Of a stretch of 64,000 bases of DNA, positions 1 to 64,000 are shown piece after piece. The stretch's first letter is position 1. Every line of letters starts with the position of its first letter. The stretch lies in contig NZ_CP065383.1 of NCBI RefSeq assembly GCF_015775515.1, positions 682,001-746,000 on the forward strand. Reading direction: 5' to 3'. Source of the DNA: Atribacter laminatus (GTDB taxonomy: Bacteria; Atribacterota; Atribacteria; Atribacterales; Atribacteraceae). The position numbers and the translations under genes are program-made. The notes beneath the pieces are model-generated. The model had not been told where the DNA came from. It did not search any database and saw nothing but the letters and a program-made list of their open reading frames with translations.

Positions 1-905
1 AGATTTACTAAAATAACCGAAACAATCATTATGATATACAGCAAGATAAACGAAATCGCCGAAGCTTTACCAATCCCCCAAAGGTAAAAAGCATTCCTAT
101 AAATGAACATGCTTAAAACATCGGTCGCCTCTGCAGGTCCACCTTCTGTTAATGCATATACAATATCGAAAACCCTGATAGCATCCATAATTCTTAAAAC
201 CAAAACGATGAGAATAACCGGTTGAAGCAAAGGAAGAGTGATTTTCCGAAACACTAGAAAAGGTGATGCTTTATCAATACGGGCAGCTTCATAGGGAGCA
301 GTAGGCAGTGCCTCTAAACCGGCTAATAAAACCATAATGAGAAAAGGTGTCCATTGCCAGATATCAACAACCATCAATGCCGGAAGTGCGCTCGTTACAT
401 CGGCCAGTGGAGCGGTAGCATAACTCATTAGGTGAAGCTTACGTAGGATAAAGGTAACTAAGCCGAATTCCGACTGATAGAGATAAGTCCAGGTCAAACC
501 AACGACAATCGGTGCCATAATCATTGGGAGTAAAATGAAAGTTCTAACAATTCTTGAACCGGTAACTGTTCCTTGTAAGATAAGAGCAATGCCCAATCCT
601 AAGAAAAACTCAATTACAACGACAACTACTGTAAAGGTAATAGTTGTGCGAAGAGAACTCCAAAAAGTCGGATCTTTTAATATATTTCGGAAATTATCCA
701 AACCAATATAACCTTTCAGGGTATCAGCTGCTCGTGCTAAGTTATAATCAGATAATGAAAGGTTAAATGCATAAATAGTTGGATAAACGGTTATTATTGC
801 CAATAAAATGATGGTGGGGAGCAATAAAGCCCATTTAAACTTGGTTTCAGTGCCCGAAATCCAAAAACCAAAACGTTGAAAAACCGAAAGTTTTTTAAGT
901 GACAA
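1..905 (-). CDS. Sugar ABC transporter permease, MalF type (3' end cut off by window)
   Basis: This is an inner-membrane permease of a carbohydrate ABC importer (MalF/UgpA-like). The translation shows an N-terminal cytoplasmic tail, a first membrane helix (WALLLPTIILLAIITVYP), and the ABC permease coupling loop EAARIDKASPFLVFRKITLPLL, with E-A-A then a basic stretch before LP. The C-terminus lies outside the window. The start is uncertain. TTG at 905 follows a GGGGGAAAG ribosome-binding site at proper spacing, while an in-frame ATG at 944 lies in the loop of a hairpin and has no such site. It follows the binding-protein gene at 980-2272 and probably uses it. No intact ATPase gene is visible nearby. 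Confidence 0.9.
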   Translation of the reverse strand, partial: MSLKKLSVFQRFGFWISGTETKFKWALLLPTIILLAIITVYPTIYAFNLSLSDYNLARAADTLKGYIGLDNFRNILKDPTFWSSLRTTITFTVVVVVIEFFLGLGIALILQGTVTGSRIVRTFILLPMIMAPIVVGLTWTYLYQSEFGLVTFILRKLHLMSYATAPLADVTSALPALMVVDIWQWTPFLIMVLLAGLEALPTAPYEAARIDKASPFLVFRKITLPLLQPVILIVLVLRIMDAIRVFDIVYALTEGGPAEATDVLSMFIYRNAFYLWGIGKASAISFILLYIIMIVSVILVN

Positions 906-918
906 TCGACTTTCCCCC

Positions 919-960
919 TTTTGCTGCACAGAGAGAGATATCATTCTCTGTGCAGCAAAA
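919..960 (-). terminator. Intercistronic stem-loop after the binding-protein gene
   Basis: A 16-bp perfect inverted repeat (TTTTGCTGCACAGAGA and its complement) encloses a 10-nt loop, 20 nt after the stop codon of the solute-binding protein and just before the permease. No U-run follows on the minus strand; a G-rich ribosome-binding site does. It is therefore more likely a 3'-end stabiliser or partial terminator that keeps binding-protein mRNA in excess than a full terminator. Confidence 0.7.
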
Positions 961-979
961 TTTTCTGTAGAATTACACT

Positions 980-2272
980 TTATTTATAACCACCTGTTTT
1001 CAAGAGTTCTTCAACTCTTGCTGCAGAAGTATCTAAAGCTGACTTTACGTCTTTTGCTCCAGCAATAACTGAGTTAATTTCCAGGGCAAGGGTTTCAACC
1101 ATGTCATCCCATTCCGGTATTCTTGGTCGCCACCCAGTACTGGCAGCAGCTTCGTCTGTTGCGGCAAAACTTGGGAATTTATCACGGAGTTCCTGAACTC
1201 CATAAACTGACATTCTAGTTGGTGAAGACCCGTGGCCTACTCCACGGAGTTGGATATCTTGACTAGTCGCCCATTGAATAAAGAGGAATGCCGCTTCTTT
1301 GTTCTTGGAAGAAGTCGGAATACCCAAGCTGGAACCACCATAATGAGAAACTGGGTCCCCATATGATGGTACCGGGGCATATCTCATCTGCCCAACTACT
1401 CTCGACTCTTCTGGATTTTCCATACTTCCATAGTTTTCATCCCACTGAACCGATTGTGCCACTGTGCCCTGTTGAAGAGCGGTACTAACATCATCCCAAG
1501 TCCAAGTGGTTACTCCAGGAGGTGCGAATTCTGCCATCTTTTTATAAAATTCAGTGGCTTTCACACCATTCTCATCATTAAATTTTACATTGTAGTTATC
1601 ATCATAGAATTCACCTTGAAATGCCCATAAAATACAGAGCCATTCACAAACCACTGAAAGATGACGTTTAGCCATCATACCAGTCCCATAGAGTTCGGGA
1701 GGATGATTGAGCTTTTGCATGGTATCCATCCATTCATCCGGTTTCTTTGGAGGTCCAGCCACACCGTATTTATCGTAAACGGCTTTATTCCAAAATAAAT
1801 ATTGGATGACGCTATCGAAAGGATAACCATACGCCTTGCCATCCCACATAGTCCCTTCCCACATCCTTGGATAGAAATCATCGAGGGCATTATCCGGATC
1901 GACTAAAGCGGGATTGTCCATATACTGCTCGAAGGGTTCAATATAGCCAGCCTTAACATATTTTCCTGTCCAGGAATAGTCAAAGTTGAAGACATCATAT
2001 ATTCCGGTTTTTGAAGCAAAATCCATTAACGCTTTTTCTTCAAGGTGTGGATGGGCTTGACGCTCAACAATAATTTTAATACCGGTTGCCTTCTCAAATT
2101 CAGGTACAACTTCTTCGACCCAATAGCTAGGGGGAGTGGTTTCGGTTATAAACCGTAAGGTTACCCCCGCATAGGGTTTGGCTGCTTCTTCTAGACTCCA
2201 GCCAAAGGCAATAGATGCCATTCCCAGGACTAATATCATTACACCTAATAAAATAAGAGATTTCAGTTTCAA
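980..2272 (-). CDS. Extracellular solute-binding protein, family 1 (sugar ABC importer)
   Basis: This is a periplasmic binding protein of 430 aa for a carbohydrate ABC transporter. A signal peptide occupies about residues 1-24 (MKLKSLILLGVMILVLGMAS then AFG). The mature part has the family 1 fold signatures, with an early FEKATGIKIIVE segment and the later GGSSLGIPTSSKNKEAAFLFIQW segment. It starts with TTG at 2272 behind GGAGGG. The ligand cannot be read from sequence; the neighbouring SDRs, epimerases and dehydrogenases point to a sugar or polyol. It is distantly related to the binding protein at 28521-29861, so two MalEFG-type importers occur here. Confidence 0.93.
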   Translation of the reverse strand: MKLKSLILLGVMILVLGMASIAFGWSLEEAAKPYAGVTLRFITETTPPSYWVEEVVPEFEKATGIKIIVERQAHPHLEEKALMDFASKTGIYDVFNFDYSWTGKYVKAGYIEPFEQYMDNPALVDPDNALDDFYPRMWEGTMWDGKAYGYPFDSVIQYLFWNKAVYDKYGVAGPPKKPDEWMDTMQKLNHPPELYGTGMMAKRHLSVVCEWLCILWAFQGEFYDDNYNVKFNDENGVKATEFYKKMAEFAPPGVTTWTWDDVSTALQQGTVAQSVQWDENYGSMENPEESRVVGQMRYAPVPSYGDPVSHYGGSSLGIPTSSKNKEAAFLFIQWATSQDIQLRGVGHGSSPTRMSVYGVQELRDKFPSFAATDEAAASTGWRPRIPEWDDMVETLALEINSVIAGAKDVKSALDTSAARVEELLKTGGYK

Positions 2273-2386
2273 TTCAATCCCTCCTTCTTAAGGTACTTCG
2301 CTAAATAAAAAACATGTTCTAAAATAGAAAATACACCAACAAATTTTTGTCAAATCTCACCTCCCTCATTCCTATAATTTAACCGA

Positions 2387-3157
2387 TTATTGAATGCAAT
2401 ATCCACCATCAATAACCAGGGTTTCACCAGTTACCAAATTGGAAGCCTCACTAGCCAGGTAAAGAGCCGCAGCTGCAACTTCTTCTGGATAACCAAAACG
2501 ACGAAGAGGAATCTTCTTTTTCATGGCTTCTCCCACTTCCCCTGACCAGGCTTTTATACCCAATTCAGTGAGAATAACAGTTGGAGCAATAGCGTTGACA
2601 TTAATACCATATTCAGCCCATTCCAAAGCTAATACTTTCGTCATACCAATAATCCCAGCTTTACTGGAACAATAAGCTATATGCTTATCAAGGGCGATTA
2701 ATCCCGCCTGAGAAGCAATGTTGATAATTTTTCCTTTTTTCTGTTTGATCATCTCTCGACCAACTATTTGAGAGAGCATAAAAGGAGCTTTCAAATTTAC
2801 TGCCATCGTTTTATCCCAGATTTCCTCGGAAAGATTTTCAGCATCATCCAACATTCCTACTCCGGCGTTGTTTACTAAAATATCAATTCGAGGAAATACT
2901 TTAAAGCTCTCTTGATGAATTCTCTTCAGGTCAGTATTTTTAGTAATATCAGCAACAATAGGAAGATTTTGGCTTGTCTCTCCTGATAGGGATTTGGCTA
3001 CATTGATCACGTCCTGATCTAAATCAACCAATATAATGTTTGCCTTGTGTTCTGAAAATACCTGGGCAATAGCTTTACCAATTCCTTTTGCAGCTCCAGT
3101 AATTAGAGCGGTTTTCCCTTCCAAACTAAAACTTAGAGAATATGGTTTTTCTCCCAA
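2387..3157 (-). CDS. SDR family oxidoreductase
   Basis: This is a classical short-chain dehydrogenase/reductase of 256 aa that acts on an alcohol or sugar hydroxyl with NAD(P). The cofactor motif TGAAKGIG lies near residues 20-27, NNAG near 96-99, and the catalytic set is Ser149, Tyr162 and Lys166. The start chosen is TTG at 3157, eight bases after AGGAG. It gives the same length and residue numbering as the paralogue at 6008-6778, whereas the longer GTG start at 3166 overlaps the ribosome-binding site. It lies between the SorC regulator and the binding protein. The substrate is unknown. Confidence 0.92.
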   Translation of the reverse strand: MGEKPYSLSFSLEGKTALITGAAKGIGKAIAQVFSEHKANIILVDLDQDVINVAKSLSGETSQNLPIVADITKNTDLKRIHQESFKVFPRIDILVNNAGVGMLDDAENLSEEIWDKTMAVNLKAPFMLSQIVGREMIKQKKGKIINIASQAGLIALDKHIAYCSSKAGIIGMTKVLALEWAEYGINVNAIAPTVILTELGIKAWSGEVGEAMKKKIPLRRFGYPEEVAAAALYLASEASNLVTGETLVIDGGYCIQ

Positions 3158-3277
3158 AATGATCACTCCTTCTTGTGGGTAGGTATTTTCCTTTTACTAA
3201 TATACCATTAATAGCTTCCAATTATTGTTCTTAATAATATATTTCTAAACAATATGGACAATAACTCCATCTTTATT

Positions 3278-4240
3278 TTAACTCTCTATCTTTTTTAGAA
3301 TGGCATCTGAAGTGAGGTCGTCGATAACTAAAATGTTTACAAAACCACCACGCAGAGCTCCAACAATTGCATCAACCTTATTTAATCCCCCGGCAACACC
3401 AACAATATCAGGCGCTTTTTTAAGTTCAGTTAAAGGGAAAGCAATCCTCCTTTTATTCCCTTCAAATTCAACAATTTTACCTTGTATATCAAAAAAAGTG
3501 CCATTGATAACACCAACTGCCTCTTTCTCTAATAGTTCTCTATATTCTTTTTTGTTTATAGTTTCGGTATCAACTAACATGGTTTGGGGTGTAACATTTC
3601 CAATTCCAACTAAAGCTAAATCTATTTTCTCCGAAAGAGCTGCCTTAATAATACTATCTTTTAACATTGCGTCCCGGGTTTTTTGATCTTTGGTGAATGC
3701 TGGAGCTGGTAGAAAGTACGCTTTGGCATGAAATTTTTTTGCAATGCCTCGAGAAATTTCTGTAGCGACAACATTTGCAGAAATTCGACTTAATCCACCA
3801 ATCAATTCAAATATTTTAATATTATAATCTCTTTCTTCTAAAGTTTTTATGTATTGAACAAGCTCATAGAGAGTTCTCCCCGAAGCCACACCAATACTTA
3901 AGTTTGGTTGAATAAGCTGATTTAAAAGATGAGCACCCTCCTCGGCAACACTTTGTATGATATGGTCAGAACTATTACTAAATACTTCTGTCACAACAAC
4001 CTTTTTGAGATGGAAAATTTTTTGTAGTCTTTTCTCCAAGTTTCGAAGATAGCTATAGTCAGAGCGATGTATCTTGATCTGGACAATTCCTACCTCGCGG
4101 GCTTTTTTTAATAGTCGGGAACATCTTTGCCTGGATATCCCCAGCAATTTAGAAATATCGAGGATGGAAAGATCGTCCTCGTAATAGAGTTGGGCTGCTT
4201 TTGTCATTAATTTTTTTTCTGATTGTTCGTTAATCGTCAT
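3278..4240 (-). CDS. SorC family sugar-responsive transcriptional regulator
   Basis: An N-terminal helix-turn-helix (SILDISKLLGISRQRCSRLL, about residues 25-45) is followed by a SorC-type effector domain related to sugar-phosphate isomerases (SIGVASGRTL, VGIGNVTPQT and GVAGGLNK stretches). Such regulators bind phosphorylated sugars and control adjacent catabolic operons. ATG at 4240 is preferred to the upstream TTG at 4246. Two palindromic boxes lie directly upstream. The IS element begins about 86 bp upstream and may have cut the gene off from its original promoter. A second SorC protein is encoded at 11180-12133. Confidence 0.93.
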   Translation of the reverse strand: MTINEQSEKKLMTKAAQLYYEDDLSILDISKLLGISRQRCSRLLKKAREVGIVQIKIHRSDYSYLRNLEKRLQKIFHLKKVVVTEVFSNSSDHIIQSVAEEGAHLLNQLIQPNLSIGVASGRTLYELVQYIKTLEERDYNIKIFELIGGLSRISANVVATEISRGIAKKFHAKAYFLPAPAFTKDQKTRDAMLKDSIIKAALSEKIDLALVGIGNVTPQTMLVDTETINKKEYRELLEKEAVGVINGTFFDIQGKIVEFEGNKRRIAFPLTELKKAPDIVGVAGGLNKVDAIVGALRGGFVNILVIDDLTSDAILKKIES

Positions 4241-4250
4241 TGTCAAAGAA

Positions 4251-4276
4251 TAACATTTGTTATATTACATATGTTA
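4251..4276. promoter_or_regulatory. Tandem TAACA-NN-TGTTA boxes, candidate SorC operator
   Basis: Two 12-bp near-palindromes, TAACATTTGTTA and TTACATATGTTA, lie 14 bp apart immediately upstream of the SorC start codon. The position and symmetry suggest autoregulation. No such spaced pair was noticed in front of the other operons. Confidence 0.45.
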
Positions 4277-4390
4277 TCATATAGAATAAAAAAAAGCCTA
4301 CAGTTTGTCAACCAAAATAATTAATTTGTCATTTAAGTTTTAAAAGTGCACTAAATTAAAATTTAAAAGTGCACTAAATTGTAATGGGTA

Positions 4391-4556
4391 GATCATTATT
4401 ACCATATAAATATTTCGTCGTCGGCTGGTGGAAACTGTGGGCAACTCGTTTTAAGAGTTGTCCAAGCGATGGGGATAATGATCCTTTCTATTATCCCCAT
4501 CAGCGTCAGTATCCACCAGAGCCTCCTATGGTATAGACTTCTTTTTAAGAAGAAGG
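4391..4556 (+). other. Structured leader of the IS transposase (candidate RNA or DNA fold)
   Basis: The 190 bp before the transposase can fold as a three-way junction. P1 is TGGTGGA (4426-4432) with TCCACCA (4512-4518), extended by GGC/GCC. P2 is CAACTC/GAGTTG (4442-4447 and 4455-4460) with three further pairs. P3 is GATGGGGATAAT (4468-4479) with its exact complement (4490-4501). The 9-mer GATCATTAT at 4391-4399 is also complementary to 4475-4483 in P3, which offers an alternative fold. A short hairpin (CTTCTT/AAGAAG) abuts the AAGGAGG ribosome-binding site at 4553-4559. The structure is seen in the sequence; a function in control of transposition is inference. Confidence 0.55.
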
Positions 4557-4568
4557 AGGTCGAAATCC

Positions 4569-5831
4569 ATGGGACAACAACTTCATAAGCGATTTTCCAC
4601 TGAAATGGTTCAATCCTATTTGGAACGATATCTTGATAAGACCCTTGAGCTTTCTTATCTTTTAGATATCCTCGGTATTAAAAGAAGACGGTTTTTCCAG
4701 CTCCTCAACCGGTATCAGACTGATCCGAAACATTTTTCTCTGGTGTTTCCCAGGGAAAAACCACCTCGAACCCTTGCTCCCGAGATTGAAATCAACATCT
4801 TTAACGAACTGGCTCTGGAAAAAGTCCTGATCGTGAATCCCGACCTTCCCATTCGAACCTACAACTATAGTTACATACAAGATGAACTCTTTCGGAAATA
4901 CCAGCAAAAAGTATCTCTTCCCACCATCATTAACCGGGCGAAAAAACATGGCTTTTTTCAAGAAAAACCACCCAAAAAAACTCATGACCGGGAAGTCCTC
5001 ACCCACTATATCGGAGAACTCATCCAACATGATTCCTCCCATCACCGCTTTTCACCCAGTGCCGAAGACAAGTGGTATCTTATCACCAGCTTAGATGATT
5101 ATAGTCGGATGATTGTCTTTGCCTAGTTCGTCTTCAGGGAGACCAGCTGGAACCATATCCAAGCTTTAGAAACCGTCTGGCTGCGCTACGGCTTTCCTTA
5201 TTCTTATTATGTCGACAATCACTCGATCTTTCGTTTTGTTCAAACCCGGGATAGTTTCTGGAGAAAACATCAACGTCTCACTGATGAAATCAATCCCCAG
5301 TGGAAACAGGTCTTAGATGAATGCCGGGTCAAGATCGCCTATGCTCTTTCACCCCAAGCCAAAGGCAAAATTGAAAGACCTTTTCAGTGGTTGCAGGATC
5401 GCATTGTTCGGACCTGTTATCGGGAAAACGCCACTACCATTGAAGAGGGACAACAGATCCTCAATAATGAAATGAATCGCTATAATTATCATCAGGTTCA
5501 TAGTACTACCGGAGAAATACCAGCGCTCCGGATGGCAAAAGCTTTCGAGCAAGGAAAATCACTTTTTCGAGAATTTACTCTTCCGGTTCCTTTCCAATCT
5601 ACCAAAGATATCTTCTGCTTACGAGCGGAACGGGTGGTGAATCCCTACCGGAAGATCTCCTTTCAAAATGTTGAATTCAAGGTTCCCGGGGTTCCGATCC
5701 GGGAAAAGGTTCAGCTCCGTATTGTCCCAGATGACGAAATGAACCTTGCTGAAATTCGTTTTTGGTATAAATCCCAGTTGGTGGGAATAGAAAAGATAAA
5801 ATGTTCGGAATTAAAATTAGTGCAATTTTAA
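4569..5831 (+). pseudogene. IS481-like DDE transposase interrupted by an in-frame TAG
   Basis: The frame from ATG 4569 to TAA 5831 (421 codons counting both stops) is continuous except for TAG at codon 186 (5124-5126). The sequence on both sides reads as one integrase-core protein. An N-terminal HTH region (LSYLLDILGIKRRRFFQLL) is followed by catalytic candidates Asp155 (QHDSS), Asp216 (YYVDN) and Glu269 (KGKIERP). The stop falls between the first and second catalytic Asp, so translation as written gives an inactive fragment. A strong AAGGAGG site precedes the ATG. It is most simply a pseudogene; stop-codon readthrough is a less likely alternative. The stop codon lies inside the inner terminal repeat. 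Confidence 0.88.
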
Positions 5832-6007
5832 AACTTAAAAGGTGCAATTTTAAATTTTAGCTAACACCAAAATAATTAATTAATAAGAAGTTAAACCGAA
5901 ATACTTTTTTTATTTAAATCTTTTTTGCCTATCAATAAATAATTATTATAAAATATTTTAAAATTTATAAATGACATGACTATTTTTTTCAATTTATTTT
6001 TCATTTA

Positions 6008-6778
6008 TTATTGAATCGTATAGCCACCATCAATAACTAAGGTTTCACCGGTTATTAAATTTGAAGCATCACAAGCCAAAAATAATGCAGCTGCAGCTAC
6101 CTCTTCTGGATAACCAAATCTTCCTACAGGTATTTTACTTTTCATAGCTTCACCAACATCTCCAGCCCATGCCTTTCCGCCCATTTCAGTGAGTATTACA
6201 GTTGGAGCAATAGCATTGACATTTATATTATATTTAGCCCATTCCATAGCTAATATTTTTGTAACACCAATTAATCCTGCTTTACTAGCCATATAGGCAG
6301 CATGTTTTGGCAAAGCCACTAAACCAGCTTTAGAGGCAATATTTATAATCTTTCCATATCTTTGTTGAATCATTTGTCGACCAATAGCTTGAGCCAATCT
6401 AAATTGAGCAGTTAAATTAACTGCAATGACATCATCCCAATCTTTTTCAGATAAATTTTCAGCATCATCTAACCTTGAGATTCCAGCATTATTTATTAAA
6501 ATTTCTATCTTCCCATACTCTTTAAGACCGACATTTAAGATTTTTTGCAATGTTTCTGGTTTTGTAATATCACCCTGAACAAAAACAGCTCGACGTTCCA
6601 ATTTTTCAATCTGTTTTAATATATGATCAACTTCTTTGTCAAAATCTACTAGTACTAAATCGGCACCTTTCTGAGCAAATACTAAAGCAATAGCTTTCCC
6701 AATACCTTTTGCAGCCCCAGTAATAACAGCAACTTTTCTCTCTAAACTAAAATTTCCATTAAATGGAACATAATCCAT
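6008..6778 (-). CDS. SDR family oxidoreductase (paralogue of 2387-3157)
   Basis: This is a 256-aa short-chain dehydrogenase with TGAAKGIG near residues 20-27, INNAG near 95-99, and catalytic Ser149, Tyr162 and Lys166. It matches the SDR at 2387-3157 in length and through most motifs, including the shared C-terminal ASNLITGETLVIDGGY-type segment, so the two are recent paralogues in the same locus. It follows the epimerase at 6849-7682 by 70 bp. It probably oxidises or reduces a sugar or polyol with NAD(P). The IS element lies downstream of its stop codon. Confidence 0.92.
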   Translation of the reverse strand: MDYVPFNGNFSLERKVAVITGAAKGIGKAIALVFAQKGADLVLVDFDKEVDHILKQIEKLERRAVFVQGDITKPETLQKILNVGLKEYGKIEILINNAGISRLDDAENLSEKDWDDVIAVNLTAQFRLAQAIGRQMIQQRYGKIINIASKAGLVALPKHAAYMASKAGLIGVTKILAMEWAKYNINVNAIAPTVILTEMGGKAWAGDVGEAMKSKIPVGRFGYPEEVAAAALFLACDASNLITGETLVIDGGYTIQ

Positions 6779-6848
6779 AATGTGCCTCCGTAAAATAAAG
6801 CTAGAAAAACTTATTTATAAAATGTAATAATAATTTATAAACCATCTA

Positions 6849-7682
6849 CTAACAGCATGATATGATTTTTTTGGTATTTTCTAATGCTTCACGGGCATAT
6901 TTTTCTGGTTGGCTCCCCCAGAGTTCAACAGTTAAATAGCCATCATAACCGATTTCTTTTAAAGTCTGATAAAAGGAGATCAAATTTACATCACCTTTGC
7001 CGGGAACCGCTCGAGTTTCTGGCGCTCCAATTAAACAATCCTCAAAATGAACATGGACCAAATCTTTCCCAAATGATTGCACGACATCAACAATATTTTC
7101 CCCACCATAAAAAGCGTGAGATGAGTCTAAAACTAACTTTACCTGATCAGATTGACACTCATTCATAAAATCAACTGCTTGCCAGGATGTTGTTACTAAG
7201 TTTGACCAAAGGGTATTAACAAACTCAATCCCGATAAAGACCCCTAATTCTTCAGCCCGCTTAATGCCTGGTCTCATTTGATCAAGAGACCGGTTCCAAG
7301 CTTCCTTCCAGGATGTTCCATGCACCACTACCCCGGGGACTACAACCAATACTTTAGACTCTAAATCAGCACATAATTCAACACATTTAACCAGATAATC
7401 AGTAGCTGCTTCTCGCTCAGATTGAAGAGGACTCGAAAAGTTCATCCCAAAATAATATCCACTAATTGCTGGAATCTCCAAATTACATTCTTTCACTAAT
7501 TTTTTTATTGCAGTTCGATGTTCTTTGTTAATATCATACGGCCAAACATGAGGACGTGCAGCGTCAAGCTCTATTCCATCATATCCCAGCTTCGCTGTCC
7601 GTTTTATGGCTTCTTCAACCAAGTAGGTTGGCACCCACCCACCATGAGGCCCAAAAGCATAGGCATGTAAGCTAATTTTCAC
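6849..7682 (-). CDS. Sugar phosphate isomerase/epimerase (AP endonuclease 2 fold)
   Basis: This is a xylose-isomerase-like TIM-barrel protein of 277 aa. The expected divalent-metal ligands are visible as Glu153 (GIEFVN), Asp186 (VLDSSH), His212 (HVHFED) and Glu253 (VELWG). It starts with GTG at 7682 after GGAAGGGG. Members of this family epimerise or isomerise free sugars, keto sugars or inosose. The neighbours (a second epimerase, an alcohol dehydrogenase and an SDR) suggest non-phosphorylated sugar interconversion. The exact substrate is not recognisable. Confidence 0.85.
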   Translation of the reverse strand: MKISLHAYAFGPHGGWVPTYLVEEAIKRTAKLGYDGIELDAARPHVWPYDINKEHRTAIKKLVKECNLEIPAISGYYFGMNFSSPLQSEREAATDYLVKCVELCADLESKVLVVVPGVVVHGTSWKEAWNRSLDQMRPGIKRAEELGVFIGIEFVNTLWSNLVTTSWQAVDFMNECQSDQVKLVLDSSHAFYGGENIVDVVQSFGKDLVHVHFEDCLIGAPETRAVPGKGDVNLISFYQTLKEIGYDGYLTVELWGSQPEKYAREALENTKKIISCC

Positions 7683-7770
7683 TTTAACAAGCCCCTTCCT
7701 TTATTAAATTTCTTTAAAATTCAATATAGATAAATGCCTCATTATTCTTGATTAAAATCGCTAAATAATA

Positions 7771-7800
7771 CATAGCAAAGAGGGCTCTTTCTTTGCTATG
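7771..7800 (-). terminator. Hairpin between two epimerase genes
   Basis: CATAGCAAAGA pairs with TCTTTGCTATG, giving an 11-bp stem with an 8-nt loop, two bases beyond the stop codon of the upstream epimerase. The minus strand continues with a weak AT stretch and no clean U-run, so partial termination or mRNA end protection is more likely than full termination. Confidence 0.5.
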
Positions 7801-7802
7801 GT

Positions 7803-8663
7803 TTACTCTCCAATCTCCTTGGCGACTGCTCTGAGATGCTTCAACCCTTGAACCGCTAATTCTTCTCCAGAATCAGCCAATTTTCTCCAGATGGCACATT
7901 GACGGTTGAGCTCTTCAAAACTGGGATCAAAGGATTCGATGACTAACGGGCCAGTGTAGTTGATATCCTTGAGAGCAAGAAAGAATTCTTTCCAGGGGAC
8001 TAGACCGGTTCCGGGAATTCCTCGGTTGTTTTCACAGACATGGACATAGCCCAAATATTTCTTCCCACAGGTTTTCACTGCCTCCCGAAAGCTGGTTTCT
8101 TCTCGAATCATGTGGAAGGAGTCGAGATGGACTTTGATATTCTCATAGCCAACTTCCTGACAATAGCGAACTGCATCATCGGCAATGTTTAAGAAATGGG
8201 TTTCAAAGCGATTCACCGGTTCAACACAGACTGAGATTTGGCTCTTCTCCTGAGCATACTGAGCAATCTCTTTCATGCTGGCAATCGACCAGTCCCATTC
8301 TTGTTGGGTTCGGGGTTTCCCACTCAGGTATCCCCAGGCAGCATAGCTTACGCCACCGATGATTCGAGACCCCAGCTCAACATTGATATCAACCATCTTC
8401 TTCATGAATTCAATGCCGTTTTTTCGAATGGCCGGATCAGATGAGATCAGGTTGGTTTCTTTACCCAGAGTGGTGGTGGTAACCACTTCGAGACCGGTTT
8501 CTTGAATCTTTTCTTTGACCAGTTGGGTGGGGAAACTATCTGGTTTACTGATGGAAATATCTAATACTTCAAAACCAAGTTCTTTCGCTTTCGGAATGAC
8601 CCACAGATCTTTTTCTGAGAAAGCTTCACTCCAAATAAAGGTATCAACTCCAAATTTGAACAT
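7803..8663 (-). CDS. D-tagatose/D-psicose 3-epimerase-like protein
   Basis: This 286-aa TIM-barrel epimerase carries the ketose 3-epimerase signatures VEPVNRFET, VHLDSFHM and HVCENNRG. The metal tetrad reads Glu148, Asp181, His208 and Glu243. Such enzymes epimerise free ketohexoses or ketopentoses at C3 using Mn or Co. An AAAGGAGG site precedes ATG 8663. It lies directly after the zinc alcohol dehydrogenase gene, which could make or consume the ketose by polyol oxidation. The subfamily is well supported; the true substrate (psicose, tagatose, ribulose or other) is not. Confidence 0.88.
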   Translation of the reverse strand: MFKFGVDTFIWSEAFSEKDLWVIPKAKELGFEVLDISISKPDSFPTQLVKEKIQETGLEVVTTTTLGKETNLISSDPAIRKNGIEFMKKMVDINVELGSRIIGGVSYAAWGYLSGKPRTQQEWDWSIASMKEIAQYAQEKSQISVCVEPVNRFETHFLNIADDAVRYCQEVGYENIKVHLDSFHMIREETSFREAVKTCGKKYLGYVHVCENNRGIPGTGLVPWKEFFLALKDINYTGPLVIESFDPSFEELNRQCAIWRKLADSGEELAVQGLKHLRAVAKEIGE

Positions 8664-8723
8664 TGATAGGCAACCTCCTTTGTTTATCTATCCGTTTCAT
8701 ATTTTCCTATTTCATGATTAATT

Positions 8724-9764
8724 TTATCGATTCATTACTGCTTTTATAACATTGTCACTCCGAGTAGCTACCACTTCAAGACCTTTTTGAATCTCTTCTA
8801 AACTGAATCGATGAGTGACGATTGATTTGAGATCAACCAATTCTTTTTCAACTAATCGAATCGATATTGGATAATCATTCGCATACCGATAAACCGCGTT
8901 CAGAGTTACCGTTCGATCAAAAAGATCGGAAGCTCGGTAGGGATATTCCTTAAAAGGAGGAATGCCTACTAAGGTCACCCTCCCGCCTCGCCGGGTGATC
9001 ATAGGCGCAAGGTTGAAAGTTTCAAAGGTTCCAGCGGTCTCAAAGGTTTTATCAACCCCGCGATTCTTGGTGAGCTTCATAATTTCTTCTCGGACATTGG
9101 TTTTTCCTGCATCAATAGTCGTGATCCGATTCTTCGAATATCTTTTAACAAATTCCAATTTCATCGGATTGACATCACTCACAAAAATCTCAGTCGCTCC
9201 TCCAACTAATGCCGCTTGGGTACACAATAACCCAATCGTCCCGGCTCCCAAGATGGCAATCGAATCACCGAGCTGGAGGTTTCCAAGCTTCATTGCTTCC
9301 ACCGCGACTGAAAGCGGTTCCATCAATGCTCCTTCTTCATACGAAACCGTCTGTGGAAGTGGAAACACAAAATCCTCTTCACTCATCACATAATCAGCAA
9401 AGGCTCCATGAACTCCTGGAACAGCATAAAAAACCATATCCGGACAGAGATGATACTCCCCTCGCTTGCACCATTCACACTGCCGGCAGGGAATACCTGG
9501 TTCAACAGTTACCCGATCCCCAACTTTAAACTTTTTTACTCCTTTTCCAACTTCCACCACATCGCCAGCACTCTCATGGCCTAATATCAGAGGCTCTTCA
9601 ACAACCCATCCAGCTAATCGACCATCCCAATAAAAATGGGCATCAGATCCACAAATTCCAACACTTCTCACTTTGACTTTGACCTGATTGTCTTTGGTTA
9701 TTTTTGGATCAGGAGTTTCTCGAATCTCAATGTTTTTTGGACTGGTTAAAAATGCAGCTTTCAT
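8724..9764 (-). CDS. Zinc-dependent alcohol/polyol dehydrogenase (MDR family)
   Basis: This 346-aa medium-chain dehydrogenase resembles sorbitol, xylitol or threonine dehydrogenases. Catalytic zinc ligands are Cys38 (CGSD) and His63-Glu64 (GHE), and structural zinc cysteines are 93, 96, 99 and 107. A Rossmann motif ([11 protein letters not shown]) lies near residue 170. It probably oxidises a polyol to a ketose with NAD, feeding the epimerase encoded next. ATG 9764 follows GCGAGGAG. It is the first intact gene of its operon and sits 26 bp after the remains of an ABC ATPase gene. A paralogue is at 20561-21604. Confidence 0.92.
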
Positions 9765-9790
9765 AGTTTATGCTCCTCGCTTTTATTATT

Positions 9791-10215
9791 TTATGGGAAA
9801 ATTTTATCTCCATTTTTTGGATCAAAAAGCAAAATCCGATCGGGAGGGAATTTAACCCATACCTTGGATCCTTTATTAATTTCCTTAATTTTTTCTATTT
9901 TAGCTTTCATTTTAATTTTCATAGACACAAGATGAATAATAATTCGATTTCCGATTGGCTCAATAAAGTCACTTTGAGCTTCAAAAAAATCTTCTTTAGG
10001 TTGAGTACTTATTAATATATTTTCAGGACTATTTCCTAAAATCACCTTTCTATGTCCTTTCTGTTCATTATCAGTTAATCAAAATTTCAATCAAAGATGT
10101 CCAACTTGAAGAGTTTGCTTTTCTTTTTCCCATATCACTCCTTTAAAAATTCATCCCAGGATTCCCTAAAAACCATCCTACAAAAATGTTTTGAGGATAA
10201 TCATATACGACTTCA
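9791..10215 (-). pseudogene. Remnant of a MalK/UgpC-type ABC transporter ATPase (C-terminal part)
   Basis: The C-terminal regulatory (TOBE/OB) part of a sugar-ABC ATPase is recognisable in three frames. A first piece (10215-10147) reads EVVYDYPQNIFVGWFLGNPGMNF, to be compared with the family's FVAGFIGSPxMNF. A second reads KGVIWEKEKQ. A third (from about 10081) reads KVILGNSPENI and ends near VKFPPDRILLFDPKNG. Stops and frameshifts separate them, and the nucleotide-binding core with the Walker motifs is missing. The fragment lies directly upstream of the dehydrogenase operon, so the ATPase probably once headed it. The importer genes here must use an ATPase encoded elsewhere. Confidence 0.8.
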
Positions 10216-10454
10216 AGTTTATCATATTCACACTTTCCCCTTGCTTAAAAATTACTTAGATTTATATAATAACACCTCATTTTATATTAAAAAACCTCTC
10301 TTTTTCTTTTAAAAATAATTATTAGTATTATTGAATACAATATTTTATATTAGGTTAAATCGTAATATTTCATTATATAAATTAGAGTACAATTTGTAGT
10401 TTCTGCCAGATGTTTACCTTCAATTTACGAATTTCATCAAAATAATTATTTTAT

Positions 10455-11147
10455 TTATATAATCTGCCCATAGGTCGCATCTTTCCCGTGCTTTCTCAAG
10501 TAACGCTTTTCTAATAAACTTTGTGGTATGCTTTGAATTTCTGGATTGATTTGTATGGTAAACAATGCCATGCGAGCCAACTCTTCAAGAACTACCGCAT
10601 TAAAAACTGCTTGGTGACAATCTTTCCCCCAAGAGAATGGTCCATGACTGGCCACTAATACTCCGGGAACATCAAGAGGTTTTTTGGTTGCAAAACATTC
10701 GGCAATCACTTTTCCGGTTTCTCCTTCAAAAGATTCTTCAACCTCTTGTTCGGTAAGTGGCCTGGTACAAGGGACCTCGCCAAAAAAATAATCGGCATGA
10801 GTCCCACCGAAACATGGAATACTCTTTTGGGCCTGCGCCCATGCCGTTGCATAAGTTGAGTGAGTATGAACAATCCCACCCAATTCGGGAAAAGCCTTAT
10901 ATAAGTCCAAATGAATTTTGGTGTCCACTGATGGTCGATAATTTCCTTCAATTATCTGTCCATTAAGATCGACAACCACCATCATTTCTGAAGTCAGTTT
11001 TTCGTAAGGAACACCGCTGGGCTTAATAATGACTAATTTTTTTTTCTGATCTATTTCACTGGCATTTCCCCAGGTATAGATAACCAAACCTTTTTTTTGA
11101 AGCTCAATATTCGCTTCATACACCTTTTTTTTCAAATCCATTAACAT
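10455..11147 (-). CDS. araD: L-ribulose-5-phosphate 4-epimerase (class II aldolase family)
   Basis: This 230-aa protein belongs to the AraD/UlaF/SgbE family, which interconverts L-ribulose 5-phosphate and D-xylulose 5-phosphate. Zinc-site candidates Asp75, His94, His96 (VHTHST) and His168 (ASHGPF) match the family pattern, as do GNAS at 27-30 and KPSG at 42-45. It is the last gene of an operon with TPP-dependent E1 subunits and a SorC regulator. Start ATG 11147 or ATG 11141. Related sugar-phosphate aldolases cannot be fully excluded, but length and motifs favour the epimerase. Confidence 0.88.
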   Translation of the reverse strand: MLMDLKKKVYEANIELQKKGLVIYTWGNASEIDQKKKLVIIKPSGVPYEKLTSEMMVVVDLNGQIIEGNYRPSVDTKIHLDLYKAFPELGGIVHTHSTYATAWAQAQKSIPCFGGTHADYFFGEVPCTRPLTEQEVEESFEGETGKVIAECFATKKPLDVPGVLVASHGPFSWGKDCHQAVFNAVVLEELARMALFTIQINPEIQSIPQSLLEKRYLRKHGKDATYGQII

Positions 11148-11179
11148 AAGCTCACCCTACTTTCTCGTTGAGAATTCCA

Positions 11180-12133
11180 TTATTTTTCATGGTTGATCAA
11201 TTGTGAGGCAGTCAGGTCATCGGTTATCAAAGCTTGAATGAATCTTCCCTTGAGTGCTCCCAGAATGGGAAGAAACTTATTCTTCCCCCCAGCTACCCCA
11301 ATTACCAATGGTATTTCTTGTAAGTCTTGAAGGCTTATACTGATTCTTCTTTTATCAGCTAAGGTTTCAATAATAGCTCCAGTTTCATCGTAAAAATTGC
11401 CACAAATATTCCCAACGACTTTTTTCTTTCGTAATTCTTCAATTTCATGATCATACAAATCCCCGGTATCAAGAAGGGTTGAAGTCTCCAAAACTCCTCC
11501 AATTCCTACCAAAGCTATATCAACTTTTTTTGACATATCGAGAACTTTAAAAACACCTTCATTACTTAAAATCGCATCTCGAGTGGCTTGATCCTTGGCA
11601 AATGCCGGAGCCATCAAATAAACAACCTGACCATCAAAATTTTCAGCAATCCGACGGGCCAATTCAACTGCCATGACGTCCCCTTTTAATTTTCCATAAC
11701 CCCCCATAATTTGAACCACTCTTAAACCGGGTATTTTTTTAGGAGTGAGATAGTGGATTATTTCAAAAATGGTTTTCCCATAAGCCACTCCTAAGGTTGA
11801 ATAGGGATCTAAGCGATTTCTTAAATAAGAGGCTGCAACTTGGGCAACTCTTTTTAAAAGTATTTTGTCGTTTTCTTGAAAGGATAGTGTAATCTTAACT
11901 TCCTTTAAACCAAATTTTTCCTTAAGCTGATTTTCATTTTCCAATTCCTTATCTGAAGGTTCTATAATTTTAATTTGGACAATACCCTCTTCTTTAGCTT
12001 TTTTAAGCACTCTCCAAACTTTTTGACGAGAAAGGCCAACAATTTCTCCTATCTGATCTTGAGTTAAATCTTCGTAGTAATATAATTTAGCCACTTCTCG
12101 CATTAGATCCTGATGAAAGGTATCGGACTTCAT
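11180..12133 (-). CDS. SorC family sugar-responsive transcriptional regulator
   Basis: This 317-aa regulator has an N-terminal HTH (LTQDQIGEIVGLSRQKVWRV, about residues 23-42) and a SorC effector domain (LGVAYGKTIFE, VGIGGV and GVAGGKNK segments). It starts three bases after the stop of the E1 beta gene and precedes the AraD-like gene, so it probably controls its own operon in response to a sugar phosphate. It is a clear paralogue of 3278-4240, with the same layout and the shared AFAKDQATRDAIL-type stretch. Confidence 0.93.
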   Translation of the reverse strand: MKSDTFHQDLMREVAKLYYYEDLTQDQIGEIVGLSRQKVWRVLKKAKEEGIVQIKIIEPSDKELENENQLKEKFGLKEVKITLSFQENDKILLKRVAQVAASYLRNRLDPYSTLGVAYGKTIFEIIHYLTPKKIPGLRVVQIMGGYGKLKGDVMAVELARRIAENFDGQVVYLMAPAFAKDQATRDAILSNEGVFKVLDMSKKVDIALVGIGGVLETSTLLDTGDLYDHEIEELRKKKVVGNICGNFYDETGAIIETLADKRRISISLQDLQEIPLVIGVAGGKNKFLPILGALKGRFIQALITDDLTASQLINHEK

Positions 12134-12136
12134 TTC

Positions 12137-13120
12137 TTATCCTTTCATTAACTTTCTAACCCCATTAACGATATCTTCCACTTGAGGGACTAATTGCTTT
12201 TCTAAACGAGGATTATAGGGTGGGGGCATTTCAAGACCCCCCAAGCGCATAACAGGAGAATCAAGGTCATCAAAACATTTCTCTCCAATAAATGCTGCCA
12301 CCTCAGCACCGAACCCTCCCAATTGAGGAGCTTCATAAACCACCAACGCTCGATGGGTCTTTTGTATAGATTTAGTAATGGCTTCGGTATCCAGTGGACG
12401 AAGGGAACGAAGATCCAAAACCTCTACATCAATCCCTTCTTGAGCCAATTTTTCCGCTGCTTGTAAGCTTTTGGGAATGAGATTAGAATAGCCAATAATA
12501 GTGAGATCAGCGCCAGTTCTTTTCACATCTGCCTTCCCTAATGGAATTAAATATTCTTCTTCTGGAACCACTCCCTTGGTTTTGTATAACAATTTATGCT
12601 CTAAAAAAATAACCGGGTTATCATCTCGTATAGCGCTTTTTAAAAGCCCTTTGGCATCAGCAGGATTTGAAGGTAAAACTACTTTTAATCCTGGCACGTG
12701 AGCATACCAGGCTTCCTGGCTTTGAGAATGTTGAGCTGCTGCTCCAGTACCCGAACCAATGGGAGCCCTAACCACCATAGGTACCGACGCTTTCCCGCCA
12801 AACATAAAACGGATTTTTGCCGCCTGGTTGACCAATTGATCCATGCCAATGGCAATAAAATCTGAAAATTGGATTTCGGCGACTGTTCGCATTCCCACCA
12901 AAGAAGCCCCGGCAGCTGCACCAATTATGGCTGCTTCCGAAATTGGAGTATCAATGACCCGTTCTGGACCAAACTCTTCATATAAACCAAGGGTTACGGC
13001 AAAAGCACCACCATAAATACCAATATCTTCCCCCATTAAAAAAACCTGAGGATCATTTTTTAGCTCTTCACGCAATGCTTCCCGGATGGCTTCAGAATAA
13101 GTAATCACTCGATCAGGCAT
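12137..13120 (-). CDS. TPP-dependent 2-oxoacid/acetoin dehydrogenase E1, beta subunit
   Basis: This 327-aa E1 beta subunit has the N-terminal [12 protein letters not shown] and [12 protein letters not shown] segments, [17 protein letters not shown], and a C-terminal transketolase-type domain ([11 protein letters not shown]). With the alpha subunit it would form an alpha2beta2 TPP enzyme that decarboxylates pyruvate, acetoin or a similar 2-oxo compound. Its start overlaps the alpha gene by 8 bp. No E2 (lipoyl acyltransferase) or E3 gene follows, so the acyl acceptor is unclear. Confidence 0.92.
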
Positions 13121-14069
13121 AAACCATCCTCCTCACCGCTTCTAAATCTGGTTCTGGACTTTGCTCAGCAAATCGAACCGATTCTTGGATAAGCTTTTCA
13201 ACTTCGACATCGATGTTTCTCAAAATATCTTCTTTAATACCTTCATCGTTGATGAGGTGCTGACGAAAGGACTGGATAGGACAACGAGCTTTCCAACTTT
13301 TTATCTCTTCTTTAGTCCGATAAACATTTTTATCGCTTTTGGAATGACCTTTCCAGCGATAGGTTTTCGCTTCAATAAGAGTTGGACCTTTCCCTTCCCG
13401 AGCTCGTTCAACAGCCAAACTTACTGCCTCATACACCTCAAGAACTTTATTTCCATTTATGGTCACTCCAGGAATCCCGTAAGCTTTGGAACGTTCGGAA
13501 ATATCATCAATCGCCACAGAATATTTAATCGAAGTTGACATTGCATATTGATTATTTTCACATAAATACACTACTGGAAGTTTGAAAGCCGCTCCCATAT
13601 TTATCGATTCATGAAAAGTACCAGTATTTGAGGCTCCGTCTCCGAAAAAACAGATAACAACTTTCCCATTTTTTTGCAGCTTACACCCTAATGCCGCACC
13701 GGTAGCAATAGGAATACCACCACCTACCACACCGTTGGCACCTAAATTTCCCTTTTCTACATCGGCAATATGCATCGAACCTCCAACTCCATGGCAATAT
13801 CCAGTATCTTTAGCCATTAATTCTGCCATCATTCGTTTTACATCGGCCCCCTTTGCAATACAATGCCCATGGCCTCGGTGGGTAGAAGTAATAAAATCGT
13901 CAGGCTGCAAAGCGGCGCAAGTGCCAACCGCTACCGCCTCTTCACCAACATAAAGATGGAAAGTCCCAAATATCTTTCCTTCAATGTACAACAATTCCGC
14001 CTGTTCCTCGAATAAGCGAATCGTAATCATTTGCCGGTAGATATCTAACTTTTTATCAAGAGTAAGCAA
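13113..14069 (-). CDS. TPP-dependent 2-oxoacid/acetoin dehydrogenase E1, alpha subunit
   Basis: This 318-aa alpha subunit carries the TPP-binding motif, a GDGASNTG segment followed about 26 residues later by ENNQYA. It also has the family's [12 protein letters not shown] and [11 protein letters not shown] stretches; the latter corresponds to the loop that carries phosphorylation sites in eukaryotic homologues. It starts with TTG at 14069 behind AAAGGAGG. It is the first gene of the E1alpha-E1beta-SorC-AraD operon. AcoA-like proteins (acetoin dehydrogenase) and PdhA-like proteins cannot be told apart by eye. Confidence 0.92.
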
Positions 14070-14162
14070 ATTAGAATTGACCTCCTTTACTATCCTGAAA
14101 ATATCGAAACGTTTTTAGGTAATTCTTTCAAAGCAACCAACCTTAATCTCATTCTTGGTTTT

Positions 14163-14263
14163 CACCCTCATCCTCACCTTCTCCCATCAAGGGAGAAGGA
14201 ACTCTGAATTCTTTTGTTCTTTTTTCCCTCGCCCCTCGGTGGGAGAAGGTCAGGGTGAGGGGG
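14163..14263. repeat. Intergenic inverted repeat (CCCTCA...CTTCTCCC type)
   Basis: Two arms, 14163-14192 and 14234-14263, are imperfect inverted copies of a CCCTCACCCTGACCTTCTCC-like sequence. The same phrase occurs in part at 63634-63668. Such GC-richer palindromic units are common as dispersed intergenic repeats in bacteria; here the base composition stands out from the AT-rich surroundings. Confidence 0.6.
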
Positions 14264-14363
14264 CAACTTATTTTCATATTCATCTGGTGCTGCGAAAGCA
14301 GCATGAAGGTCTATCCTGAAAATACCAATATTGGTGAAAAAAGAATAAACAAAAAAAGACTAG

Positions 14364-14454
14364 GCACACCCCCCTTAAATCCCCCCTCAATGGGGGAATG
14401 AATTCAACAATTCCCCTCCTTGGAGGGGTGCCGCTTTCGCGGCGGGGAGGGTGT
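14364..14454. repeat. Intergenic inverted repeat (CACCCCCC/GGGAGGGTGT type)
   Basis: The arms GGCACACCCCCCTTAAATCC and GGCGGGGAGGGTGTC face each other around smaller nested palindromes (CCCCCTCAATGGGGG and CCCCTCCTTGGAGGGG). It is non-coding and of a dispersed-repeat type. Confidence 0.55.
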
Positions 14455-14504
14455 CTTTATATCTTTATAGAGTATTTTTTAGAAAATAAAAAAAGAAATA
14501 GGAA

Positions 14505-14680
14505 TGAAAGATGGGATTCTCACGTCGCATAATACGTTCCTCAGAATGACAAATTAAATATTGCTGTCATCCTGAGTGGTGCTTTCCCACGTGAGGATCT
14601 CATCTTTACATTATTTTAAAAAAATTACGAAATGAGATTGCCACGTCGCAGAGCTCATCGTAATGACGGATTGAGATAGC
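14505..14680. repeat. Intergenic inverted repeat (GAGATCCTCACGTGG / CATCCTGAG type)
   Basis: The segment around 14505-14553 and the inverted segment 14570-14612 share a GATGAGATCCTCACGTG... CAGGATGAC pattern. A second unit (ATGAGATTGCCACGTCGC ... GTAATGACGG) follows at about 14638-14672. Related units occur at 44848-44930, 52895-53157 and 63632-63720, so this is a dispersed family. The rest of the gap from 14070 to 15054 shows no gene that I can recognise. Confidence 0.6.
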
Positions 14681-15054
14681 TATTTTCATCTTTATCCAGT
14701 GCTGCGAACGTAACAAAAAGTTCTTTTCTTATATTAAGACTTTTTAGGGGAGATATATTCATTACAAATTGAGAAATTTCTCGATATCATTTTCTCAATA
14801 ACTATAATCAATTTATATCGTATGTTTTTTCATCTGTCAAATTACAAAATGAACATTTTTAAAAAATAAAAATATGAAGAAATAGTGAGAAATGACTTAT
14901 GATTGGGGAATTATTCATAACAGCATTATAAGGATTGATATTTAATCCTGAATTAGGGCAAATTAAATTGGAAAAAGAGCTGGGATTTTCTCTCCATCAG
15001 CTTAATGATTATCTCCAATTTCTTTTTTTAACTTTAAGGTAATGAAAATTTCCA

Positions 15055-15450
15055 TCATTTGGATCGTTTCAAAACCGTTCGAGTAGCTATTATATCAACA
15101 CCTTCTCCTAAACTATTGGTTGCAATAACTTGACCAACATGAACTGGTGCCTCGGCTTCTATAGTCGAAAGAAATTGTATCAATTCTGAGATACGTCGAA
15201 GGGGAAAGGGGTTTTTAGTTCGAACTGGAAGCCGTCGGATTTCCCCGTTCATAACAACAACTGTTGTTGTCACTGTTCTTTTTGGATTAAGCATTTCATC
15301 TTGTGCGTACTGACTTCCCCGTTTGCATTTTGCACCAGTAACCACTATTTTTTCTCCATCTTTTTCAACTCGAAGAGAACATCCCATAGGACAGGAAGTA
15401 CAAATAAGTTGTTTAGATTCCTTCGATTGAGCTTCCGACAATTTCAACAA
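15055..15450 (-). CDS. DUF1667 protein, third component of a glycerol-3-phosphate dehydrogenase set
   Basis: This is a small protein of about 131 aa with cysteines in the pattern CTSCPMGC and, later, GAKCKRG, as in DUF1667 proteins that accompany anaerobic-type glycerol-3-phosphate dehydrogenases. TTG at 15450 is chosen because AAGGAGGAG lies 6 bases upstream; a longer frame upstream runs inside the preceding gene. It overlaps the FAD oxidoreductase gene by 38 bp, which suggests translational coupling. The cysteines probably hold an iron-sulfur centre that passes electrons, but this is inferred from the family and context. Confidence 0.85.
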   Translation of the reverse strand: MLKLSEAQSKESKQLICTSCPMGCSLRVEKDGEKIVVTGAKCKRGSQYAQDEMLNPKRTVTTTVVVMNGEIRRLPVRTKNPFPLRRISELIQFLSTIEAEAPVHVGQVIATNSLGEGVDIIATRTVLKRSK

Positions 15451-16669
15451 TGATTTCTCCTCCTTCTTCAGGCCAATGTATATTTTTAAGGTCATAGCGA
15501 ACCATCTCACTAGGACGACAGACGGCTACCCTTTTTTGATCAAATACTTTTCCTTGAGTTATAAATTGAACTTTCCCATCACGGAAACTTTGGTCAGGAC
15601 GAATAAATAACCAACCATCATCAACTTGCCGAACTCGTTGTGGGATAACTAAACCTACACCTGATCCAGGATTCAATTGATACTTTATTGGTTTTTTAAC
15701 TCTATTTTCAGCCGCCGACTGACCGGCTTTTTGTGACACGAAAGTGACATAATCGACTAAATCGAAAACTGAAGCGACATTCCCACAGGCATATATCCCA
15801 TCAAGGTCAGTAGAGAAATTTTCATCAACAAAAGGCCCATGGCTAAAATGACATAGCGAAACACCAGCTTTTCGAGATAGTTCATTTTCCGGAAGGAGTC
15901 CTACCGAAAGAAGAAGCGTGTCACAGTTTAATAACCTTTCGGTTCTTGGAATTGGTTGCCAAGATTGATCAACCCGACTAATTTCCACTCCCTCGACTCG
16001 TTCTTTACCAAAAATGTTGGTTACTGTGTGAGAAAGTAATAGAGGAAGCTCAAAGTCAAGCAAACACTGCACATAATTCCGGATAAGACCGCTTAATGAA
16101 GGCCGTACCTCTACCACCGCTTCTACTTTGACACCTTCAAGGGTTAACCTGCGGGCCATAATTAAGCCAATATCTCCTGATCCTAAAATAACCACTTTCT
16201 TTCCCGGCAAATAACCTTCAATATTGACCAGATACTGAGCTAAGCCTGCAGTATAGATTCCAGCTGGACGAAATCCAGGAATAAAAATCATCCCTCTGGT
16301 TTTTTCCCGACATCCCATACTGAGTATGACTGATTCACTATAGAATTCCCAAACACCTTTTGGGTTAACCGCAGTTATTTTTTTATTTGTGGTAAGGTCA
16401 AGAACAGTTGTTTCAGTCATTACCTCTATTGAGGTTTTGGCTAATTGATCAATATATCGGGCAGCATATTCAGGACCAGTCAGTTCTTCTCCAAATACTT
16501 GCAAACCAAAGCCGGGATGAATACACTGATTCAATATTCCTCCCAAGTAATCATTTCTTTCTAAGATAAATATTTTCCGGGCACCGTGGTTCCAAGCAGA
16601 TAGCGCTGAAGCCATACCTGCTGGACCTCCCCCAATAACGACGACATCACAATCAATGTGATGTGGCAT
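15413..16669 (-). CDS. NAD(P)/FAD-dependent oxidoreductase, GlpA partner
   Basis: This pyridine-nucleotide-disulfide-type flavoprotein of about 418 aa has two dinucleotide folds, DVVVIGGGPAGMAS near the N-terminus and KVVILGSGDIGLIMARR near residue 160. It also has a flavin segment at LDGIYACGNVASVFDLV. It has no redox-active CxxxxC disulfide and resembles the second protein of GlpA-like/oxidoreductase/DUF1667 operons, probably taking electrons from the GlpA-like subunit to NAD or another acceptor. ATG 16669 has GGTGG at good spacing; ATG 16675 is the alternative. It overlaps the end of the upstream gene. Confidence 0.88.
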   Translation of the reverse strand: MPHHIDCDVVVIGGGPAGMASALSAWNHGARKIFILERNDYLGGILNQCIHPGFGLQVFGEELTGPEYAARYIDQLAKTSIEVMTETTVLDLTTNKKITAVNPKGVWEFYSESVILSMGCREKTRGMIFIPGFRPAGIYTAGLAQYLVNIEGYLPGKKVVILGSGDIGLIMARRLTLEGVKVEAVVEVRPSLSGLIRNYVQCLLDFELPLLLSHTVTNIFGKERVEGVEISRVDQSWQPIPRTERLLNCDTLLLSVGLLPENELSRKAGVSLCHFSHGPFVDENFSTDLDGIYACGNVASVFDLVDYVTFVSQKAGQSAAENRVKKPIKYQLNPGSGVGLVIPQRVRQVDDGWLFIRPDQSFRDGKVQFITQGKVFDQKRVAVCRPSEMVRYDLKNIHWPEEGGEIIVEIVGSSIEGI

Positions 16670-18107
16670 GAGCATTAACCACCTTTTTCGTTTCACCAAC
16701 AAAGAGATTCGAATTTTTATCCGATTTTAATAAGTCTTGAATACCGATATTTAATAGATTCATAACAATGGAAGGAAGATGCATTTGACAAAAACTTCCC
16801 TGACAGCGTCCAGCTGTAACCCTGATTCTTCGCTTTAAACCGTCCATGGTTCGAGCCGGAGGGTTCATGTTTAAGGCATACTTAACTTCCGCCAGGGTGA
16901 CTTCTTCACACCGACAGACAATCTGACCCCAATCGGGATCTTGAGCAATAAGTTCCTCACGTTTTTCCCAATCACAATCATGAAATACAGGAAAAGCTTT
17001 TCTAAAAATTATCTGGTCTTTTTCTTTCAATGATAATCCTTGCTGAATCAGTAATTCTCCCACATATTCTGCTATTCCTGGAGAAGCTGTAAGACCTGGT
17101 GATTCAATCCCACACAGGTGAATTAAGCCTGGATGCTTTTTTGAAACAAAGATAAGAAAATCTCTTTCGGGTAAGGTAGGCCGTATTCCAGCAAATATCT
17201 GAATAGTTTGATTAAAAGGAAATCGTGGAACCAGCTTTTGAGCACCAGCTCTGACTTCATTCAACCCTTGAGGGGTGGTCGAGGTATCATCAACACAACT
17301 CGATTCAAAGTTTGGCCCAGCTAAAATATTGCCTTCTGGAGTTGGAGAAACAAGGATACCCTTACTTACTGAGTTGGGAACTGGATAGAGAATTTTTTTT
17401 ACCAAACCTTGGCTTTCTTTATCAAGCAAAAAATATTCACCTTTAAATGCAGAAAGATCCGGAACCTGGTCTCCTGATTTTTGAGCCATTTTTACCGATG
17501 ATAGACCAGCAGCATTTACAACATATGAAGCTTCATAATTTTCATTAGGAGTATGTACGATGATCTTTTTACCTTGAAGATCAAAACCCTCTACAGAGCT
17601 ATCAAAATGAAATTCAACTCCATTTAAAGCCGCCCCTTCAGCAAAGGCTAAGGTAAGACGAAATGGAGACACGACCGCGGCGTGAGGATCATAATAAGTA
17701 GCAACTGTTCGATCTGATAGGTTTGGCTCGAGGATTCGAGATTCTTGTGGACTTAGGATATCTGCATCATCATATCTTCCGATTTTTTTTAAAGATTTTA
17801 AGTAGTTTAGGTCATCCTGGTTAAACGCAACAGTTAATGCTCCGGTAACTGAAGGATGAAAATCCAGTTCTTTTTCAATTTTAGGAAACCATGATAAAGC
17901 TCCTTGATGGAGCTTCCCTTTCACGGTTCCTGGAGTAAGATAGCTACCAGAATGAATAATACCTGTATTAGCCTTACTTACTCCACAACAAACATCGAGC
18001 TCTCTCTCGAGAAGAAGTGTTTTTAGGTCAAAGTGAGAAAGAAACCAGGCAATTGCACAACCTACAACTCCTCCTCCAACAATGATTACATCATAAGTCT
18101 TTTTCAC
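16653..18107 (-). CDS. glpA: GlpA-like glycerol-3-phosphate dehydrogenase with BFD [2Fe-2S] domain
   Basis: This 484-aa FAD enzyme of the DAO/GlpA family has VIIVGGGVVGCAIAWFLS at the N-terminus and a substrate-binding region (SGSYLTPGTVKGKLH). Its C-terminal BFD-like domain has cysteines in VCRCEEVT and GRCQGSFCQ (about residues 395-440). It would oxidise sn-glycerol 3-phosphate to dihydroxyacetone phosphate. It starts with GTG at 18107 behind AAGGAG. The next two genes complete a three-gene set. No glycerol kinase or facilitator gene lies nearby, so the G3P source is not explained here. Confidence 0.88.
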   Translation of the reverse strand: MKKTYDVIIVGGGVVGCAIAWFLSHFDLKTLLLERELDVCCGVSKANTGIIHSGSYLTPGTVKGKLHQGALSWFPKIEKELDFHPSVTGALTVAFNQDDLNYLKSLKKIGRYDDADILSPQESRILEPNLSDRTVATYYDPHAAVVSPFRLTLAFAEGAALNGVEFHFDSSVEGFDLQGKKIIVHTPNENYEASYVVNAAGLSSVKMAQKSGDQVPDLSAFKGEYFLLDKESQGLVKKILYPVPNSVSKGILVSPTPEGNILAGPNFESSCVDDTSTTPQGLNEVRAGAQKLVPRFPFNQTIQIFAGIRPTLPERDFLIFVSKKHPGLIHLCGIESPGLTASPGIAEYVGELLIQQGLSLKEKDQIIFRKAFPVFHDCDWEKREELIAQDPDWGQIVCRCEEVTLAEVKYALNMNPPARTMDGLKRRIRVTAGRCQGSFCQMHLPSIVMNLLNIGIQDLLKSDKNSNLFVGETKKVVNAHATSH

Positions 18108-18191
18108 GTTGATGTTCTCCTTGATTTACTCAATAAAAAAATTTTGAAACAGAAAATAACTGTAAACATTAAGAAAGTGTAATAAAACAAA

Positions 18192-18233
18192 AAAGCCTTT
18201 CGAGACAAATAAAGAATTGTCTCGAAAGGCTTT
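18192..18233 (-). terminator. Rho-independent terminator of the HAD phosphatase gene
   Basis: A 17-bp perfect stem (AAAGCCTTTCGAGACAA and its complement) with an 8-nt loop is followed on the minus strand by TTTTTTGTTTTATT. It separates the HAD gene from the GlpA operon. Confidence 0.92.
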
Positions 18234-18315
18234 CTCCCATTCTCCAAGCCTAATGCTCTTTAATTTAATATAACATAATATTCTTTGTTAAACAACAGTC
18301 AATACAATATGAATA

Positions 18316-19092
18316 TCAGTTAAAATCAATATCATTAAGGGAAGAAAAGACATAATCCGGTTGCCATGGAGACTCTTTAACATCATCTTTTTGGGTTTCA
18401 CCGGTCAAAACTAAAATTGTAGTAATACCTGATTTTTTACCCATGGCAATATCAGTGTACAAACGATCGCCAATCATAACGATTTCGTTTTGAGTGGTTT
18501 TGGTTCGATACGCTACATATTCAATAACTTCAGGATAAGGTTTCCCAAAAATTTTAGGTGATATCCCGGTTGATTCTTCTAACATTTTGATCATCGAACC
18601 AGTGTCTGGTATAGGACCATCCTCAGTTGGACAGTTAATATCTGGGTGAGTAGCAAAGAATGGAATCCCTTGCCGTATAAAATAACAAGCTTTTTCCAGT
18701 TTATGATAGGTGAGGGTTTTGTCAAAACCGAGCACAATAAAATCTGGATCATTATTGACGCTAATAAGACCAACCTTGAGCAGATCACGTTCTAATTCTT
18801 TGGTTCCCAAAAGATACACTTTCCCATTTGGTTTTATCTTTTGTAGATACCAGGCACAAATTTCACCAGAGGTAATAATCTGGGATTTATGAATAGTTTT
18901 CAAACCCATTTTAGAAAGCTTTGAAGCATAAAAATTTGCATCCCGAGAAGAATTGTTGGTAAGAAAATAAAAAGATTTTCCGTTTTTTTCTAATCGATCA
19001 ATAAAATCTAAAGAACCCGGAATAATCCTATTTCCTAAATAAAACGTTCCATCCATATCCATAAGGAATACTTTTTTTGCTTTCAAATCCAT
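18316..19092 (-). CDS. HAD-IIA family sugar-phosphatase (NagD-like)
   Basis: This 258-aa HAD hydrolase has motif I FLMDMDGT (Asp12, Asp14), motif II FLTNNSS, and motif IV MIGDRLYTDIAMGKKSGI near the C-terminus. It resembles NagD/AraL/phosphoglycolate-type phosphatases that dephosphorylate small sugar or glycerol phosphates. The start chosen is ATG 19092 after AGGAAAGG; a longer frame begins at 19125 without a good site. It is a single-gene unit between a strong terminator and the LacI gene. A housekeeping role in clearing phosphorylated intermediates is plausible. Confidence 0.88.
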   Translation of the reverse strand: MDLKAKKVFLMDMDGTFYLGNRIIPGSLDFIDRLEKNGKSFYFLTNNSSRDANFYASKLSKMGLKTIHKSQIITSGEICAWYLQKIKPNGKVYLLGTKELERDLLKVGLISVNNDPDFIVLGFDKTLTYHKLEKACYFIRQGIPFFATHPDINCPTEDGPIPDTGSMIKMLEESTGISPKIFGKPYPEVIEYVAYRTKTTQNEIVMIGDRLYTDIAMGKKSGITTILVLTGETQKDDVKESPWQPDYVFSSLNDIDFN

Positions 19093-19221
19093 CGATTGCT
19101 TTCCTTTCCTATTTAATATTACCAATACCCATTTCTTCTACTATTATGTTTACATATTTTTTGAAGGTTTGGAAGAACTGAATTCCAGAGAGAAGGAATG
19201 AAGAACCAAAAAATAAGATTC

Positions 19222-19466
19222 TTAATTTTCATCAATTATACTAAGTTCATTCTGTTTCCAAAAAACCCTCACGTCTTCTCGAAAAGAACATTTTAAATTA
19301 ATACCAGCTTTTTTGGATAATTGAAAGTAATCGGCTCTTTTGCAAAACCAAATGTTAACCTAACAGGTGTTCCACTTTGTAAAAATGTGTATCTATTAAT
19401 TAATATAAAATTACCAAAAAGAATTAAATTTGTTTCTGAATTCAATTCTTTAAAACCGAGAACCAT
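19222..19466 (-). pseudogene. Possible frameshifted small gene after the LacI regulator
   Basis: From ATG 19466 a frame runs MVLGFKELNSE ... LTFGFAKEPITFNYPKK to a homopolymer at 19309-19314, where one missing base breaks it. In the next frame it continues AGINLKCSFREDVRVFWKQ to a stop at 19222. The amino-acid composition is protein-like across both parts, about 81 residues together. No ribosome-binding site is visible and I do not recognise a family. It could be a gene remnant or chance. The rest of the 19093-19490 gap shows nothing else. Confidence 0.3.
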
Positions 19467-19490
19467 ATATAAATCAAATTAATATATATT

Positions 19491-20483
19491 CTATGATGAA
19501 TCCCTTATGACCAGTTCATCTTCCAGAACAATATGTTCTGGAAGTCTTTTTTCTTTCGCTTCGATTCTATCGAGTAGCATTTGGGCGGCCATAATGCCCA
19601 TCTGATGGGTATTTTCTGAAATAACAGTTAGGGGAGTTTGCAATAGCGATGACCAGGGAGTATCATCAAAACCAACTACTGCAACCTCTTCAGGAATCCT
19701 CATTTTTTTCTCATTCAAAATGCTCAGGGCAACATTGGTTTTGGTTTGAGTCGTACAAATCAATCCATCAATATTATTAGAATTGATGAATGTTTTAAAA
19801 TTTTCTCTAAAATTTTGGAAATTATGTTCCTGTATTTGAATGGTCAAATTTGGAAGTTTATATTCTTTGAGAGCAGTATCATATCCGGTTTTTTTCTCAT
19901 AATTTGCCAGTGATCCTGGATCATAACCAAATAAGGCAATCTTTTTTCGCCCTCTATCGATAAGATGTCGAGTCGCATTATAAGCCGCTTGGAAATTATT
20001 TGATACTACCGAATCAATATCCAAATCAGCAATTTTTCTATTCACTTGTACTATCGGAATCCCATTTTGGTAAATCTGTTGTAAAAAAGAACGATTTTGA
20101 TAAGAGCAAGGAACCACCAAAATTCCACTGATTCTTTTCGCTAAAAATACTCTTAATATTTCTTTTTCACGGTTAGAATCTTCTTCGCTGGAAGCTAATA
20201 AAAAACTAAAGGACTTTTGGTGAGCACATTCATTCACGGCTCGAATCATAGGATTATAAAAATTACTCACAATTGGAATTATTAAACCAATAGTTTTTGC
20301 ATCATTCATTTTGAGAGCGCGAGCCAACGGGTCTGGTATATAGTTTAATTCTTTAATTGCCTGTTCTATTCTCCTCTGAAGTTCAGGCGAAACATAACGA
20401 CTTCGATTCAAATAGGCCGAAACTGTCGCTCGAGAGACTCCTGCCCGCAAAGCAACATCTTCGCTTGATGGTCTATTTTTCAT
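19491..20483 (-). CDS. LacI family transcriptional regulator
   Basis: This 330-aa LacI-type repressor has the N-terminal HTH and hinge (SEDVALRAGVSRATVSAYLN, residues 7-26, then a YIPDPLARALK hinge) and a periplasmic-binding-protein-like effector domain (KTIGLIIPIVSNFYNPMIRA). It is the last gene of the nine-gene operon that starts with the binding protein at 29861. The tandem ACACGTGT palindromes at 30016-30060 upstream of that operon are the best candidate operator. The effector is probably the imported sugar or polyol, or its phosphate. Confidence 0.94.
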   Translation of the reverse strand: MKNRPSSEDVALRAGVSRATVSAYLNRSRYVSPELQRRIEQAIKELNYIPDPLARALKMNDAKTIGLIIPIVSNFYNPMIRAVNECAHQKSFSFLLASSEEDSNREKEILRVFLAKRISGILVVPCSYQNRSFLQQIYQNGIPIVQVNRKIADLDIDSVVSNNFQAAYNATRHLIDRGRKKIALFGYDPGSLANYEKKTGYDTALKEYKLPNLTIQIQEHNFQNFRENFKTFINSNNIDGLICTTQTKTNVALSILNEKKMRIPEEVAVVGFDDTPWSSLLQTPLTVISENTHQMGIMAAQMLLDRIEAKEKRLPEHIVLEDELVIRDSS

Positions 20484-20560
20484 TTTCTTGTCTCATTTAT
20501 TAATTTTTTAATTATTATCATCATAAAATGCAATTACTTTTCGAGTAAGTTATTTTCATC

Positions 20561-21604
20561 CTAATCGAAACCAAGTTCATTTTCATTAATGTCAATGAAT
20601 ACCTTTATAAAAGAATTATTCGGGTCTTCGATAAACCTATAAGCTTCAACCCATTGTTGGAAAGGGAAATGATGAGTTTGAAGAGGTTTAAGAATGATTT
20701 TTTTTAACATTATTAATTCAGCTGCTTTTTTAAATTCTTGAAAAGAATACATTAAGCTTCCCAACATGTTGATTTCTTTATCTTGAACGAATACCATATC
20801 CACTCGAGGAGGATTTTCATAGACTCCAGCTACGATAACAAAGCCTCCCCTTTCAACTAAATGAATACAAGTATTGAGAGGATTTTCCTTTCCTACACAT
20901 TCAAAAGCCACTGATGGTGAGGACTTCATAATATCCTTCACTTGATTTTCAAGTCGATCATCAGGAAATATAATTTTAAATCCTAAAATAGAAGCCACTT
21001 GACTTCGAAATGGTAACATTTCGGAAATAATAATCTCTTTTGCTCCTCGTAACCGACATACTTGGGCAATTAATAAGCCTATTGTACCTCCTCCAGCAAT
21101 AAAAACTTTTTGATCTTTGATATTTGGAACTCTATTTACAGTATGAATTGCCACTGCTAATGGTTCAGTCATGGCTGCATCATCTAAACTCACCTCAGAA
21201 CTATACCGAACTATATAATCTGGATCCACCCGTAGATACTGGTTCCCACCTCCAGGGAGATTTCCGCCAATAAATTGTAATTGATCACATTGAGCAATCA
21301 ACCCTTGTTGACATTTTGGACACTTGCCACAACCTATTGCCGGTTCAATGGTAACGAAGTCTCCTATTTTATAATCATTTACTCCCTCGCCTACTTCAAC
21401 AATAAATCCACTTAATTCATGCCCTTGTATCAAAGGGAAAGAAACCAGAGGGTGTTTCCCTTTAAATGCGTGAATATCCGAACCGCAAATTCCTATGCGA
21501 ACTATTTTAACAACGACTTTCCCAGGAGCTATGACCGGCCTATTGATTTCTCGAAATTGAAGTTGATGGGCTTGAGGAATATAAGCCTGACAAGCTTTAT
21601 CCAT
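20561..21604 (-). CDS. Zinc-dependent alcohol/polyol dehydrogenase (MDR family)
   Basis: This 347-aa medium-chain dehydrogenase has catalytic zinc ligands Cys40 (CGSD) and His62-Glu63, structural cysteines 92, 95, 98 and 106, and a Rossmann motif VFIAGGGTIGLLIAQ. It resembles sorbitol or galactitol-phosphate dehydrogenases. It begins three bases after the Fe-S protein gene, with GGAGGAG before the ATG. Within this operon it may oxidise a polyol or polyol phosphate before or after the kinase step. It is only distantly similar to 8724-9764. Confidence 0.92.
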   Translation of the reverse strand: MDKACQAYIPQAHQLQFREINRPVIAPGKVVVKIVRIGICGSDIHAFKGKHPLVSFPLIQGHELSGFIVEVGEGVNDYKIGDFVTIEPAIGCGKCPKCQQGLIAQCDQLQFIGGNLPGGGNQYLRVDPDYIVRYSSEVSLDDAAMTEPLAVAIHTVNRVPNIKDQKVFIAGGGTIGLLIAQVCRLRGAKEIIISEMLPFRSQVASILGFKIIFPDDRLENQVKDIMKSSPSVAFECVGKENPLNTCIHLVERGGFVIVAGVYENPPRVDMVFVQDKEINMLGSLMYSFQEFKKAAELIMLKKIILKPLQTHHFPFQQWVEAYRFIEDPNNSFIKVFIDINENELGFD

Positions 21605-21606
21605 TG

Positions 21607-22737
21607 TTATTCTCCTCCTTCAAATTCTAAATTAGCTAACTCTACAATATCCATAACCTGCATTGAGGGAAAATCTTTTTCTATAAAAGACTGAAATACC
21701 GTTTTACAATTTTGGCAAGCAGTAATTAAAACCTGTGATTTTTCTTCTAAAACACTGTTCATTCTAACTTTTACTATTTTTTGAGAAAGTTCTGAATCGA
21801 TAAAAAACTGAATTGAACCAGCACCACAACATTCTGCTTTTTCTCGGGAATGGAAAAGTTCAGTGGGCGCTTGACCAACAATGTCTCGAACAACGAAACG
21901 AGGTGCATCAAAAATTCCTAATTTCCTTCCGAGCTGACAGGGATCATGATAACTTACTGATTTTAAAGATACTTTATGATGAAAAATCAAGCTACGGTCT
22001 AAAATTTTTTCTTGTAGAAATTGTGAAACGTGAAGAATTTGTATATCTTTTGGAAAAGATAACTGCCAATTGGGGTAAATTTCACGGAAATTGCGAAGAC
22101 AGTGTGGGCATCCGGTGAGAATTATCCTCGGATGAATCTCCACTAACTTGTCATAGGTTTTTTTGGCTTGTTGCTTTGCTTCCTGAGTATAACCCAAATC
22201 ATAAAGCGGCATCCCACAACATTCCTCATTCTCCATTCGCATCCAACTGACTCTGCAGTGTTCAAGCATATTCTCAGTTGCACTTATAATCTCAGGATGA
22301 TAATAACGGGTTGAACATCCAGGAAAATAAACAATTTCAGGATGATGTTGATTTTCTGGCCGAGAATTCAATTTATTATCCGAATCATTTCCGAAGGGCG
22401 ATCCAGTCACTTGAATTGATTGAAGAACATTTTTCACTTTTTGAGGTTCTCGGTTTTTTTCAACTATGTCTTCACGTGCATGGCGAACTAATTCATCTTC
22501 CGGCCAGTGAAATTCACAATCTTCTCGACATAATCCACACTGTGAACATTGATAGAATTTCTTTACAAAGTCATCTGTCCAGTCTCGAATCCCATCTGAT
22601 ATTTCAGAAAGCATCAAAGCATAGCCACGAGGAGTATGAGAATCGAGCTTGGTTGCCAAAAAAGTTGGACAAGCATGTCGACACATGAAACAAAAACGGC
22701 AATTTTTAATAACTTCTCTTACATGATCTATACCCAT
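21607..22737 (-). CDS. (Fe-S)-binding CCG-domain protein (GlpC/GlcF-like)
   Basis: This 376-aa electron-transfer subunit has two N-terminal [4Fe-4S] motifs, CRFCFMCRHACP and CSQCGLCREDCEF, and two C-terminal CCG domains (ECCGMPLYDLG and ECCGAGSIQFF). Proteins of this type pair with GlcD-like FAD subunits (glycolate, lactate) or GlpAB. The FAD subunit gene directly precedes it with a 3-bp gap, so the two probably form one oxidase complex. It is presumably cytoplasmic and peripheral to the membrane; no membrane helix is seen. Confidence 0.92.
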   Translation of the reverse strand: MGIDHVREVIKNCRFCFMCRHACPTFLATKLDSHTPRGYALMLSEISDGIRDWTDDFVKKFYQCSQCGLCREDCEFHWPEDELVRHAREDIVEKNREPQKVKNVLQSIQVTGSPFGNDSDNKLNSRPENQHHPEIVYFPGCSTRYYHPEIISATENMLEHCRVSWMRMENEECCGMPLYDLGYTQEAKQQAKKTYDKLVEIHPRIILTGCPHCLRNFREIYPNWQLSFPKDIQILHVSQFLQEKILDRSLIFHHKVSLKSVSYHDPCQLGRKLGIFDAPRFVVRDIVGQAPTELFHSREKAECCGAGSIQFFIDSELSQKIVKVRMNSVLEEKSQVLITACQNCKTVFQSFIEKDFPSMQVMDIVELANLEFEGGE

Positions 22738-22740
22738 TTG

Positions 22741-24183
22741 TTATTCTCCTAAACCTAATTTTCCCGGATTGAGTAAAGATTCAGGATCTAAAGCTTTTTT
22801 AATAATTTGAGAAAAATTATAATTTTCTTCTGAAACATCTTGCATAAACCGGCTGAACCGCATGCCAATTCCATGATGTTCATTCACCACTCCACCATTT
22901 TGAATGGATGCTTGTACACAAATATCTAAAATTTGGTTATAAAGACGAATTGCCTTATGAGGATTGCTGGGAAAATCTTTCAAAAGAAAGGTCGGATAAA
23001 AACTGGTTCCCCAATCATACCAATGGGAAAAATGAGCGTGGAAGATCGCATTCCATGGCTTGAACCCTTCTTCAACTCCTTTTTTCATCTCCCAATAAAT
23101 AGTTTCAATTTTTTCATAAGGGGCAACGGTATCCATGACGGCTGTCATCCAAGGTTCGCAAATATAGTCTAAGGGAGGATAATAAGAACGATAACGGTTA
23201 TTCCACCAGTTTATTGCTAACTTTTCTCCTAAATCTTCTCCTTCATTTTGTTCAAGTATTAAATAAGAGACTTCCTCTTGAGCTTCAACAATTTTTTTCA
23301 TTCCATCAAATCCAATAATGAGGACACATCCTTCTTTTTCTAAACCATACTGTTTTTGAAGAATATGCCTGGTATCGTATTCATCGTATAAACGCAACAG
23401 ACATGGATTAAGTCCTTTAACCATAATTTGTCTTCCGGCTTCGATCCCCTTCTGCAGGTTGGAGAGAAGAAAAGCCCGGAAAGATCGTTTCTCAGGAAGA
23501 TAATAGATTTTACAGAGGGCTTCGGTTATGATTCCTAAAGTTCCTTCGGCTCCAAAAAAAAGTCTTGAATAATCGGGGCCAGTAGAGTGTAAACGTACTG
23601 GTAAGCTTTTAAATAAATTTCCATTGGGAAGGACTACTTCTAATTGATGAACCATATCACTCATCTTTCCATATTTTGAGGAAAGAACACCAGTCCCATT
23701 GGTACTAATAAAACCGCCTAAGGTAGAAGTATTAAATGAAGCTGGGAAATGATTCATAGTATACCCTTTGCGATTAAGAAACTCTTCTAAATGTTTCTGT
23801 AGAATTCCAGTTTGAACCCGTACAGTCATGGAGCGTTCATTAAGTTCGATAATTTTATCCATTCGTTTTAAATCGATCACTAATCCTCCATACAGAGGTA
23901 TTGATCCACCCCCATCTCCTGCTCCCCCACCTCGAGCCAGATAAGGAATTTTATTTATTAGACAAAATTGAACTATCTTCTTGACTTGTTCAGTGTTTTC
24001 TGGAAAGACAATCACCGAGGGCTGGGGAAAATTATTTTGTTGGAAAAAGCAATAACGAGTCATCCACCAAACATCGATAGACTGTACATCTTTTTCTGAT
24101 TGATCGGTTATCACATATTCTGAACCAACTATTTTTTCCAATTCATACCATTGATTTTTTTCTAAACATCCACTTTTTTTCAT
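22741..24183 (-). CDS. FAD-binding oxidoreductase (GlcD/D-lactate dehydrogenase type)
   Basis: This 480-aa vanillyl-alcohol-oxidase-superfamily enzyme has the FAD-binding stretch PYLARGGGAGDGGG near residue 97 and then LGGFISTNGTGVLSSKYG. A C-terminal substrate domain ends with a VNEHHGIGMRF segment, as in the GlcD/alkylglycerone-phosphate-synthase group. It would oxidise a 2-hydroxyacid or a similar alcohol and pass electrons to the CCG protein. Its substrate must be tied to the sugar or polyol imported by this operon; an aldonate or a polyol are both possible. Confidence 0.9.
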   Translation of the reverse strand: MKKSGCLEKNQWYELEKIVGSEYVITDQSEKDVQSIDVWWMTRYCFFQQNNFPQPSVIVFPENTEQVKKIVQFCLINKIPYLARGGGAGDGGGSIPLYGGLVIDLKRMDKIIELNERSMTVRVQTGILQKHLEEFLNRKGYTMNHFPASFNTSTLGGFISTNGTGVLSSKYGKMSDMVHQLEVVLPNGNLFKSLPVRLHSTGPDYSRLFFGAEGTLGIITEALCKIYYLPEKRSFRAFLLSNLQKGIEAGRQIMVKGLNPCLLRLYDEYDTRHILQKQYGLEKEGCVLIIGFDGMKKIVEAQEEVSYLILEQNEGEDLGEKLAINWWNNRYRSYYPPLDYICEPWMTAVMDTVAPYEKIETIYWEMKKGVEEGFKPWNAIFHAHFSHWYDWGTSFYPTFLLKDFPSNPHKAIRLYNQILDICVQASIQNGGVVNEHHGIGMRFSRFMQDVSEENYNFSQIIKKALDPESLLNPGKLGLGE

Positions 24184-24202
24184 GATTCAGGCTCCTGATA
24201 TT

Positions 24203-25213
24203 TTATAAAGCGCTCGATATAAATTCCCAGTCAGTTGGTATCCCAGCTTTCTTAGCTATGGTAAACATCCACTCCATAGTTTCGACTTCTTCTTCAATAG
24301 AAGGATTGGGTTTCTTCCCAAATTTTACACAATCGATGAAATGTCTTAAGCCACCAATATATCCATTCAAAACATGACTTTGATTGGGACTAATCGGATT
24401 CCAATCTGGTGCCCAGGTTTCACCAGTTTCAACATTACAGAGAGTTACTTCCCGAGCATTGTTAACAATAACACTTTTCCCCTGGTCGCCAAGGATTTCC
24501 ATCCGTTCTGAAAATTGACCTGGGCCGCCAAAAGTTCCCCACCCAACAATACCAAGTGCACCACTATTAAAACCGACCATAATCGTAAGGGCTCCATGTC
24601 TTTCATTTATTCTGTGCGACCATGATTCGATTTTCTGGATTGGACCACCAAAATATTGAATAAGGTCAAGATTGTGGCTTTGCCACTCCAACATACAGGT
24701 AAAAAAAGTAGGAAAAACTGGAAATCCGTGTTGCTTGGTCTCGATTTGAACAATGTTTCCAAAATTTTCAACATTTTCAACATGTTTCTTAGCTAGCTTG
24801 TATGCTGAGCTGTGCCTTTTCTGATGATCAACCTGAACAATACACCCACTCTCTTTAGCGGCTTCGGCAATTTGATAGGTTCCTTCCAAATCGATGGCAA
24901 TCGCCTTTTCCAAAAAAACTGGAACTCCCATCCGTAACACCTTGGGTACGACTAAGGGATGGATCTTTGACCCTAAACAAATGACACATCCATTTAAGTT
25001 TTCTTGACCAATCATTTCTTGAAAATCTGTGTAGATATTCTTCCAACCATATTTCGAAGCCAAACGTTCAGCTCTTTTCAAACGGAGATCGCAAACAGCA
25101 ACCCTTTGAACATCATCAAAAAAATGAGTTGAAAGACTTGGAAAAATATTCGCCTCAGCAAATATACCACATCCGATAACCCCCAAACGGAATGGTTCAC
25201 CCATTTTTTCCAC
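24203..25213 (-). CDS. Gfo/Idh/MocA family oxidoreductase
   Basis: This is an NAD(P)-dependent sugar or inositol dehydrogenase-type protein of about 336 aa, with Rossmann motif LGVIGCGIFAEANIF and substrate region HQKRHSSAYKLAK. The usual EKP signature reads EKA here (FLEKAIA), a small deviation in the cofactor loop. GTG 25213 is preferred because AAGGAGGGG lies 6 bases upstream; ATG 25204 is the alternative. It overlaps the kinase gene by 17 bp. It probably oxidises or epimerises a cyclic sugar or polyol. Confidence 0.9.
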   Translation of the reverse strand: MEKMGEPFRLGVIGCGIFAEANIFPSLSTHFFDDVQRVAVCDLRLKRAERLASKYGWKNIYTDFQEMIGQENLNGCVICLGSKIHPLVVPKVLRMGVPVFLEKAIAIDLEGTYQIAEAAKESGCIVQVDHQKRHSSAYKLAKKHVENVENFGNIVQIETKQHGFPVFPTFFTCMLEWQSHNLDLIQYFGGPIQKIESWSHRINERHGALTIMVGFNSGALGIVGWGTFGGPGQFSERMEILGDQGKSVIVNNAREVTLCNVETGETWAPDWNPISPNQSHVLNGYIGGLRHFIDCVKFGKKPNPSIEEEVETMEWMFTIAKKAGIPTDWEFISSAL

Positions 25214-26726
25214 TCTTATCCCCTCCTTTTTCTTCATCCATTTGTGAGACATATCGAATCAATTGAGTGATTTTTTTGTACTTTTTGTAAAAATACTTAT
25301 AAGAATTGTGTATCTCTGGTGAAAAATCAATGGTTTTTTCAATACGAACACACTTTCCTATGGCTTCTTCGAGAGAAGAGAAAATCCCCGATCCAATTCC
25401 AGCAACCATCGCAGCTCCAAAAGCAGCATCGGTATGGGTTGGAATCAATCCTTTCACTCCAAATACATCAACTACTATTGAAAGCCATAAATGATTTTTT
25501 ACTCCTCCTCCAACGAAAATATATTCTTGAAAACCCTGGGTAATTTCCCCAAAAACTGAAAAAGCATCCATCAGTGCATAGGCTGTTCCCTCATAAATAG
25601 CCCGAATTATATCTGATCGTTGATGAGAAACATTGAGACCAAAAAGATTTCCTTGCAACCTTGAATCCCAATAAGGTGCATCTTCTCCTAATAAATAAGG
25701 ATGAAAGATCAACCCCTTTGAACCAACTGGAGATATTTTTGCTTCATCCATCATAATTTGGTAAATTGACGAATAATCAGCAGGGTTTTGCTGGAAAAAA
25801 AGATCCTTGCCCCATTGAACTGACTGAGCGCAAGAACGGGTATTGAGATCGATCATCCATCGGTTGGGCATAAGGTACGACCAACAATAATACTGGTGTG
25901 AACCAGTAAGGTGATCAACTATAGTTGATAAGGCGCCAGAAGTACCGAGTCGTATTTTACATTGTTTGTCATTATATAAACCAATCGCTAAGGTTTCGAT
26001 GGTTGAGTCACTACCTCCCATAACAACTGGTAAATCCTTAGGAAGACCAGTATCTATAGATGCTTTGGAACTCACCGTTCCTAATAACCTAGTAGATGGA
26101 ACAATCTCGGGACATAACTGGATGGGAAGATGATAAAAATTGAGTATTTCTTCAGACCACTCTTGTTTTTGAATGTCGTAAAAGGATGATCCCGAAGCAT
26201 CACTTCGGTCGGTACAAGTGCGGTTAGTCAAACGAAAATTTATATAATCTTTTGGAAATATCAGTGCTTTGGTTGATTTAAGTATTTCCGGTTCATGTTT
26301 TTGAACCCAAAGCAGCTTCGGGAGAGTGCACATCGTGTTTATTGGATTTCCAGTTATCAATTCCACCATTGCTTGGTTGGTTGATAGTATATAGGCTACT
26401 TCCTCTCTGCATCGTCTATCATTCCATAATATTGAGGGACGAACCGGTTGATAATTGAATCCAATCAGGGTTAAGCCACGCATCTGACCGGCAATTGATA
26501 TAGCAGCTAGCCTATCTTTTTGAAAAGATCCGTTTATTTTCATTTTCTGCATTAAAGCAATGAACGCTTGATACCAGTTATCTGGATTCTGTTCCACCCA
26601 GTCGGGTTGAGAAGAAAAAGAGGAATATTCAATGCTTACCGAGTCTACCATCTGACCTGATTGATCGATAATACACGCTTTTCCACTACTGGTTCCAATA
26701 TCAATACCGATAAGAAGGTCTTTCAT
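25197..26726 (-). CDS. FGGY family carbohydrate kinase (xylulokinase-like)
   Basis: This 509-aa ATP-dependent sugar kinase has N-terminal GIDIGTSSGKA, the substrate-loop region AGQMRGLTLIG then SILWNDRR, the nucleotide-site region IRLGTSGALS, and the C-terminal GGGVKNHLW with DAAFGAAMVAG. These motifs place it near xylulokinases, where AGQMHG is usual; here His is replaced by Arg, so the substrate may be another ketose or polyol. It follows the permease genes in the same operon and would trap the imported substrate. Confidence 0.9.
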   Translation of the reverse strand: MKDLLIGIDIGTSSGKACIIDQSGQMVDSVSIEYSSFSSQPDWVEQNPDNWYQAFIALMQKMKINGSFQKDRLAAISIAGQMRGLTLIGFNYQPVRPSILWNDRRCREEVAYILSTNQAMVELITGNPINTMCTLPKLLWVQKHEPEILKSTKALIFPKDYINFRLTNRTCTDRSDASGSSFYDIQKQEWSEEILNFYHLPIQLCPEIVPSTRLLGTVSSKASIDTGLPKDLPVVMGGSDSTIETLAIGLYNDKQCKIRLGTSGALSTIVDHLTGSHQYYCWSYLMPNRWMIDLNTRSCAQSVQWGKDLFFQQNPADYSSIYQIMMDEAKISPVGSKGLIFHPYLLGEDAPYWDSRLQGNLFGLNVSHQRSDIIRAIYEGTAYALMDAFSVFGEITQGFQEYIFVGGGVKNHLWLSIVVDVFGVKGLIPTHTDAAFGAAMVAGIGSGIFSSLEEAIGKCVRIEKTIDFSPEIHNSYKYFYKKYKKITQLIRYVSQMDEEKGGDKSGKNG

Positions 26727-26736
26727 CAGTAGCTTT

Positions 26737-27570
26737 TCACCCCTTCACCGCCCCCATGGTTAAACCACGGATAATATATTTTTGGGTTAGGGCAATTATA
26801 ATGATCACTGGGATGATGGCAATAACCGCAGAACTCGATAATTTTGCCCAGTCTAACTGATAATATCCAAGAGAATTATAAATCTCAATAGGAAGTGTTC
26901 GTGTGTTTCGACCAGTGTTAAGCAAGGCAAACATAAATTCATTCCAAACAAAGATGAAAGAGAGAGTAGCTGAAGCCATTATACCTGGTATAACCGTTGG
27001 TATTAAAACATATCTAAGAGTTTGCCATCGTGTACATCCATCTACCATTGCTGCTTCTTCGATCTCGTAAGGAATTTCAGCAAAAAAACTACGAATCATC
27101 CAAATCAGGAGAGGAAGGACTAATGTCACATACATGGTAATCATTGAAAAATAAGTATCAGCTAATTTTAAAGATCGCCAAATTAAAAAATAAGGAATAA
27201 CAAAAGTAATAGGAGGAACAATTCGCAAAGCTAATATAAAATATGAAAAAGCCTTATCGCCCTTAAAATGAAACCGGGTTAATGTGTAGGAAGTTGTAAT
27301 CCCTAATCCGGTTGCAGCTATAGTAGCTCCCACTCCAATTATGAGACTATTTTTTATTGATTTGAGAAAATCAATACTAGTAATCAATTTTTGATAGTTT
27401 TGAAGGGTGGGAGTAAAGAACCATTTTGGTGGCATTGCCAGAGCATCGACAGTGGTCTTGATAGATGTTAATACGATGAGGATAAAAGGTATAAGTCCGA
27501 TAAAAGCAACCACTGCCAAAAAAAGATATTTTAGAAAACGACGGAGACTTCTTGCTTGACGAACCTTCAT
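26737..27570 (-). CDS. Sugar ABC transporter permease, MalG type
   Basis: This 277-aa inner-membrane permease has six predicted helices, the first at FLAVVAFIGLIPFILIVLTS, and the coupling loop EEAAMVDGCTRWQTLRYVLIP. The start is ATG 27570, which overlaps the last base of the MalF-type stop (TAATG) and follows GAGGAGGG; a longer frame to 27600 would lie inside the upstream gene. It works with the permease at 27570-28472 and the binding protein at 28521-29861. No ATPase gene occurs in the operon. Confidence 0.93.
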   Translation of the reverse strand: MKVRQARSLRRFLKYLFLAVVAFIGLIPFILIVLTSIKTTVDALAMPPKWFFTPTLQNYQKLITSIDFLKSIKNSLIIGVGATIAATGLGITTSYTLTRFHFKGDKAFSYFILALRIVPPITFVIPYFLIWRSLKLADTYFSMITMYVTLVLPLLIWMIRSFFAEIPYEIEEAAMVDGCTRWQTLRYVLIPTVIPGIMASATLSFIFVWNEFMFALLNTGRNTRTLPIEIYNSLGYYQLDWAKLSSSAVIAIIPVIIIIALTQKYIIRGLTMGAVKG

Positions 27571-28472
27571 TAGGCCATTCCCTCCTCGAACTTTGACCAC
27601 TTTAAAAAACTCATTATCAGCACTAAGACAACAATTAAAAAAATGAAGGCTGAAGCAGCAGCATAACCCATTCGAAAATATTCAAATCCATATCGAACAG
27701 CAAAAATTGAAGCATTTTCAGTAATATACCCTGGTCCACCACCAGTTATCACATATATCTCATCGAACATTTTCAGAGCATCCATGAACCGAAAAGCAAA
27801 AGCGACGACGATGATTGGTTTAATAATGGGAAGGGTTAAAAGATACATTCTTTTCCACCACGAAACTCCATCAATTGCCCCAGCATCAAATATTGAAGCA
27901 TCAATTGAGGAAATCCCGGCAAACAATATGAGAGTTACAAATGGAGTTCTTAAGATTACTTCCATGACCAAAATACCTATTGGAGCATTATATATTCCCT
28001 GACTGAGATCAAAAACCGGAAGATGAACCAATTGTAAAAAATAGTTCAAATATCCAAATGTTACATCGTAAATGAGGGTTTTATAAGTATAGGAAACCAC
28101 TACCGGGGCTACAACAAAAGGGATTAAGATGAGAGTCCGAATAAAAGATGAATATCTTGTAGTTACTTCTTCATCGGCTAAAACAGAAGCCACTAAAAAA
28201 CCTATCACGATTTCGATCGTTACTGCTCCCACTGCAAAAAGAATAGTAAAAAGGAGTGCATGGATAAATCGTGGATTGTTCATTAAGAGATCGCTATAAT
28301 TCTCTAAACCAATATAAACACCAGGTGGCTTGATAAGCTGGTAATCCTTTAAAGAAAGGATAAAGGTATAGAGAACTGGCACTCCCCCGACTAGCACTAC
28401 GGCAAAGAGTGATGGAAGAATTGACCATATAATAAAACGACGATCTTCTTGAGTTGTCCGCTGTATTCTCAT
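27570..28472 (-). CDS. Sugar ABC transporter permease, MalF type
   Basis: This is a permease of about 300 aa with six predicted helices and the coupling loop FDAGAIDGVSWWKRMYLLTLPI. ATG 28472 is preferred to the ATG at 28505, because GGAGGG lies about 12 bases upstream and the longer start would begin inside a hairpin. That GGAGGG is part of the 3' arm of the hairpin at 28482-28514, so translation may be held down relative to the binding protein. Confidence 0.92.
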   Translation of the reverse strand: MRIQRTTQEDRRFIIWSILPSLFAVVLVGGVPVLYTFILSLKDYQLIKPPGVYIGLENYSDLLMNNPRFIHALLFTILFAVGAVTIEIVIGFLVASVLADEEVTTRYSSFIRTLILIPFVVAPVVVSYTYKTLIYDVTFGYLNYFLQLVHLPVFDLSQGIYNAPIGILVMEVILRTPFVTLILFAGISSIDASIFDAGAIDGVSWWKRMYLLTLPIIKPIIVVAFAFRFMDALKMFDEIYVITGGGPGYITENASIFAVRYGFEYFRMGYAAASAFIFLIVVLVLIMSFLKWSKFEEGMA

Positions 28473-28481
28473 AAGATTAGA

Positions 28482-28514
28482 TAACCCTCCATGGCTTGAA
28501 ACCATGGAGGGTTA
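28482..28514 (-). terminator. Stem-loop after the binding-protein gene that covers the permease ribosome-binding site
   Basis: TAACCCTCCATGG pairs perfectly with CCATGGAGGGTTA (13 bp, loop CTTGAAA on the plus strand), 6 bases after the binding-protein stop codon. The 3' arm on the minus strand contains GGAGGG, the only plausible ribosome-binding site for the permease at 28472. No U-run follows. It may stabilise the upstream message and reduce permease translation. Confidence 0.7.
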
Positions 28515-28520
28515 AATGAT

Positions 28521-29861
28521 TTATTGTACTGATGTTTTAAATCCAATCTTTACTAAGGCCGCTTCAGCATCTTGACAGGCTTGTTCTACGGTTTTGATAC
28601 CAGCAACAACTGCATTCATTTCCTTAGAAACTAAATCGGCAACCTCTCCATACATAGGGGTGAGTAGAAATTGAGTATCAGGATCAATACCATTTTCCAT
28701 CATCCAAAGCTGGGAGTCGATGAATTCCTGGCTCGGCATCGCTTCGATATATTCAGGAAGTAAATAAACTGATTTTCGCGCCGGACACCCATAAAGTGGT
28801 GCCATTTCAGTAATTAAATTCGGGGAAGTTAACCATTGTACCAAAAGCCAAGCCGCCTCTTTATTTTTTGATTTGGCATTAATTGCCCATCCCCAAATCC
28901 ATAAAGGATCTTTTCCATTTTCCATTGGTGGAGGGACATAACCCATTTTCCCGGCAACCTTTGAAGTATTTTTGTCTTCAAGGTAAGCATAAGACGCATT
29001 TCCTCCTACAACCATTGCAAGTTTCCCTTGAGCGGCGGCGGCTCCAATATCAGTCCAGGTCCAATTGGCTGAACCGGGTGGTCCATATTGTTTACATAAC
29101 TCGGTATAAAAACTCATAATTTCGATACCCATGGGTGTATTGGTATAGGAAACCATGTCCTTAAAATCAACAAAATCGAATCCCAATCGATGAGCCGTAC
29201 AAAAGAGATTCCACCCTCCTTCACTGGCTCCGGACATAGTCCGTTCAATAAATGCAAATTCTTCTATTTTCCCATCTTTTCGTGCTGCCTCAAGCTTCGC
29301 AGCAATATCTTTTAGTTCGGTCGGTGTCTTAGGGGGAGTTAGATTTAACAGACTAAAAATATCTTTCCGATACCAAAGTAAAAAGTATTCTGCGGTGAAG
29401 GGAATCATCACCAGTTTGTCCCCGGATATTCCCCCTGCCAAAACGTCTTTGGGATAATCGTCAATTTTATACCAGTCTTTATCCGTCAGTTTGGGGTTGT
29501 CTAAGTAAGGTTGGAGCGATTCCATATAACCAGGTTGGGCGAATTCTTCTCGGTTGGAGAATCCAACATTGGCGACATCATACTCACCCATACCAGAAGC
29601 ATAATCGACTAATTGTTTTTTCTTGCGGTCAACATCGTTTAATAATTCGAAATTTACTTTTATTCCAGTAAGTTCTTCAAACTCAGCAATTTTACTTTTA
29701 TAAACTTCTGAGACCGGCATTGATGTAGCCAAAACATTGAGTTGGGTTCCTTTGAATTGCATCCAATCAATGTTTCCCCAATTTGATTCATCCGCAGCCG
29801 ATACTTGACAAATTAACAATATTCCGAATATGAATAGAACTAAACCTCCAAATTTCTTCAC
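28521..29861 (-). CDS. Extracellular solute-binding protein, family 1 (sugar ABC importer)
   Basis: This 446-aa periplasmic binding protein has a signal peptide (MKKFGGLVLFIFGILLICQVSA) ending near residue 22. Family 1 signatures include IAEFEELTGIKVNFELL and a C-terminal WAINAKSKNKEAAWLLVQWLT. It starts with GTG at 29861 behind AAGGAGG. It is the first gene of the nine-gene operon ending with LacI. It resembles the binding protein at 980-2272 in layout, for example WTWTDIGAAAAQGKLA against WTWDDVSTALQQGTVA, so the two importers probably take related ligands. Confidence 0.93.
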   Translation of the reverse strand: MKKFGGLVLFIFGILLICQVSAADESNWGNIDWMQFKGTQLNVLATSMPVSEVYKSKIAEFEELTGIKVNFELLNDVDRKKKQLVDYASGMGEYDVANVGFSNREEFAQPGYMESLQPYLDNPKLTDKDWYKIDDYPKDVLAGGISGDKLVMIPFTAEYFLLWYRKDIFSLLNLTPPKTPTELKDIAAKLEAARKDGKIEEFAFIERTMSGASEGGWNLFCTAHRLGFDFVDFKDMVSYTNTPMGIEIMSFYTELCKQYGPPGSANWTWTDIGAAAAQGKLAMVVGGNASYAYLEDKNTSKVAGKMGYVPPPMENGKDPLWIWGWAINAKSKNKEAAWLLVQWLTSPNLITEMAPLYGCPARKSVYLLPEYIEAMPSQEFIDSQLWMMENGIDPDTQFLLTPMYGEVADLVSKEMNAVVAGIKTVEQACQDAEAALVKIGFKTSVQ

Positions 29862-30015
29862 TTTTCCATCCTCCTTTTTATAACTCCTTAAAATTTACAA
29901 CTTAAAAAAAATTAACCTGTTGATATAGGTTTACTTTAAAAATTGAATTTCACCCCCTTAAAATTGTATTTCCTGATAAGAGAAAACATGTCGAATTGTT
30001 AGGTCGAAGTTTTTT

Positions 30016-30060
30016 ATCCTATATTTTACACGTGTAAACTACACGTGTAAAATATAGGAT
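30016..30060. promoter_or_regulatory. 45-bp perfect inverted repeat, candidate LacI-type operator
   Basis: Two perfectly complementary 21-bp arms are separated by AAC. Each arm holds a TTTACACGTGTA unit, so two ACACGTGT palindromes lie 13 bp apart centre to centre. It is 155 bp upstream of the first gene of the operon whose last gene is a LacI regulator; LacI operators are palindromes with a central CG, as here. No U-run flanks it on the minus strand. The rest of the gap from 29862 to 30366 is AT-rich, and I see no gene or clear promoter in it. Confidence 0.7.
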
Positions 30061-30366
30061 ATTTACTACACAGTTGTCAAGAGGATTTTTGTTTTTTTAA
30101 TTAACTAATGGAATAATATTCAAATAGTGCTTTTGATCATTGTTTGAGGATTTTTGCGAGAAAAACCTAATTCTAAAGGAGTCCTAAGGGTATAATTTTA
30201 AAAAAGTAAAGTTTGTCTGAGCATCATCTATAATTTATTATTATCTAAAATATTGATAAAAGATAAATTGAAACATTAAACATAGGATGAGGAGCGCATC
30301 AATTAAAGAGGTTTTGTTCCAATGCAATGAATTGAATTGCTCCTCATTCGATATTCTATTTTTGTT

Positions 30367-30996
30367 TTATTTAAGGGAACATTTCGTTGTTGATTGTTTT
30401 AAACCTTCTTCAAAATCTTTTTTTGCTTGCTCTAAAGTTCGGGGGTTATTTAGAATATCAATAATGTACTCCACTGCCCAACCAGCTGCCAAAGCAATAG
30501 TACATATATCAGCTGATAGGCAGCCTCTTTCTCTTTCTTCTTTTGCAAACAAAGCTTTGGCGCGAGGGTTCCATGAATCATACCATTTGCCCCACCGTTT
30601 CCAAGTTACGTCTCGGCAACGAACGCCTCCGAATTCATCAAGGAATCTTTGCCCTATGGTGAGAGCCGCATTATCAAAGGCAATCCGACGATTCTCTTTG
30701 TCTTCCAACTGTTTTTCTCGACCAACGTCAGACACATAGCTTATTGCAAAAGCTGCTCCAGCAATAGCACCACAATTACCCCATCCAATGTTACCCGTTC
30801 CACCAGATAGGCCTACCAATCCCTTAAAAGCAGCTTCTTGAACTTCAGGGGTCATGATTTCTATGCCAACAGATTTCAAACCATCAACTATCCCCATAAA
30901 AGATGATTGAGCGCATCCCCAATAGGTTTGAACATATTTAGCGGTTATTTCACGCGTCTTTTGAACACAATTTCTTTTTACTTCATCAGAAATCAT
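30367..30996 (-). CDS. C_GCAxxG_C_C family redox protein
   Basis: This 209-aa protein has the cysteine pattern of the C_GCAxxG_C_C family: Cys10, then GCAQSS (Cys28), a Gly-rich GLSGGTGNIGWGNCGAIAGA segment with a third Cys near 75, and further cysteines (CRD, GCLSADIC). The family is linked to redox or metal functions but has no settled biochemical role. It is the last gene of the eleven-gene operon and is paired with a paralogue at 31048-31698, from which it is separated by 51 bp. AGGAGG precedes ATG 30996. Confidence 0.85.
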   Translation of the reverse strand: MISDEVKRNCVQKTREITAKYVQTYWGCAQSSFMGIVDGLKSVGIEIMTPEVQEAAFKGLVGLSGGTGNIGWGNCGAIAGAAFAISYVSDVGREKQLEDKENRRIAFDNAALTIGQRFLDEFGGVRCRDVTWKRWGKWYDSWNPRAKALFAKEERERGCLSADICTIALAAGWAVEYIIDILNNPRTLEQAKKDFEEGLKQSTTKCSLK

Positions 30997-31047
30997 CTCA
31001 GTTAATCCTCCTCGGTTTTTTTCTTCAATTTATTAAGGAGCACACTA

Positions 31048-31698
31048 TTAAGCATTTTTCCATTTTGGATCATCAGGATGTTCAATCATATCTAGCAGAT
31101 TCGCTATGGTTGTTTCTTCATCAATGCCTATCCATTTTAATTCTTTAGGATTTTCAATAATATCCAAAATGGTTTGGGTTGCCAGCGCTGCAGCATTAGC
31201 TATTGTACATCGAGAAGCATTACGGCATTTAAGACGCTGCGCCTCTTCAAATAATGCTTTATTATTGGCGGGCATTCGAGAATTTATCGCAATACCAAAT
31301 ATCTTTAACTGGGTCTCGCGGCAGGTTATTCCGCCATATTTTTCCATCCAAGGCTTTAATAAACCTTCTTTTACATAATAATATGGAATCCATCGAAGGG
31401 CTTTATTTGGAGCAAGTTCTTTCGGTCCGATATTACAAGCCAAGCTGATTGCAAAACTTGCACCTGAAACAGCCCCACAGGTTCCAACGCCAAGATTTCC
31501 AATGCCTCCAGTTAAACCCAATACTCCTTTAAAAAGTTCTTCCTCTATTTCTTCTGGAACTAATTCGATTCCTTCCATACGCAGGGCATCTAAGGCAGCC
31601 GCAAAAGAACAATGACCACAACCAACCAGGGTACCCTGATATTCAACAGCTAATTCTCTTGCTTTTTGAATGCATCTTTCTCTTTTTGTCGAGTCCAT
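31048..31698 (-). CDS. C_GCAxxG_C_C family redox protein
   Basis: This 216-aa paralogue of the downstream gene has Cys9, GCGHCS (two cysteines), the segment LTGGIGNLGVGTCGAVSGASF, ITCRET, and KCRNASRCTIA. TGAGGAGA precedes ATG 31698. It lies between the IlvD-like dehydratase and the second family member. IlvD-type enzymes carry oxygen-sensitive Fe-S clusters, so a role in electron supply or cluster upkeep for the pathway is possible but only inferred from position. Confidence 0.85.
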   Translation of the reverse strand: MDSTKRERCIQKARELAVEYQGTLVGCGHCSFAAALDALRMEGIELVPEEIEEELFKGVLGLTGGIGNLGVGTCGAVSGASFAISLACNIGPKELAPNKALRWIPYYYVKEGLLKPWMEKYGGITCRETQLKIFGIAINSRMPANNKALFEEAQRLKCRNASRCTIANAAALATQTILDIIENPKELKWIGIDEETTIANLLDMIEHPDDPKWKNA

Positions 31699-31751
31699 TC
31701 TTTATCTCCTCAAAATTTTAGATTTTTCTATTCAAAGAATGTTTTAAAGTA

Positions 31752-33419
31752 TTATCTTTTGAAAACCGCACCGCTCATTGCTGAACTAGCTAACTTTGAA
31801 TATACATTCAAATATCCACTGCTCACCTTAGGTTTTGGCTTAACCCAAGATTTTTTCCTTTCTTTCATTACAGCTTCTGGTATTAATACGTTAATTGTCT
31901 TACCTTCTATATCAATTTCAATTGGATCTCCATCTTGTAACAACGCTATAGTTCCTCCGTCCATGGCTTCTGGTGAAACATGACCAATGGCTGGACCACG
32001 TGTTGCACCCGAAAAACGGCCATCGGTTATCATTGCAACCTTTTCATCTAAACCCATTCCAACCAGAGCCGACATGGCAATATGCATCTCACGCATTCCT
32101 GGACCACCCTTAGGACCTTCGTAACGAATTACGACAATATTTCCTTCCTTGATTTCCTTTTGAAAAATCGCCTTTTCTGCTTCTTCTTCAGAATCAAATA
32201 CCCTGGCAGTTCCTTCAAACTTCCACATCTTTTGAGAAACTGCTGTCCTTTTTACTACAGCACCATCAGGAGCAAGATTACCCCTTAAAATTGCAATACC
32301 GCCTTTATGGTGATAAGGGTTTTCTATGTTTCGAATAGTTTGAGGATTTAAAATTCGGTATTTATTGATATTTTCAAAAATTGAATTCCCATTTACAGTC
32401 ATTAGCTCTCCATTGATTAAATTTAGCCTACTTAGTTCTTTCATAACAGCCTGAACTCCACCGGCTTCATATAAATCTTGTAAATGGGATGGGCCAGCAG
32501 GACTCATATTACAAAGGTGGGGTGTTTTTTCACTTATTTCATCAAATTCATCTATACTTAAATCAACTCCGGCTTCATAAGCAATGGCCGGCAAATGCAA
32601 GACAGTATTCGTTGAGCCTCCTAATGCCATGTCAACTGCAATAGCATTCATAAAAGCTTTTTTAGTGAGGATATCTCGGGGCTTTATATTTTTTTTCAAT
32701 AAAGACATGATATGTATACCTGCGTATTTAGCCAATCGATATCGCTCAGCATAAACCGCTGGAATTGTCCCGTTACCTGGTAAAGCAATTCCTAAAGCTT
32801 CTGACAAACAATTCATGGTATTTGCAGTAAACATTCCGGCACACGAACCTACTGTAGGGCAACCCTTTTCTTCGTACATTTTTAATGTATCTTCATCTAC
32901 ACTACCAACAGCATGTTTTCCCTGTACTTCACCAACTGAACTGATATCAATATCCTGACCCTGATATTTCCCTGCCAACATTGGCCCACCACTAATCATA
33001 ATCGCCGGTATGTTTAATCGAGCCGCTGCTATTAACATTCCTGGAATGATTTTGTCACAATTGGTAATTAAAACTAATGCATCGAATCGATGACCATTGG
33101 CCATTATTTCTACAGCATCGGCAATATGCTCACGACTGGGTAAAGGATATTTCATTCCTTCATGAGCCATAGCAATTCCATCACAAACACCTACAGTATT
33201 AAACTCAAAAGGTGTTCCTCCGGCCATCCTCACACCAGCTTTTACCGCATCAGCAATCATTTTAAGGTGATAATGACCTGGCAAAACTTCGTTTTGAGCA
33301 TTTGCTATACCAATCCATGGCCTTTCTAACTCTTCATCAATATACCCCATCGATTTAAGAAGAGCTCGATGCCAAGCTCTTTCTGGTCCAGATTTTACTT
33401 GAAGACTTCTTAAATCCAA
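31752..33419 (-). CDS. ilvD: IlvD/Edd family dehydratase (dihydroxy-acid or sugar-acid dehydratase)
   Basis: This 555-aa Fe-S dehydratase has the conserved stretches [29 protein letters not shown]-like [29 protein letters not shown] and [20 protein letters not shown]. The family removes water from 2,3-dihydroxy acids to give 2-oxo acids. Length and motifs resemble IlvD. The context has no branched-chain synthesis genes, but it does have a sugar importer, an SDR and the meta-pathway aldolase, so a sugar-acid such as a deoxypentonate is a more likely substrate. It starts with TTG at 33419. Confidence 0.9.
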
Positions 33420-33434
33420 CTTATTCCCTTCTTT

Positions 33435-34211
33435 CTAGGCTTTTCCAGCGGTAAATCCACCATCAACCGTATACATCGCTCCGGTTACAAAAGATGCTTC
33501 TTCAGAGGCTAAAAATAAAACCACATTAGCTGTTTCTTCTGGAGTTCCGAGCCTTTTAATTGGTTCTGATTCAGTAAAAGCCTGAACGGTTTTTTTAGGA
33601 TCAACAGTTGTTGCAGCAAAGTCAAAAACCATTGGAGTTTCAATTGTTCCTGGACATACAGCGTTGATACGAATATTCTTTTCAGCGTACTCTAAAGCTA
33701 AAGAACGAACCATATTGCATATTGCTGCCTTAGTTGAACAATATAAACTCATATTTGGATGACCTAATAATCCAGACATTGAAGACATAGCTACAATATT
33801 CCCGTGTTTCTGCTTGCTCATTTGCTCTAATGACTTTCTCAATTGGTAATAATTTCCTTTTATATTAATATCAACCAATCTGTTAATATCTTCATCAGTT
33901 GTTTCTAAAATTGGCGCTGGTTTATTTATTGATGCATTTGCTACAAACACATCAAGAACTCCAAATTTTTCAACCGTTTTATCAACAAGTTGGTTTACTT
34001 CAAAGGATTTACTAACATCTGTAATGATAAAATCTGCAGTTCCACCATTTTTCTGAATTTCTTTAACAGTTTCTACCAGTGGTTTCTCTCTTCGGCCGGC
34101 AATGACCACCTTTGCTCCTTCTTGAGCAAAGCACATCGCACAGGCTTTCCCTATTCCGGTACCGCCCCCAGTTATAATTACTACTTTATCTATAAACCTT
34201 TGCTTCAACAT
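33435..34211 (-). CDS. SDR family oxidoreductase, candidate sugar 1-dehydrogenase
   Basis: This 258-aa short-chain dehydrogenase has cofactor motif TGGGTGIG near residues 14-21, VANAS in place of NNAG, and a catalytic Tyr-x3-Lys in LYCSTKAAI. In an operon with a sugar-acid dehydratase it is the best candidate for oxidising the imported sugar at C1 to a lactone or acid. It sits 15 bp upstream of the IlvD-like gene and after the hairpin at 34255-34295. Confidence 0.9.
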   Translation of the reverse strand: MLKQRFIDKVVIITGGGTGIGKACAMCFAQEGAKVVIAGRREKPLVETVKEIQKNGGTADFIITDVSKSFEVNQLVDKTVEKFGVLDVFVANASINKPAPILETTDEDINRLVDINIKGNYYQLRKSLEQMSKQKHGNIVAMSSMSGLLGHPNMSLYCSTKAAICNMVRSLALEYAEKNIRINAVCPGTIETPMVFDFAATTVDPKKTVQAFTESEPIKRLGTPEETANVVLFLASEEASFVTGAMYTVDGGFTAGKA

Positions 34212-34254
34212 AATTCACTTGACCCCCTGTCTCTCTTTTTAAATAAACAATCCT

Positions 34255-34295
34255 TGTTTCCCTCACAGGCTTTTATCATTCCTATGAGGGAAACA
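34255..34295 (-). terminator. Stem-loop after the ribose-type binding-protein gene
   Basis: TGTTTCCCTCA pairs with TGAGGGAAACA (11 bp, 19-nt loop) ten bases after the stop codon of the binding protein and 44 bases before the SDR start. The minus strand continues with AAGGATTGTTTATTT, so no strong U-run follows. A partial terminator or 3'-end protector is likely. It is the third such element in this window. Confidence 0.6.
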
Positions 34296-34304
34296 GCAGT
34301 TTAT

Positions 34305-35456
34305 TTAGAAGCCCCAGTCTTTAATGCCTTTAATAATATTTGACCAAATTGAAGGGTCATCAACATTGGTATCATCAACTATGGTGTAATTGGTTTTTAG
34401 CCAGATATGACCGTTTTCTTCAGTTTTATCAATAACTTCAATTGGTGCCCAGCTATCGGATGGGACAACAGCATCAACACCGGTTACGGGGACTTTGGTT
34501 TTTACATCAAGATCTGCTGGATTTATAATCGTTCCAGGTTGAGGGAGAGAGTCTTTCCCATTTTCTAAATACTTTAAAAGATAATATCCAGCTATCGCAT
34601 TATAGGCCAAAACCGGTTGATCGATTGCCCAATCAACAATCCCTTCTTTTATGGCTGGGTTAATTATTTGAGGTGCAGAGTCAATACCTACACAAATAAT
34701 ATGGCCTTCTTGACCTTTTGGAACTGCCATATTTTCTCTTTTAAGAGCATTAATCATGCCCATGAACTCAAGCATGCCAACCGATACGATCGCATCAACA
34801 TCAGGGAGGGTTCTTAATAACTGACCACAACGAGTTACAGCTAACCCAGCATCCATATCAGAAATAAATTCATGAATCTGGATATCTGGATATTTTTTAA
34901 AGACACTCCGAAATGCTTCGGCTCGAAGTATATGCTCTGAATTTCTTACATCACCCAAACCTAAAATAATTGTACCTTTTGGTGATCCATTCTTATCTAT
35001 AATCATCTGTACAATTTTAACCGCCGATTCAGCCGGGCCCATTTGGCTATCGTAAGAAACTGAGAAAATTGCTTCAGGGCATTTTCCGGCCTCATTGTTG
35101 GTCAAAACGACAACTTTACCTGCTTTTTCTAATGTCCGAATACCAGGTAAAACCTGCTCAGCTCCTACAGGAGCAACAATCACTGCATCTACCTCAGGGT
35201 CTCCTGCCCAAACACCGAGTATGGTGTTCATTTTTTTACTATCCCATTCAGCATTTTGAACCAAAACTTCACAGCCTTTTGCTTCTAAAAACCACTTTCC
35301 CCCAGCTGTAAATGGATTAAACCAGTCATTCCCTGTTGAAAAAGGCATAATTCCAATTTTGTATTGGCCATCTGCATTTTTAGCAAAAACTACTGAAGAA
35401 CTGATAATTATCAGAAAACTAATTAATAAAATGCTCAAAACTTTAACTTTCTTCAT
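34305..35456 (-). CDS. Sugar ABC transporter substrate-binding protein (ribose type, Peripla_BP_4)
   Basis: This is a periplasmic protein of about 383 aa with a signal peptide (VKVLSILLISFLIIISSSVVFA) and the type I periplasmic fold: YKIGIMPFSTGNDWFNPF, VDAVIVAPVGAEQVLPGI, and VDAIVSVGMLEFMGMINAL. ATG 35456 is chosen because GGAGGG lies 7 bases upstream; the upstream ATG at 35471 overlaps that site. It is encoded with RbsC- and RbsA-like genes. Ribose-type binding proteins take pentoses, hexoses, deoxy sugars or autoinducer-2, and the ligand cannot be read here. Confidence 0.92.
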   Translation of the reverse strand: MKKVKVLSILLISFLIIISSSVVFAKNADGQYKIGIMPFSTGNDWFNPFTAGGKWFLEAKGCEVLVQNAEWDSKKMNTILGVWAGDPEVDAVIVAPVGAEQVLPGIRTLEKAGKVVVLTNNEAGKCPEAIFSVSYDSQMGPAESAVKIVQMIIDKNGSPKGTIILGLGDVRNSEHILRAEAFRSVFKKYPDIQIHEFISDMDAGLAVTRCGQLLRTLPDVDAIVSVGMLEFMGMINALKRENMAVPKGQEGHIICVGIDSAPQIINPAIKEGIVDWAIDQPVLAYNAIAGYYLLKYLENGKDSLPQPGTIINPADLDVKTKVPVTGVDAVVPSDSWAPIEVIDKTEENGHIWLKTNYTIVDDTNVDDPSIWSNIIKGIKDWGF

Positions 35457-35561
35457 CGTAAATCCCTCCATTCATTTTTTTGCAGTTACTTTAAAATTGC
35501 TAACTATATATTAGGTAGATTTTTCGCCTCCTTTCAACAAAATCAGTTCATTTTTATTTAT

Positions 35562-36533
35562 TTATCGGGCTAGAACTATCCCTTTCCATTTTGCTTGGTA
35601 AGTATTAATCAAGATAGCAGCAACTAAAACCAAACCATTCATTGCTTGCCTCCAAGTAGCAGGAACACGGAGAATTGTTAAACCTATTTCAAGAATTCCC
35701 AGTAATAAAATCCCACCAAAAACACCACTGATTTTTCCCCGACCTCCCGTTAAAGCAACTCCACCAATAATTGCTCCAGCAAAGGAGGAAAACAAATCAT
35801 TCTGAGCCATATCCATAGTGACACAACTCATATAACCAGTGTAAATAAGACCACCTATAGAAGAAAGCAATCCACTTAAAATGAAAACGCTCATTATGGT
35901 TTTTTCCACGTTGATACCACAAGCACGAGATGCTTCCTTGTTACTTCCAACTGCGTAAATTTTTCTCCCTAATGGGGTAAGCGATAATAAATAATGAACT
36001 AAAATTGCTATGATGATTAAAAAGGGCACTGCAATTGGTACAAAGCTTTTGCCTACCATACCTCCCCCGGGTGTGATGATTCCAGAAGGGATGGTAAATA
36101 ATGTTCCGCCACCCAAAATGAGCATCAATCCATAGAATAGTATGTTAGTGCCTAAGGTTTGCAAAAAAGGGTTAATGTTTAGCTTTGCGATGAAGAACCC
36201 ATTATAAAAACCTACAGCTACTCCAACAAATAACATAATTAATATCAATAAAGGAGCAGGGAGACCGGGGATCCATCTCTCAAAAGTAAGAGCTGCAATT
36301 ACCGAAGAAAATCCAGCAATCGCCCCAACGGATAAGTCAAAATTGCCACTAATTAAAACTATAGCCTGAGCCAAAACTAAAAATCCGAGCATGGAAACTG
36401 AATAGATCATTGATATAAGATTTTTTGGCATAATCAACGTTGGTTGAATTGACACAAAGGCTATGATGAGACCAATATCAATAAACCAAATGAGATTATC
36501 GAGAAAAAATAATAAAAAATTCTTTTTCTTCAT
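35562..36533 (-). CDS. Sugar ABC transporter permease (RbsC type)
   Basis: This 323-aa membrane protein has about eight to ten hydrophobic helices. It carries the family's QAIVLISGNFDLSVGAIAGFSSVIAA segment near residue 57, VGSNKEASRACGI, and the C-terminal FAGAIIGGVALTGGRGKISGVFGGILLLGIL. It follows the ATPase gene by 11 bp. It forms the channel of a ribose-type importer with the ATPase at 36545-38107. Confidence 0.94.
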   Translation of the reverse strand: MKKKNFLLFFLDNLIWFIDIGLIIAFVSIQPTLIMPKNLISMIYSVSMLGFLVLAQAIVLISGNFDLSVGAIAGFSSVIAALTFERWIPGLPAPLLILIMLFVGVAVGFYNGFFIAKLNINPFLQTLGTNILFYGLMLILGGGTLFTIPSGIITPGGGMVGKSFVPIAVPFLIIIAILVHYLLSLTPLGRKIYAVGSNKEASRACGINVEKTIMSVFILSGLLSSIGGLIYTGYMSCVTMDMAQNDLFSSFAGAIIGGVALTGGRGKISGVFGGILLLGILEIGLTILRVPATWRQAMNGLVLVAAILINTYQAKWKGIVLAR

Positions 36534-36544
36534 TGTTTTATCCC

Positions 36545-38107
36545 TCAGCCTTCTTTTTCAGTAATTGAGTCCACTGCTCCATCAGCGTAATGTAAAAGCT
36601 TTTCTTTTGTGGCTTCTTTTTTTAATAAAATTTGCGCTATTTTTCCTTCATGCAAAACCATTATTCGATCTGAAATGTGAATAATCTCTTCCAAATCGGA
36701 AGAAGTAAAAATTACCGATGTACCTCCAGCAACCAGCTGTCTGATTATCTTATATATTTCATTTTTTGCTCCTATATCTATACCTTTTGTTCCTTCATCG
36801 ACTAAGTAAAGTTGTGAGTGAGCAGCAAGGCAGCGACCAAACATTACTTTTTGTTTATTTCCACCGCTTAAATAATCAATTTCTGCTTTGGGTGAATGAG
36901 CTTTTATCTGAAATTTTTCGGCAACTTCCTCAAATATCCTCTTTTCTTGAATTCGATCAATAAACAAATTAGAGGGCTTCAAGTGTTTTTGAGTAGATGA
37001 AATAAGTAAGTTTTCATCTACTGGCCTCCCAAGAAATAAACCTTCGCTCCTGTCTTCAGGAACAAAGCCAATACCCTTATTGATCAAATCATTCGTAGAG
37101 GAGAATACTATATTTTGCCCCTTGAACATGATGCATCCTTCTTGCACCGGAAGGAGTCCATAAATAGTTTTTAACAATTCAGTTCGTCCAGATGCTCTTA
37201 AACCATATATTCCCAAAACTTCCCCCTGATATAAATTAAAATGAATGTTTTTCAATTTTGTATTGGATACATTGTTCAGGCAAAGTACTGATTCGCTTGA
37301 TTGTTTTTCATCAAAATTGACATTGACATCCAGTTCATCAGACTTCTGTTTTTCCTCAATATCTTTTCCTACAATGGCTTTTTTAAGATCATTATGGTTG
37401 ATATCATCAATACTTTCAGACAAAACCACTTCTCCATCACGAATGACTGTTACTGAGTCACAGATTTGAAATATTTCATCAATTTCGTGGGATATATAAA
37501 TGAATGATTGGCCTATCTTTTTTTGTTTTCGCATCACATCATAAAGGAGACGAATTTCATCCAGAGAGAGGGAAACAGTAACTTCATCTAATGCAATAAT
37601 TTTTGCACCGGTTGAAAATATTTCTCGAATTATTAAAAGCATTTGTTTTTCTGCTATGGTTAAATACCTTACTTCAAGTTTAGGATCCCAAGTGAGATTA
37701 AATATTTCCAAACGTTCCTTAGCAAACTTATATAATGATTTCCAGTTTACCCTTTTAATTGAGCCATGCAGTTCCTTTTCCCTGAATACAATATTTTCTG
37801 CAATACTTAAATCTTCCATCAATGCCGGCTCTTGCGAAATAAAGCGAAATCCAAGTCTTTCAGAATCCTGAACGCTTCTTATTTCTGATTTTTCTCCAAA
37901 ATAAAAAAGTTCTCCACTGGTCTTTTCTTCTAATCCGGAAATTATTTTAATAAAAGTACTCTTCCCTGCTCCATTTTTTCCTAAAAGACCCCGAACTTCT
38001 CCTGGTTTGAGATCGAAATTAATCCCCTTAAGTGCTTCTACGCCCGGATATTTTTTTATGATCTTTTTGGCTTCCAAAACCGGTGCTGTACCACCATTAT
38101 TGCCCAA
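36545..38107 (-). CDS. Sugar ABC transporter ATP-binding protein (RbsA/MglA type)
   Basis: This 520-aa fused double ATPase has a first Walker A GKNGAGKST (about 43-51) and Walker B IIALDEVT, and a second domain with the family's usual altered P-loop GLRASGRTE, signature LSGGNKQKV and LYLVDEGTKGID. It starts with TTG at 38107 behind GGGAGGG. With the RbsC-like permease and its binding protein it forms a complete importer, the only importer in this window that has its own ATPase. Confidence 0.94.
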   Translation of the reverse strand: MGNNGGTAPVLEAKKIIKKYPGVEALKGINFDLKPGEVRGLLGKNGAGKSTFIKIISGLEEKTSGELFYFGEKSEIRSVQDSERLGFRFISQEPALMEDLSIAENIVFREKELHGSIKRVNWKSLYKFAKERLEIFNLTWDPKLEVRYLTIAEKQMLLIIREIFSTGAKIIALDEVTVSLSLDEIRLLYDVMRKQKKIGQSFIYISHEIDEIFQICDSVTVIRDGEVVLSESIDDINHNDLKKAIVGKDIEEKQKSDELDVNVNFDEKQSSESVLCLNNVSNTKLKNIHFNLYQGEVLGIYGLRASGRTELLKTIYGLLPVQEGCIMFKGQNIVFSSTNDLINKGIGFVPEDRSEGLFLGRPVDENLLISSTQKHLKPSNLFIDRIQEKRIFEEVAEKFQIKAHSPKAEIDYLSGGNKQKVMFGRCLAAHSQLYLVDEGTKGIDIGAKNEIYKIIRQLVAGGTSVIFTSSDLEEIIHISDRIMVLHEGKIAQILLKKEATKEKLLHYADGAVDSITEKEG

Positions 38108-38153
38108 ACTAATAGCCCTCCCAATTTATTTTTTCTATAACCTCTCTTCACAA

Positions 38154-38816
38154 TTATTCTTCAACGGCAACAACTCTCGCTAGACAACCACCAGCGTCTT
38201 TAAGCAAAATTGGCAGACAGATAAAGGTAAATCTTTGCGTTGCAGCAGAAAATAAAGGTTCTAAAAATAATTCTTCGAGAATTAAAATTTCTGCTCCCAA
38301 CAGGGTTCTATGAACCAGTGGGCCTTCTGGAAAACCATAGGTTTCAACACCAAGGGTATCAACACCAAGGATATTAATCTGCCGATCAACAAGCCATTGT
38401 GCTGCTTTCCCATTAATTGCCGGAAAATTTTTTAAATATTTGTGATTAAAACCACGAGCTTTCCCAAACCCAGTCGCTAACATAACAATATCGCCTTTTT
38501 TTATTTTGGAACCAACTTTTTCTAAATCTTCCACCGTAATAAATTCATTTTCTTTTTTAAATCGGAGGTCAAGGACAATACCTTCTCCAATAAATCTTTC
38601 GACTGGTATTTGATCAAGAGTCTTTCCGTCAGGGAGAAAATGATAGGGAGCATCAATATGAGTGGCAGTGTGAGTGTTAAATTCCATTGTTTCGACATTA
38701 CAAATATCTTTTGGGATATATAGCATTCTTTCAACTTTTGGAGGCGCAAAATCCGGCCAACCTGGGCAATTATGATAGAAAGGTTGAGTTAAATCATAAA
38801 CTTTTTTAAATTTCAT
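38154..38816 (-). CDS. Cyclase family metal-dependent hydrolase (kynurenine-formamidase-like)
   Basis: This 220-aa protein of the cyclase/KynB/isatin-hydrolase family has the metal motif HTATHIDAPYH (near residues 47-57) and the later MLATGFGKA and GVDTLGVETYG segments. Family members hydrolyse cyclic or linear amides, and other activities are known. In an operon for sugar oxidation it may act as a lactonase on the product of the SDR, but this is inference. A homologue at 58718-59350 is also next to an SDR gene, which supports a recurrent pairing. Confidence 0.85.
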   Translation of the reverse strand: MKFKKVYDLTQPFYHNCPGWPDFAPPKVERMLYIPKDICNVETMEFNTHTATHIDAPYHFLPDGKTLDQIPVERFIGEGIVLDLRFKKENEFITVEDLEKVGSKIKKGDIVMLATGFGKARGFNHKYLKNFPAINGKAAQWLVDRQINILGVDTLGVETYGFPEGPLVHRTLLGAEILILEELFLEPLFSAATQRFTFICLPILLKDAGGCLARVVAVEE

Positions 38817-38835
38817 AGTTTTTTCCTCCTACTTC

Positions 38836-39861
38836 TCATTTTTTATTCATTTTTTTATATAAATCATAAGCTACATTAATAATGATATCTTCCTGGCCCC
38901 CAACAATCTTTTGTTTACCAATTTCAACAATAATATCCCGAGGATCAAGTTGGTATTTTTGTGCTGCACGAAGGGTATGAAGAAGAAAACTGGAGTATAC
39001 CCCAGCATAGCCTAACATTAATGAATCGTTTTTTATAACTTGAGGGCGCTTCATAAATGGTTCAAGAACTTTCTCGGCGGTATCCATTATGGAATAAAAA
39101 TTTACACCGCTTGAATACCCGCTTTTTTCAAAAACTGCAACTAAAACTTCTATTTGAGCATTTCCACTTCCCGCACCTAAACCCCTGAGTGTGCCATCTA
39201 TATAGGACGCTCCTGAATCAACCGCAACCAGTGAATTTGCAATAGCCAATCCTAGGTTATTATGCCCATGGAAACCAACTTGGATTTTTAATCCTTCGCA
39301 AAGTTTTTTAACTCTTTCTTTTACGCCAGACGGAAGAAGGGCTCCGGCAGAATCAACAATGTAAACCACGTCTGCGCCATAACTCTGCATCAGCAAAGCC
39401 TGCTCTAACAATTTTTCAGGAGAAACCATATGTGCCATCATGAGAAAACAGGCTACTTCCATACCTAAATTCTTAGCTAAACCAATATGTTGCTCGGAAA
39501 TATCCGCCTCAGTACAATGAGTTGCAATCCGAGCCATTCTAACACCATGCTCTGCGGCAATTTTTAAATCATCTCTTGTTCCTATCCCCGGTAATAACAA
39601 AATTGCCAATCTTGATTGTTCTATATTGGGTTTTGCTACTTCTAGCATTTCACTATCACTTAAAAGAGAGAAGCCATACTGAAGACTCGAACCACCCATG
39701 CCATCCCCATGACTCACTTCTATTGCATAAACATTCGCTTCGTCTAATCCTTTAACGATTTTCGATATCATTTCTTCATTAAATTGATGACTCATTGCAT
39801 GACTTCCATCACGGAGCGTGGTATCAACAATTTTTATCGTTCCCATATTTTCGGCTTTCAT
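38836..39861 (-). CDS. mhpE: 4-hydroxy-2-oxovalerate aldolase (DmpG/MhpE type)
   Basis: This 341-aa metal-dependent aldolase of the HMGL-like TIM-barrel family cleaves 4-hydroxy-2-oxovalerate to pyruvate and acetaldehyde. It shows [12 protein letters not shown] with Arg17, Asp18 and His21, and the metal histidines His198 and His200 in GFHGHNNLG; these match the DmpG/BphI active site. Its ATG overlaps the stop of the acetaldehyde dehydrogenase gene by 4 bp (ATGA), consistent with the channelled DmpFG complex in which acetaldehyde passes directly between subunits. Confidence 0.95.
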
Positions 39862-40748
39862 GGTCTTCCTTCCTTACTCATTTTCTTTGCGAACTCCTCC
39901 GCTACAGCTACTGCAGCTGAAGTCATAATATCTAAATTACCCGAATATTTTGGTAGGAAATCACCAGCTCCCTCTACTTCAACCATAACTGTCACTTTAT
40001 TGCCATCAAATTGTGGAGGTACTTTTAAACGGTATCCCGGAACGTAAGTTTGTAGCCTCTTGGTCATATTTTCAACTGAGGCTTCAATTTGTTCTTTTTT
40101 ATCATTCAAATCCTCATCAACCAAACAATAAATAGTGGCTCGGCTAATAATCGGTGGCTCGGCTGGATTCAATATAATAATTGCCTTCCCCCTTTGCGCT
40201 CCTCCCAAACTTTCAATTGCACGTGCCGTAGTTTGTGTAAATTCATCAATATTTTGTCTGGTCCCTGGTCCCGCACTAAGGCTAGCAATGGTACATATTA
40301 CCTCACTATAGGGAATCTCGACGACCTGAGAAACCGCCTTAACAATAGGGATACTCATTTGACCACCACAAGTGACCATGTTGATATTTAATTCATCTAA
40401 ATTTTCACTCAAGTTAATCACCGGAATTACCTTTGGACCAAGGGCTGCCGGAGTTAAATCTATAACCTTTTTCCCCAATTCTCTAAATAATGGTGCATTT
40501 TTTATATGAACACTTGCACTCGTTGCATCTATTACAATGGGTGATAAATCCTGGATAATACCCTCTGCTCCCAGCAAGCTCACCGGAACTCCTTTTTCTT
40601 GAGCTAAAAGAATCCCGGTTGAATCTTTTTTAACACCAGCAACCAAACCAACCCGGATATATCTACTTCGTTCAATTTTATAAATGAGGTCGGTTCCAAT
40701 GTTCCCCGGACCGATTATTGCTACTGGAACTTTGTTATTTATGGCCAA
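39858..40748 (-). CDS. mhpF: Acetaldehyde dehydrogenase (acylating), DmpF/MhpF type
   Basis: This 296-aa NAD- and CoA-dependent enzyme turns acetaldehyde into acetyl-CoA. It has a dinucleotide fold [13 protein letters not shown] and the catalytic Cys127 in MVTCGGQ. The family's [14 protein letters not shown] stretch is present. It starts with TTG at 40748 and is translationally coupled to the aldolase. It has no alcohol-dehydrogenase fusion, unlike AdhE. Partnership with the aldolase is well known for this family. Confidence 0.95.
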
Positions 40749-40798
40749 AGAAAGCTCACCACCGTTTTTCTATATTTAGAAAATTAGATTCCTTCATT

Positions 40799-41581
40799 TT
40801 AAATAAAACCAATGGAGATTTCGCCAAAATCGCCATAATCGCCAGTTACCCAATCATTTTGATTTACACTCACTGCTTTGGTGATAGCTCCGGAAAGCAC
40901 AACTTCTCCTGCTTTGATCGAACTTCCATATTCAGCTAATTTATTGGCTAACCATGAAATTGAATAAACTGGATCCCCCGTCACATTAGCTCCAATGCCA
41001 GTATCAAAAATTTGACCATTTTTCTTAAAAATTAGAGGAATATATTTTAAATCAATAAAATCAATAATTCTTTTAACTCCACCAATCACAACTCCCGATG
41101 CTGAAGCATTGTCGGCAATGGTATCGTAAATTTGTATTTTCCAATCCTTTATTCTTGAATCAATCAGTTCCAATATCGGAAAAACAAAATCGGTGGCTTG
41201 GAGGACTTTGACCGGAGTTACCCCCGGTCCAACCAGATCATCTTTAAACACAAAGGCAATCTCTGCTTCTACCTTGGGAGAGATAAATTGATCAATTTTT
41301 AAAGTATCTCCATCGTTAAAAACCATATTGTCAAGGATCACCCCGTAGTCTGGTTCATAAACTCCAAACATCCCTTGCATCGCTTTGCTAGTTAATCCAA
41401 TTTTCTTTCCAATGACTTTAAAACCTAAGTTCATTTCCCGATCCAGGTTGAGGGACTGTATTTTATAGGCATCACTAAAAACTATTTCCGGATATTCAGA
41501 TGTAATTGGTTCTATTGGTTTACGATCTTTTTTCGCATGATAAAGACGATCGCTTATTTCTTGAAGAATTTTTAAATCCAC
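40799..41581 (-). CDS. mhpD: 2-keto-4-pentenoate hydratase (DmpE/MhpD type, FAH superfamily)
   Basis: This 260-aa member of the hydratase/decarboxylase branch of the fumarylacetoacetate-hydrolase superfamily has KIGLTSKAMQGMFGV, SPKVEAEIAFVF with the metal-binding Glu-x-Glu, and the C-terminal GEVVLSGAITKAVSV. The usual reaction hydrates 2-oxopent-4-enoate to 4-hydroxy-2-oxovalerate. No ring-cleavage genes are present, so the physiological substrate may differ. It starts with GTG at 41581 after GGAGGTGGG and is the first gene of the operon. Confidence 0.92.
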   Translation of the reverse strand: MDLKILQEISDRLYHAKKDRKPIEPITSEYPEIVFSDAYKIQSLNLDREMNLGFKVIGKKIGLTSKAMQGMFGVYEPDYGVILDNMVFNDGDTLKIDQFISPKVEAEIAFVFKDDLVGPGVTPVKVLQATDFVFPILELIDSRIKDWKIQIYDTIADNASASGVVIGGVKRIIDFIDLKYIPLIFKKNGQIFDTGIGANVTGDPVYSISWLANKLAEYGSSIKAGEVVLSGAITKAVSVNQNDWVTGDYGDFGEISIGFI

Positions 41582-41651
41582 CTTAACCCACCTCCAGCAG
41601 AAAGGACCAACACCAAACTTTATTTATTTTTAATAAAAATCAGCTTTTTGT

Positions 41652-41719
41652 CTATCGGGTTTATTTTGAGCTTTTTTTATCAAATTCCCCGATAGGCGTG
41701 TAAGGGTTTTCCCTGATAA
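41652..41719. promoter_or_regulatory. Repeated YTATCRGGG motifs upstream of the hydratase operon
   Basis: On the minus strand TTATCAGGGAAAA (41719-41707) and CTATCGGGGAATT (41695-41683) are direct repeats 24 bp apart. An inverted CTATCGGG lies at 41652-41659 and can pair with the second copy. They lie 71 to 138 bp before the GTG start of the operon and directly downstream of a two-component system, so they may be response-regulator sites. The rest of the gap from 41582 to 41905 shows nothing else. Confidence 0.4.
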
Positions 41720-41905
41720 GGAGCAAAAAAGTGTATTGAACCTACCAAAAAGAGGATTTTCCATTGGAAAGCGAAGAGTTAAATATAAGAATAAATAGAA
41801 AATGAGGAAGTATATAAAAAAGGCTTTTAGAAATATTCATATTTCTCAGTGTTGGATTTGTTGATTTATAAAAGTTATTTAGCCATTAAGCTATTGAAAA
41901 GAACT

Positions 41906-42577
41906 TCAGTCACCCGAAACCGCGTGGACCCATTGAATTGCAAATTGTAAAAGCTCGTTCGATGAACTTAAATTTAACTTCGTTTTAATTCTCGCACGGT
42001 ATGTTTCAATAGTTTTTATACTTAAAAACATGGATTCTGCAATTTGTCGGCTGCTTAATCCTTTCCCTATCATTTCAAATATTTCGAGCTCTCGTTCGCT
42101 CAAAGTCTTAATACCAGAAAAATTATTTTTCTTAATATCTTGAGAGGCAAATTGTTCAATTATAATCTTCTTCATTTTATCGCTTAAATATATATTCCCT
42201 TTTAGAATCTCTTGGATTGCTAATATAACTTTTTCTGGTGCTTCTTGTTTCATAATAAAACCCCGGGCTCCTGCATGAAGAGATCTTTCAGCATAGAGGT
42301 TTTCGTCATGCATTGATAATACCAACACTGGGATTTCAAGAGCGTTGTTTTTTAGTTCCTTGAAAAACTCAAGTCCGTTCAAATCTTTCAATGAAATATC
42401 AAGAATTATTAAATCTGGTTTAAGCTTTTTAATCTCATCAATAACATCCTTTGTATCAACTGAGCTTCCACAAACACATAATTCTTTTTCTTGATCAATA
42501 AGGTTCGAGAGTCCTCTTATAACAACCGGATGGTCGTCGATGATAAAAATTCGATATTTATTTATTGGATTTGCCAT
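41906..42577 (-). CDS. NarL/FixJ family response regulator
   Basis: This 223-aa regulator has an N-terminal receiver domain (FIIDDHPVVIRGL at the start, phosphoacceptor Asp in LIILDISLKD, Lys in VLSMHDENLYAE to KQE) and a C-terminal LuxR-type HTH (LSERELEIFEMIGKGLSSRQIAESM, about 155-180). It follows the histidine kinase gene by 15 bp and must be its partner. It lies just upstream of the hydratase operon, the most likely target. Confidence 0.94.
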   Translation of the reverse strand: MANPINKYRIFIIDDHPVVIRGLSNLIDQEKELCVCGSSVDTKDVIDEIKKLKPDLIILDISLKDLNGLEFFKELKNNALEIPVLVLSMHDENLYAERSLHAGARGFIMKQEAPEKVILAIQEILKGNIYLSDKMKKIIIEQFASQDIKKNNFSGIKTLSERELEIFEMIGKGLSSRQIAESMFLSIKTIETYRARIKTKLNLSSSNELLQFAIQWVHAVSGD

Positions 42578-42592
42578 TATTACACCAACTTA

Positions 42593-44686
42593 TTAATTAT
42601 TAAAAATACAAGACACGATAGTCCCTTCATCTGCTCCTTTTTTTATATTAAGCTGAGCTCCAATCAACTCTGCTCGATATTTCATGCTTTGTAATCCCAA
42701 TCCTTCTTGAGCATCACTCGGTATTCCAATTCCATTATCTCGTATTTCAAGTATTACTTTCCCATTTGATGAATATAAAGAAATTGAAACATTGGTGGCT
42801 TTCCCATGTTGTATTGAGTTGTGCAAGGCTTCCTGTGCAATATAATAAAGTTGTGTTATGACCAAATTATCTGCAACAAGTACTGATTGATTCCATTTAA
42901 AAGAGTATTCAACTCCAAAAGTTTCTGATGTCATCGATAGTAATTTTTCTAATATAAAGGGTAAATTTTCTGACTCAGAATCATTAGGGCAAAGTCCTCG
43001 AGCTAAATTTTTGGTTTTTAAAATCGCTTGTTTTACCAAAGAAGATATCGTTGAAATATCACCAACTTCTTGAGCTGACTTGGACAACAGCTTTTTTTCT
43101 AGTGCTTTCGCCAAAAAAGCTATTCCAGTTAGATCTTGTCCCAATCCATCATGAAGGTCTTGACCAATTTTCCTCCTTTCATTTCGACTCACTTCTAAAA
43201 CTTTTCTTTCCAATAACTTCCTTTCGGTTATATCCAATTGAATACCGGTCATTCTTACTGGAACATTTTGAGAATCGTAATCAACTACTTTCCCGGCAGC
43301 AAAAATCCACTGCCATTGTGCTGATTTTGAAAGAATTCTAAATTCAGCACGATAATCATCAGAATACCCTAATAGGTGCATCTTAATATTATTAATAATC
43401 TGCTCCCGATCTTCGGGATGAATCGATTTCTCCCAATCGTCATATTGGATGGTTCTTTCCATATCATTATCAATAAATGTTAAATTCCCATTGATTATGT
43501 CCCAATCCCATAATACAGTATTACTAACCTCTAACGCTATTTTTAAACGATCTTCATTCTGACGAATAAGAGCTTCTGCCCGGGATTTGGTTCTTATTCC
43601 AAGAACGAGAAAAAAAATGGTGATAATAAAAAAACTCAATATTAAGATAGTCGCCCAAACCCATTTTCTATATTGAACATAAAAAGGAACTGGTTTATTA
43701 ATTATAAGGCTCCCTTCTGGAAGCCTATTCAAGGAGATATTGAGGCGTTCAAGTTGATTATAATCAAAAATAAGAGAATTGATACTCATAGTAATAACTG
43801 GCAAGTCTTCAACGGGCTTTCCCTGAAGAATACTCAAGGCCATATTGGCTGCAGCCTTCCCCTCAGAAAACCCATCTGCAAAAATACCGCCTACTATTCC
43901 ATAACCAAGAAAGGAATCCCACATACTAAAAACAGGAATTGTTGAGTAATGAGTAATCATATCTGTACTTCTTTGGATTGGGATTAAACTCCCCGATAAT
44001 TCTAAGTAAGGATTCATAAGAAGGACAATGCTATTTTCAGGCAATGCAGTGATACATCCAAAAACTGTAGCAAAATCATTGGTTTCTAAAACATTAAAAA
44101 TGAGTCGGTCCTCAAATTGATGAATTGTCTCGTCCAAAAGAGATCGAATAATTTGTCCAGTTCTGGTACTGCGATCCACAAGTACCAAAACATGTTGGGT
44201 ATTTGGTTGGATTGTAAGAGCAGCATTTAATGTTCCTTTTATATCTATATTCTCTGCTACCCCAGTATAGAGAGAATAATCCTTCAATAATCCGTCTTCA
44301 TAGTTATTCACACCACAAAAAACTACCGGCGTTCCAGGAAATAGCAAATCACGATAGTGGAATAAAAATTCCAAGGCTTCGTTGTCTGTAGCGATAATTA
44401 CATCAAATTGTGTATCCTCGAAATTATGTTGATAGAGTTCATATAATTTTTGGTAATGAAGATTCCCAGTTTTTCTTTCAGAACCCATATATTCAATTAC
44501 CAGATCAATTTCATCTCCTAAAACCGACAGGACTCCAGGAACGATCTGCTTACTCCAATTGTAACCAGGATGATAAGAACTTAAAAGAAGAATATGCCGT
44601 GGGCTTTTTGCCATACCCAAGGAAGTAGCTAACCAAACAAATGATAGTAAAATCAAGAAAAATAGAAAGGCTTTACATTTCTTCAT
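42593..44686 (-). CDS. Sensor histidine kinase with periplasmic ABC-substrate-binding-like domain
   Basis: This 697-aa membrane kinase has a signal peptide/first helix at residues 5-25, then a periplasmic domain to about 335 that resembles ABC substrate-binding proteins (HILLLSSYHPGYNWSKQIVPGV). A second helix lies at about 345-366, followed by a PAS/PAC region at about 375-490, a HisKA_3 dimerisation domain with the phosphoacceptor His in GQDLHDGLGQDL, and an HATPase (EALHNSIQHGKA, IRDNGIGIP). It should sense an extracytoplasmic ligand directly and signal to the NarL-type regulator. Confidence 0.92.
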   Translation of the reverse strand: MKKCKAFLFFLILLSFVWLATSLGMAKSPRHILLLSSYHPGYNWSKQIVPGVLSVLGDEIDLVIEYMGSERKTGNLHYQKLYELYQHNFEDTQFDVIIATDNEALEFLFHYRDLLFPGTPVVFCGVNNYEDGLLKDYSLYTGVAENIDIKGTLNAALTIQPNTQHVLVLVDRSTRTGQIIRSLLDETIHQFEDRLIFNVLETNDFATVFGCITALPENSIVLLMNPYLELSGSLIPIQRSTDMITHYSTIPVFSMWDSFLGYGIVGGIFADGFSEGKAAANMALSILQGKPVEDLPVITMSINSLIFDYNQLERLNISLNRLPEGSLIINKPVPFYVQYRKWVWATILILSFFIITIFFLVLGIRTKSRAEALIRQNEDRLKIALEVSNTVLWDWDIINGNLTFIDNDMERTIQYDDWEKSIHPEDREQIINNIKMHLLGYSDDYRAEFRILSKSAQWQWIFAAGKVVDYDSQNVPVRMTGIQLDITERKLLERKVLEVSRNERRKIGQDLHDGLGQDLTGIAFLAKALEKKLLSKSAQEVGDISTISSLVKQAILKTKNLARGLCPNDSESENLPFILEKLLSMTSETFGVEYSFKWNQSVLVADNLVITQLYYIAQEALHNSIQHGKATNVSISLYSSNGKVILEIRDNGIGIPSDAQEGLGLQSMKYRAELIGAQLNIKKGADEGTIVSCIFNN

Positions 44687-44844
44687 ATTTTCATTTGTAT
44701 TTATCTTTAAATATCGTTATAAACATTCATTTCTCTCAGTGGGCTGGAAAGTATTGAAAATGCTCAACACAAAGCCAAATCATTATCTTCAGGAAAATAG
44801 TGAAGTAACCATCAGTTCTTACCAAATATTTTTTATGAAATAAA

Positions 44845-44930
44845 TATGAGATCCTCACCCGGGAAAGCACTACTTAGGTTGACCTAATCGCTCATGCTCC
44901 TTTGATGGAAAAGGTTAAGATAAGTGAAAA
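44845..44930. repeat. Intergenic repeat fragment (GAGATCCTCACCCGGGAAAG type)
   Basis: The stretch ATGAGATCCTCACCCGGGAA AGCAC resembles the units at 14505-14612 (GAGATCCTCACGTGGGAAAGCACC in inverted orientation) and 53100-53157. It is non-coding. The remainder of the gap between 44687 and 45159 holds no gene I can recognise. Confidence 0.45.
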
Positions 44931-45159
44931 AATAACACCCATCACAAGTCTTTGCACTTACCGAATTAACCTTCGCTAAACTCTAGTTATTTATGATTTT
45001 TGTTGCACTAAACAGCACATTTTTTATTTGATAGATTATAAAAAAATGAAATAAACTATTAATTATCTTCAAAGGTCTTTTTATAATCAACTTGTCCTCG
45101 GTACCGGTTATTAAATCTATTTTAAAATAAATAATCAGATCTCACATTGGCATTGGCAA

Positions 45160-46482
45160 TCATCCCATAATTCTTTCAGCTTCCTCACGAGCAATTCGGC
45201 ACCATCGAATAACATTGTCCGGATTACGACCGATAGTATGATTATCTTTCATAATCAGCTCAACATGGCATCCCCGTGCCGCTTCCAGAGTTTCACGCAA
45301 ACCTTTTCGAATATATTCTTCATCAATTTTGGGATAACTGAGGTCAGAAGGATTTGGTTTTCGTGAAAAAACATAATTTTTCCCTAATTTTTCAGCAAGA
45401 TCTCTCACATTCGCCCAGGCTGATACTGACACTCTGCGCAATCGAGGCGTTTGACTTACAATATGCCATCTTTTATCAATCGGCTCACAACAGCCATAGC
45501 AATTAAGACCAAAACGTTCTAAAATTGGAAATTGATACGGAAAAATAAACTCGGCAAAAAGGTTGGGTGAAACTAAAACAGTTTCCTGGCTTTCTGAAAA
45601 TCCCCACATATCCTGTGTTCTTACTTTGGCTCCATTATAATCCTTTTGGGGAAGTTGATGAGTATAGCCAAATCCACCCGAGCCAACATAGGTTCCCTGA
45701 TTATTTAAACTCAATAAATTATTCATTTCAAGAAAATCTAATAGAGATAATGCTTCATCCCGCAAAAAAGCCATCAACTGATGAAGTTCCTGAGGATGAT
45801 CATACATATCAAGCATGACTTGTTGGATACCACGTAAATTTACCAATGACCAAGTTAATCCAAAAGACCACCACCAATATCCTTCTAATTCCACTTTTAA
45901 AATATCAGCAAAAATTTCTCGAGCTAAATTGTAAAGTCGACCAGTACGTTCGAAGTCAACTTCAATCTTCTGAAAATGAAGTGATTCCAATTTTGAATAA
46001 TCCTTGAGTGGGGCATCCCAACAATAAGACCCATTATCAGCACCACCAATAATACTTTCCTGCATTCCTCGGTTGATTTCTTGAAAGGCATATTGAACCT
46101 TAAAAATTGGTTCAATCACCCGATCATCGTTCATTTTTTCTCCCCAGAAAATCTCCTTCCGAAGCTTAAATTCCCATATCCGCGCTAAATCTCCTTCGCA
46201 AAGCAGTTGATGGTGAGGGATTATTTCATACCAACCATTTTCTGGGTCACAAAATATCAAAGGTCGAGTATCTTCCAAATCATTGTGCTGATACCATAAT
46301 TTTCTTTTTTCTGATTCAATTGGCCGATCAGCAATTTCTGCAACTTCCTTTGCCAGAGTCCGAAGGATTTCCTTATCCTGATCGGAAACCACAAATTCAA
46401 CAGAATTTACCACTTTTGATGCTGAGTAAGTTAAAGATAGTCCCAATGAATCTCCTAATCCTTTTCCCAATCTTTCAACCAT
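45160..46482 (-). CDS. Uroporphyrinogen decarboxylase (URO-D) superfamily protein
   Basis: This is a protein of about 440 aa of the URO-D-like/methyltransferase TIM-barrel group. Recognisable stretches are QVMLDMYDHPQELHQLMAFLRDEALSLLDFLE, FGLNCYGCCEPIDKRW and VSVSAWANVRDLAEKLG. It is unlikely to be a heme enzyme; divergent members are usually corrinoid or thiol methyltransferases or proteins of unknown role. The GCCEPI cysteines may bind a metal. ATG 46482 is preferred, since GAGGGGG lies 9 bases upstream and the earlier TTG overlaps that site. It shares an upstream palindrome with the gene at 47205-47819. Confidence 0.75.
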   Translation of the reverse strand: MVERLGKGLGDSLGLSLTYSASKVVNSVEFVVSDQDKEILRTLAKEVAEIADRPIESEKRKLWYQHNDLEDTRPLIFCDPENGWYEIIPHHQLLCEGDLARIWEFKLRKEIFWGEKMNDDRVIEPIFKVQYAFQEINRGMQESIIGGADNGSYCWDAPLKDYSKLESLHFQKIEVDFERTGRLYNLAREIFADILKVELEGYWWWSFGLTWSLVNLRGIQQVMLDMYDHPQELHQLMAFLRDEALSLLDFLEMNNLLSLNNQGTYVGSGGFGYTHQLPQKDYNGAKVRTQDMWGFSESQETVLVSPNLFAEFIFPYQFPILERFGLNCYGCCEPIDKRWHIVSQTPRLRRVSVSAWANVRDLAEKLGKNYVFSRKPNPSDLSYPKIDEEYIRKGLRETLEAARGCHVELIMKDNHTIGRNPDNVIRWCRIAREEAERIMG

Positions 46483-46609
46483 TTTTCTTATCCCCCTCAA
46501 GGAAATCTAACTTTCAAAAGTTCTTTCTGTTTCTTCAGTTCTGATTAATAATATCGCTATCAACAATAAAAAGGATAGATTGTCTGGCTTCTATAGACTG
46601 CGATTAGGC

Positions 46610-46625
46610 AAAATAACGTTATTTT
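46610..46625. promoter_or_regulatory. 16-bp perfect palindrome (AAAATAACGTTATTTT), candidate operator
   Basis: A perfect palindrome with a central CG lies 128 bp upstream of the URO-D-like gene. A near copy lies upstream of the C_GCAxxG_C_C gene at 47899-47914. It could be a LacI- or similar-type operator shared by both genes. The gap from 46626 to 47204 is AT-rich and non-coding as far as I can see. Confidence 0.45.
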
Positions 46626-47204
46626 GAGCGATGCTTCCCCGTGTAAAAATTCTTTTTTTTTAGGTTTTGTTTTTGATAAATATGTAAAATTGACAAGACA
46701 CTCATCTCGCAAAATACACCCTATTTAACGATAGAATAATGGAACTTTTTTCATCTAAATTTGGTTCCACAAAATGGTATGAAAAGTTTTTAAATTCCTA
46801 TTAAAAAGTAATTGGTGCGGGGTGAACTGTGATCAGCAATTAATTCATATTTATTTAATCCGATTAGGAAAACCACAGGTTTGATAAATCAGGTTTCTAC
46901 AAAATTTTTAAAAGATTGTTGGAGAGAAATGAATTGCGCCTGACTGCTAAACTAGTATTCTCAATCTATGCTCGAAAATATCAAAGGTGTTTATTAAAAA
47001 ATTCCAATAATAGCATCCTTTCTTTATTCTTTAGTAAATTTGATGACTATTAAATATATGACTCTCAGGTTTCATCAATAGTTTAAAAACATCACCAATT
47101 TAACTCAATTCTATTAATCCATGATGATTTCTTTCTTTACTTACTGCAACTCAAAACTTTTAAAAAGGGAAGTTTTTATGCTTTTGATTTTCTCTTTTTA
47201 TTAT

Positions 47205-47819
47205 TTAAAGATTCTTAATCTTGTCTGTTAGCATTTTTTCTGCTTCACCCATTGAGGGGATATCAGTCAAATCAATATCCTGGTCCTTAGGGAGTTCATC
47301 CCATAATATTTCTACTGCCCAGGCAGCTCCACGACCTACAATTGTTGGAGCTACGATTTCATGGCCTCCATTTAATTCAAATTTTTTCAAAGCTTCTTTA
47401 TCTAATTTTCCGTCTTTAATAAACTGAGTCTTAAACCCTAAACAATGACTTTGGATATCTTTGCATATTGCTGAACCATATGTTTCATGGAATTTCTTCA
47501 AAAGCTTTTCTCCAAGAATAGAAGCCTTTAAATCCGTTCCCCTTTTTTCCCAAAGAGAGTAATCTCTTCCAAAAAACATTCCAAAAACTACTAATGGACC
47601 GCAAAAAGCTCCACATGAATTCAGGCTTGAATCAGCTCCCCCACCTTGCAAAGGGGATAGAGCCTTAAAAATAATAGGATTCCTATATCCCAACACTGTG
47701 GTTATGGCATGGAATGAAGACTGAGAACAAGAGGTCCGATTCTTTTCACTTTCAAATCCTAACTTAAAAGCTAAAGCAATCGCTTCTTCTTTAGTGTGCC
47801 CATTGATGGTTTTTTCCAT
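47205..47819 (-). CDS. C_GCAxxG_C_C family redox protein, divergent
   Basis: This is a 204-aa third member of the family, with SCSQSSFHAI in place of GCAQSS, LQGGGADSSLNSCGAFCGP, and AICKDIQSHC. The GC pair of the defining motif is altered to SCSQSS, so it is more distant from the two at 30367-31698. AAAGGAG precedes ATG 47819. It stands alone, next to the URO-D-like gene with which it shares a palindrome. Function unknown. Confidence 0.78.
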   Translation of the reverse strand: MEKTINGHTKEEAIALAFKLGFESEKNRTSCSQSSFHAITTVLGYRNPIIFKALSPLQGGGADSSLNSCGAFCGPLVVFGMFFGRDYSLWEKRGTDLKASILGEKLLKKFHETYGSAICKDIQSHCLGFKTQFIKDGKLDKEALKKFELNGGHEIVAPTIVGRGAAWAVEILWDELPKDQDIDLTDIPSMGEAEKMLTDKIKNL

Positions 47820-47898
47820 AGTATTCTCCTTTATTTATTTATTTTCTCGAAAATCAACATAATCAGTAATAAAATAAGACTTTATTGCTTAAAAATCA

Positions 47899-47914
47899 AA
47901 CATAACGTTATTTA
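47899..47914. promoter_or_regulatory. ATAACGTTAT palindrome upstream of the C_GCAxxG_C_C gene
   Basis: ACATAACGTTATTTAT matches the palindrome at 46610-46625 over the central ATAACGTTAT and lies about 80 bp before ATG 47819. The rest of the gap from 47820 to 48161 contains the divergent upstream region of the peroxiredoxin gene; no clear promoter hexamers were recognised. Confidence 0.4.
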
Positions 47915-48161
47915 TTTATTTCCCTTTTTTCTTTTAGTTTAACCGCAAGTATGAAGGATTATTCTTCCGTTAGGAAATTCTGTCAAGGTTATTTTTCTTA
48001 AATATATTTTTAAATAAATAGCATGGTATAAAAATTTTTCTATTCTTATGATTACTTTTTTTCTTAAAATAGAGATAAAAAAATTTATGGGAATAATTAA
48101 AAAAGGTCTTGGTTTATAACTGTGTAGATAAAATAATTTGTTGATTGAGGAGGTAATAATA

Positions 48162-48812
48162 ATGGAAGAAATGGTAAAAGAGGTCTGTCATCATCCTCGT
48201 TTGAACGAAAAAGCACCGAATTTTGAAGCGGTTACCACCCACGGCAAAATTAAACTCTCTGACTATGCGAATAAATGGGTCGTTATGTTCTCCCATCCAG
48301 CTGATTTTACACCAGTTTGTACTACTGAATTCGTAGCTTTTAGTAAAGCCAATGAAGAATTTAAAAAAAGAAATACTCAGCTCATCGGATTAAGCATCGA
48401 CAGTATTCATGCTCATTTGGGGTGGGTTGCAAGCATTGAGAAAAACTTCGGAGTAAAAGTTCCTTTCCCAATCATAGCCGACTTAGATATGAAAGTTGCC
48501 AATCTTTACGGAATGGTTCATCCAGCCGCTGGAAGCACTGCAGCAGTTCGTTCGGTTTTTATAATTGACGATGAAGGAATCTTAAAAGCTTTAATTCACT
48601 ACCCAATGAGTAATGGACGGAATATTGATGAGGTCATTCGTCTTTTGGACGCTCTCCAAACCAGCAAAAAGAACGGCGTTGCCACTCCAGCTAACTGGAA
48701 GCCTGGAGAAAAAGTAATTGTTCCGCCACCACAAACCCAAGACGATATGTACAAACGGAAAGATATGGGGTATGAATACATCGATTGGTATCTCTCTTAC
48801 AAGAACTTGTAA
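48162..48812 (+). CDS. Peroxiredoxin (1-Cys Prx6-like)
   Basis: This 216-aa thiol peroxidase has the active site HPADFTPVCTTEF with peroxidatic Cys53. The only other cysteine is Cys9 near the N-terminus, so no typical C-terminal resolving Cys is present. The C-terminal extension resembles archaeal-type and Prx6-type enzymes. It reduces hydrogen peroxide or organic peroxides and suits an anaerobe exposed to oxygen. ATG 48162 is chosen because GAGGAGG lies 8 bases upstream; an earlier TTG at 48138 has no site. It is a single-gene unit ended by the terminator at 48852. Confidence 0.95.
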   Translation: MEEMVKEVCHHPRLNEKAPNFEAVTTHGKIKLSDYANKWVVMFSHPADFTPVCTTEFVAFSKANEEFKKRNTQLIGLSIDSIHAHLGWVASIEKNFGVKVPFPIIADLDMKVANLYGMVHPAAGSTAAVRSVFIIDDEGILKALIHYPMSNGRNIDEVIRLLDALQTSKKNGVATPANWKPGEKVIVPPPQTQDDMYKRKDMGYEYIDWYLSYKNL

Positions 48813-48851
48813 TTTTTTTGTTTTTCGCTACTATATTTTTCTTTAGAATTA

Positions 48852-48905
48852 AAATGAGCGGGTTCCATTACTCAAAAGAGACAAAGGACCCGTTCATTTT
48901 TTATT
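48852..48905 (+). terminator. Rho-independent terminator of the peroxiredoxin gene
   Basis: AATGAGCGGGTTCC pairs with GGACCCGTTCATT with one mismatch and one bulge. ATTTTTTATTATT follows on the plus strand. It may also serve the convergent DUF2284 gene. Confidence 0.8.
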
Positions 48906-48907
48906 AT

Positions 48908-49423
48908 TTAGTCAATGAGTATTAACCCATAATAATTACCCTTACAACTATAATCTTTCAAAACCTCAATTGGAAAATCGTTTTGACGAGCCGTTGCATA
49001 AACATCAATACCGCAGGCTTCCATTGATGGTCGAGCTTCATTTGGATATAAACACCTTTCCAGGTTACATGGATCACATAGGTTGCAAGAACCGGCACCA
49101 AACCCCAATGCTTTATAATAGCCAGAAAGAAAAATCTCTCGCTCCAATTTCCTGATGATTTCAGTCACACTCGTGCCTGGTTGACAATGAATAAGTAGTC
49201 CGTTTTGATAGTCATTCAGGGTTTCCCTAAACTCTTGAGGAGTCGGTGTATAAGGTGGGCAACAAAGACCTGAGCCAAATCCATCACATCCATACTGGCA
49301 CTTCATCCGAACCCATCCAGCTGTTTTAACCGTGGAAGAAGGAATAATCCTGGCTTCAGATGCACCAAATTCTTTAGCTAATTCTATAAATTTTTTAAAA
49401 TCTTTCTCGCTGATTTTAATCAC
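48908..49423 (-). CDS. DUF2284 predicted metal-binding protein
   Basis: This is a 171-aa cysteine-rich protein (VRMKCQYGCDGFGSGLCCPPYTP; later GAGSCNLCDPCNLERCLYP and MEACGIDV). The pattern of at least ten cysteines fits DUF2284, which is predicted to bind metal or Fe-S clusters, and whose function is not established. It starts with GTG at 49423. It is convergent with the peroxiredoxin gene, and the next gene upstream is a decayed VOC gene. Confidence 0.85.
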   Translation of the reverse strand: MIKISEKDFKKFIELAKEFGASEARIIPSSTVKTAGWVRMKCQYGCDGFGSGLCCPPYTPTPQEFRETLNDYQNGLLIHCQPGTSVTEIIRKLEREIFLSGYYKALGFGAGSCNLCDPCNLERCLYPNEARPSMEACGIDVYATARQNDFPIEVLKDYSCKGNYYGLILID

Positions 49424-49537
49424 TCCATCCTTGACTCATTTTTAACTGCAAACTCGACACAAGGAGTTTTTTGGTACCGAAAGTCATACAATCCAGCTTA
49501 AATAATGATTCTAAGGCAACAAAAATCTTAAAAAAAT

Positions 49538-49846
49538 TCATTTCCTATACTCAATAAATTCTATCGGAGCACCCTTTTCAATTATAAAAGCAACCAAAAC
49601 ATCTTCTGAAGGAGAATTGAGTTCAATTAAGACTTCTTTCCCCTGAGAACATCTTCGTCTTCAAAAGCAATATGAGGTATTTTTTAGACTATCTCAGGTG
49701 ATTTTGAATCTTCTTCAAACCTCATCCACTCTATATGAAATTCATTTTGTTCAAAATCTGGAACTAACATTTTTAAATTTTTCAACGTATTCCTCATTAT
49801 CTCTCTTTTCATGAGTAGGAATACCCGGGTGATTATATTTAAATTT
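49538..49846 (-). pseudogene. Decayed VOC (glyoxalase-like) family gene
   Basis: Pieces of one protein appear in different frames: KYNHPGIPTHEKRDNEEYVE, then LKMLVPDFEQNEFHIEWMRF followed by EEDSKSPEIV, a TAG, then KIPHIAFEDEDV, and finally VAFIIEKGAPIEFIEYRK before TGA. The order and spacing match small VOC proteins found with sugar-metabolism genes. At least two frameshifts and one internal stop break it, and the start codon is not recognisable. The other parts of the gap from 49424 to 49898 show nothing. Confidence 0.75.
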
Positions 49847-49898
49847 TTATAATCTACTTTATGACTCTTATTTTAATTTTTAAAAAATTGATAAAAAC

Positions 49899-51869
49899 TT
49901 AATCAAGATCTTTTTGATCCTCTCTTATAATCTCTAAAAACAATTTAACCAAAATTGGATCAAATTGAGTACCAGCATTTTTTTGAAGTTCATTTAATGC
50001 TTCCTCAGACGTCATCGGGTTTTTGTAGGGCCGGCCACTGACCATTACATCATAAGCATCAATAATGGTTATAATTCGGGCGTTGAGGGGTATTTCTTCT
50101 CCTTTTATTCCCCGAGGATATCCAGACCCATCCCATCTTTCATGATGGACTAAAATTGATTCTCCAATAGAAATCAAGTCAGGTGAAGATTGAGCTATTC
50201 GATAACCAATTTCGGGATGTTGCTTCACCTTTTCCCATTCTTCAGGGCTGAGCGGACCCGGTTTATTTAAAATATTCTGCGGTATGGCTATTTTACCTAA
50301 GTCATGCAATCGAGCCAGAAGGTCTAATTCTATCAATTGATGAAAAGAAAGATGGAGGGCTTGACCCATTTGTTGAGCCATTTCTTGAAGTCGTTTTGAA
50401 TGTTCTTTTGTTTCTTGTGTGGTTGCTTGAAGTGATTCTTCTAAAAAAGTTATCAATGCGTGATGTATGCTTCGACTTTCGTTTAATTTCTGACGATACA
50501 TATTTTCTTCTGCCTGATTGATAACCACCTCTAAGCTTATGTCGGGTGTTTCTTTGGTTGCTAAACCTAAAGCCAAACTAATTGGAATTGTTGTATTTTC
50601 AGCAGCCTTACAAAGATTTTGAATCCTTTGTATTACCTGAAGTACTGACTTGGTTGTGGTTTTTGGAAACAATATTAAAAATTCATCCCCTCCCCAACGG
50701 GCAACAACATCGTCTTGCCGGCAACTTTCTTTTAATATTTTAGCAATATAGATTAAAAGCTCATCCCCTTGTTTGTGCCCAAAAGCATCGTTAACCAGTT
50801 TTAATCCGTTAATATCTCCCATAATAACTGAAAGGGGTAATTGACGAGGAGTATCAAGCCGACGCATCTCTTCTTCTAAATATGCACGATTATATAATCC
50901 GGTCAATGAATCATGGTAGGATAAAAAAACAATCCTTTCTTCTGATTTTTTTCTCTCGGTGATATCAATGCCTACTCCAAAAAAGTATAGGGTATTCCCT
51001 TGCTCATCAACAATTGAACGACCATGCCATTCAACCAGTAAAATCCGACCCTCTTTTGTTAGAACTTGGTTTTCATTCAGGGTCGATTCTCGAGAAGAAA
51101 CCAAGGTATTAAAGATTTCTTTGACTTTAGACCTCTCGGTTTCAGGTATGATGAAGCTAAGGTAGTCTTTACCCAGAACCTCTCCCAGATTATATCCAAG
51201 AGCATTAAGCATACAAGGATTCATCATTAATATTTTGACATTAGAATCCATAGCAACAAAAAAAGCCGGGGAAGCTTGGATTAGTTGTTCATTAAAATCT
51301 TTTTCTCGCTGGAGTAAATTTAAAGCATTTTGCTTTTGTTTTTCTTTTTCCATTACCTCTAAGGCAAAAGAAATATCTTTTGATAACCCTTGAAGGAGTT
51401 GAATTTCTTCTTGATCAAAATAATTCACTTCTGAAGAATAAAATAAAATAACCCCGATAATTTTTCCATTGGTTATAAGGGGAAAATCAGCTAAGGATCG
51501 ATAACCTCTTTCCAAAGCTGCATCCCTCCAAGGAAGCATTCGTGGATCGTTCTCAATATCAACACTCACTACATAGTTTCCGGTGGTTATGGTGATTCCA
51601 GCTGGTCCCCTTCCTTCTGGAATGTTCTGGGTGGATATGAAAATATTTCGTAAATAACCTTCTTCATACCCCGACCAACTTACTGGTCTAATTATTTTCT
51701 CTTCCTGGTTAATCAAGCCAATCCAGACTAAGCGGAATCCCCCATCTTCTACGGCTATCCTACAGATTTCATCAAATAGCTGTTGACGATCTTCTACTCT
51801 AACAATAATTTGATTCACTTGACTGAGCAATCGATACAAACGATTAACTTGCTTAATTTTTTTCCCCAT
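49899..51869 (-). CDS. GAF-PAS-GGDEF-HD-GYP cyclic-di-GMP signalling protein
   Basis: This 656-aa cytoplasmic protein has a GAF domain (about 10-175; VDIENDPRML, EGRGPAGI), a PAS domain (about 190-310), a GGDEF domain with intact motif RWGGDEF (about 320-475), and an HD-GYP domain (about 480-650) with HDLGK and HHERWDGSGYP. Intact active-site motifs for both synthesis and hydrolysis of cyclic-di-GMP are present, so the net activity depends on input. GGGGAAAACGA precedes ATG 51869. No membrane helix is seen. Confidence 0.94.
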   Translation of the reverse strand: MGKKIKQVNRLYRLLSQVNQIIVRVEDRQQLFDEICRIAVEDGGFRLVWIGLINQEEKIIRPVSWSGYEEGYLRNIFISTQNIPEGRGPAGITITTGNYVVSVDIENDPRMLPWRDAALERGYRSLADFPLITNGKIIGVILFYSSEVNYFDQEEIQLLQGLSKDISFALEVMEKEKQKQNALNLLQREKDFNEQLIQASPAFFVAMDSNVKILMMNPCMLNALGYNLGEVLGKDYLSFIIPETERSKVKEIFNTLVSSRESTLNENQVLTKEGRILLVEWHGRSIVDEQGNTLYFFGVGIDITERKKSEERIVFLSYHDSLTGLYNRAYLEEEMRRLDTPRQLPLSVIMGDINGLKLVNDAFGHKQGDELLIYIAKILKESCRQDDVVARWGGDEFLILFPKTTTKSVLQVIQRIQNLCKAAENTTIPISLALGLATKETPDISLEVVINQAEENMYRQKLNESRSIHHALITFLEESLQATTQETKEHSKRLQEMAQQMGQALHLSFHQLIELDLLARLHDLGKIAIPQNILNKPGPLSPEEWEKVKQHPEIGYRIAQSSPDLISIGESILVHHERWDGSGYPRGIKGEEIPLNARIITIIDAYDVMVSGRPYKNPMTSEEALNELQKNAGTQFDPILVKLFLEIIREDQKDLD

Positions 51870-52134
51870 TCGTTTTCCCCAGCTTGAATTTTAAATATGG
51901 AAAATCCTAATTAATAATATAATAATGAAAAATATCAAAGCGTAACCTTATTAATAACTCTTACACCTATTATGAAAATTATAGAACAGGTTTAAAAAAA
52001 GACAATGAAAAAAATATTTTTAGTTAAAATTGAAACTTAAATGAGTAGAATAAAAAATATGTTTTATTATGTTCAATAATTCATCGGTCCATTGGGATAT
52101 AGTAAAAAGTGCAAGAAAGGTTGATTGAAAAAAG

Positions 52135-52830
52135 ATGTCAGAAACCAAAGGATTGATTTTTTATGTAGAAGATGAAAAAGATTTATCAGAAATGGTAACC
52201 CTCTATCTTGAAAAAGAAGGGTATTCAGTTAATCATTTTTTTAGTGGCGAAGCCTTCCTTGATAAAATTTTTTCCCAACACCCAGACCTTATTTTGTTGG
52301 ATTTAATGCTTCCAGGAATTGATGGAATGGAACTCTGTCGTTACCTGAAAAGAGACCCTGAGCTCAAAAAAGTCCCAATTATAATTTTAACTGCAAAAGA
52401 CGATCCAATTGATGTCGTTCTCGGATTAGAAACCGGAGCAGATGATTATATAGTTAAACCCTTTCATCCCCGTGAATTATTAGCTCGAATAAAATCAGTT
52501 TTACGAAGGAGCTTGTCTGAACCCATAACTGATCATTCTTTTTATAAAATAGGATCTCTTGTCCTTAATGCCGATAGCCTTACTCTCACAATTGGCGAAG
52601 ATTGTATTCCCCTTTCTTGGAAAGAATATCGAATCTTAGAATTTTTAACAAAAAATAAAGGTAAAATTGTCTCCCGGGACCAGATTTTAAATTATGCCTG
52701 GGGAACTGACGAATTCATTACTGATAGATCTGTTGATGTGTATATTGCCAATATTAGAAAAAAATTAGGCCAACACGGCGAAAGAATAGTAACTGTTCGC
52801 GGGGCAGGATATAAATTCGATGCTGAATGA
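52135..52830 (+). CDS. OmpR/PhoB family response regulator (orphan)
   Basis: This 231-aa regulator has a receiver domain (FYVEDEKDL acidic pocket, phosphoacceptor Asp in LILLDLMLPGIDG, Lys in YIVKPF) and a C-terminal winged helix (SWKEYRILEFLTKNKGKIVSRDQIL; SVDVYIANIRKKLG). No kinase gene adjoins it; the next element downstream is a repeat cluster. The AAGAAAGG site is somewhat far from ATG 52135. Confidence 0.94.
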   Translation: MSETKGLIFYVEDEKDLSEMVTLYLEKEGYSVNHFFSGEAFLDKIFSQHPDLILLDLMLPGIDGMELCRYLKRDPELKKVPIIILTAKDDPIDVVLGLETGADDYIVKPFHPRELLARIKSVLRRSLSEPITDHSFYKIGSLVLNADSLTLTIGEDCIPLSWKEYRILEFLTKNKGKIVSRDQILNYAWGTDEFITDRSVDVYIANIRKKLGQHGERIVTVRGAGYKFDAE

Positions 52831-52894
52831 CTGATTTCTCAGTATCCTCACAGTATGGGTTCTCATGCCGTATTTCAGAAACAGATAAGGATGA

Positions 52895-53157
52895 AAAAGC
52901 TATCTAAATCCGTCATTGCGAGGAGGTCAACCGTTTTTTGGTTGGACGACGTGGCAATCTCATTTATTCGAATCAATGAGTAGTAATAAGTGAAATGTGA
53001 ACCGAATAAAAGAAGCAGCAAGTGTTGATAAAAACGACAATCCAGTGTTTCTTTTCCCAAAGACCTGAAGATCTCATTTTGAAAATAATTTTGAATTAAA
53101 AAAAGAAAAAATATGACATCCTCACACCCTCGAAAAACCAGGGCTCAGGATGACAGA
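52895..53157. repeat. Two intergenic inverted-repeat units between converging genes
   Basis: The first unit (about 52905-52964) reads CCGTCATTGCGAGGAGGTCA, a small hairpin (CAACCG/GGTTG), then GACGACGTGGCAATCTCAT. The second (about 53110-53157) reads GACATCCTCACACCCTCG ... AGGGCTCAGGATGACAG. Both types recur at 14505-14680, 44845-44930 and 63630-63720. The gap between the two convergent genes (52831-53244) holds nothing else. Confidence 0.6.
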
Positions 53158-53244
53158 TTAAAGAATTCATTTTATGGTCTTTTCAGAATAGATTGGTTTA
53201 AGCACTTAGAAGAACCATATAACTAAAGGTTTTCCTAACTATAA

Positions 53245-56200
53245 CTATTGAACAGAGATAGCTGGTATCTTTACTGCCTGAATAATATTTGGATTAGAAA
53301 TATGGCGAACTAAAACCAACCCCTCGCTTTTTCCTTGGTAGGTTCCCTCAACTTCTAGCACCATTTCTCGTGCACCACGAAATGGTGCTGTTATCATTTG
53401 CATTTTTACTCCACCTAATGTCTTCTGACCATAAATAATTTGCCCTTTATAATCCGAAAGGAGATCGGTTGTTTGACGTATCGAAAGTACTGAGGGAGCC
53501 ACAACCAACGCATAATATTCAGAAGGGTCTTTATCATAATCAAGTTCAATTCGAATTGTACCTTCCTCACCCACTGAGAAATAATTCCTACTAGTTGTTA
53601 CCGAGAAAAACGGCTTTTCATCAGTGAGATAATGAAAGAGGCTAATAGATTCATTGCGATCTGCCTGATAAATTACATAATTTGGCGATGTTAATTTAAC
53701 GGGAACCTCTATTGGTTCCAATACAAAGGGTTTATCTCCCAAAGAGGTTGTTTGAGTTTTGCCATCCATTTCCAAATGAAGAACTGGATTGGCCAAAATA
53801 TCATTTTTTTCCATCATCAAAAGGAGTAACTCTAAGAATTTAACCATGGTATTTGGCGAGGAATAGACTCCTCCTAAAAGGGCAGGTCCTTGTATCATTC
53901 CCGGATCTTGGGTGAGAATCATTCCTTTGGCAATTGTCTTGAATACTTCATAAAAGCGTGGATCATTCTGTAAAAACAAAGCTTTGGCATTTAACAAGAG
54001 ATAATAATAAACTCCGCTTCGCTCAAAAGCTCGGAGAAATCGGTAGGTATCGTAAGCAGTTATGAATTTTAAATTTATATCCCGCATATTCTTTACTGGA
54101 GCATCGAAATATACTGGCCAAATTTTTTCCACAAACCAATGAACGACAGCCTTATCGGTGATGGTTTTATAAACTACCTTCCCATCAATTTCAATTGGAA
54201 TCAAGTCGTTTTGATTTTCTTCAGGATCAAAATAACCTTCTTCTTTGATTGGATAATGTCTTTTCTTCAACTCCGCGATGATTATGTTTACAAGGTTTTG
54301 GGCTTTATCAAGGGTTGGTTCAAGTTCTTCCATCAATTTTGAAGAATTTTTCAAGGCAGAAATCATAATGGATAAATTTTTCATTACCCAAATACTCCAA
54401 AGTGGTTCTCCTTTTAAACCAGGATATGGTGCTATTAAATTTGAAGAGGTATCCATAAAAACACTATCAAGGTCATTAACCCCCTTTATTACTTCAGAAA
54501 TGAGAGTTTTTGCCATTCCTTCGTCGTCAATCAAATTTTTCTCTATAGCAGTTAAAAGCAATGCCCTTAATGCACATGAGGCGCTAACTGCTTCAGCATG
54601 ACCAAACCAGGAATAAATATTGGTTTCTATCGTAGTAACCATTCCTCGCAGAAGCTGAGCCGGATTGGAGAAGGCAGCTATCCTCCGATGTGGTTCAATA
54701 AGAACTGGATTCCCTTCTGAGACGAAAATATCGGTAAATGTCGTGGGGAAAGACTCTACATTATGAATTTCAACAACTCGTTGATCAAAAATTTTTCCCT
54801 GGGTGCCAAGAAGTTCGAAGAGAAGCGAACCATAATTTTCCCCGGTCATTTGAAAGGATGGATTTGTGGTTCCTGGCTCAATGGTAAAGGTAACTGGTTT
54901 GGCTAGTCCTGCTCCTGAAATTTTCAAAATTAAGCTATTTAGCTCAGTATTAACCACCTGAATTTGGGGATTCAGCATTGCACCTGGTATTATAATATTA
55001 GGGAAATCCACCTCAATATAGTTCTTTTTTTGTACGTCAATCATTTGAGTTTTTTCTTGATAATCAAATTGATCAATGACTACTACTCTAGCGGTACAAC
55101 GACCTATTTGTGGTGGTAATTCGACCAGAATTTTTGCTTTTCCTCTTTGATCGGTTTGAAATATCCCGCAATAAACAACCTTCTTTTCTCCTTCCCGAAT
55201 TGTCTCTTGAGGTACAGATTCAGTCGTTATATTTATTTCTTCGCTAGCTGAAAGTGCTGATAAAGGAGTTTCCATTTTATAGTCATCAGCAGTTGATGAT
55301 GGAGCTGCAGCATCTTTACTCATAAATAAAGTAGCAATTTGATTTAGCAATCCTTTTGCGGGCCTCTCTTCTCGAATGATTCCGGTCCAATCTCTCCAAG
55401 AAACCAGATAATTAGAAAGATTTCGGAATGAATCGCCTAAAGCAGAAATTAAAGGCTCCCGTGGACTTTTGGAAGCAACACGATTATCGAAAACCTCTAA
55501 AATACCATAAGCCAAAAGGGGATGATGATTAAAGCGATCAAAAATACTAATTTCGATAATGCTTTTTTGCAGGGGATGACCTTCGTTGGGAATCTTTATT
55601 CCAATATCGAAAGTCGTTTCAGTAAATATCATCGCCCACCCTTCAAAAATTTCAGCTTGGTTCTCAATAAAACCACCTATGGCTATAAAAGTCATTGGAG
55701 ATTGAACATCTAATAGAATTTTTTGGCCCTTATCCAGTGTTTCATTAATTTTTACCTCTTCAACTTGAAAATTTCCTTTTTTATCAGGAAAAAGAAGAAA
55801 TAAACGGGAATTGATAATTTTTTGTTTGATTTGTAATTCTAATTTTTGGTTTTGGTTGGTAATAACCGATGGCAATTCAACAGGATCCTGATCCTGGTGT
55901 TCCCCTTCTATTACATAAAGTCCTCTCCCCAATAGAGGTGTCGATTCCTGATAAGGAGCTAATGAAACACTAAAACTATTTGTTAATCTTGAAGAAACTG
56001 GTATGGCCTGCCGTTCAATATGACCCGAACGGCTAAATAAATATCGGATAGTCCCCTTTTCAGTAATAACCTCAATTTCAAAAGGACCAGAATGCCCACC
56101 AACATCAAGGACTGTTTCAAGCTGACCCTTTTTTATATCAATATATACCGGTGGTCCTGCTTCAATGCCATCACAACCGGGAAGATAACACCTGCTTTTT

Positions 56201-56844
56201 ATAACCGCTTCACCCTCAAAGGGTTGATTGAAAATTCGTATTTCATTCTTGACATTCAAACCATTACCCCAGCGCAATCCGGCTCCGGCAGCATTTCCTA
56301 AAAACCAAGCCCCCAAGGTGCTACCTAATTCTTCCGCACTGGTCACTTCTTTAAAATCATGAGCAAAGGATACTGCTCCCAAAGCACCTTCAACCACTGA
56401 AAATGATGCATATCCACTTAAAGAACCATCTTCTGAATGAACTTCAATACGATATTCACCGGCTTCAAGCTTTTTTTCCTTTCCACTCAGAATGGTTTCA
56501 ACTAATATCCCAGCTTCATTAAGAGTCACGGGTCCAATTTCCTGTGGGGTTGAATCCTTTTTTTGAAGTAGGAGATTAAAAGATGAATGTGGTCGAATAG
56601 GGCATATCAGCTTTAAATGAACCTCTTCATTAGTCCAATAGATGGGCTGGTCGGTTGTAACTGAGATAAAATTTAAAGCAAGAGAAGAAACTACATCTTT
56701 TTTCAATGAAATAATTTTCTGAGTTTCCGCATTTATTTCAAAAAGAGCTGTTTCCTTTGATGAATCCTTTTTAGCCCAAGCTTCTTGCAAAATGAAAAGA
56801 TAAAAGACCAAAAAAACTATAATCCCAATGAGCTTCATATTCAT
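53245..56844 (-). CDS. Alpha-2-macroglobulin-like protein lacking the thioester
   Basis: This is a 1199-aa exported protein with a signal peptide at about residues 1-24, an MG2-like domain near the N-terminus (SVTTDQPIYWTNEEVHLKL), a macroglobulin core with a variable middle region (about 505-560), the A2M segment FQTDQRGKAKILVELPPQIGRCTARVVVID, and a C-terminal helical repeat region. At the position of the GCxEQ thioester the sequence reads GHAEA (748-752): His for Cys and Ala for Gln. Covalent trapping of proteases is therefore not expected. It lies divergent to a metzincin-like lipoprotein. Confidence 0.8.
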   Translation of the reverse strand: MNMKLIGIIVFLVFYLFILQEAWAKKDSSKETALFEINAETQKIISLKKDVVSSLALNFISVTTDQPIYWTNEEVHLKLICPIRPHSSFNLLLQKKDSTPQEIGPVTLNEAGILVETILSGKEKKLEAGEYRIEVHSEDGSLSGYASFSVVEGALGAVSFAHDFKEVTSAEELGSTLGAWFLGNAAGAGLRWGNGLNVKNEIRIFNQPFEGEAVIKSRCYLPGCDGIEAGPPVYIDIKKGQLETVLDVGGHSGPFEIEVITEKGTIRYLFSRSGHIERQAIPVSSRLTNSFSVSLAPYQESTPLLGRGLYVIEGEHQDQDPVELPSVITNQNQKLELQIKQKIINSRLFLLFPDKKGNFQVEEVKINETLDKGQKILLDVQSPMTFIAIGGFIENQAEIFEGWAMIFTETTFDIGIKIPNEGHPLQKSIIEISIFDRFNHHPLLAYGILEVFDNRVASKSPREPLISALGDSFRNLSNYLVSWRDWTGIIREERPAKGLLNQIATLFMSKDAAAPSSTADDYKMETPLSALSASEEINITTESVPQETIREGEKKVVYCGIFQTDQRGKAKILVELPPQIGRCTARVVVIDQFDYQEKTQMIDVQKKNYIEVDFPNIIIPGAMLNPQIQVVNTELNSLILKISGAGLAKPVTFTIEPGTTNPSFQMTGENYGSLLFELLGTQGKIFDQRVVEIHNVESFPTTFTDIFVSEGNPVLIEPHRRIAAFSNPAQLLRGMVTTIETNIYSWFGHAEAVSASCALRALLLTAIEKNLIDDEGMAKTLISEVIKGVNDLDSVFMDTSSNLIAPYPGLKGEPLWSIWVMKNLSIMISALKNSSKLMEELEPTLDKAQNLVNIIIAELKKRHYPIKEEGYFDPEENQNDLIPIEIDGKVVYKTITDKAVVHWFVEKIWPVYFDAPVKNMRDINLKFITAYDTYRFLRAFERSGVYYYLLLNAKALFLQNDPRFYEVFKTIAKGMILTQDPGMIQGPALLGGVYSSPNTMVKFLELLLLMMEKNDILANPVLHLEMDGKTQTTSLGDKPFVLEPIEVPVKLTSPNYVIYQADRNESISLFHYLTDEKPFFSVTTSRNYFSVGEEGTIRIELDYDKDPSEYYALVVAPSVLSIRQTTDLLSDYKGQIIYGQKTLGGVKMQMITAPFRGAREMVLEVEGTYQGKSEGLVLVRHISNPNIIQAVKIPAISVQ

Positions 56845-57226
56845 AAATAAATTCTCCTCCTTGAAAATAGGTTATGCAATACTAATCAAGAGTAATCAAA
56901 AGTGTAAGTGGCTGTGAGACTAAATGCGATTAATACGATATGATTGTATATCCTTGTGGTATAAAAGTGGTTTCATAAGAAGTTGTTTTCGATATAATAT
57001 GAGCATAAATATTCAATTAAAAATATTGTAATAAGCTGAATACGCTGAAAATAAAATCAAAAAATCATTTTTTTGGCTGATGGAATAACAAGTATTCGAG
57101 GTCTAAGACCACTCATTCTGTTCTAATTCTTAGCTTTATTTCTCTAGGTCTCGATGGAATGTAACTATTAATTGGAATTAAAATAACAACAGCCGTTAAA
57201 GTGAACGGTTTTGGGGATGGAATAAT
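56845..57226. promoter_or_regulatory. Divergent intergenic region between A2M-like and metzincin-like genes
   Basis: Both genes read outward from these 382 bp, so promoters for both must lie here. A GGTATAAAAGTGGT stretch at about 56958-56971 closely resembles GGTATAATAGTGGT at about 63782-63795, possibly an extended -10 element on the plus strand. No hairpin or other gene was seen. Confidence 0.35.
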
Positions 57227-57850
57227 ATGAAGAACCGATTATTAAAATATCTTCCTTGGCTCACTCTCGTTTTTCTTTCTTTCATTATTTCCTCCTGCAT
57301 ACCAAGCTTATTCCAGTTTGAAAATCTTCCAGCCTACTTTTTACCAAACCTTCCACCAATTGACACCGATGCTGATGCTTTGGTTAAAAAATATGGTTGG
57401 GATGAAAATTATGTTACCCGTTGGCCTAATGGCATTGTTGAAGTTTTTGACATGTCTGGATATCCTTATATTCAAGAGATTCTTAACATATGGAATGAGG
57501 TGATTGGAGGGCCAACCTCTTTTTACCTCAGTCTCAATCCCTTAAGCCCAATTATCATAACCGTTGATTATAGTCTTAATTTATTCCAAAATTGTGGATA
57601 TGCTGAAGTTTATATTGGGAATGATTCAATGATATACGGAGCAACAATTTTCATTTTACCTGACATAAATTTATGTCCTACCTATGCTACTCTGCTTCAT
57701 GAATTTGGTCATGTAGTTGGTTTTGGAGGACATACCAATGATGGATGCGTTATGGATCCAATAAATCTCGGGAATACTCATTTAAGCGAGTCAGTTCTTT
57801 CTATGGTTCATCGTTTGTATCAACTTCCAATCGGAAGTTATTTACCTTAA
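57227..57850 (+). CDS. Metzincin-like zinc metalloprotease, predicted lipoprotein
   Basis: This 207-aa protein has a lipoprotein signal peptide (LVFLSFIISSC, lipidated Cys24) and a zinc-protease motif near the C-terminus, HEFGHVVGFGGH with His158, Glu159, His162 and His169, then a Met-turn-like CVMDP with Met176. Metzincins have HExxHxxGxxH; here one extra residue precedes the last His. Matrixin-like proteins are the nearest family. It is probably anchored at the cell envelope, facing the periplasm or outside. It is divergent from the macroglobulin-like gene and 46 bp before an SDR operon. Confidence 0.75.
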   Translation: MKNRLLKYLPWLTLVFLSFIISSCIPSLFQFENLPAYFLPNLPPIDTDADALVKKYGWDENYVTRWPNGIVEVFDMSGYPYIQEILNIWNEVIGGPTSFYLSLNPLSPIIITVDYSLNLFQNCGYAEVYIGNDSMIYGATIFILPDINLCPTYATLLHEFGHVVGFGGHTNDGCVMDPINLGNTHLSESVLSMVHRLYQLPIGSYLP

Positions 57851-57896
57851 CCTGGTTTAAGTATTAAAACAATTTTCATAAAAAGAGGAAATTCCA

Positions 57897-58658
57897 ATGA
57901 ATTTTAAAAATAAAACGGTGGTAGTTACCGGTGGAGCACAGGGGATTGGAAAGGCAATCTCTAAAATGTTTCTTACCAAAGGAGCTTGGGTTTCGTCTTG
58001 GGACATAGATCAAGGAGCCCTGATGGAATGTAAAAATGAATGGCGAAGTTTCCAGTTTTTTTTACCCTTTCAATGCGATGTATCCAATCCCGAAAATATA
58101 AAAAACACTTTAGGTCTTTTGAGGCAAGAGCGCCAATCTATTGACATATTAATTAATAATGCCGGGATTTTGGATAATAAACCTATCGAGGAGCTTAAAC
58201 CCGAAGAATGGGATCGGGTATTAAACGTTAATTTAAAAAGTATATATTTAATGGTCCATTTCTGCCTTCCTTATATATTACCCGGTTCAGTTATTATTAA
58301 CATGGCATCAACTCGAGCTTTTATGTCTGAGTCAAACACTGAAGCCTACTCTGCTTCAAAAGGAGGAGTGATTTCCCTCACCCATTCCTTAGCAATCTCA
58401 CTTGCTCCTAAAAAAGTTCGGGTAAATTCCATAAGTCCCGGATGGATTGAAACCAGGGATTGGAAAAAAGAAAGTCAGAGAGAAAAACCAATTTTAACTA
58501 CTATTGACCATCAACAACATCCAGCTGGACGAGTAGGTGTTCCCGAAGATATTGCTCATGCCTGTTTATTCCTTTCTTCCTCAGAAGCCAGTTTTATTAC
58601 TGGAGCCAATCTAATTGTAGATGGTGGCATGACGATAAAAATGATTTATGCGGATTAA
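57897..58658 (+). CDS. SDR family oxidoreductase
   Basis: This 253-aa short-chain dehydrogenase has TGGAQGIG near residue 12, NNAG near 88, and catalytic Tyr and Lys in AYSASKGG. It begins a plus-strand operon followed by a cyclase-family gene (59 bp) and a G6PDH-like gene (overlapping). It could oxidise a sugar to a lactone for the cyclase-family hydrolase, as proposed for the similar pair at 33435 and 38154. AAAGAGGAA precedes ATG 57897. Confidence 0.92.
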   Translation: MNFKNKTVVVTGGAQGIGKAISKMFLTKGAWVSSWDIDQGALMECKNEWRSFQFFLPFQCDVSNPENIKNTLGLLRQERQSIDILINNAGILDNKPIEELKPEEWDRVLNVNLKSIYLMVHFCLPYILPGSVIINMASTRAFMSESNTEAYSASKGGVISLTHSLAISLAPKKVRVNSISPGWIETRDWKKESQREKPILTTIDHQQHPAGRVGVPEDIAHACLFLSSSEASFITGANLIVDGGMTIKMIYAD

Positions 58659-58717
58659 GATTGAGTTGAAGTATTTAGAAAAAATAAGATTAATTGGTTA
58701 AAAGGAGGAATTCTTCC

Positions 58718-59350
58718 GTGGACATTATCGATATTTCGATGGTGATATCACCAGAAATGCCCACCTATAAAGGGATAATAGAGAGAAAGCCAGCAATAGA
58801 AGTTACCAATACCATCGATCGAGGATCTAATGAATCACGCCTTTCTATTTTATATCATACCGGTACTCATGTTGATGCGCCCTTTCATATGCTTTCTCAA
58901 GGAAAAACAATCGATCTTTATCCTTTACATCATTTCGAAGGGAAGGCTCTGGTTTTAGAACTTTTAAATTTGGAAAAAATTGAAGCCGAAAACCTTCTCC
59001 CCCATGAAGCCAAAATAGCAACTATTGACTTCCTATTATTTAAGACGGACAATTCAGCTCAAAAGCTTCATCCAAAAAAATTTGTTTTCCTCGGTGAATC
59101 AGGCGCACGTTTTCTTTCCAAAAAAATTTTAAAAGGTGTTGGTATCGATTCTCTCGGCATTGAACGAGATCAGCCTCACCACCCTACTCATCGTCTCTTA
59201 TTAGAAAAAGATATTCTTATCTATGAAGGATTGGTATTGTCTCATGTGATTTCCGGTTTTTATTGGTTTTCCGGGTATCCTTTAAATATTAAATCCGCTG
59301 ATGGTTCGCCCATCCGTGCTCTTCTTAGGACAATCTCAAATGAAAAGTGA
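58718..59350 (+). CDS. Cyclase family metal-dependent hydrolase
   Basis: This protein of about 210 aa has the family's metal motif HTGTHVDAPFH and the segments GVGIDSLGIERDQPHHPTH and LLEKDILIYEGLVLS. GTG 58718 is chosen because AAAGGAGG lies 9 bases upstream; the frame extends further upstream without a site. It is homologous to 38154-38816, and both lie in operons with an SDR. A lactonase role between the SDR and later steps is possible; amidase activity is the known alternative. Confidence 0.87.
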   Translation: MDIIDISMVISPEMPTYKGIIERKPAIEVTNTIDRGSNESRLSILYHTGTHVDAPFHMLSQGKTIDLYPLHHFEGKALVLELLNLEKIEAENLLPHEAKIATIDFLLFKTDNSAQKLHPKKFVFLGESGARFLSKKILKGVGIDSLGIERDQPHHPTHRLLLEKDILIYEGLVLSHVISGFYWFSGYPLNIKSADGSPIRALLRTISNEK

Positions 59351-60710
59351 AAAGTTGTTCATTTTCTTTGGTGCGACTGGGAATCTATTTACCGAAAAAA
59401 TTTTCCCGGCTTTTTACCACCTTATCCGTCGTAGGAAAATAGATAACTTTCGAATATTGGCAATTGGTCGGCGCTTTAGAGATGATCAATCCTATAAATC
59501 TTCCCTTCATCAATCTCTTTCAAATAAAATTCCCAATTTCGATTCCTCTGTTTTGGATGGTCTTTTTCTTAAAACTGACTATTATCAAGGAGATATCTAT
59601 GACCCTCAATCCTTCTTATCCTTTTTAAATGAATATCATCTCAAAAACTATCAAGAAATTCTCTTCTATCTGTCTACACTTCCCTCGATTTATACCCGTG
59701 TTCTTCGGTTGATCGAAAAAATTAACCAACAAATACCTTCAAATATACCCAAAAAAATTATTATCGAAAAACCCTTTGGTTTTAATAAAGATAGCTTTAT
59801 TCATTTAAACCAACTTTTTAATAAGTTAGCACCGGAGAGAAATATTTATTATGTAGACCATTACTTGGGAAAAGATACTGTTCAAAATATTATTGTTTTA
59901 AAAGCCGAGAATTGGTTTATTGAAAACTTATTATCAGCACGTTATGTAAAAGAAATTCGTATTGTTGTTAGCGAAAAGGAAGGAGTTGGTTCGCGGGGTC
60001 AATTTTATGAAGAAACCGGAACAATTCGTGATATTTTCCAAAATCACATATTGCAACTCCTTTCATTGATTGCCATGGACATCCCACCTCTTTGCCAAGA
60101 AGATAAAATTGAGTGTTCTTCCTTTATCGGTTCAATGCAACAGAAAAAAAGAGAAGTTATTCAAAATTTAAAACTTCCAGATACCAAAAAGATTTACCTT
60201 GGACAATATCAAAGCTACATTCAAGATATCTCCAATCCTTTAAGCAAAACCGAAACTTTAATCCGACTTCCTCTCTACATTTCCAGTCAACGTTGGTCGG
60301 GTGTTCCTTTTTGGATTATTACCGGGAAAAGGTTGGCTAAAAAAATCTCCTATATCGAGATTATTTTTCATTCAACCACCTCCAATGAAAATCGAATGAT
60401 CATTGAAATTCAACCTGAAGAAAAAATTGATCTGGTTATTCAAGTCAAAATACCCGGTAAAAGTTTGTTGTCCTCCCCGGTCCGTCTTAATTTTAATTCA
60501 TTAGGGACTTTCGGAATTAATAGCCCTGAAGCTTATGAAAATATACTTATTGATTGTTATCGAGGAGACAAAACCCTCTTTCCTGATTCCCAATTTATTC
60601 TCCATTCTTGGGAAATCGTAGATAAGCTAAGAAACCTAATTAACAAAGAACAAATCAAGGTGGAAAAATATGCGGATAACTATTATTATGCTGAAGACTT
60701 TTTAATTTAA
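59340..60710 (+). CDS. Divergent glucose-6-phosphate dehydrogenase family protein
   Basis: This 456-aa protein has the G6PDH hallmarks: an N-terminal dinucleotide fold FIFFGATGNLFTEKIFPAFYHL (usually GxxGDL, here GATGNL), IIEKPFGFNKDSFIHLN, and the substrate motif YVDHYLGKDTVQNI. ATG 59340 overlaps the cyclase gene by 11 bp. The Asn for Asp change in the first motif and the overall divergence leave the substrate and cofactor open, perhaps another hexose or deoxyhexose phosphate. No 6-phosphogluconolactonase or gnd gene is nearby. Confidence 0.83.
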   Translation: MKSEKLFIFFGATGNLFTEKIFPAFYHLIRRRKIDNFRILAIGRRFRDDQSYKSSLHQSLSNKIPNFDSSVLDGLFLKTDYYQGDIYDPQSFLSFLNEYHLKNYQEILFYLSTLPSIYTRVLRLIEKINQQIPSNIPKKIIIEKPFGFNKDSFIHLNQLFNKLAPERNIYYVDHYLGKDTVQNIIVLKAENWFIENLLSARYVKEIRIVVSEKEGVGSRGQFYEETGTIRDIFQNHILQLLSLIAMDIPPLCQEDKIECSSFIGSMQQKKREVIQNLKLPDTKKIYLGQYQSYIQDISNPLSKTETLIRLPLYISSQRWSGVPFWIITGKRLAKKISYIEIIFHSTTSNENRMIIEIQPEEKIDLVIQVKIPGKSLLSSPVRLNFNSLGTFGINSPEAYENILIDCYRGDKTLFPDSQFILHSWEIVDKLRNLINKEQIKVEKYADNYYYAEDFLI

Positions 60711-60726
60711 AAAAAATAAAGGAAAA

Positions 60727-61317
60727 TTATTGACTGACAGTTTTTTCTCCAATAACAAATTTTCCCTTTTGAACTATCTCAAAAACTGGATTTTCGAAAT
60801 CAAGATCACTAATGAATTTTTGGCATTCTATGTAGTTTTCATCAAAGAAAATTTTCGATAGAGCAAATCCCTCAATGGTCTTATTATTATCACGATAGAT
60901 AATACCGAGCGACTCAATCCGATTCCCATTTGTCGAAAGCACTTCAACAGTATCAACTAGCTGGAAGTCTTTATTATCGAGATTAATAAAACCCTTATTG
61001 CCTTTTAAGGTGGACTTGATTTCCCCTTTTTCGTCAAAAACTACCAATTCTACCCCATTCGGACAAGTTGCACGTGATGACTGTTTATTCAACCTCATTT
61101 CATCCGCTTCAAGAGTCCAAGAAAGAAGCCCTTTTTCCCAACCTCTTAAAACACCATCAGTTATAATAACCGGGGGATCTTCAGGTACTTCAACGTTCTC
61201 TTCAATCTTTTCTGAAGTCTCTGCCTCTTCCTGAGGAGGTTGAGACCGAACTAAATTAAAAACAATAAAAAAGGCAATGGTTAATATTAAAGCAATAATA
61301 ACCAGTTTAATCCACAT
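60727..61317 (-). CDS. lptC: LptC-like LPS export periplasmic protein
   Basis: This 196-aa protein has one N-terminal membrane helix (LVIIALILTIAFFIVFNLV, residues 4-22), an acidic linker, and a beta-rich domain with repeated W-x-L-x-A-like and G-x-I-x-L patterns (LLSWTLEADEMRL; GNKGFINLDNKDFQLVDTVEVLS). These fit the LptC family, which bridges the LptBFG transporter and LptA in lipopolysaccharide export. It implies an outer membrane. No lptA/B/F/G genes are in the window. Convergent with the G6PDH-like gene. Confidence 0.75.
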   Translation of the reverse strand: MWIKLVIIALILTIAFFIVFNLVRSQPPQEEAETSEKIEENVEVPEDPPVIITDGVLRGWEKGLLSWTLEADEMRLNKQSSRATCPNGVELVVFDEKGEIKSTLKGNKGFINLDNKDFQLVDTVEVLSTNGNRIESLGIIYRDNNKTIEGFALSKIFFDENYIECQKFISDLDFENPVFEIVQKGKFVIGEKTVSQ

Positions 61318-61444
61318 GTTTTATCGAGAGAACCTGAAAATAATCATTTTCTCTTTTAATCCTTCCAGTTTTTATAATCCAGTAAAATTTATTGAGCTTC
61401 ATTTCGTTCTTCTTCCTATGATTTTTTATCAAGAAAAAAAATAA

Positions 61445-61483
61445 AAATCTACCCCCCCATCTTTCAGGATGGAGGGTAGATTT
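61445..61483 (-). terminator. Rho-independent terminator of the CoA-disulfide-reductase-like gene
   Basis: AAATCTACCC pairs with GGGTAGATTT, and an inner CCATC/GATGG extends the stem. On the minus strand TTATTTTTTTTC follows, 17 bases after the stop codon. Confidence 0.88.
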
Positions 61484-61499
61484 ACTAAGATACCATGGG

Positions 61500-63218
61500 T
61501 TATTTTTCTAACTCATACGGCCAACAAGCCAAACCACCATCCATCACCTTTACACCCTCAAATCCATTGGATTTCAATATTATTGAAGCCTCATAACCCC
61601 TTAAGCTCGCTGAGCAAAAGGTAACTATCTCTTTATCTCGTGGTAATTCGTCTAATTTTTGCTTAATAACGCCCAAAGGCATCAGAGTGCTCCCTGGGAT
61701 TCTAACCTGCTGATATTCTTTAGGTGTCCTTACATCTAAAAGGATAAAATCTTCATTCCTTTTCCTTTTCTTTTCCACTTCTAAAGCCGATATTCCTATC
61801 ATGGATCTATTCAATTTGTTCCGTATAACATTTGCTGCAACACAAACATTATTATCAATAGCCGAGGCATAAGGAGGGGCATATGGTATATCAAGCATCG
61901 ATAGGTCTTCAATGGTTCCTCCATAGTAGAGAGCCGTTGCAACAGTATTTACACTCTTCATAATTTCTCCTGTTCCAACAAACTGGCCTCCCAATAGTTT
62001 CCCGTTGCGCTTATCAACAATAATTTTGGTAATCACACGCTTGGCACCGGGATAATAATGAGCCTTATCCGGAGCGGGTACCAAGGTATACTCAGCATCA
62101 AAACCCAAATCCTTAGCTTGTTTCATCCCTAAACCAGTTCGTGATACCGTGTAATCGAATAGCTTAAAAACAACTGAATTTAATCCACCTCGAAATACTT
62201 CCTGTCCTCCAGCGATATTAATAGCCACTGCCCTTCCTTGTTTATTAGCAAGAGAACCCATAGGCATATAAGCATTCTTCATACAAACTAAATTTTCTAT
62301 TTCAACACAATCTCCTGCAGCATAAATAAATGAATCACTGGTCTTCATAAATAAATCAACTTTTATCCCACCGGTTTCTCCAATTTCTATGCCTGATTTT
62401 TTCGCTAAATCGGAATTGGGACGAAATCCAGTTGCAATAATAACCGCATCAGTATCATATACACCTTTGTCGGTAACAACTTTTTTAACGATCCCACTTT
62501 CTCCCTCCAGTCGGAGTATTTTCTCTTCAACTCTCACATTAACCCCTTTTTCCTGACAATAACGTCGTACTAAAATTCCAAGATCATCATCAATAATGGG
62601 AAGAATTTCCGGTAACATTTCTATGACAGTAACCAATAGACCACTTTTCACCAAACTCTCAGTCATTTCCATTCCGATCAAGCCGCCACCAATGATCACC
62701 GCTTTTTTTGCCATTTTTTCTTTTATGGTCCATCGAATCGCTTCGGCGTCTTCAATTCCATGAAGAGTATAAACATGGGACAAATCCATGCATCCCAATT
62801 CCATACCAGGTTGATCGACATCTATTGCTTTTATTGGTGGTATCATTACTTTTGCACCAGTAGCAAAGACTAGATAGTCGTAAGGCAAGGTTTTTATCTG
62901 ATTGGTATCGAGGTTTTTTATTTCGACTTCTTTTTTTAACCGATCTACTTTTATAGCTTCGGTTCGATTGTACACTTTGACATTTTTGGTTTTCTCAAAA
63001 AATTCAGGATCACGCAATACTCCTACTGGAGTTTCCATTAATTCTCGCTGTTCTTTTATGTCTTCACAAATATAATAAGGTAAGCCGCAACCGGCATAGG
63101 ATAAAAATTTACCTTTTTCAATAATAGTTATTTCTGCCTCATGATCTAACCTTCTTAGTTTTGCGGCTATTTTTGGACCAGCAGCAACTCCACCAATAAT
63201 TACGATTCTTTTTGCCAT
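61500..63218 (-). CDS. CoA-disulfide reductase-like flavoprotein with C-terminal rhodanese domain
   Basis: This 572-aa enzyme has an N-terminal FAD fold (IVIIGGVAAGPKIAAKLRR), the single active-site Cys44 in SYAGCGLPYY typical of CoA-disulfide/NADH oxidase-type reductases, an NAD fold (AVIIGGGLIGMEMTESL), and a C-terminal rhodanese domain with Cys in VTFCSASLRGYEA. Known relatives reduce CoA disulfides, polysulfide or persulfide. The rhodanese part suggests sulfane-sulfur handling. ATG 63218 is preceded by GGGGTGG. It is followed by a strong terminator. Confidence 0.92.
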   Translation of the reverse strand: MAKRIVIIGGVAAGPKIAAKLRRLDHEAEITIIEKGKFLSYAGCGLPYYICEDIKEQRELMETPVGVLRDPEFFEKTKNVKVYNRTEAIKVDRLKKEVEIKNLDTNQIKTLPYDYLVFATGAKVMIPPIKAIDVDQPGMELGCMDLSHVYTLHGIEDAEAIRWTIKEKMAKKAVIIGGGLIGMEMTESLVKSGLLVTVIEMLPEILPIIDDDLGILVRRYCQEKGVNVRVEEKILRLEGESGIVKKVVTDKGVYDTDAVIIATGFRPNSDLAKKSGIEIGETGGIKVDLFMKTSDSFIYAAGDCVEIENLVCMKNAYMPMGSLANKQGRAVAINIAGGQEVFRGGLNSVVFKLFDYTVSRTGLGMKQAKDLGFDAEYTLVPAPDKAHYYPGAKRVITKIIVDKRNGKLLGGQFVGTGEIMKSVNTVATALYYGGTIEDLSMLDIPYAPPYASAIDNNVCVAANVIRNKLNRSMIGISALEVEKKRKRNEDFILLDVRTPKEYQQVRIPGSTLMPLGVIKQKLDELPRDKEIVTFCSASLRGYEASIILKSNGFEGVKVMDGGLACWPYELEK

Positions 63219-63262
63219 CTTTTACCACCCCTATTTTTTATAAAACCTGTGAACGACATCTA

Positions 63263-63538
63263 TCATAAACGAGCTTTAATATCCATTACGCTGTTATAAA
63301 TGGCACCCAAACAATAAACAGCTACACCTCCAATAATGATTACTAAACCACCAATCACTCCACCAATATTTCCAATTATTGCTGAACTCATCCCGGGCAT
63401 CATTGCATTCGATTCGTTGGATACATAGGGTGAATTTAGAAAACTCAAAAATCTACTCATTCCAAATAACGTAAAAACTATAACAATAATTCCAAAAACC
63501 AAAATTATAATCCCAAATATTTTTAAAAATATGCCCAT
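63263..63538 (-). CDS. Small membrane protein of unknown function
   Basis: This is a 91-aa protein with two hydrophobic helices (IFGIIILVFGIIVIVFTLFG at 7-26; IIGNIGGVIGGLVIIIGGVAVYCLG at about 54-78) joined by a Ser/Met-rich loop. ATG 63538 follows AGGAGGGG at 4 bases; a longer frame begins inside that region. It lies 44 bp upstream of the CoA-disulfide-reductase-like gene and is probably co-transcribed. I do not recognise a family. Confidence 0.7.
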   Translation of the reverse strand: MGIFLKIFGIIILVFGIIVIVFTLFGMSRFLSFLNSPYVSNESNAMMPGMSSAIIGNIGGVIGGLVIIIGGVAVYCLGAIYNSVMDIKARL

Positions 63539-64000
63539 TTTACCCCTCCTAAAATTTTCTTTTTTTAATTGTATCAAAATGCATGCCCCCGTAGCGAAGA
63601 ACCATCCTCTATATTGAAAAAAGTAGAATTCACTCTCATCCTGACCTTCTTTGTAGGAACAGGGAGAAATTAGTATTTAAAGGCATCTTGGCGAGGAGCA
63701 TAGCATCGTGGTAATCTCTCATATTCCATTTTATTATTCATATCCCTATGGTTTAAAAGAGATGAAGTTGGAATCGGTTTTGGTATAATAGTGGTATTAA
63801 TTGACTTTCGATTCTTTCTATACTATAAAGTATTTAAAAATAAAATGAAGTAATCCTTTTTCAATTCACAGTAATAATTTATATAAGACTTCTTAGTTTT
63901 ATAAATCTTCTATCCTTTAATACATGTATAAAAAAAAGAAAAAATGGGTTCATTTATAACAATTGAATACCTAATCAAAGCAAATTATTCGAGAAATTTA
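63539..64000. repeat. Non-coding end of window with degraded dispersed repeats
   Basis: The stretch 63634-63668 (CTCATCCTGACCTTCTTTG) and 63690-63722 (TTGGCGAGGAGCATAGCATC, GTGGTAATCTCTC) are degraded copies of the repeat units at 14163-14680 and 52895-53157. A GGTATAATAGTGG stretch near 63782 could be a plus-strand -10 element for a gene outside the window. I see no gene here. Confidence 0.45.

What the first reader, a model, noticed from the sequence alone, without database searches (positions are those of the whole stretch)
53245..57850. Thioester-less macroglobulin divergent from a metzincin-like lipoprotein
The A2M-like protein has GHAEA in place of GCxEQ, so both the thioester Cys and Gln are gone. 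Across a 382-bp divergent region lies a lipoprotein with a zinc-protease motif. Bacterial macroglobulins often pair with penicillin-binding proteins; a protease partner is unusual and may form a surface processing or inhibition pair.
Basis: partly seen in the sequence, partly recalled or inferred. Interest (0 to 1): 0.55.

Follow-up and report, generated by a model that had tools for sequence, protein, structure and literature searches.

The report
Thioester-less macroglobulin beside a metzincin lipoprotein
A bacterium of the phylum Atribacterota carries a second, stripped-down relative of the protease-trapping macroglobulins next to a small zinc-protease-like lipoprotein; both are real and have long been neighbours, but relatives keep either one without the other beside it, so they are probably not an obligate pair.

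Summary
In detail: a secreted 1199-aa macroglobulin-like protein (53245-56844, -) has GHAEA at the presumed thioester position and no CxEQ anywhere; 382 bp away, divergent, is a 207-aa lipoprotein with HExxHxxGxxxH and a Met-turn (57227-57850, +). Macroglobulin identity is supported by profile comparison and, weakly, by a modelled thioester domain; a variable bait-like stretch is kept.

The pair reading is only partly supported. The pair recurs in G001, the deepest genus member in a one-gene tree, but G005 keeps the lipoprotein with no such macroglobulin found, G002 has lost the macroglobulin and most of the lipoprotein there, and a second macroglobulin sub-lineage sits elsewhere (G002, G003). 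The lipoprotein family is in 22 of 50 phylum genomes.

Best reading: an additional, compact, thioester-free macroglobulin acting as a non-covalent protease trap in the envelope, as shown for Type II macroglobulin MagD, but outside a mag operon. Known kind, new variant.

Unexpected: the firm macroglobulin-peptidase pairing in this phylum is at the other locus. The thioester-type macroglobulin is followed by a secreted HExxH peptidase-like gene in 15 of 15 genomes where its 3' end is visible.

The parts
53245..56844 (-). compact macroglobulin-like protein, 1199 aa
   Evidence: open frame; profile match to classical A2Ms
56773..56844 (-). signal peptide, residues 1-24, ending AWA, no lipobox Cys: secreted, not a lipoprotein (read by eye)
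   Evidence: sequence
56395..56661 (-). MG2-like beta domain, residues 62-150
   Evidence: Pfam MG2, E 0.053, below cut-off
55186..55404 (-). bait-like stretch, residues 481-553: no strands in the (poor) model, one short helix, and poorly conserved
   Evidence: identity in the 40-residue windows 481-520, 501-540, 521-560 is 0.32, 0.18, 0.45 to G008 and 0.55, 0.50, 0.62 to G001
54940..55176 (-). A2M (PF00207-like) domain after the bait, residues 557-635
   Evidence: hhalign to classical A2Ms of the phylum, E 1e-6, probability 91
53740..54699 (-). thioester-domain-like helical domain, residues 716-1035 as modelled
   Evidence: model pTM 0.64, pLDDT 58; nearest chains by VIA-align are C3, C4, C5, CD109, TEP1, A2M, Z about 11
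54589..54603 (-). GHAEA in place of GCxEQ, residues 748-752
   Evidence: GHAEA in G001 and GHSEA in G008
53248..53607 (-). C-terminal beta domain, residues 1080-1199
   Evidence: secondary structure of the full model; several ten-residue blocks between 1081 and 1199 have mean pLDDT 66-85, others 37-58
56937..56976 (-). conserved element 93-132 bp upstream of the macroglobulin start; probable promoter or operator
   Evidence: at the same distance upstream of the G001 copy and, at 78% over 40 bp (E 0.02-0.03 each), of the G003 and G002 copies; also at the macroglobulin-less sites of G005 and G002
57227..57850 (+). metzincin-like lipoprotein, 207 aa
57227..57298 (+). lipoprotein signal with Cys24 (read by eye)
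   Evidence: sequence
57698..57754 (+). HEFGHVVGFGGHTNDGCVM zinc motif and Met-turn, residues 158-176

Best explanation
The large gene encodes a compact, secreted alpha-2-macroglobulin that has lost the thioester but kept the order bait, A2M domain, thioester-like domain, C-terminal domain. Most likely it stands in the envelope as a non-covalent protease trap: an intruding or self protease cuts the bait stretch, the molecule changes shape and holds the protease, as shown for the thioester-less Type II macroglobulin MagD. It is an accessory, second macroglobulin beside the classical thioester-bearing one. The lipoprotein is a member of a separate family of metzincin-like lipoproteins spread over the phylum and is a long-standing neighbour, not an obligate partner. 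Shown here: gene structure, missing CxEQ, homology of the A2M domain, variable bait-like stretch, presence and absence of the genes in relatives. Inferred: secretion, trapping, envelope location, the helical domain being a true thioester domain, lack of functional coupling.
For: No CxEQ in the protein. The domain after the bait aligns to classical A2Ms (E 1e-6); with relatives from another phylum added, the profile aligns over 604 columns (E 3.6e-10), and one of those relatives passes the Pfam A2M cut-off (27 against 21 bits) and keeps CCEQ. 25 of the first 26 VIA-align rows for the modelled helical domain are A2M- or complement-family chains. Two of the three windows over the bait are the lowest of all windows to G008. 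The classical A2M is also found in 4 of the 5 genomes with this protein (G000, G002, G003, G008), and in the fifth, G001, its C-terminal part was seen. MagD traps a protease without a thioester (PMC5764988, abstract and passages read). Lipoprotein without macroglobulin in G005, macroglobulin without lipoprotein beside it in G002 and G003.
Against: Trapping is not shown. The helical domain is too divergent to align by sequence to the classical or other-phylum domains; its fold match rests on a weak model (pLDDT 58), Foldseek gave nothing at E 0.001 or better, and VIA-align warns that Z below about 13 can be a common helical arrangement. The 604-column match may be carried mainly by the other-phylum rows. 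The full-length model is poor (pLDDT 43.8). To G001 the lowest window is not the bait but 1021-1060 (0.47, beside its frame change), and 301-340 is also low to G008 (0.35). The copies in G001 and G008 are interrupted, from sequencing errors or from relaxed need. MagD needs mag operon partners for stability, and none was recognised near this gene.
Confidence: 0.57

Rival explanations
1. A two-gene envelope system: the lipoprotein peptidase cuts or is held by the macroglobulin (processing or inhibitor pair).
For: Adjacency in G000 and G001, which lie across the deepest split of a one-gene genus tree; both genomes with the G000-type copy keep the lipoprotein beside it (2 of 2); 382 bp shared divergent region; in G002 both are damaged at the site.
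Against: G005 keeps an intact lipoprotein with no macroglobulin of this family found. The sister sub-lineage in G002 and G003 has other neighbours. The lipoprotein family is in 22 of 50 phylum genomes, the compact macroglobulin in 5, and 19 of the 22 show no compact macroglobulin at all. Divergent genes need not be co-regulated.
Confidence: 0.17
2. A macroglobulin-derived scaffold that no longer traps proteases but guards or organises the envelope, for example against peptidoglycan-cutting attack.
For: Thioester lost; MagD protects P. aeruginosa against some peptidoglycan-targeting type VI effectors by an unknown mechanism (PMC12663445, passages read); the longest block identical in the three sequences that cover it, 22 residues, lies in the helical domain, as if that domain binds something.
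Against: A block of 20 identical residues lies in the N-terminal half too. The stretch most variable to G008 sits at the bait, which suggests that cutting still matters. No attack system was looked for.
Confidence: 0.17
3. A decaying accessory gene with little present function.
For: Patchy: 5 of 61 genomes; absent from the site in G002 and G005; interrupted in G001 and G008; several neighbourhoods.
Against: Intact over 1199 codons in the single-contig window genome; long identical blocks between relatives; conserved upstream element.
Confidence: 0.09

Closest known systems
Type II bacterial macroglobulin MagD / mag operon (P. aeruginosa; PMC5764988, abstract and passages)
   Same: macroglobulin order with a bait but without CXEQ; exported
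   Different: no mag-operon-like genes among the neighbours read and shorter (1199 aa); the two sequences were not compared directly. Loss of the thioester may be independent, since a distant relative of the compact family keeps CCEQ (G386) and others have CAEE and CEQE (G177, G388)
Type I bacterial macroglobulin ECAM/YfhM (E. coli; PMC4498604, passages)
   Same: macroglobulin domains, bait, thioester-domain-like helical part, C-terminal domain
   Different: it has the CxEQ thioester and is often in an operon with pbp1C; here no CxEQ and no penicillin-binding protein among the neighbours read
Classical A2M of the same genome (L044:7076-11530, about G000:C1 269,075-273,529)
   Same: same superfamily, A2M domain aligns
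   Different: 1484 aa, PYGCTEQ intact, between a DUF1175 gene and a HExxH peptidase-like gene
Archaemetzincin (M54) and matrixin (M10) metzincins
   Same: HExxH, Gly, third His and Met-turn; weak local profile matches
   Different: one extra residue before the third His, below all curated cut-offs, a lipoprotein signal at the N terminus

Membership tests
alpha-2-macroglobulin superfamily | A2M (PF00207-like) domain following a variable bait stretch | tested here: met
   hhalign of residues 472-699 and relatives to 13 classical A2Ms, E 1e-6, probability 91; bait-like windows lowest to G008
alpha-2-macroglobulin superfamily | alpha-helical thioester domain between beta domains | tested here: inconclusive
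   order beta-alpha-beta in the poor full model; helical model resembles A2M and complement chains at Z about 11, but no Foldseek match at E 0.001 and no sequence match of the domain
alpha-2-macroglobulin superfamily | curated Pfam cut-off of MG2 or A2M | tested here: not met
   MG2 14.3 against 32.8 bits, A2M not listed; a distant relative passes A2M. A model score, not a biological property
thioester-bearing (Type I) macroglobulin | CxEQ thioester motif | tested here: not met
   no CxEQ in the protein
Type II (MagD-like) macroglobulin | lacks CxEQ but keeps a bait | tested here: met
   that the stretch acts as a bait is inferred
Type II (MagD-like) macroglobulin | lies in a six-gene mag operon | tested here: not met
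   Pfam on neighbours: response regulator, GGDEF-HD protein, SDR, cyclase, G6PD in the window; DUF488 (G003), UvrD helicase (G002), ABC transporter and DUF123 (G008). Mag proteins themselves were not searched for
Type II (MagD-like) macroglobulin | non-covalent retention of the cutting protease | not testable with these tools
   needs purified protein
metzincin peptidases | HExxHxxGxxH zinc site | tested here: not met
   here HExxHxxGxxxH, one residue longer; of 18 aligned family members with HExxH, 17 have this longer form and one (L023, G009) the canonical spacing
metzincin peptidases | Met-turn after the third His | tested here: met
   CVM, Met176; that it forms a Met-turn is inferred
archaemetzincin M54 | cysteine pattern of the second zinc site (recalled from memory) | tested here: not met
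   only one Cys at or after the zinc motif; 17.2 against 24.4 bits

The most novel reading that the evidence does not exclude
Atribacterota house a macroglobulin next to a secreted metallopeptidase more than once: a thioester-type one with a downstream HExxH peptidase-like gene, and a thioester-free one divergent from a metzincin-like lipoprotein. The peptidase would be a dedicated bait-cutter or a stored cargo that arms or is held by the macroglobulin: a bacterial self-triggered trap assembled twice from unrelated parts.
Probability: 0.1. Interest if true: 0.72.

Novelty: new variant of a known kind. Interest (0 to 1): 0.4.

Why it matters
It adds a compact, thioester-free macroglobulin family outside a mag operon, with distant relatives in another phylum that show the thioester site intact or altered, so it can be asked directly what a macroglobulin does without its covalent chemistry. 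It also points to the place in this phylum where a macroglobulin-metallopeptidase pairing is really conserved, namely the classical locus.

Tried and rejected
Direct sequence searches of solved structures with the large protein, singly and as a profile, found nothing. Archaemetzincin PF07998 over the 50 phylum genomes rang in one (G031) and not in the window genome. The full-length model was too poor to search with, so only the helical domain was. The multiple alignment with the other-phylum relatives did not place their CCEQ, CEQE or CAEE over GHAEA, and hhalign of the domains did not either; the correspondence rests on position in proteins of like length (748 against 728-760) and on the start of the second helix of the model. 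I considered that the macroglobulin had recently inserted next to the lipoprotein and think loss more likely: its upstream element survives at both macroglobulin-less sites and G001 has the pair; recent gain is not excluded. I asked whether HExxH proteins of that kind outside the phylum also lie beside macroglobulins: nine of the strongest matches, those that had been given loci, had no macroglobulin or DUF1175 within the roughly 1.5 kb held on each side. Rfam found nothing over its thresholds in the window. No paper of the library holds both 'macroglobulin' and 'Atribacter'; two hold 'DUF1175' (listing only); a search for bacterial macroglobulin with metalloprotease, operon and thioester (at least three of the four) listed, among the ten shown of 104, only PMC5764988 on bacterial macroglobulins.
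Full report
What is there. The window lies in a single-contig 3.10 Mb genome (G000:C1:682001-746000). At 53245-56844 (-) is an open frame of 1199 codons and at 57227-57850 (+) one of 207, 382 bp apart and divergent. The large protein begins with a signal peptide ending AWA and has no lipobox (by eye); it has six cysteines, none followed by xEQ, and GHAEA at 748-752. The small protein has a lipobox-like ISSC and HEFGHVVGFGGHTNDGCVM.

Is the large protein a macroglobulin? Pfam gives only a sub-threshold MG2 match (14.3 against 32.8 bits) and PDB sequence searches give nothing. Against 13 classical macroglobulins of the phylum (of 22 loci), residues 557-635 align to the A2M domain that follows the bait (E 1e-6, probability 91; with the full alignment E 4e-5, probability 69). 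A search of 386 genomes with the family profile found 7 with a match: the five known carriers and two genomes of another phylum, G177 and G313; 4 of 5 genomes of that phylum carry relatives with open frames of 1137-1158 aa. One of these (G386) passes the Pfam A2M cut-off, 27 against 21 bits, while G388 stays below it at 17.8 and G177 has no Pfam match at E 0.1. G386 has CCEQ; G177 has CAEE and G388 CEQE at a like position. With them in the profile the match to classical macroglobulins covers 604 columns at E 3.6e-10, though those rows may carry it. The full-length model is poor (mean pLDDT 43.8) but shows beta domains, a stretch without strands at 481-553, beta domains, a mainly helical part at 728-1012 and a C-terminal beta domain. 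The helical part alone was modelled with pTM 0.64 and pLDDT 58; Foldseek found no match at E 0.001 or better, its best being CD109 at 0.047, but 25 of the first 26 VIA-align rows are C3, C4, C5, CD109, TEP1 or A2M chains (Z 10.0-11.5). Z of that size can be a common helical arrangement, so I count it as support, not proof. GHAEA falls at the start of the second helix of the model. The helical domain itself aligns by sequence to nothing tested.

Bait. In 40-residue windows the two lowest identities to G008 are 501-540 (0.18) and 481-520 (0.32). To G001 the same windows have 0.50 and 0.55; only 1021-1060 is lower than both (0.47, next to its frame change). Neighbouring windows reach 0.95 (441-480) and 0.80-0.85 (541-600) to G001. 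G003 does not cover this part. That is the pattern expected of a bait, but it is not a test of cutting.

History of the neighbourhood. Macroglobulin relatives: 5 of 61 genomes, all in the same family. G001 has the same divergent pair (75% and 83% identity), though its macroglobulin frame has a stop and a frame change (its contig record notes coverage 4.6); its contig is 4641 bp and holds only these two genes, so the wider site is not seen. G005 (98% complete) has the lipoprotein at 88% identity and no macroglobulin match; homology starts at window 56921, just upstream of the macroglobulin start, and its two contig ends overlap by 31 bp in the right orientation, giving about 825 bp between response regulator and lipoprotein (the 31 bp could be part of a repeat). 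G002 lacks window 52898-56920 and 57065-57734 at this site, that is the whole macroglobulin and lipoprotein codons 1-169. G002 and G003 carry a macroglobulin elsewhere, 92% identical to each other over 61 aa and apart from the G000 and G001 copies, beside a UvrD-helicase gene and a DUF488 gene. In G008 only about 215 bp upstream of the gene are on the contig, so its upstream neighbour is unknown, and no lipoprotein match was found in that assembly. In G003 and G004 the SDR gene that follows the lipoprotein starts at a contig end, so the native site is not seen. A tree of the HExxH peptidase found next to the classical macroglobulin, with the distant G008 as outgroup, puts G001 outside the other five genus members. 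A 40-bp element 93-132 bp upstream of the macroglobulin recurs upstream of the G001 copy and, weakly (78% over 40 bp, E 0.02-0.03), of the G003 and G002 copies at the same distance; it also lies at the macroglobulin-less G005 site and within the stretch kept at the native G002 site. I read this as an old pair of neighbours from which the macroglobulin was lost in G005 and G002, with a second macroglobulin lineage elsewhere.

The lipoprotein. Relatives occur in 22 of 61 genomes, all 22 among the 50 of the phylum; 19 of the 22 have no compact macroglobulin match. Of 27 sequences examined (the window's and 26 others; L028, a fragment, and L036, interrupted, were left out) 18 keep HExxH and 9 do not; one of the nine, L026, has unread bases in that region. 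Of 29 matched places 17 have open frames of 304-496 aa; among 21 sequences scanned 4 match a carboxypeptidase-regulatory-like domain, 5 PEGA and 2 PKD (long members were cut to 260 aa). I did not read the neighbours of every member.

The other macroglobulin. The genome also has a classical one with PYGCTEQ, between a DUF1175 gene (E 1.1e-61) and an overlapping downstream gene for a 221-aa protein with HELFH and EEG, here called GLU. PF00207 rings in 22 of 50 phylum genomes; I looked at 21 of these (not G015) and added G001. Sixteen are of this type; the other six are longer (1714-1791 aa) and distant. GLU follows the macroglobulin in 15 of the 15 whose 3' end lies on the contig; in G026 the contig ends inside the gene. 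DUF1175 precedes it in 13 of 13 of the 15 loci read in that direction whose 5' end is on the contig. GLU at E below 1e-20 is found in exactly those 15 of the 50 phylum genomes; weaker matches occur in 126 of the 336 other genomes searched, as expected of a general peptidase fold. HExxH and EEG are invariant in 12 sequences. Its NCBIfam and PDB matches are weak. That DUF1175 belongs to the mag/yfa operon is recalled, not looked up.

Mechanism. MagD, a thioester-less macroglobulin, is cut in its bait and keeps the protease without a covalent bond (PMC5764988, abstract and passages); it also protects against some peptidoglycan-cutting type VI effectors (PMC12663445, passages). By analogy the window protein most likely is a non-covalent trap in the envelope. 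It does not lie in a mag operon as far as its neighbours were read. The lipoprotein may meet it there, but loss and gain of either gene alone argue against a fixed pair.

Verdict. Observation confirmed; pair interpretation partly supported; a new variant of a known kind, of moderate interest. On re-checking, the bait evidence to G001 proved weaker than first written, so the confidence in the trap was lowered slightly, from 0.58 to 0.57, and that in decay raised from 0.08 to 0.09.

Noticed in passing
L044:6436-7098 (-) and L044:7079-11530 (-), i.e. G000:C1 about 268,435-273,529: The classical thioester macroglobulin overlaps a downstream gene for a secreted HExxH...EEG peptidase-like protein; this order holds in 15 of 15 phylum genomes where it can be seen and looks like the truly conserved macroglobulin-metallopeptidase pairing.
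   Followed up: partly
L092:367-3840, L091:1420-4830, L055:6731-10147: Compact macroglobulin relatives in a second, small phylum (5 genomes held, 6.6-10.8 Mb) show the thioester site intact (CCEQ) and altered (CEQE, CAEE).
   Followed up: partly
L082 (G006): A classical macroglobulin reads YPYRGSEQ, with Gly where the thioester Cys should be: possibly another loss inside the family, in a draft genome.
   Followed up: no
L016, L020, L021, L022, L024: Members of the metzincin-like family in more distant Atribacterota lack the zinc motif (for example HSFSGIAGF in L016) but keep the rest of the domain: probably inactive homologues.
   Followed up: no
window 52831-53244; L059 1-318; L038 1-238: The stretch after the response regulator looks repeat-rich by eye in the window genome, G005 and G002 (copies not counted); contigs of G003, G004 and G005 end near here.
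   Followed up: partly
L042:15581-15688 (G002): Remnant of the lipoprotein gene: only codons 170-205 match beside the SDR gene.
   Followed up: yes
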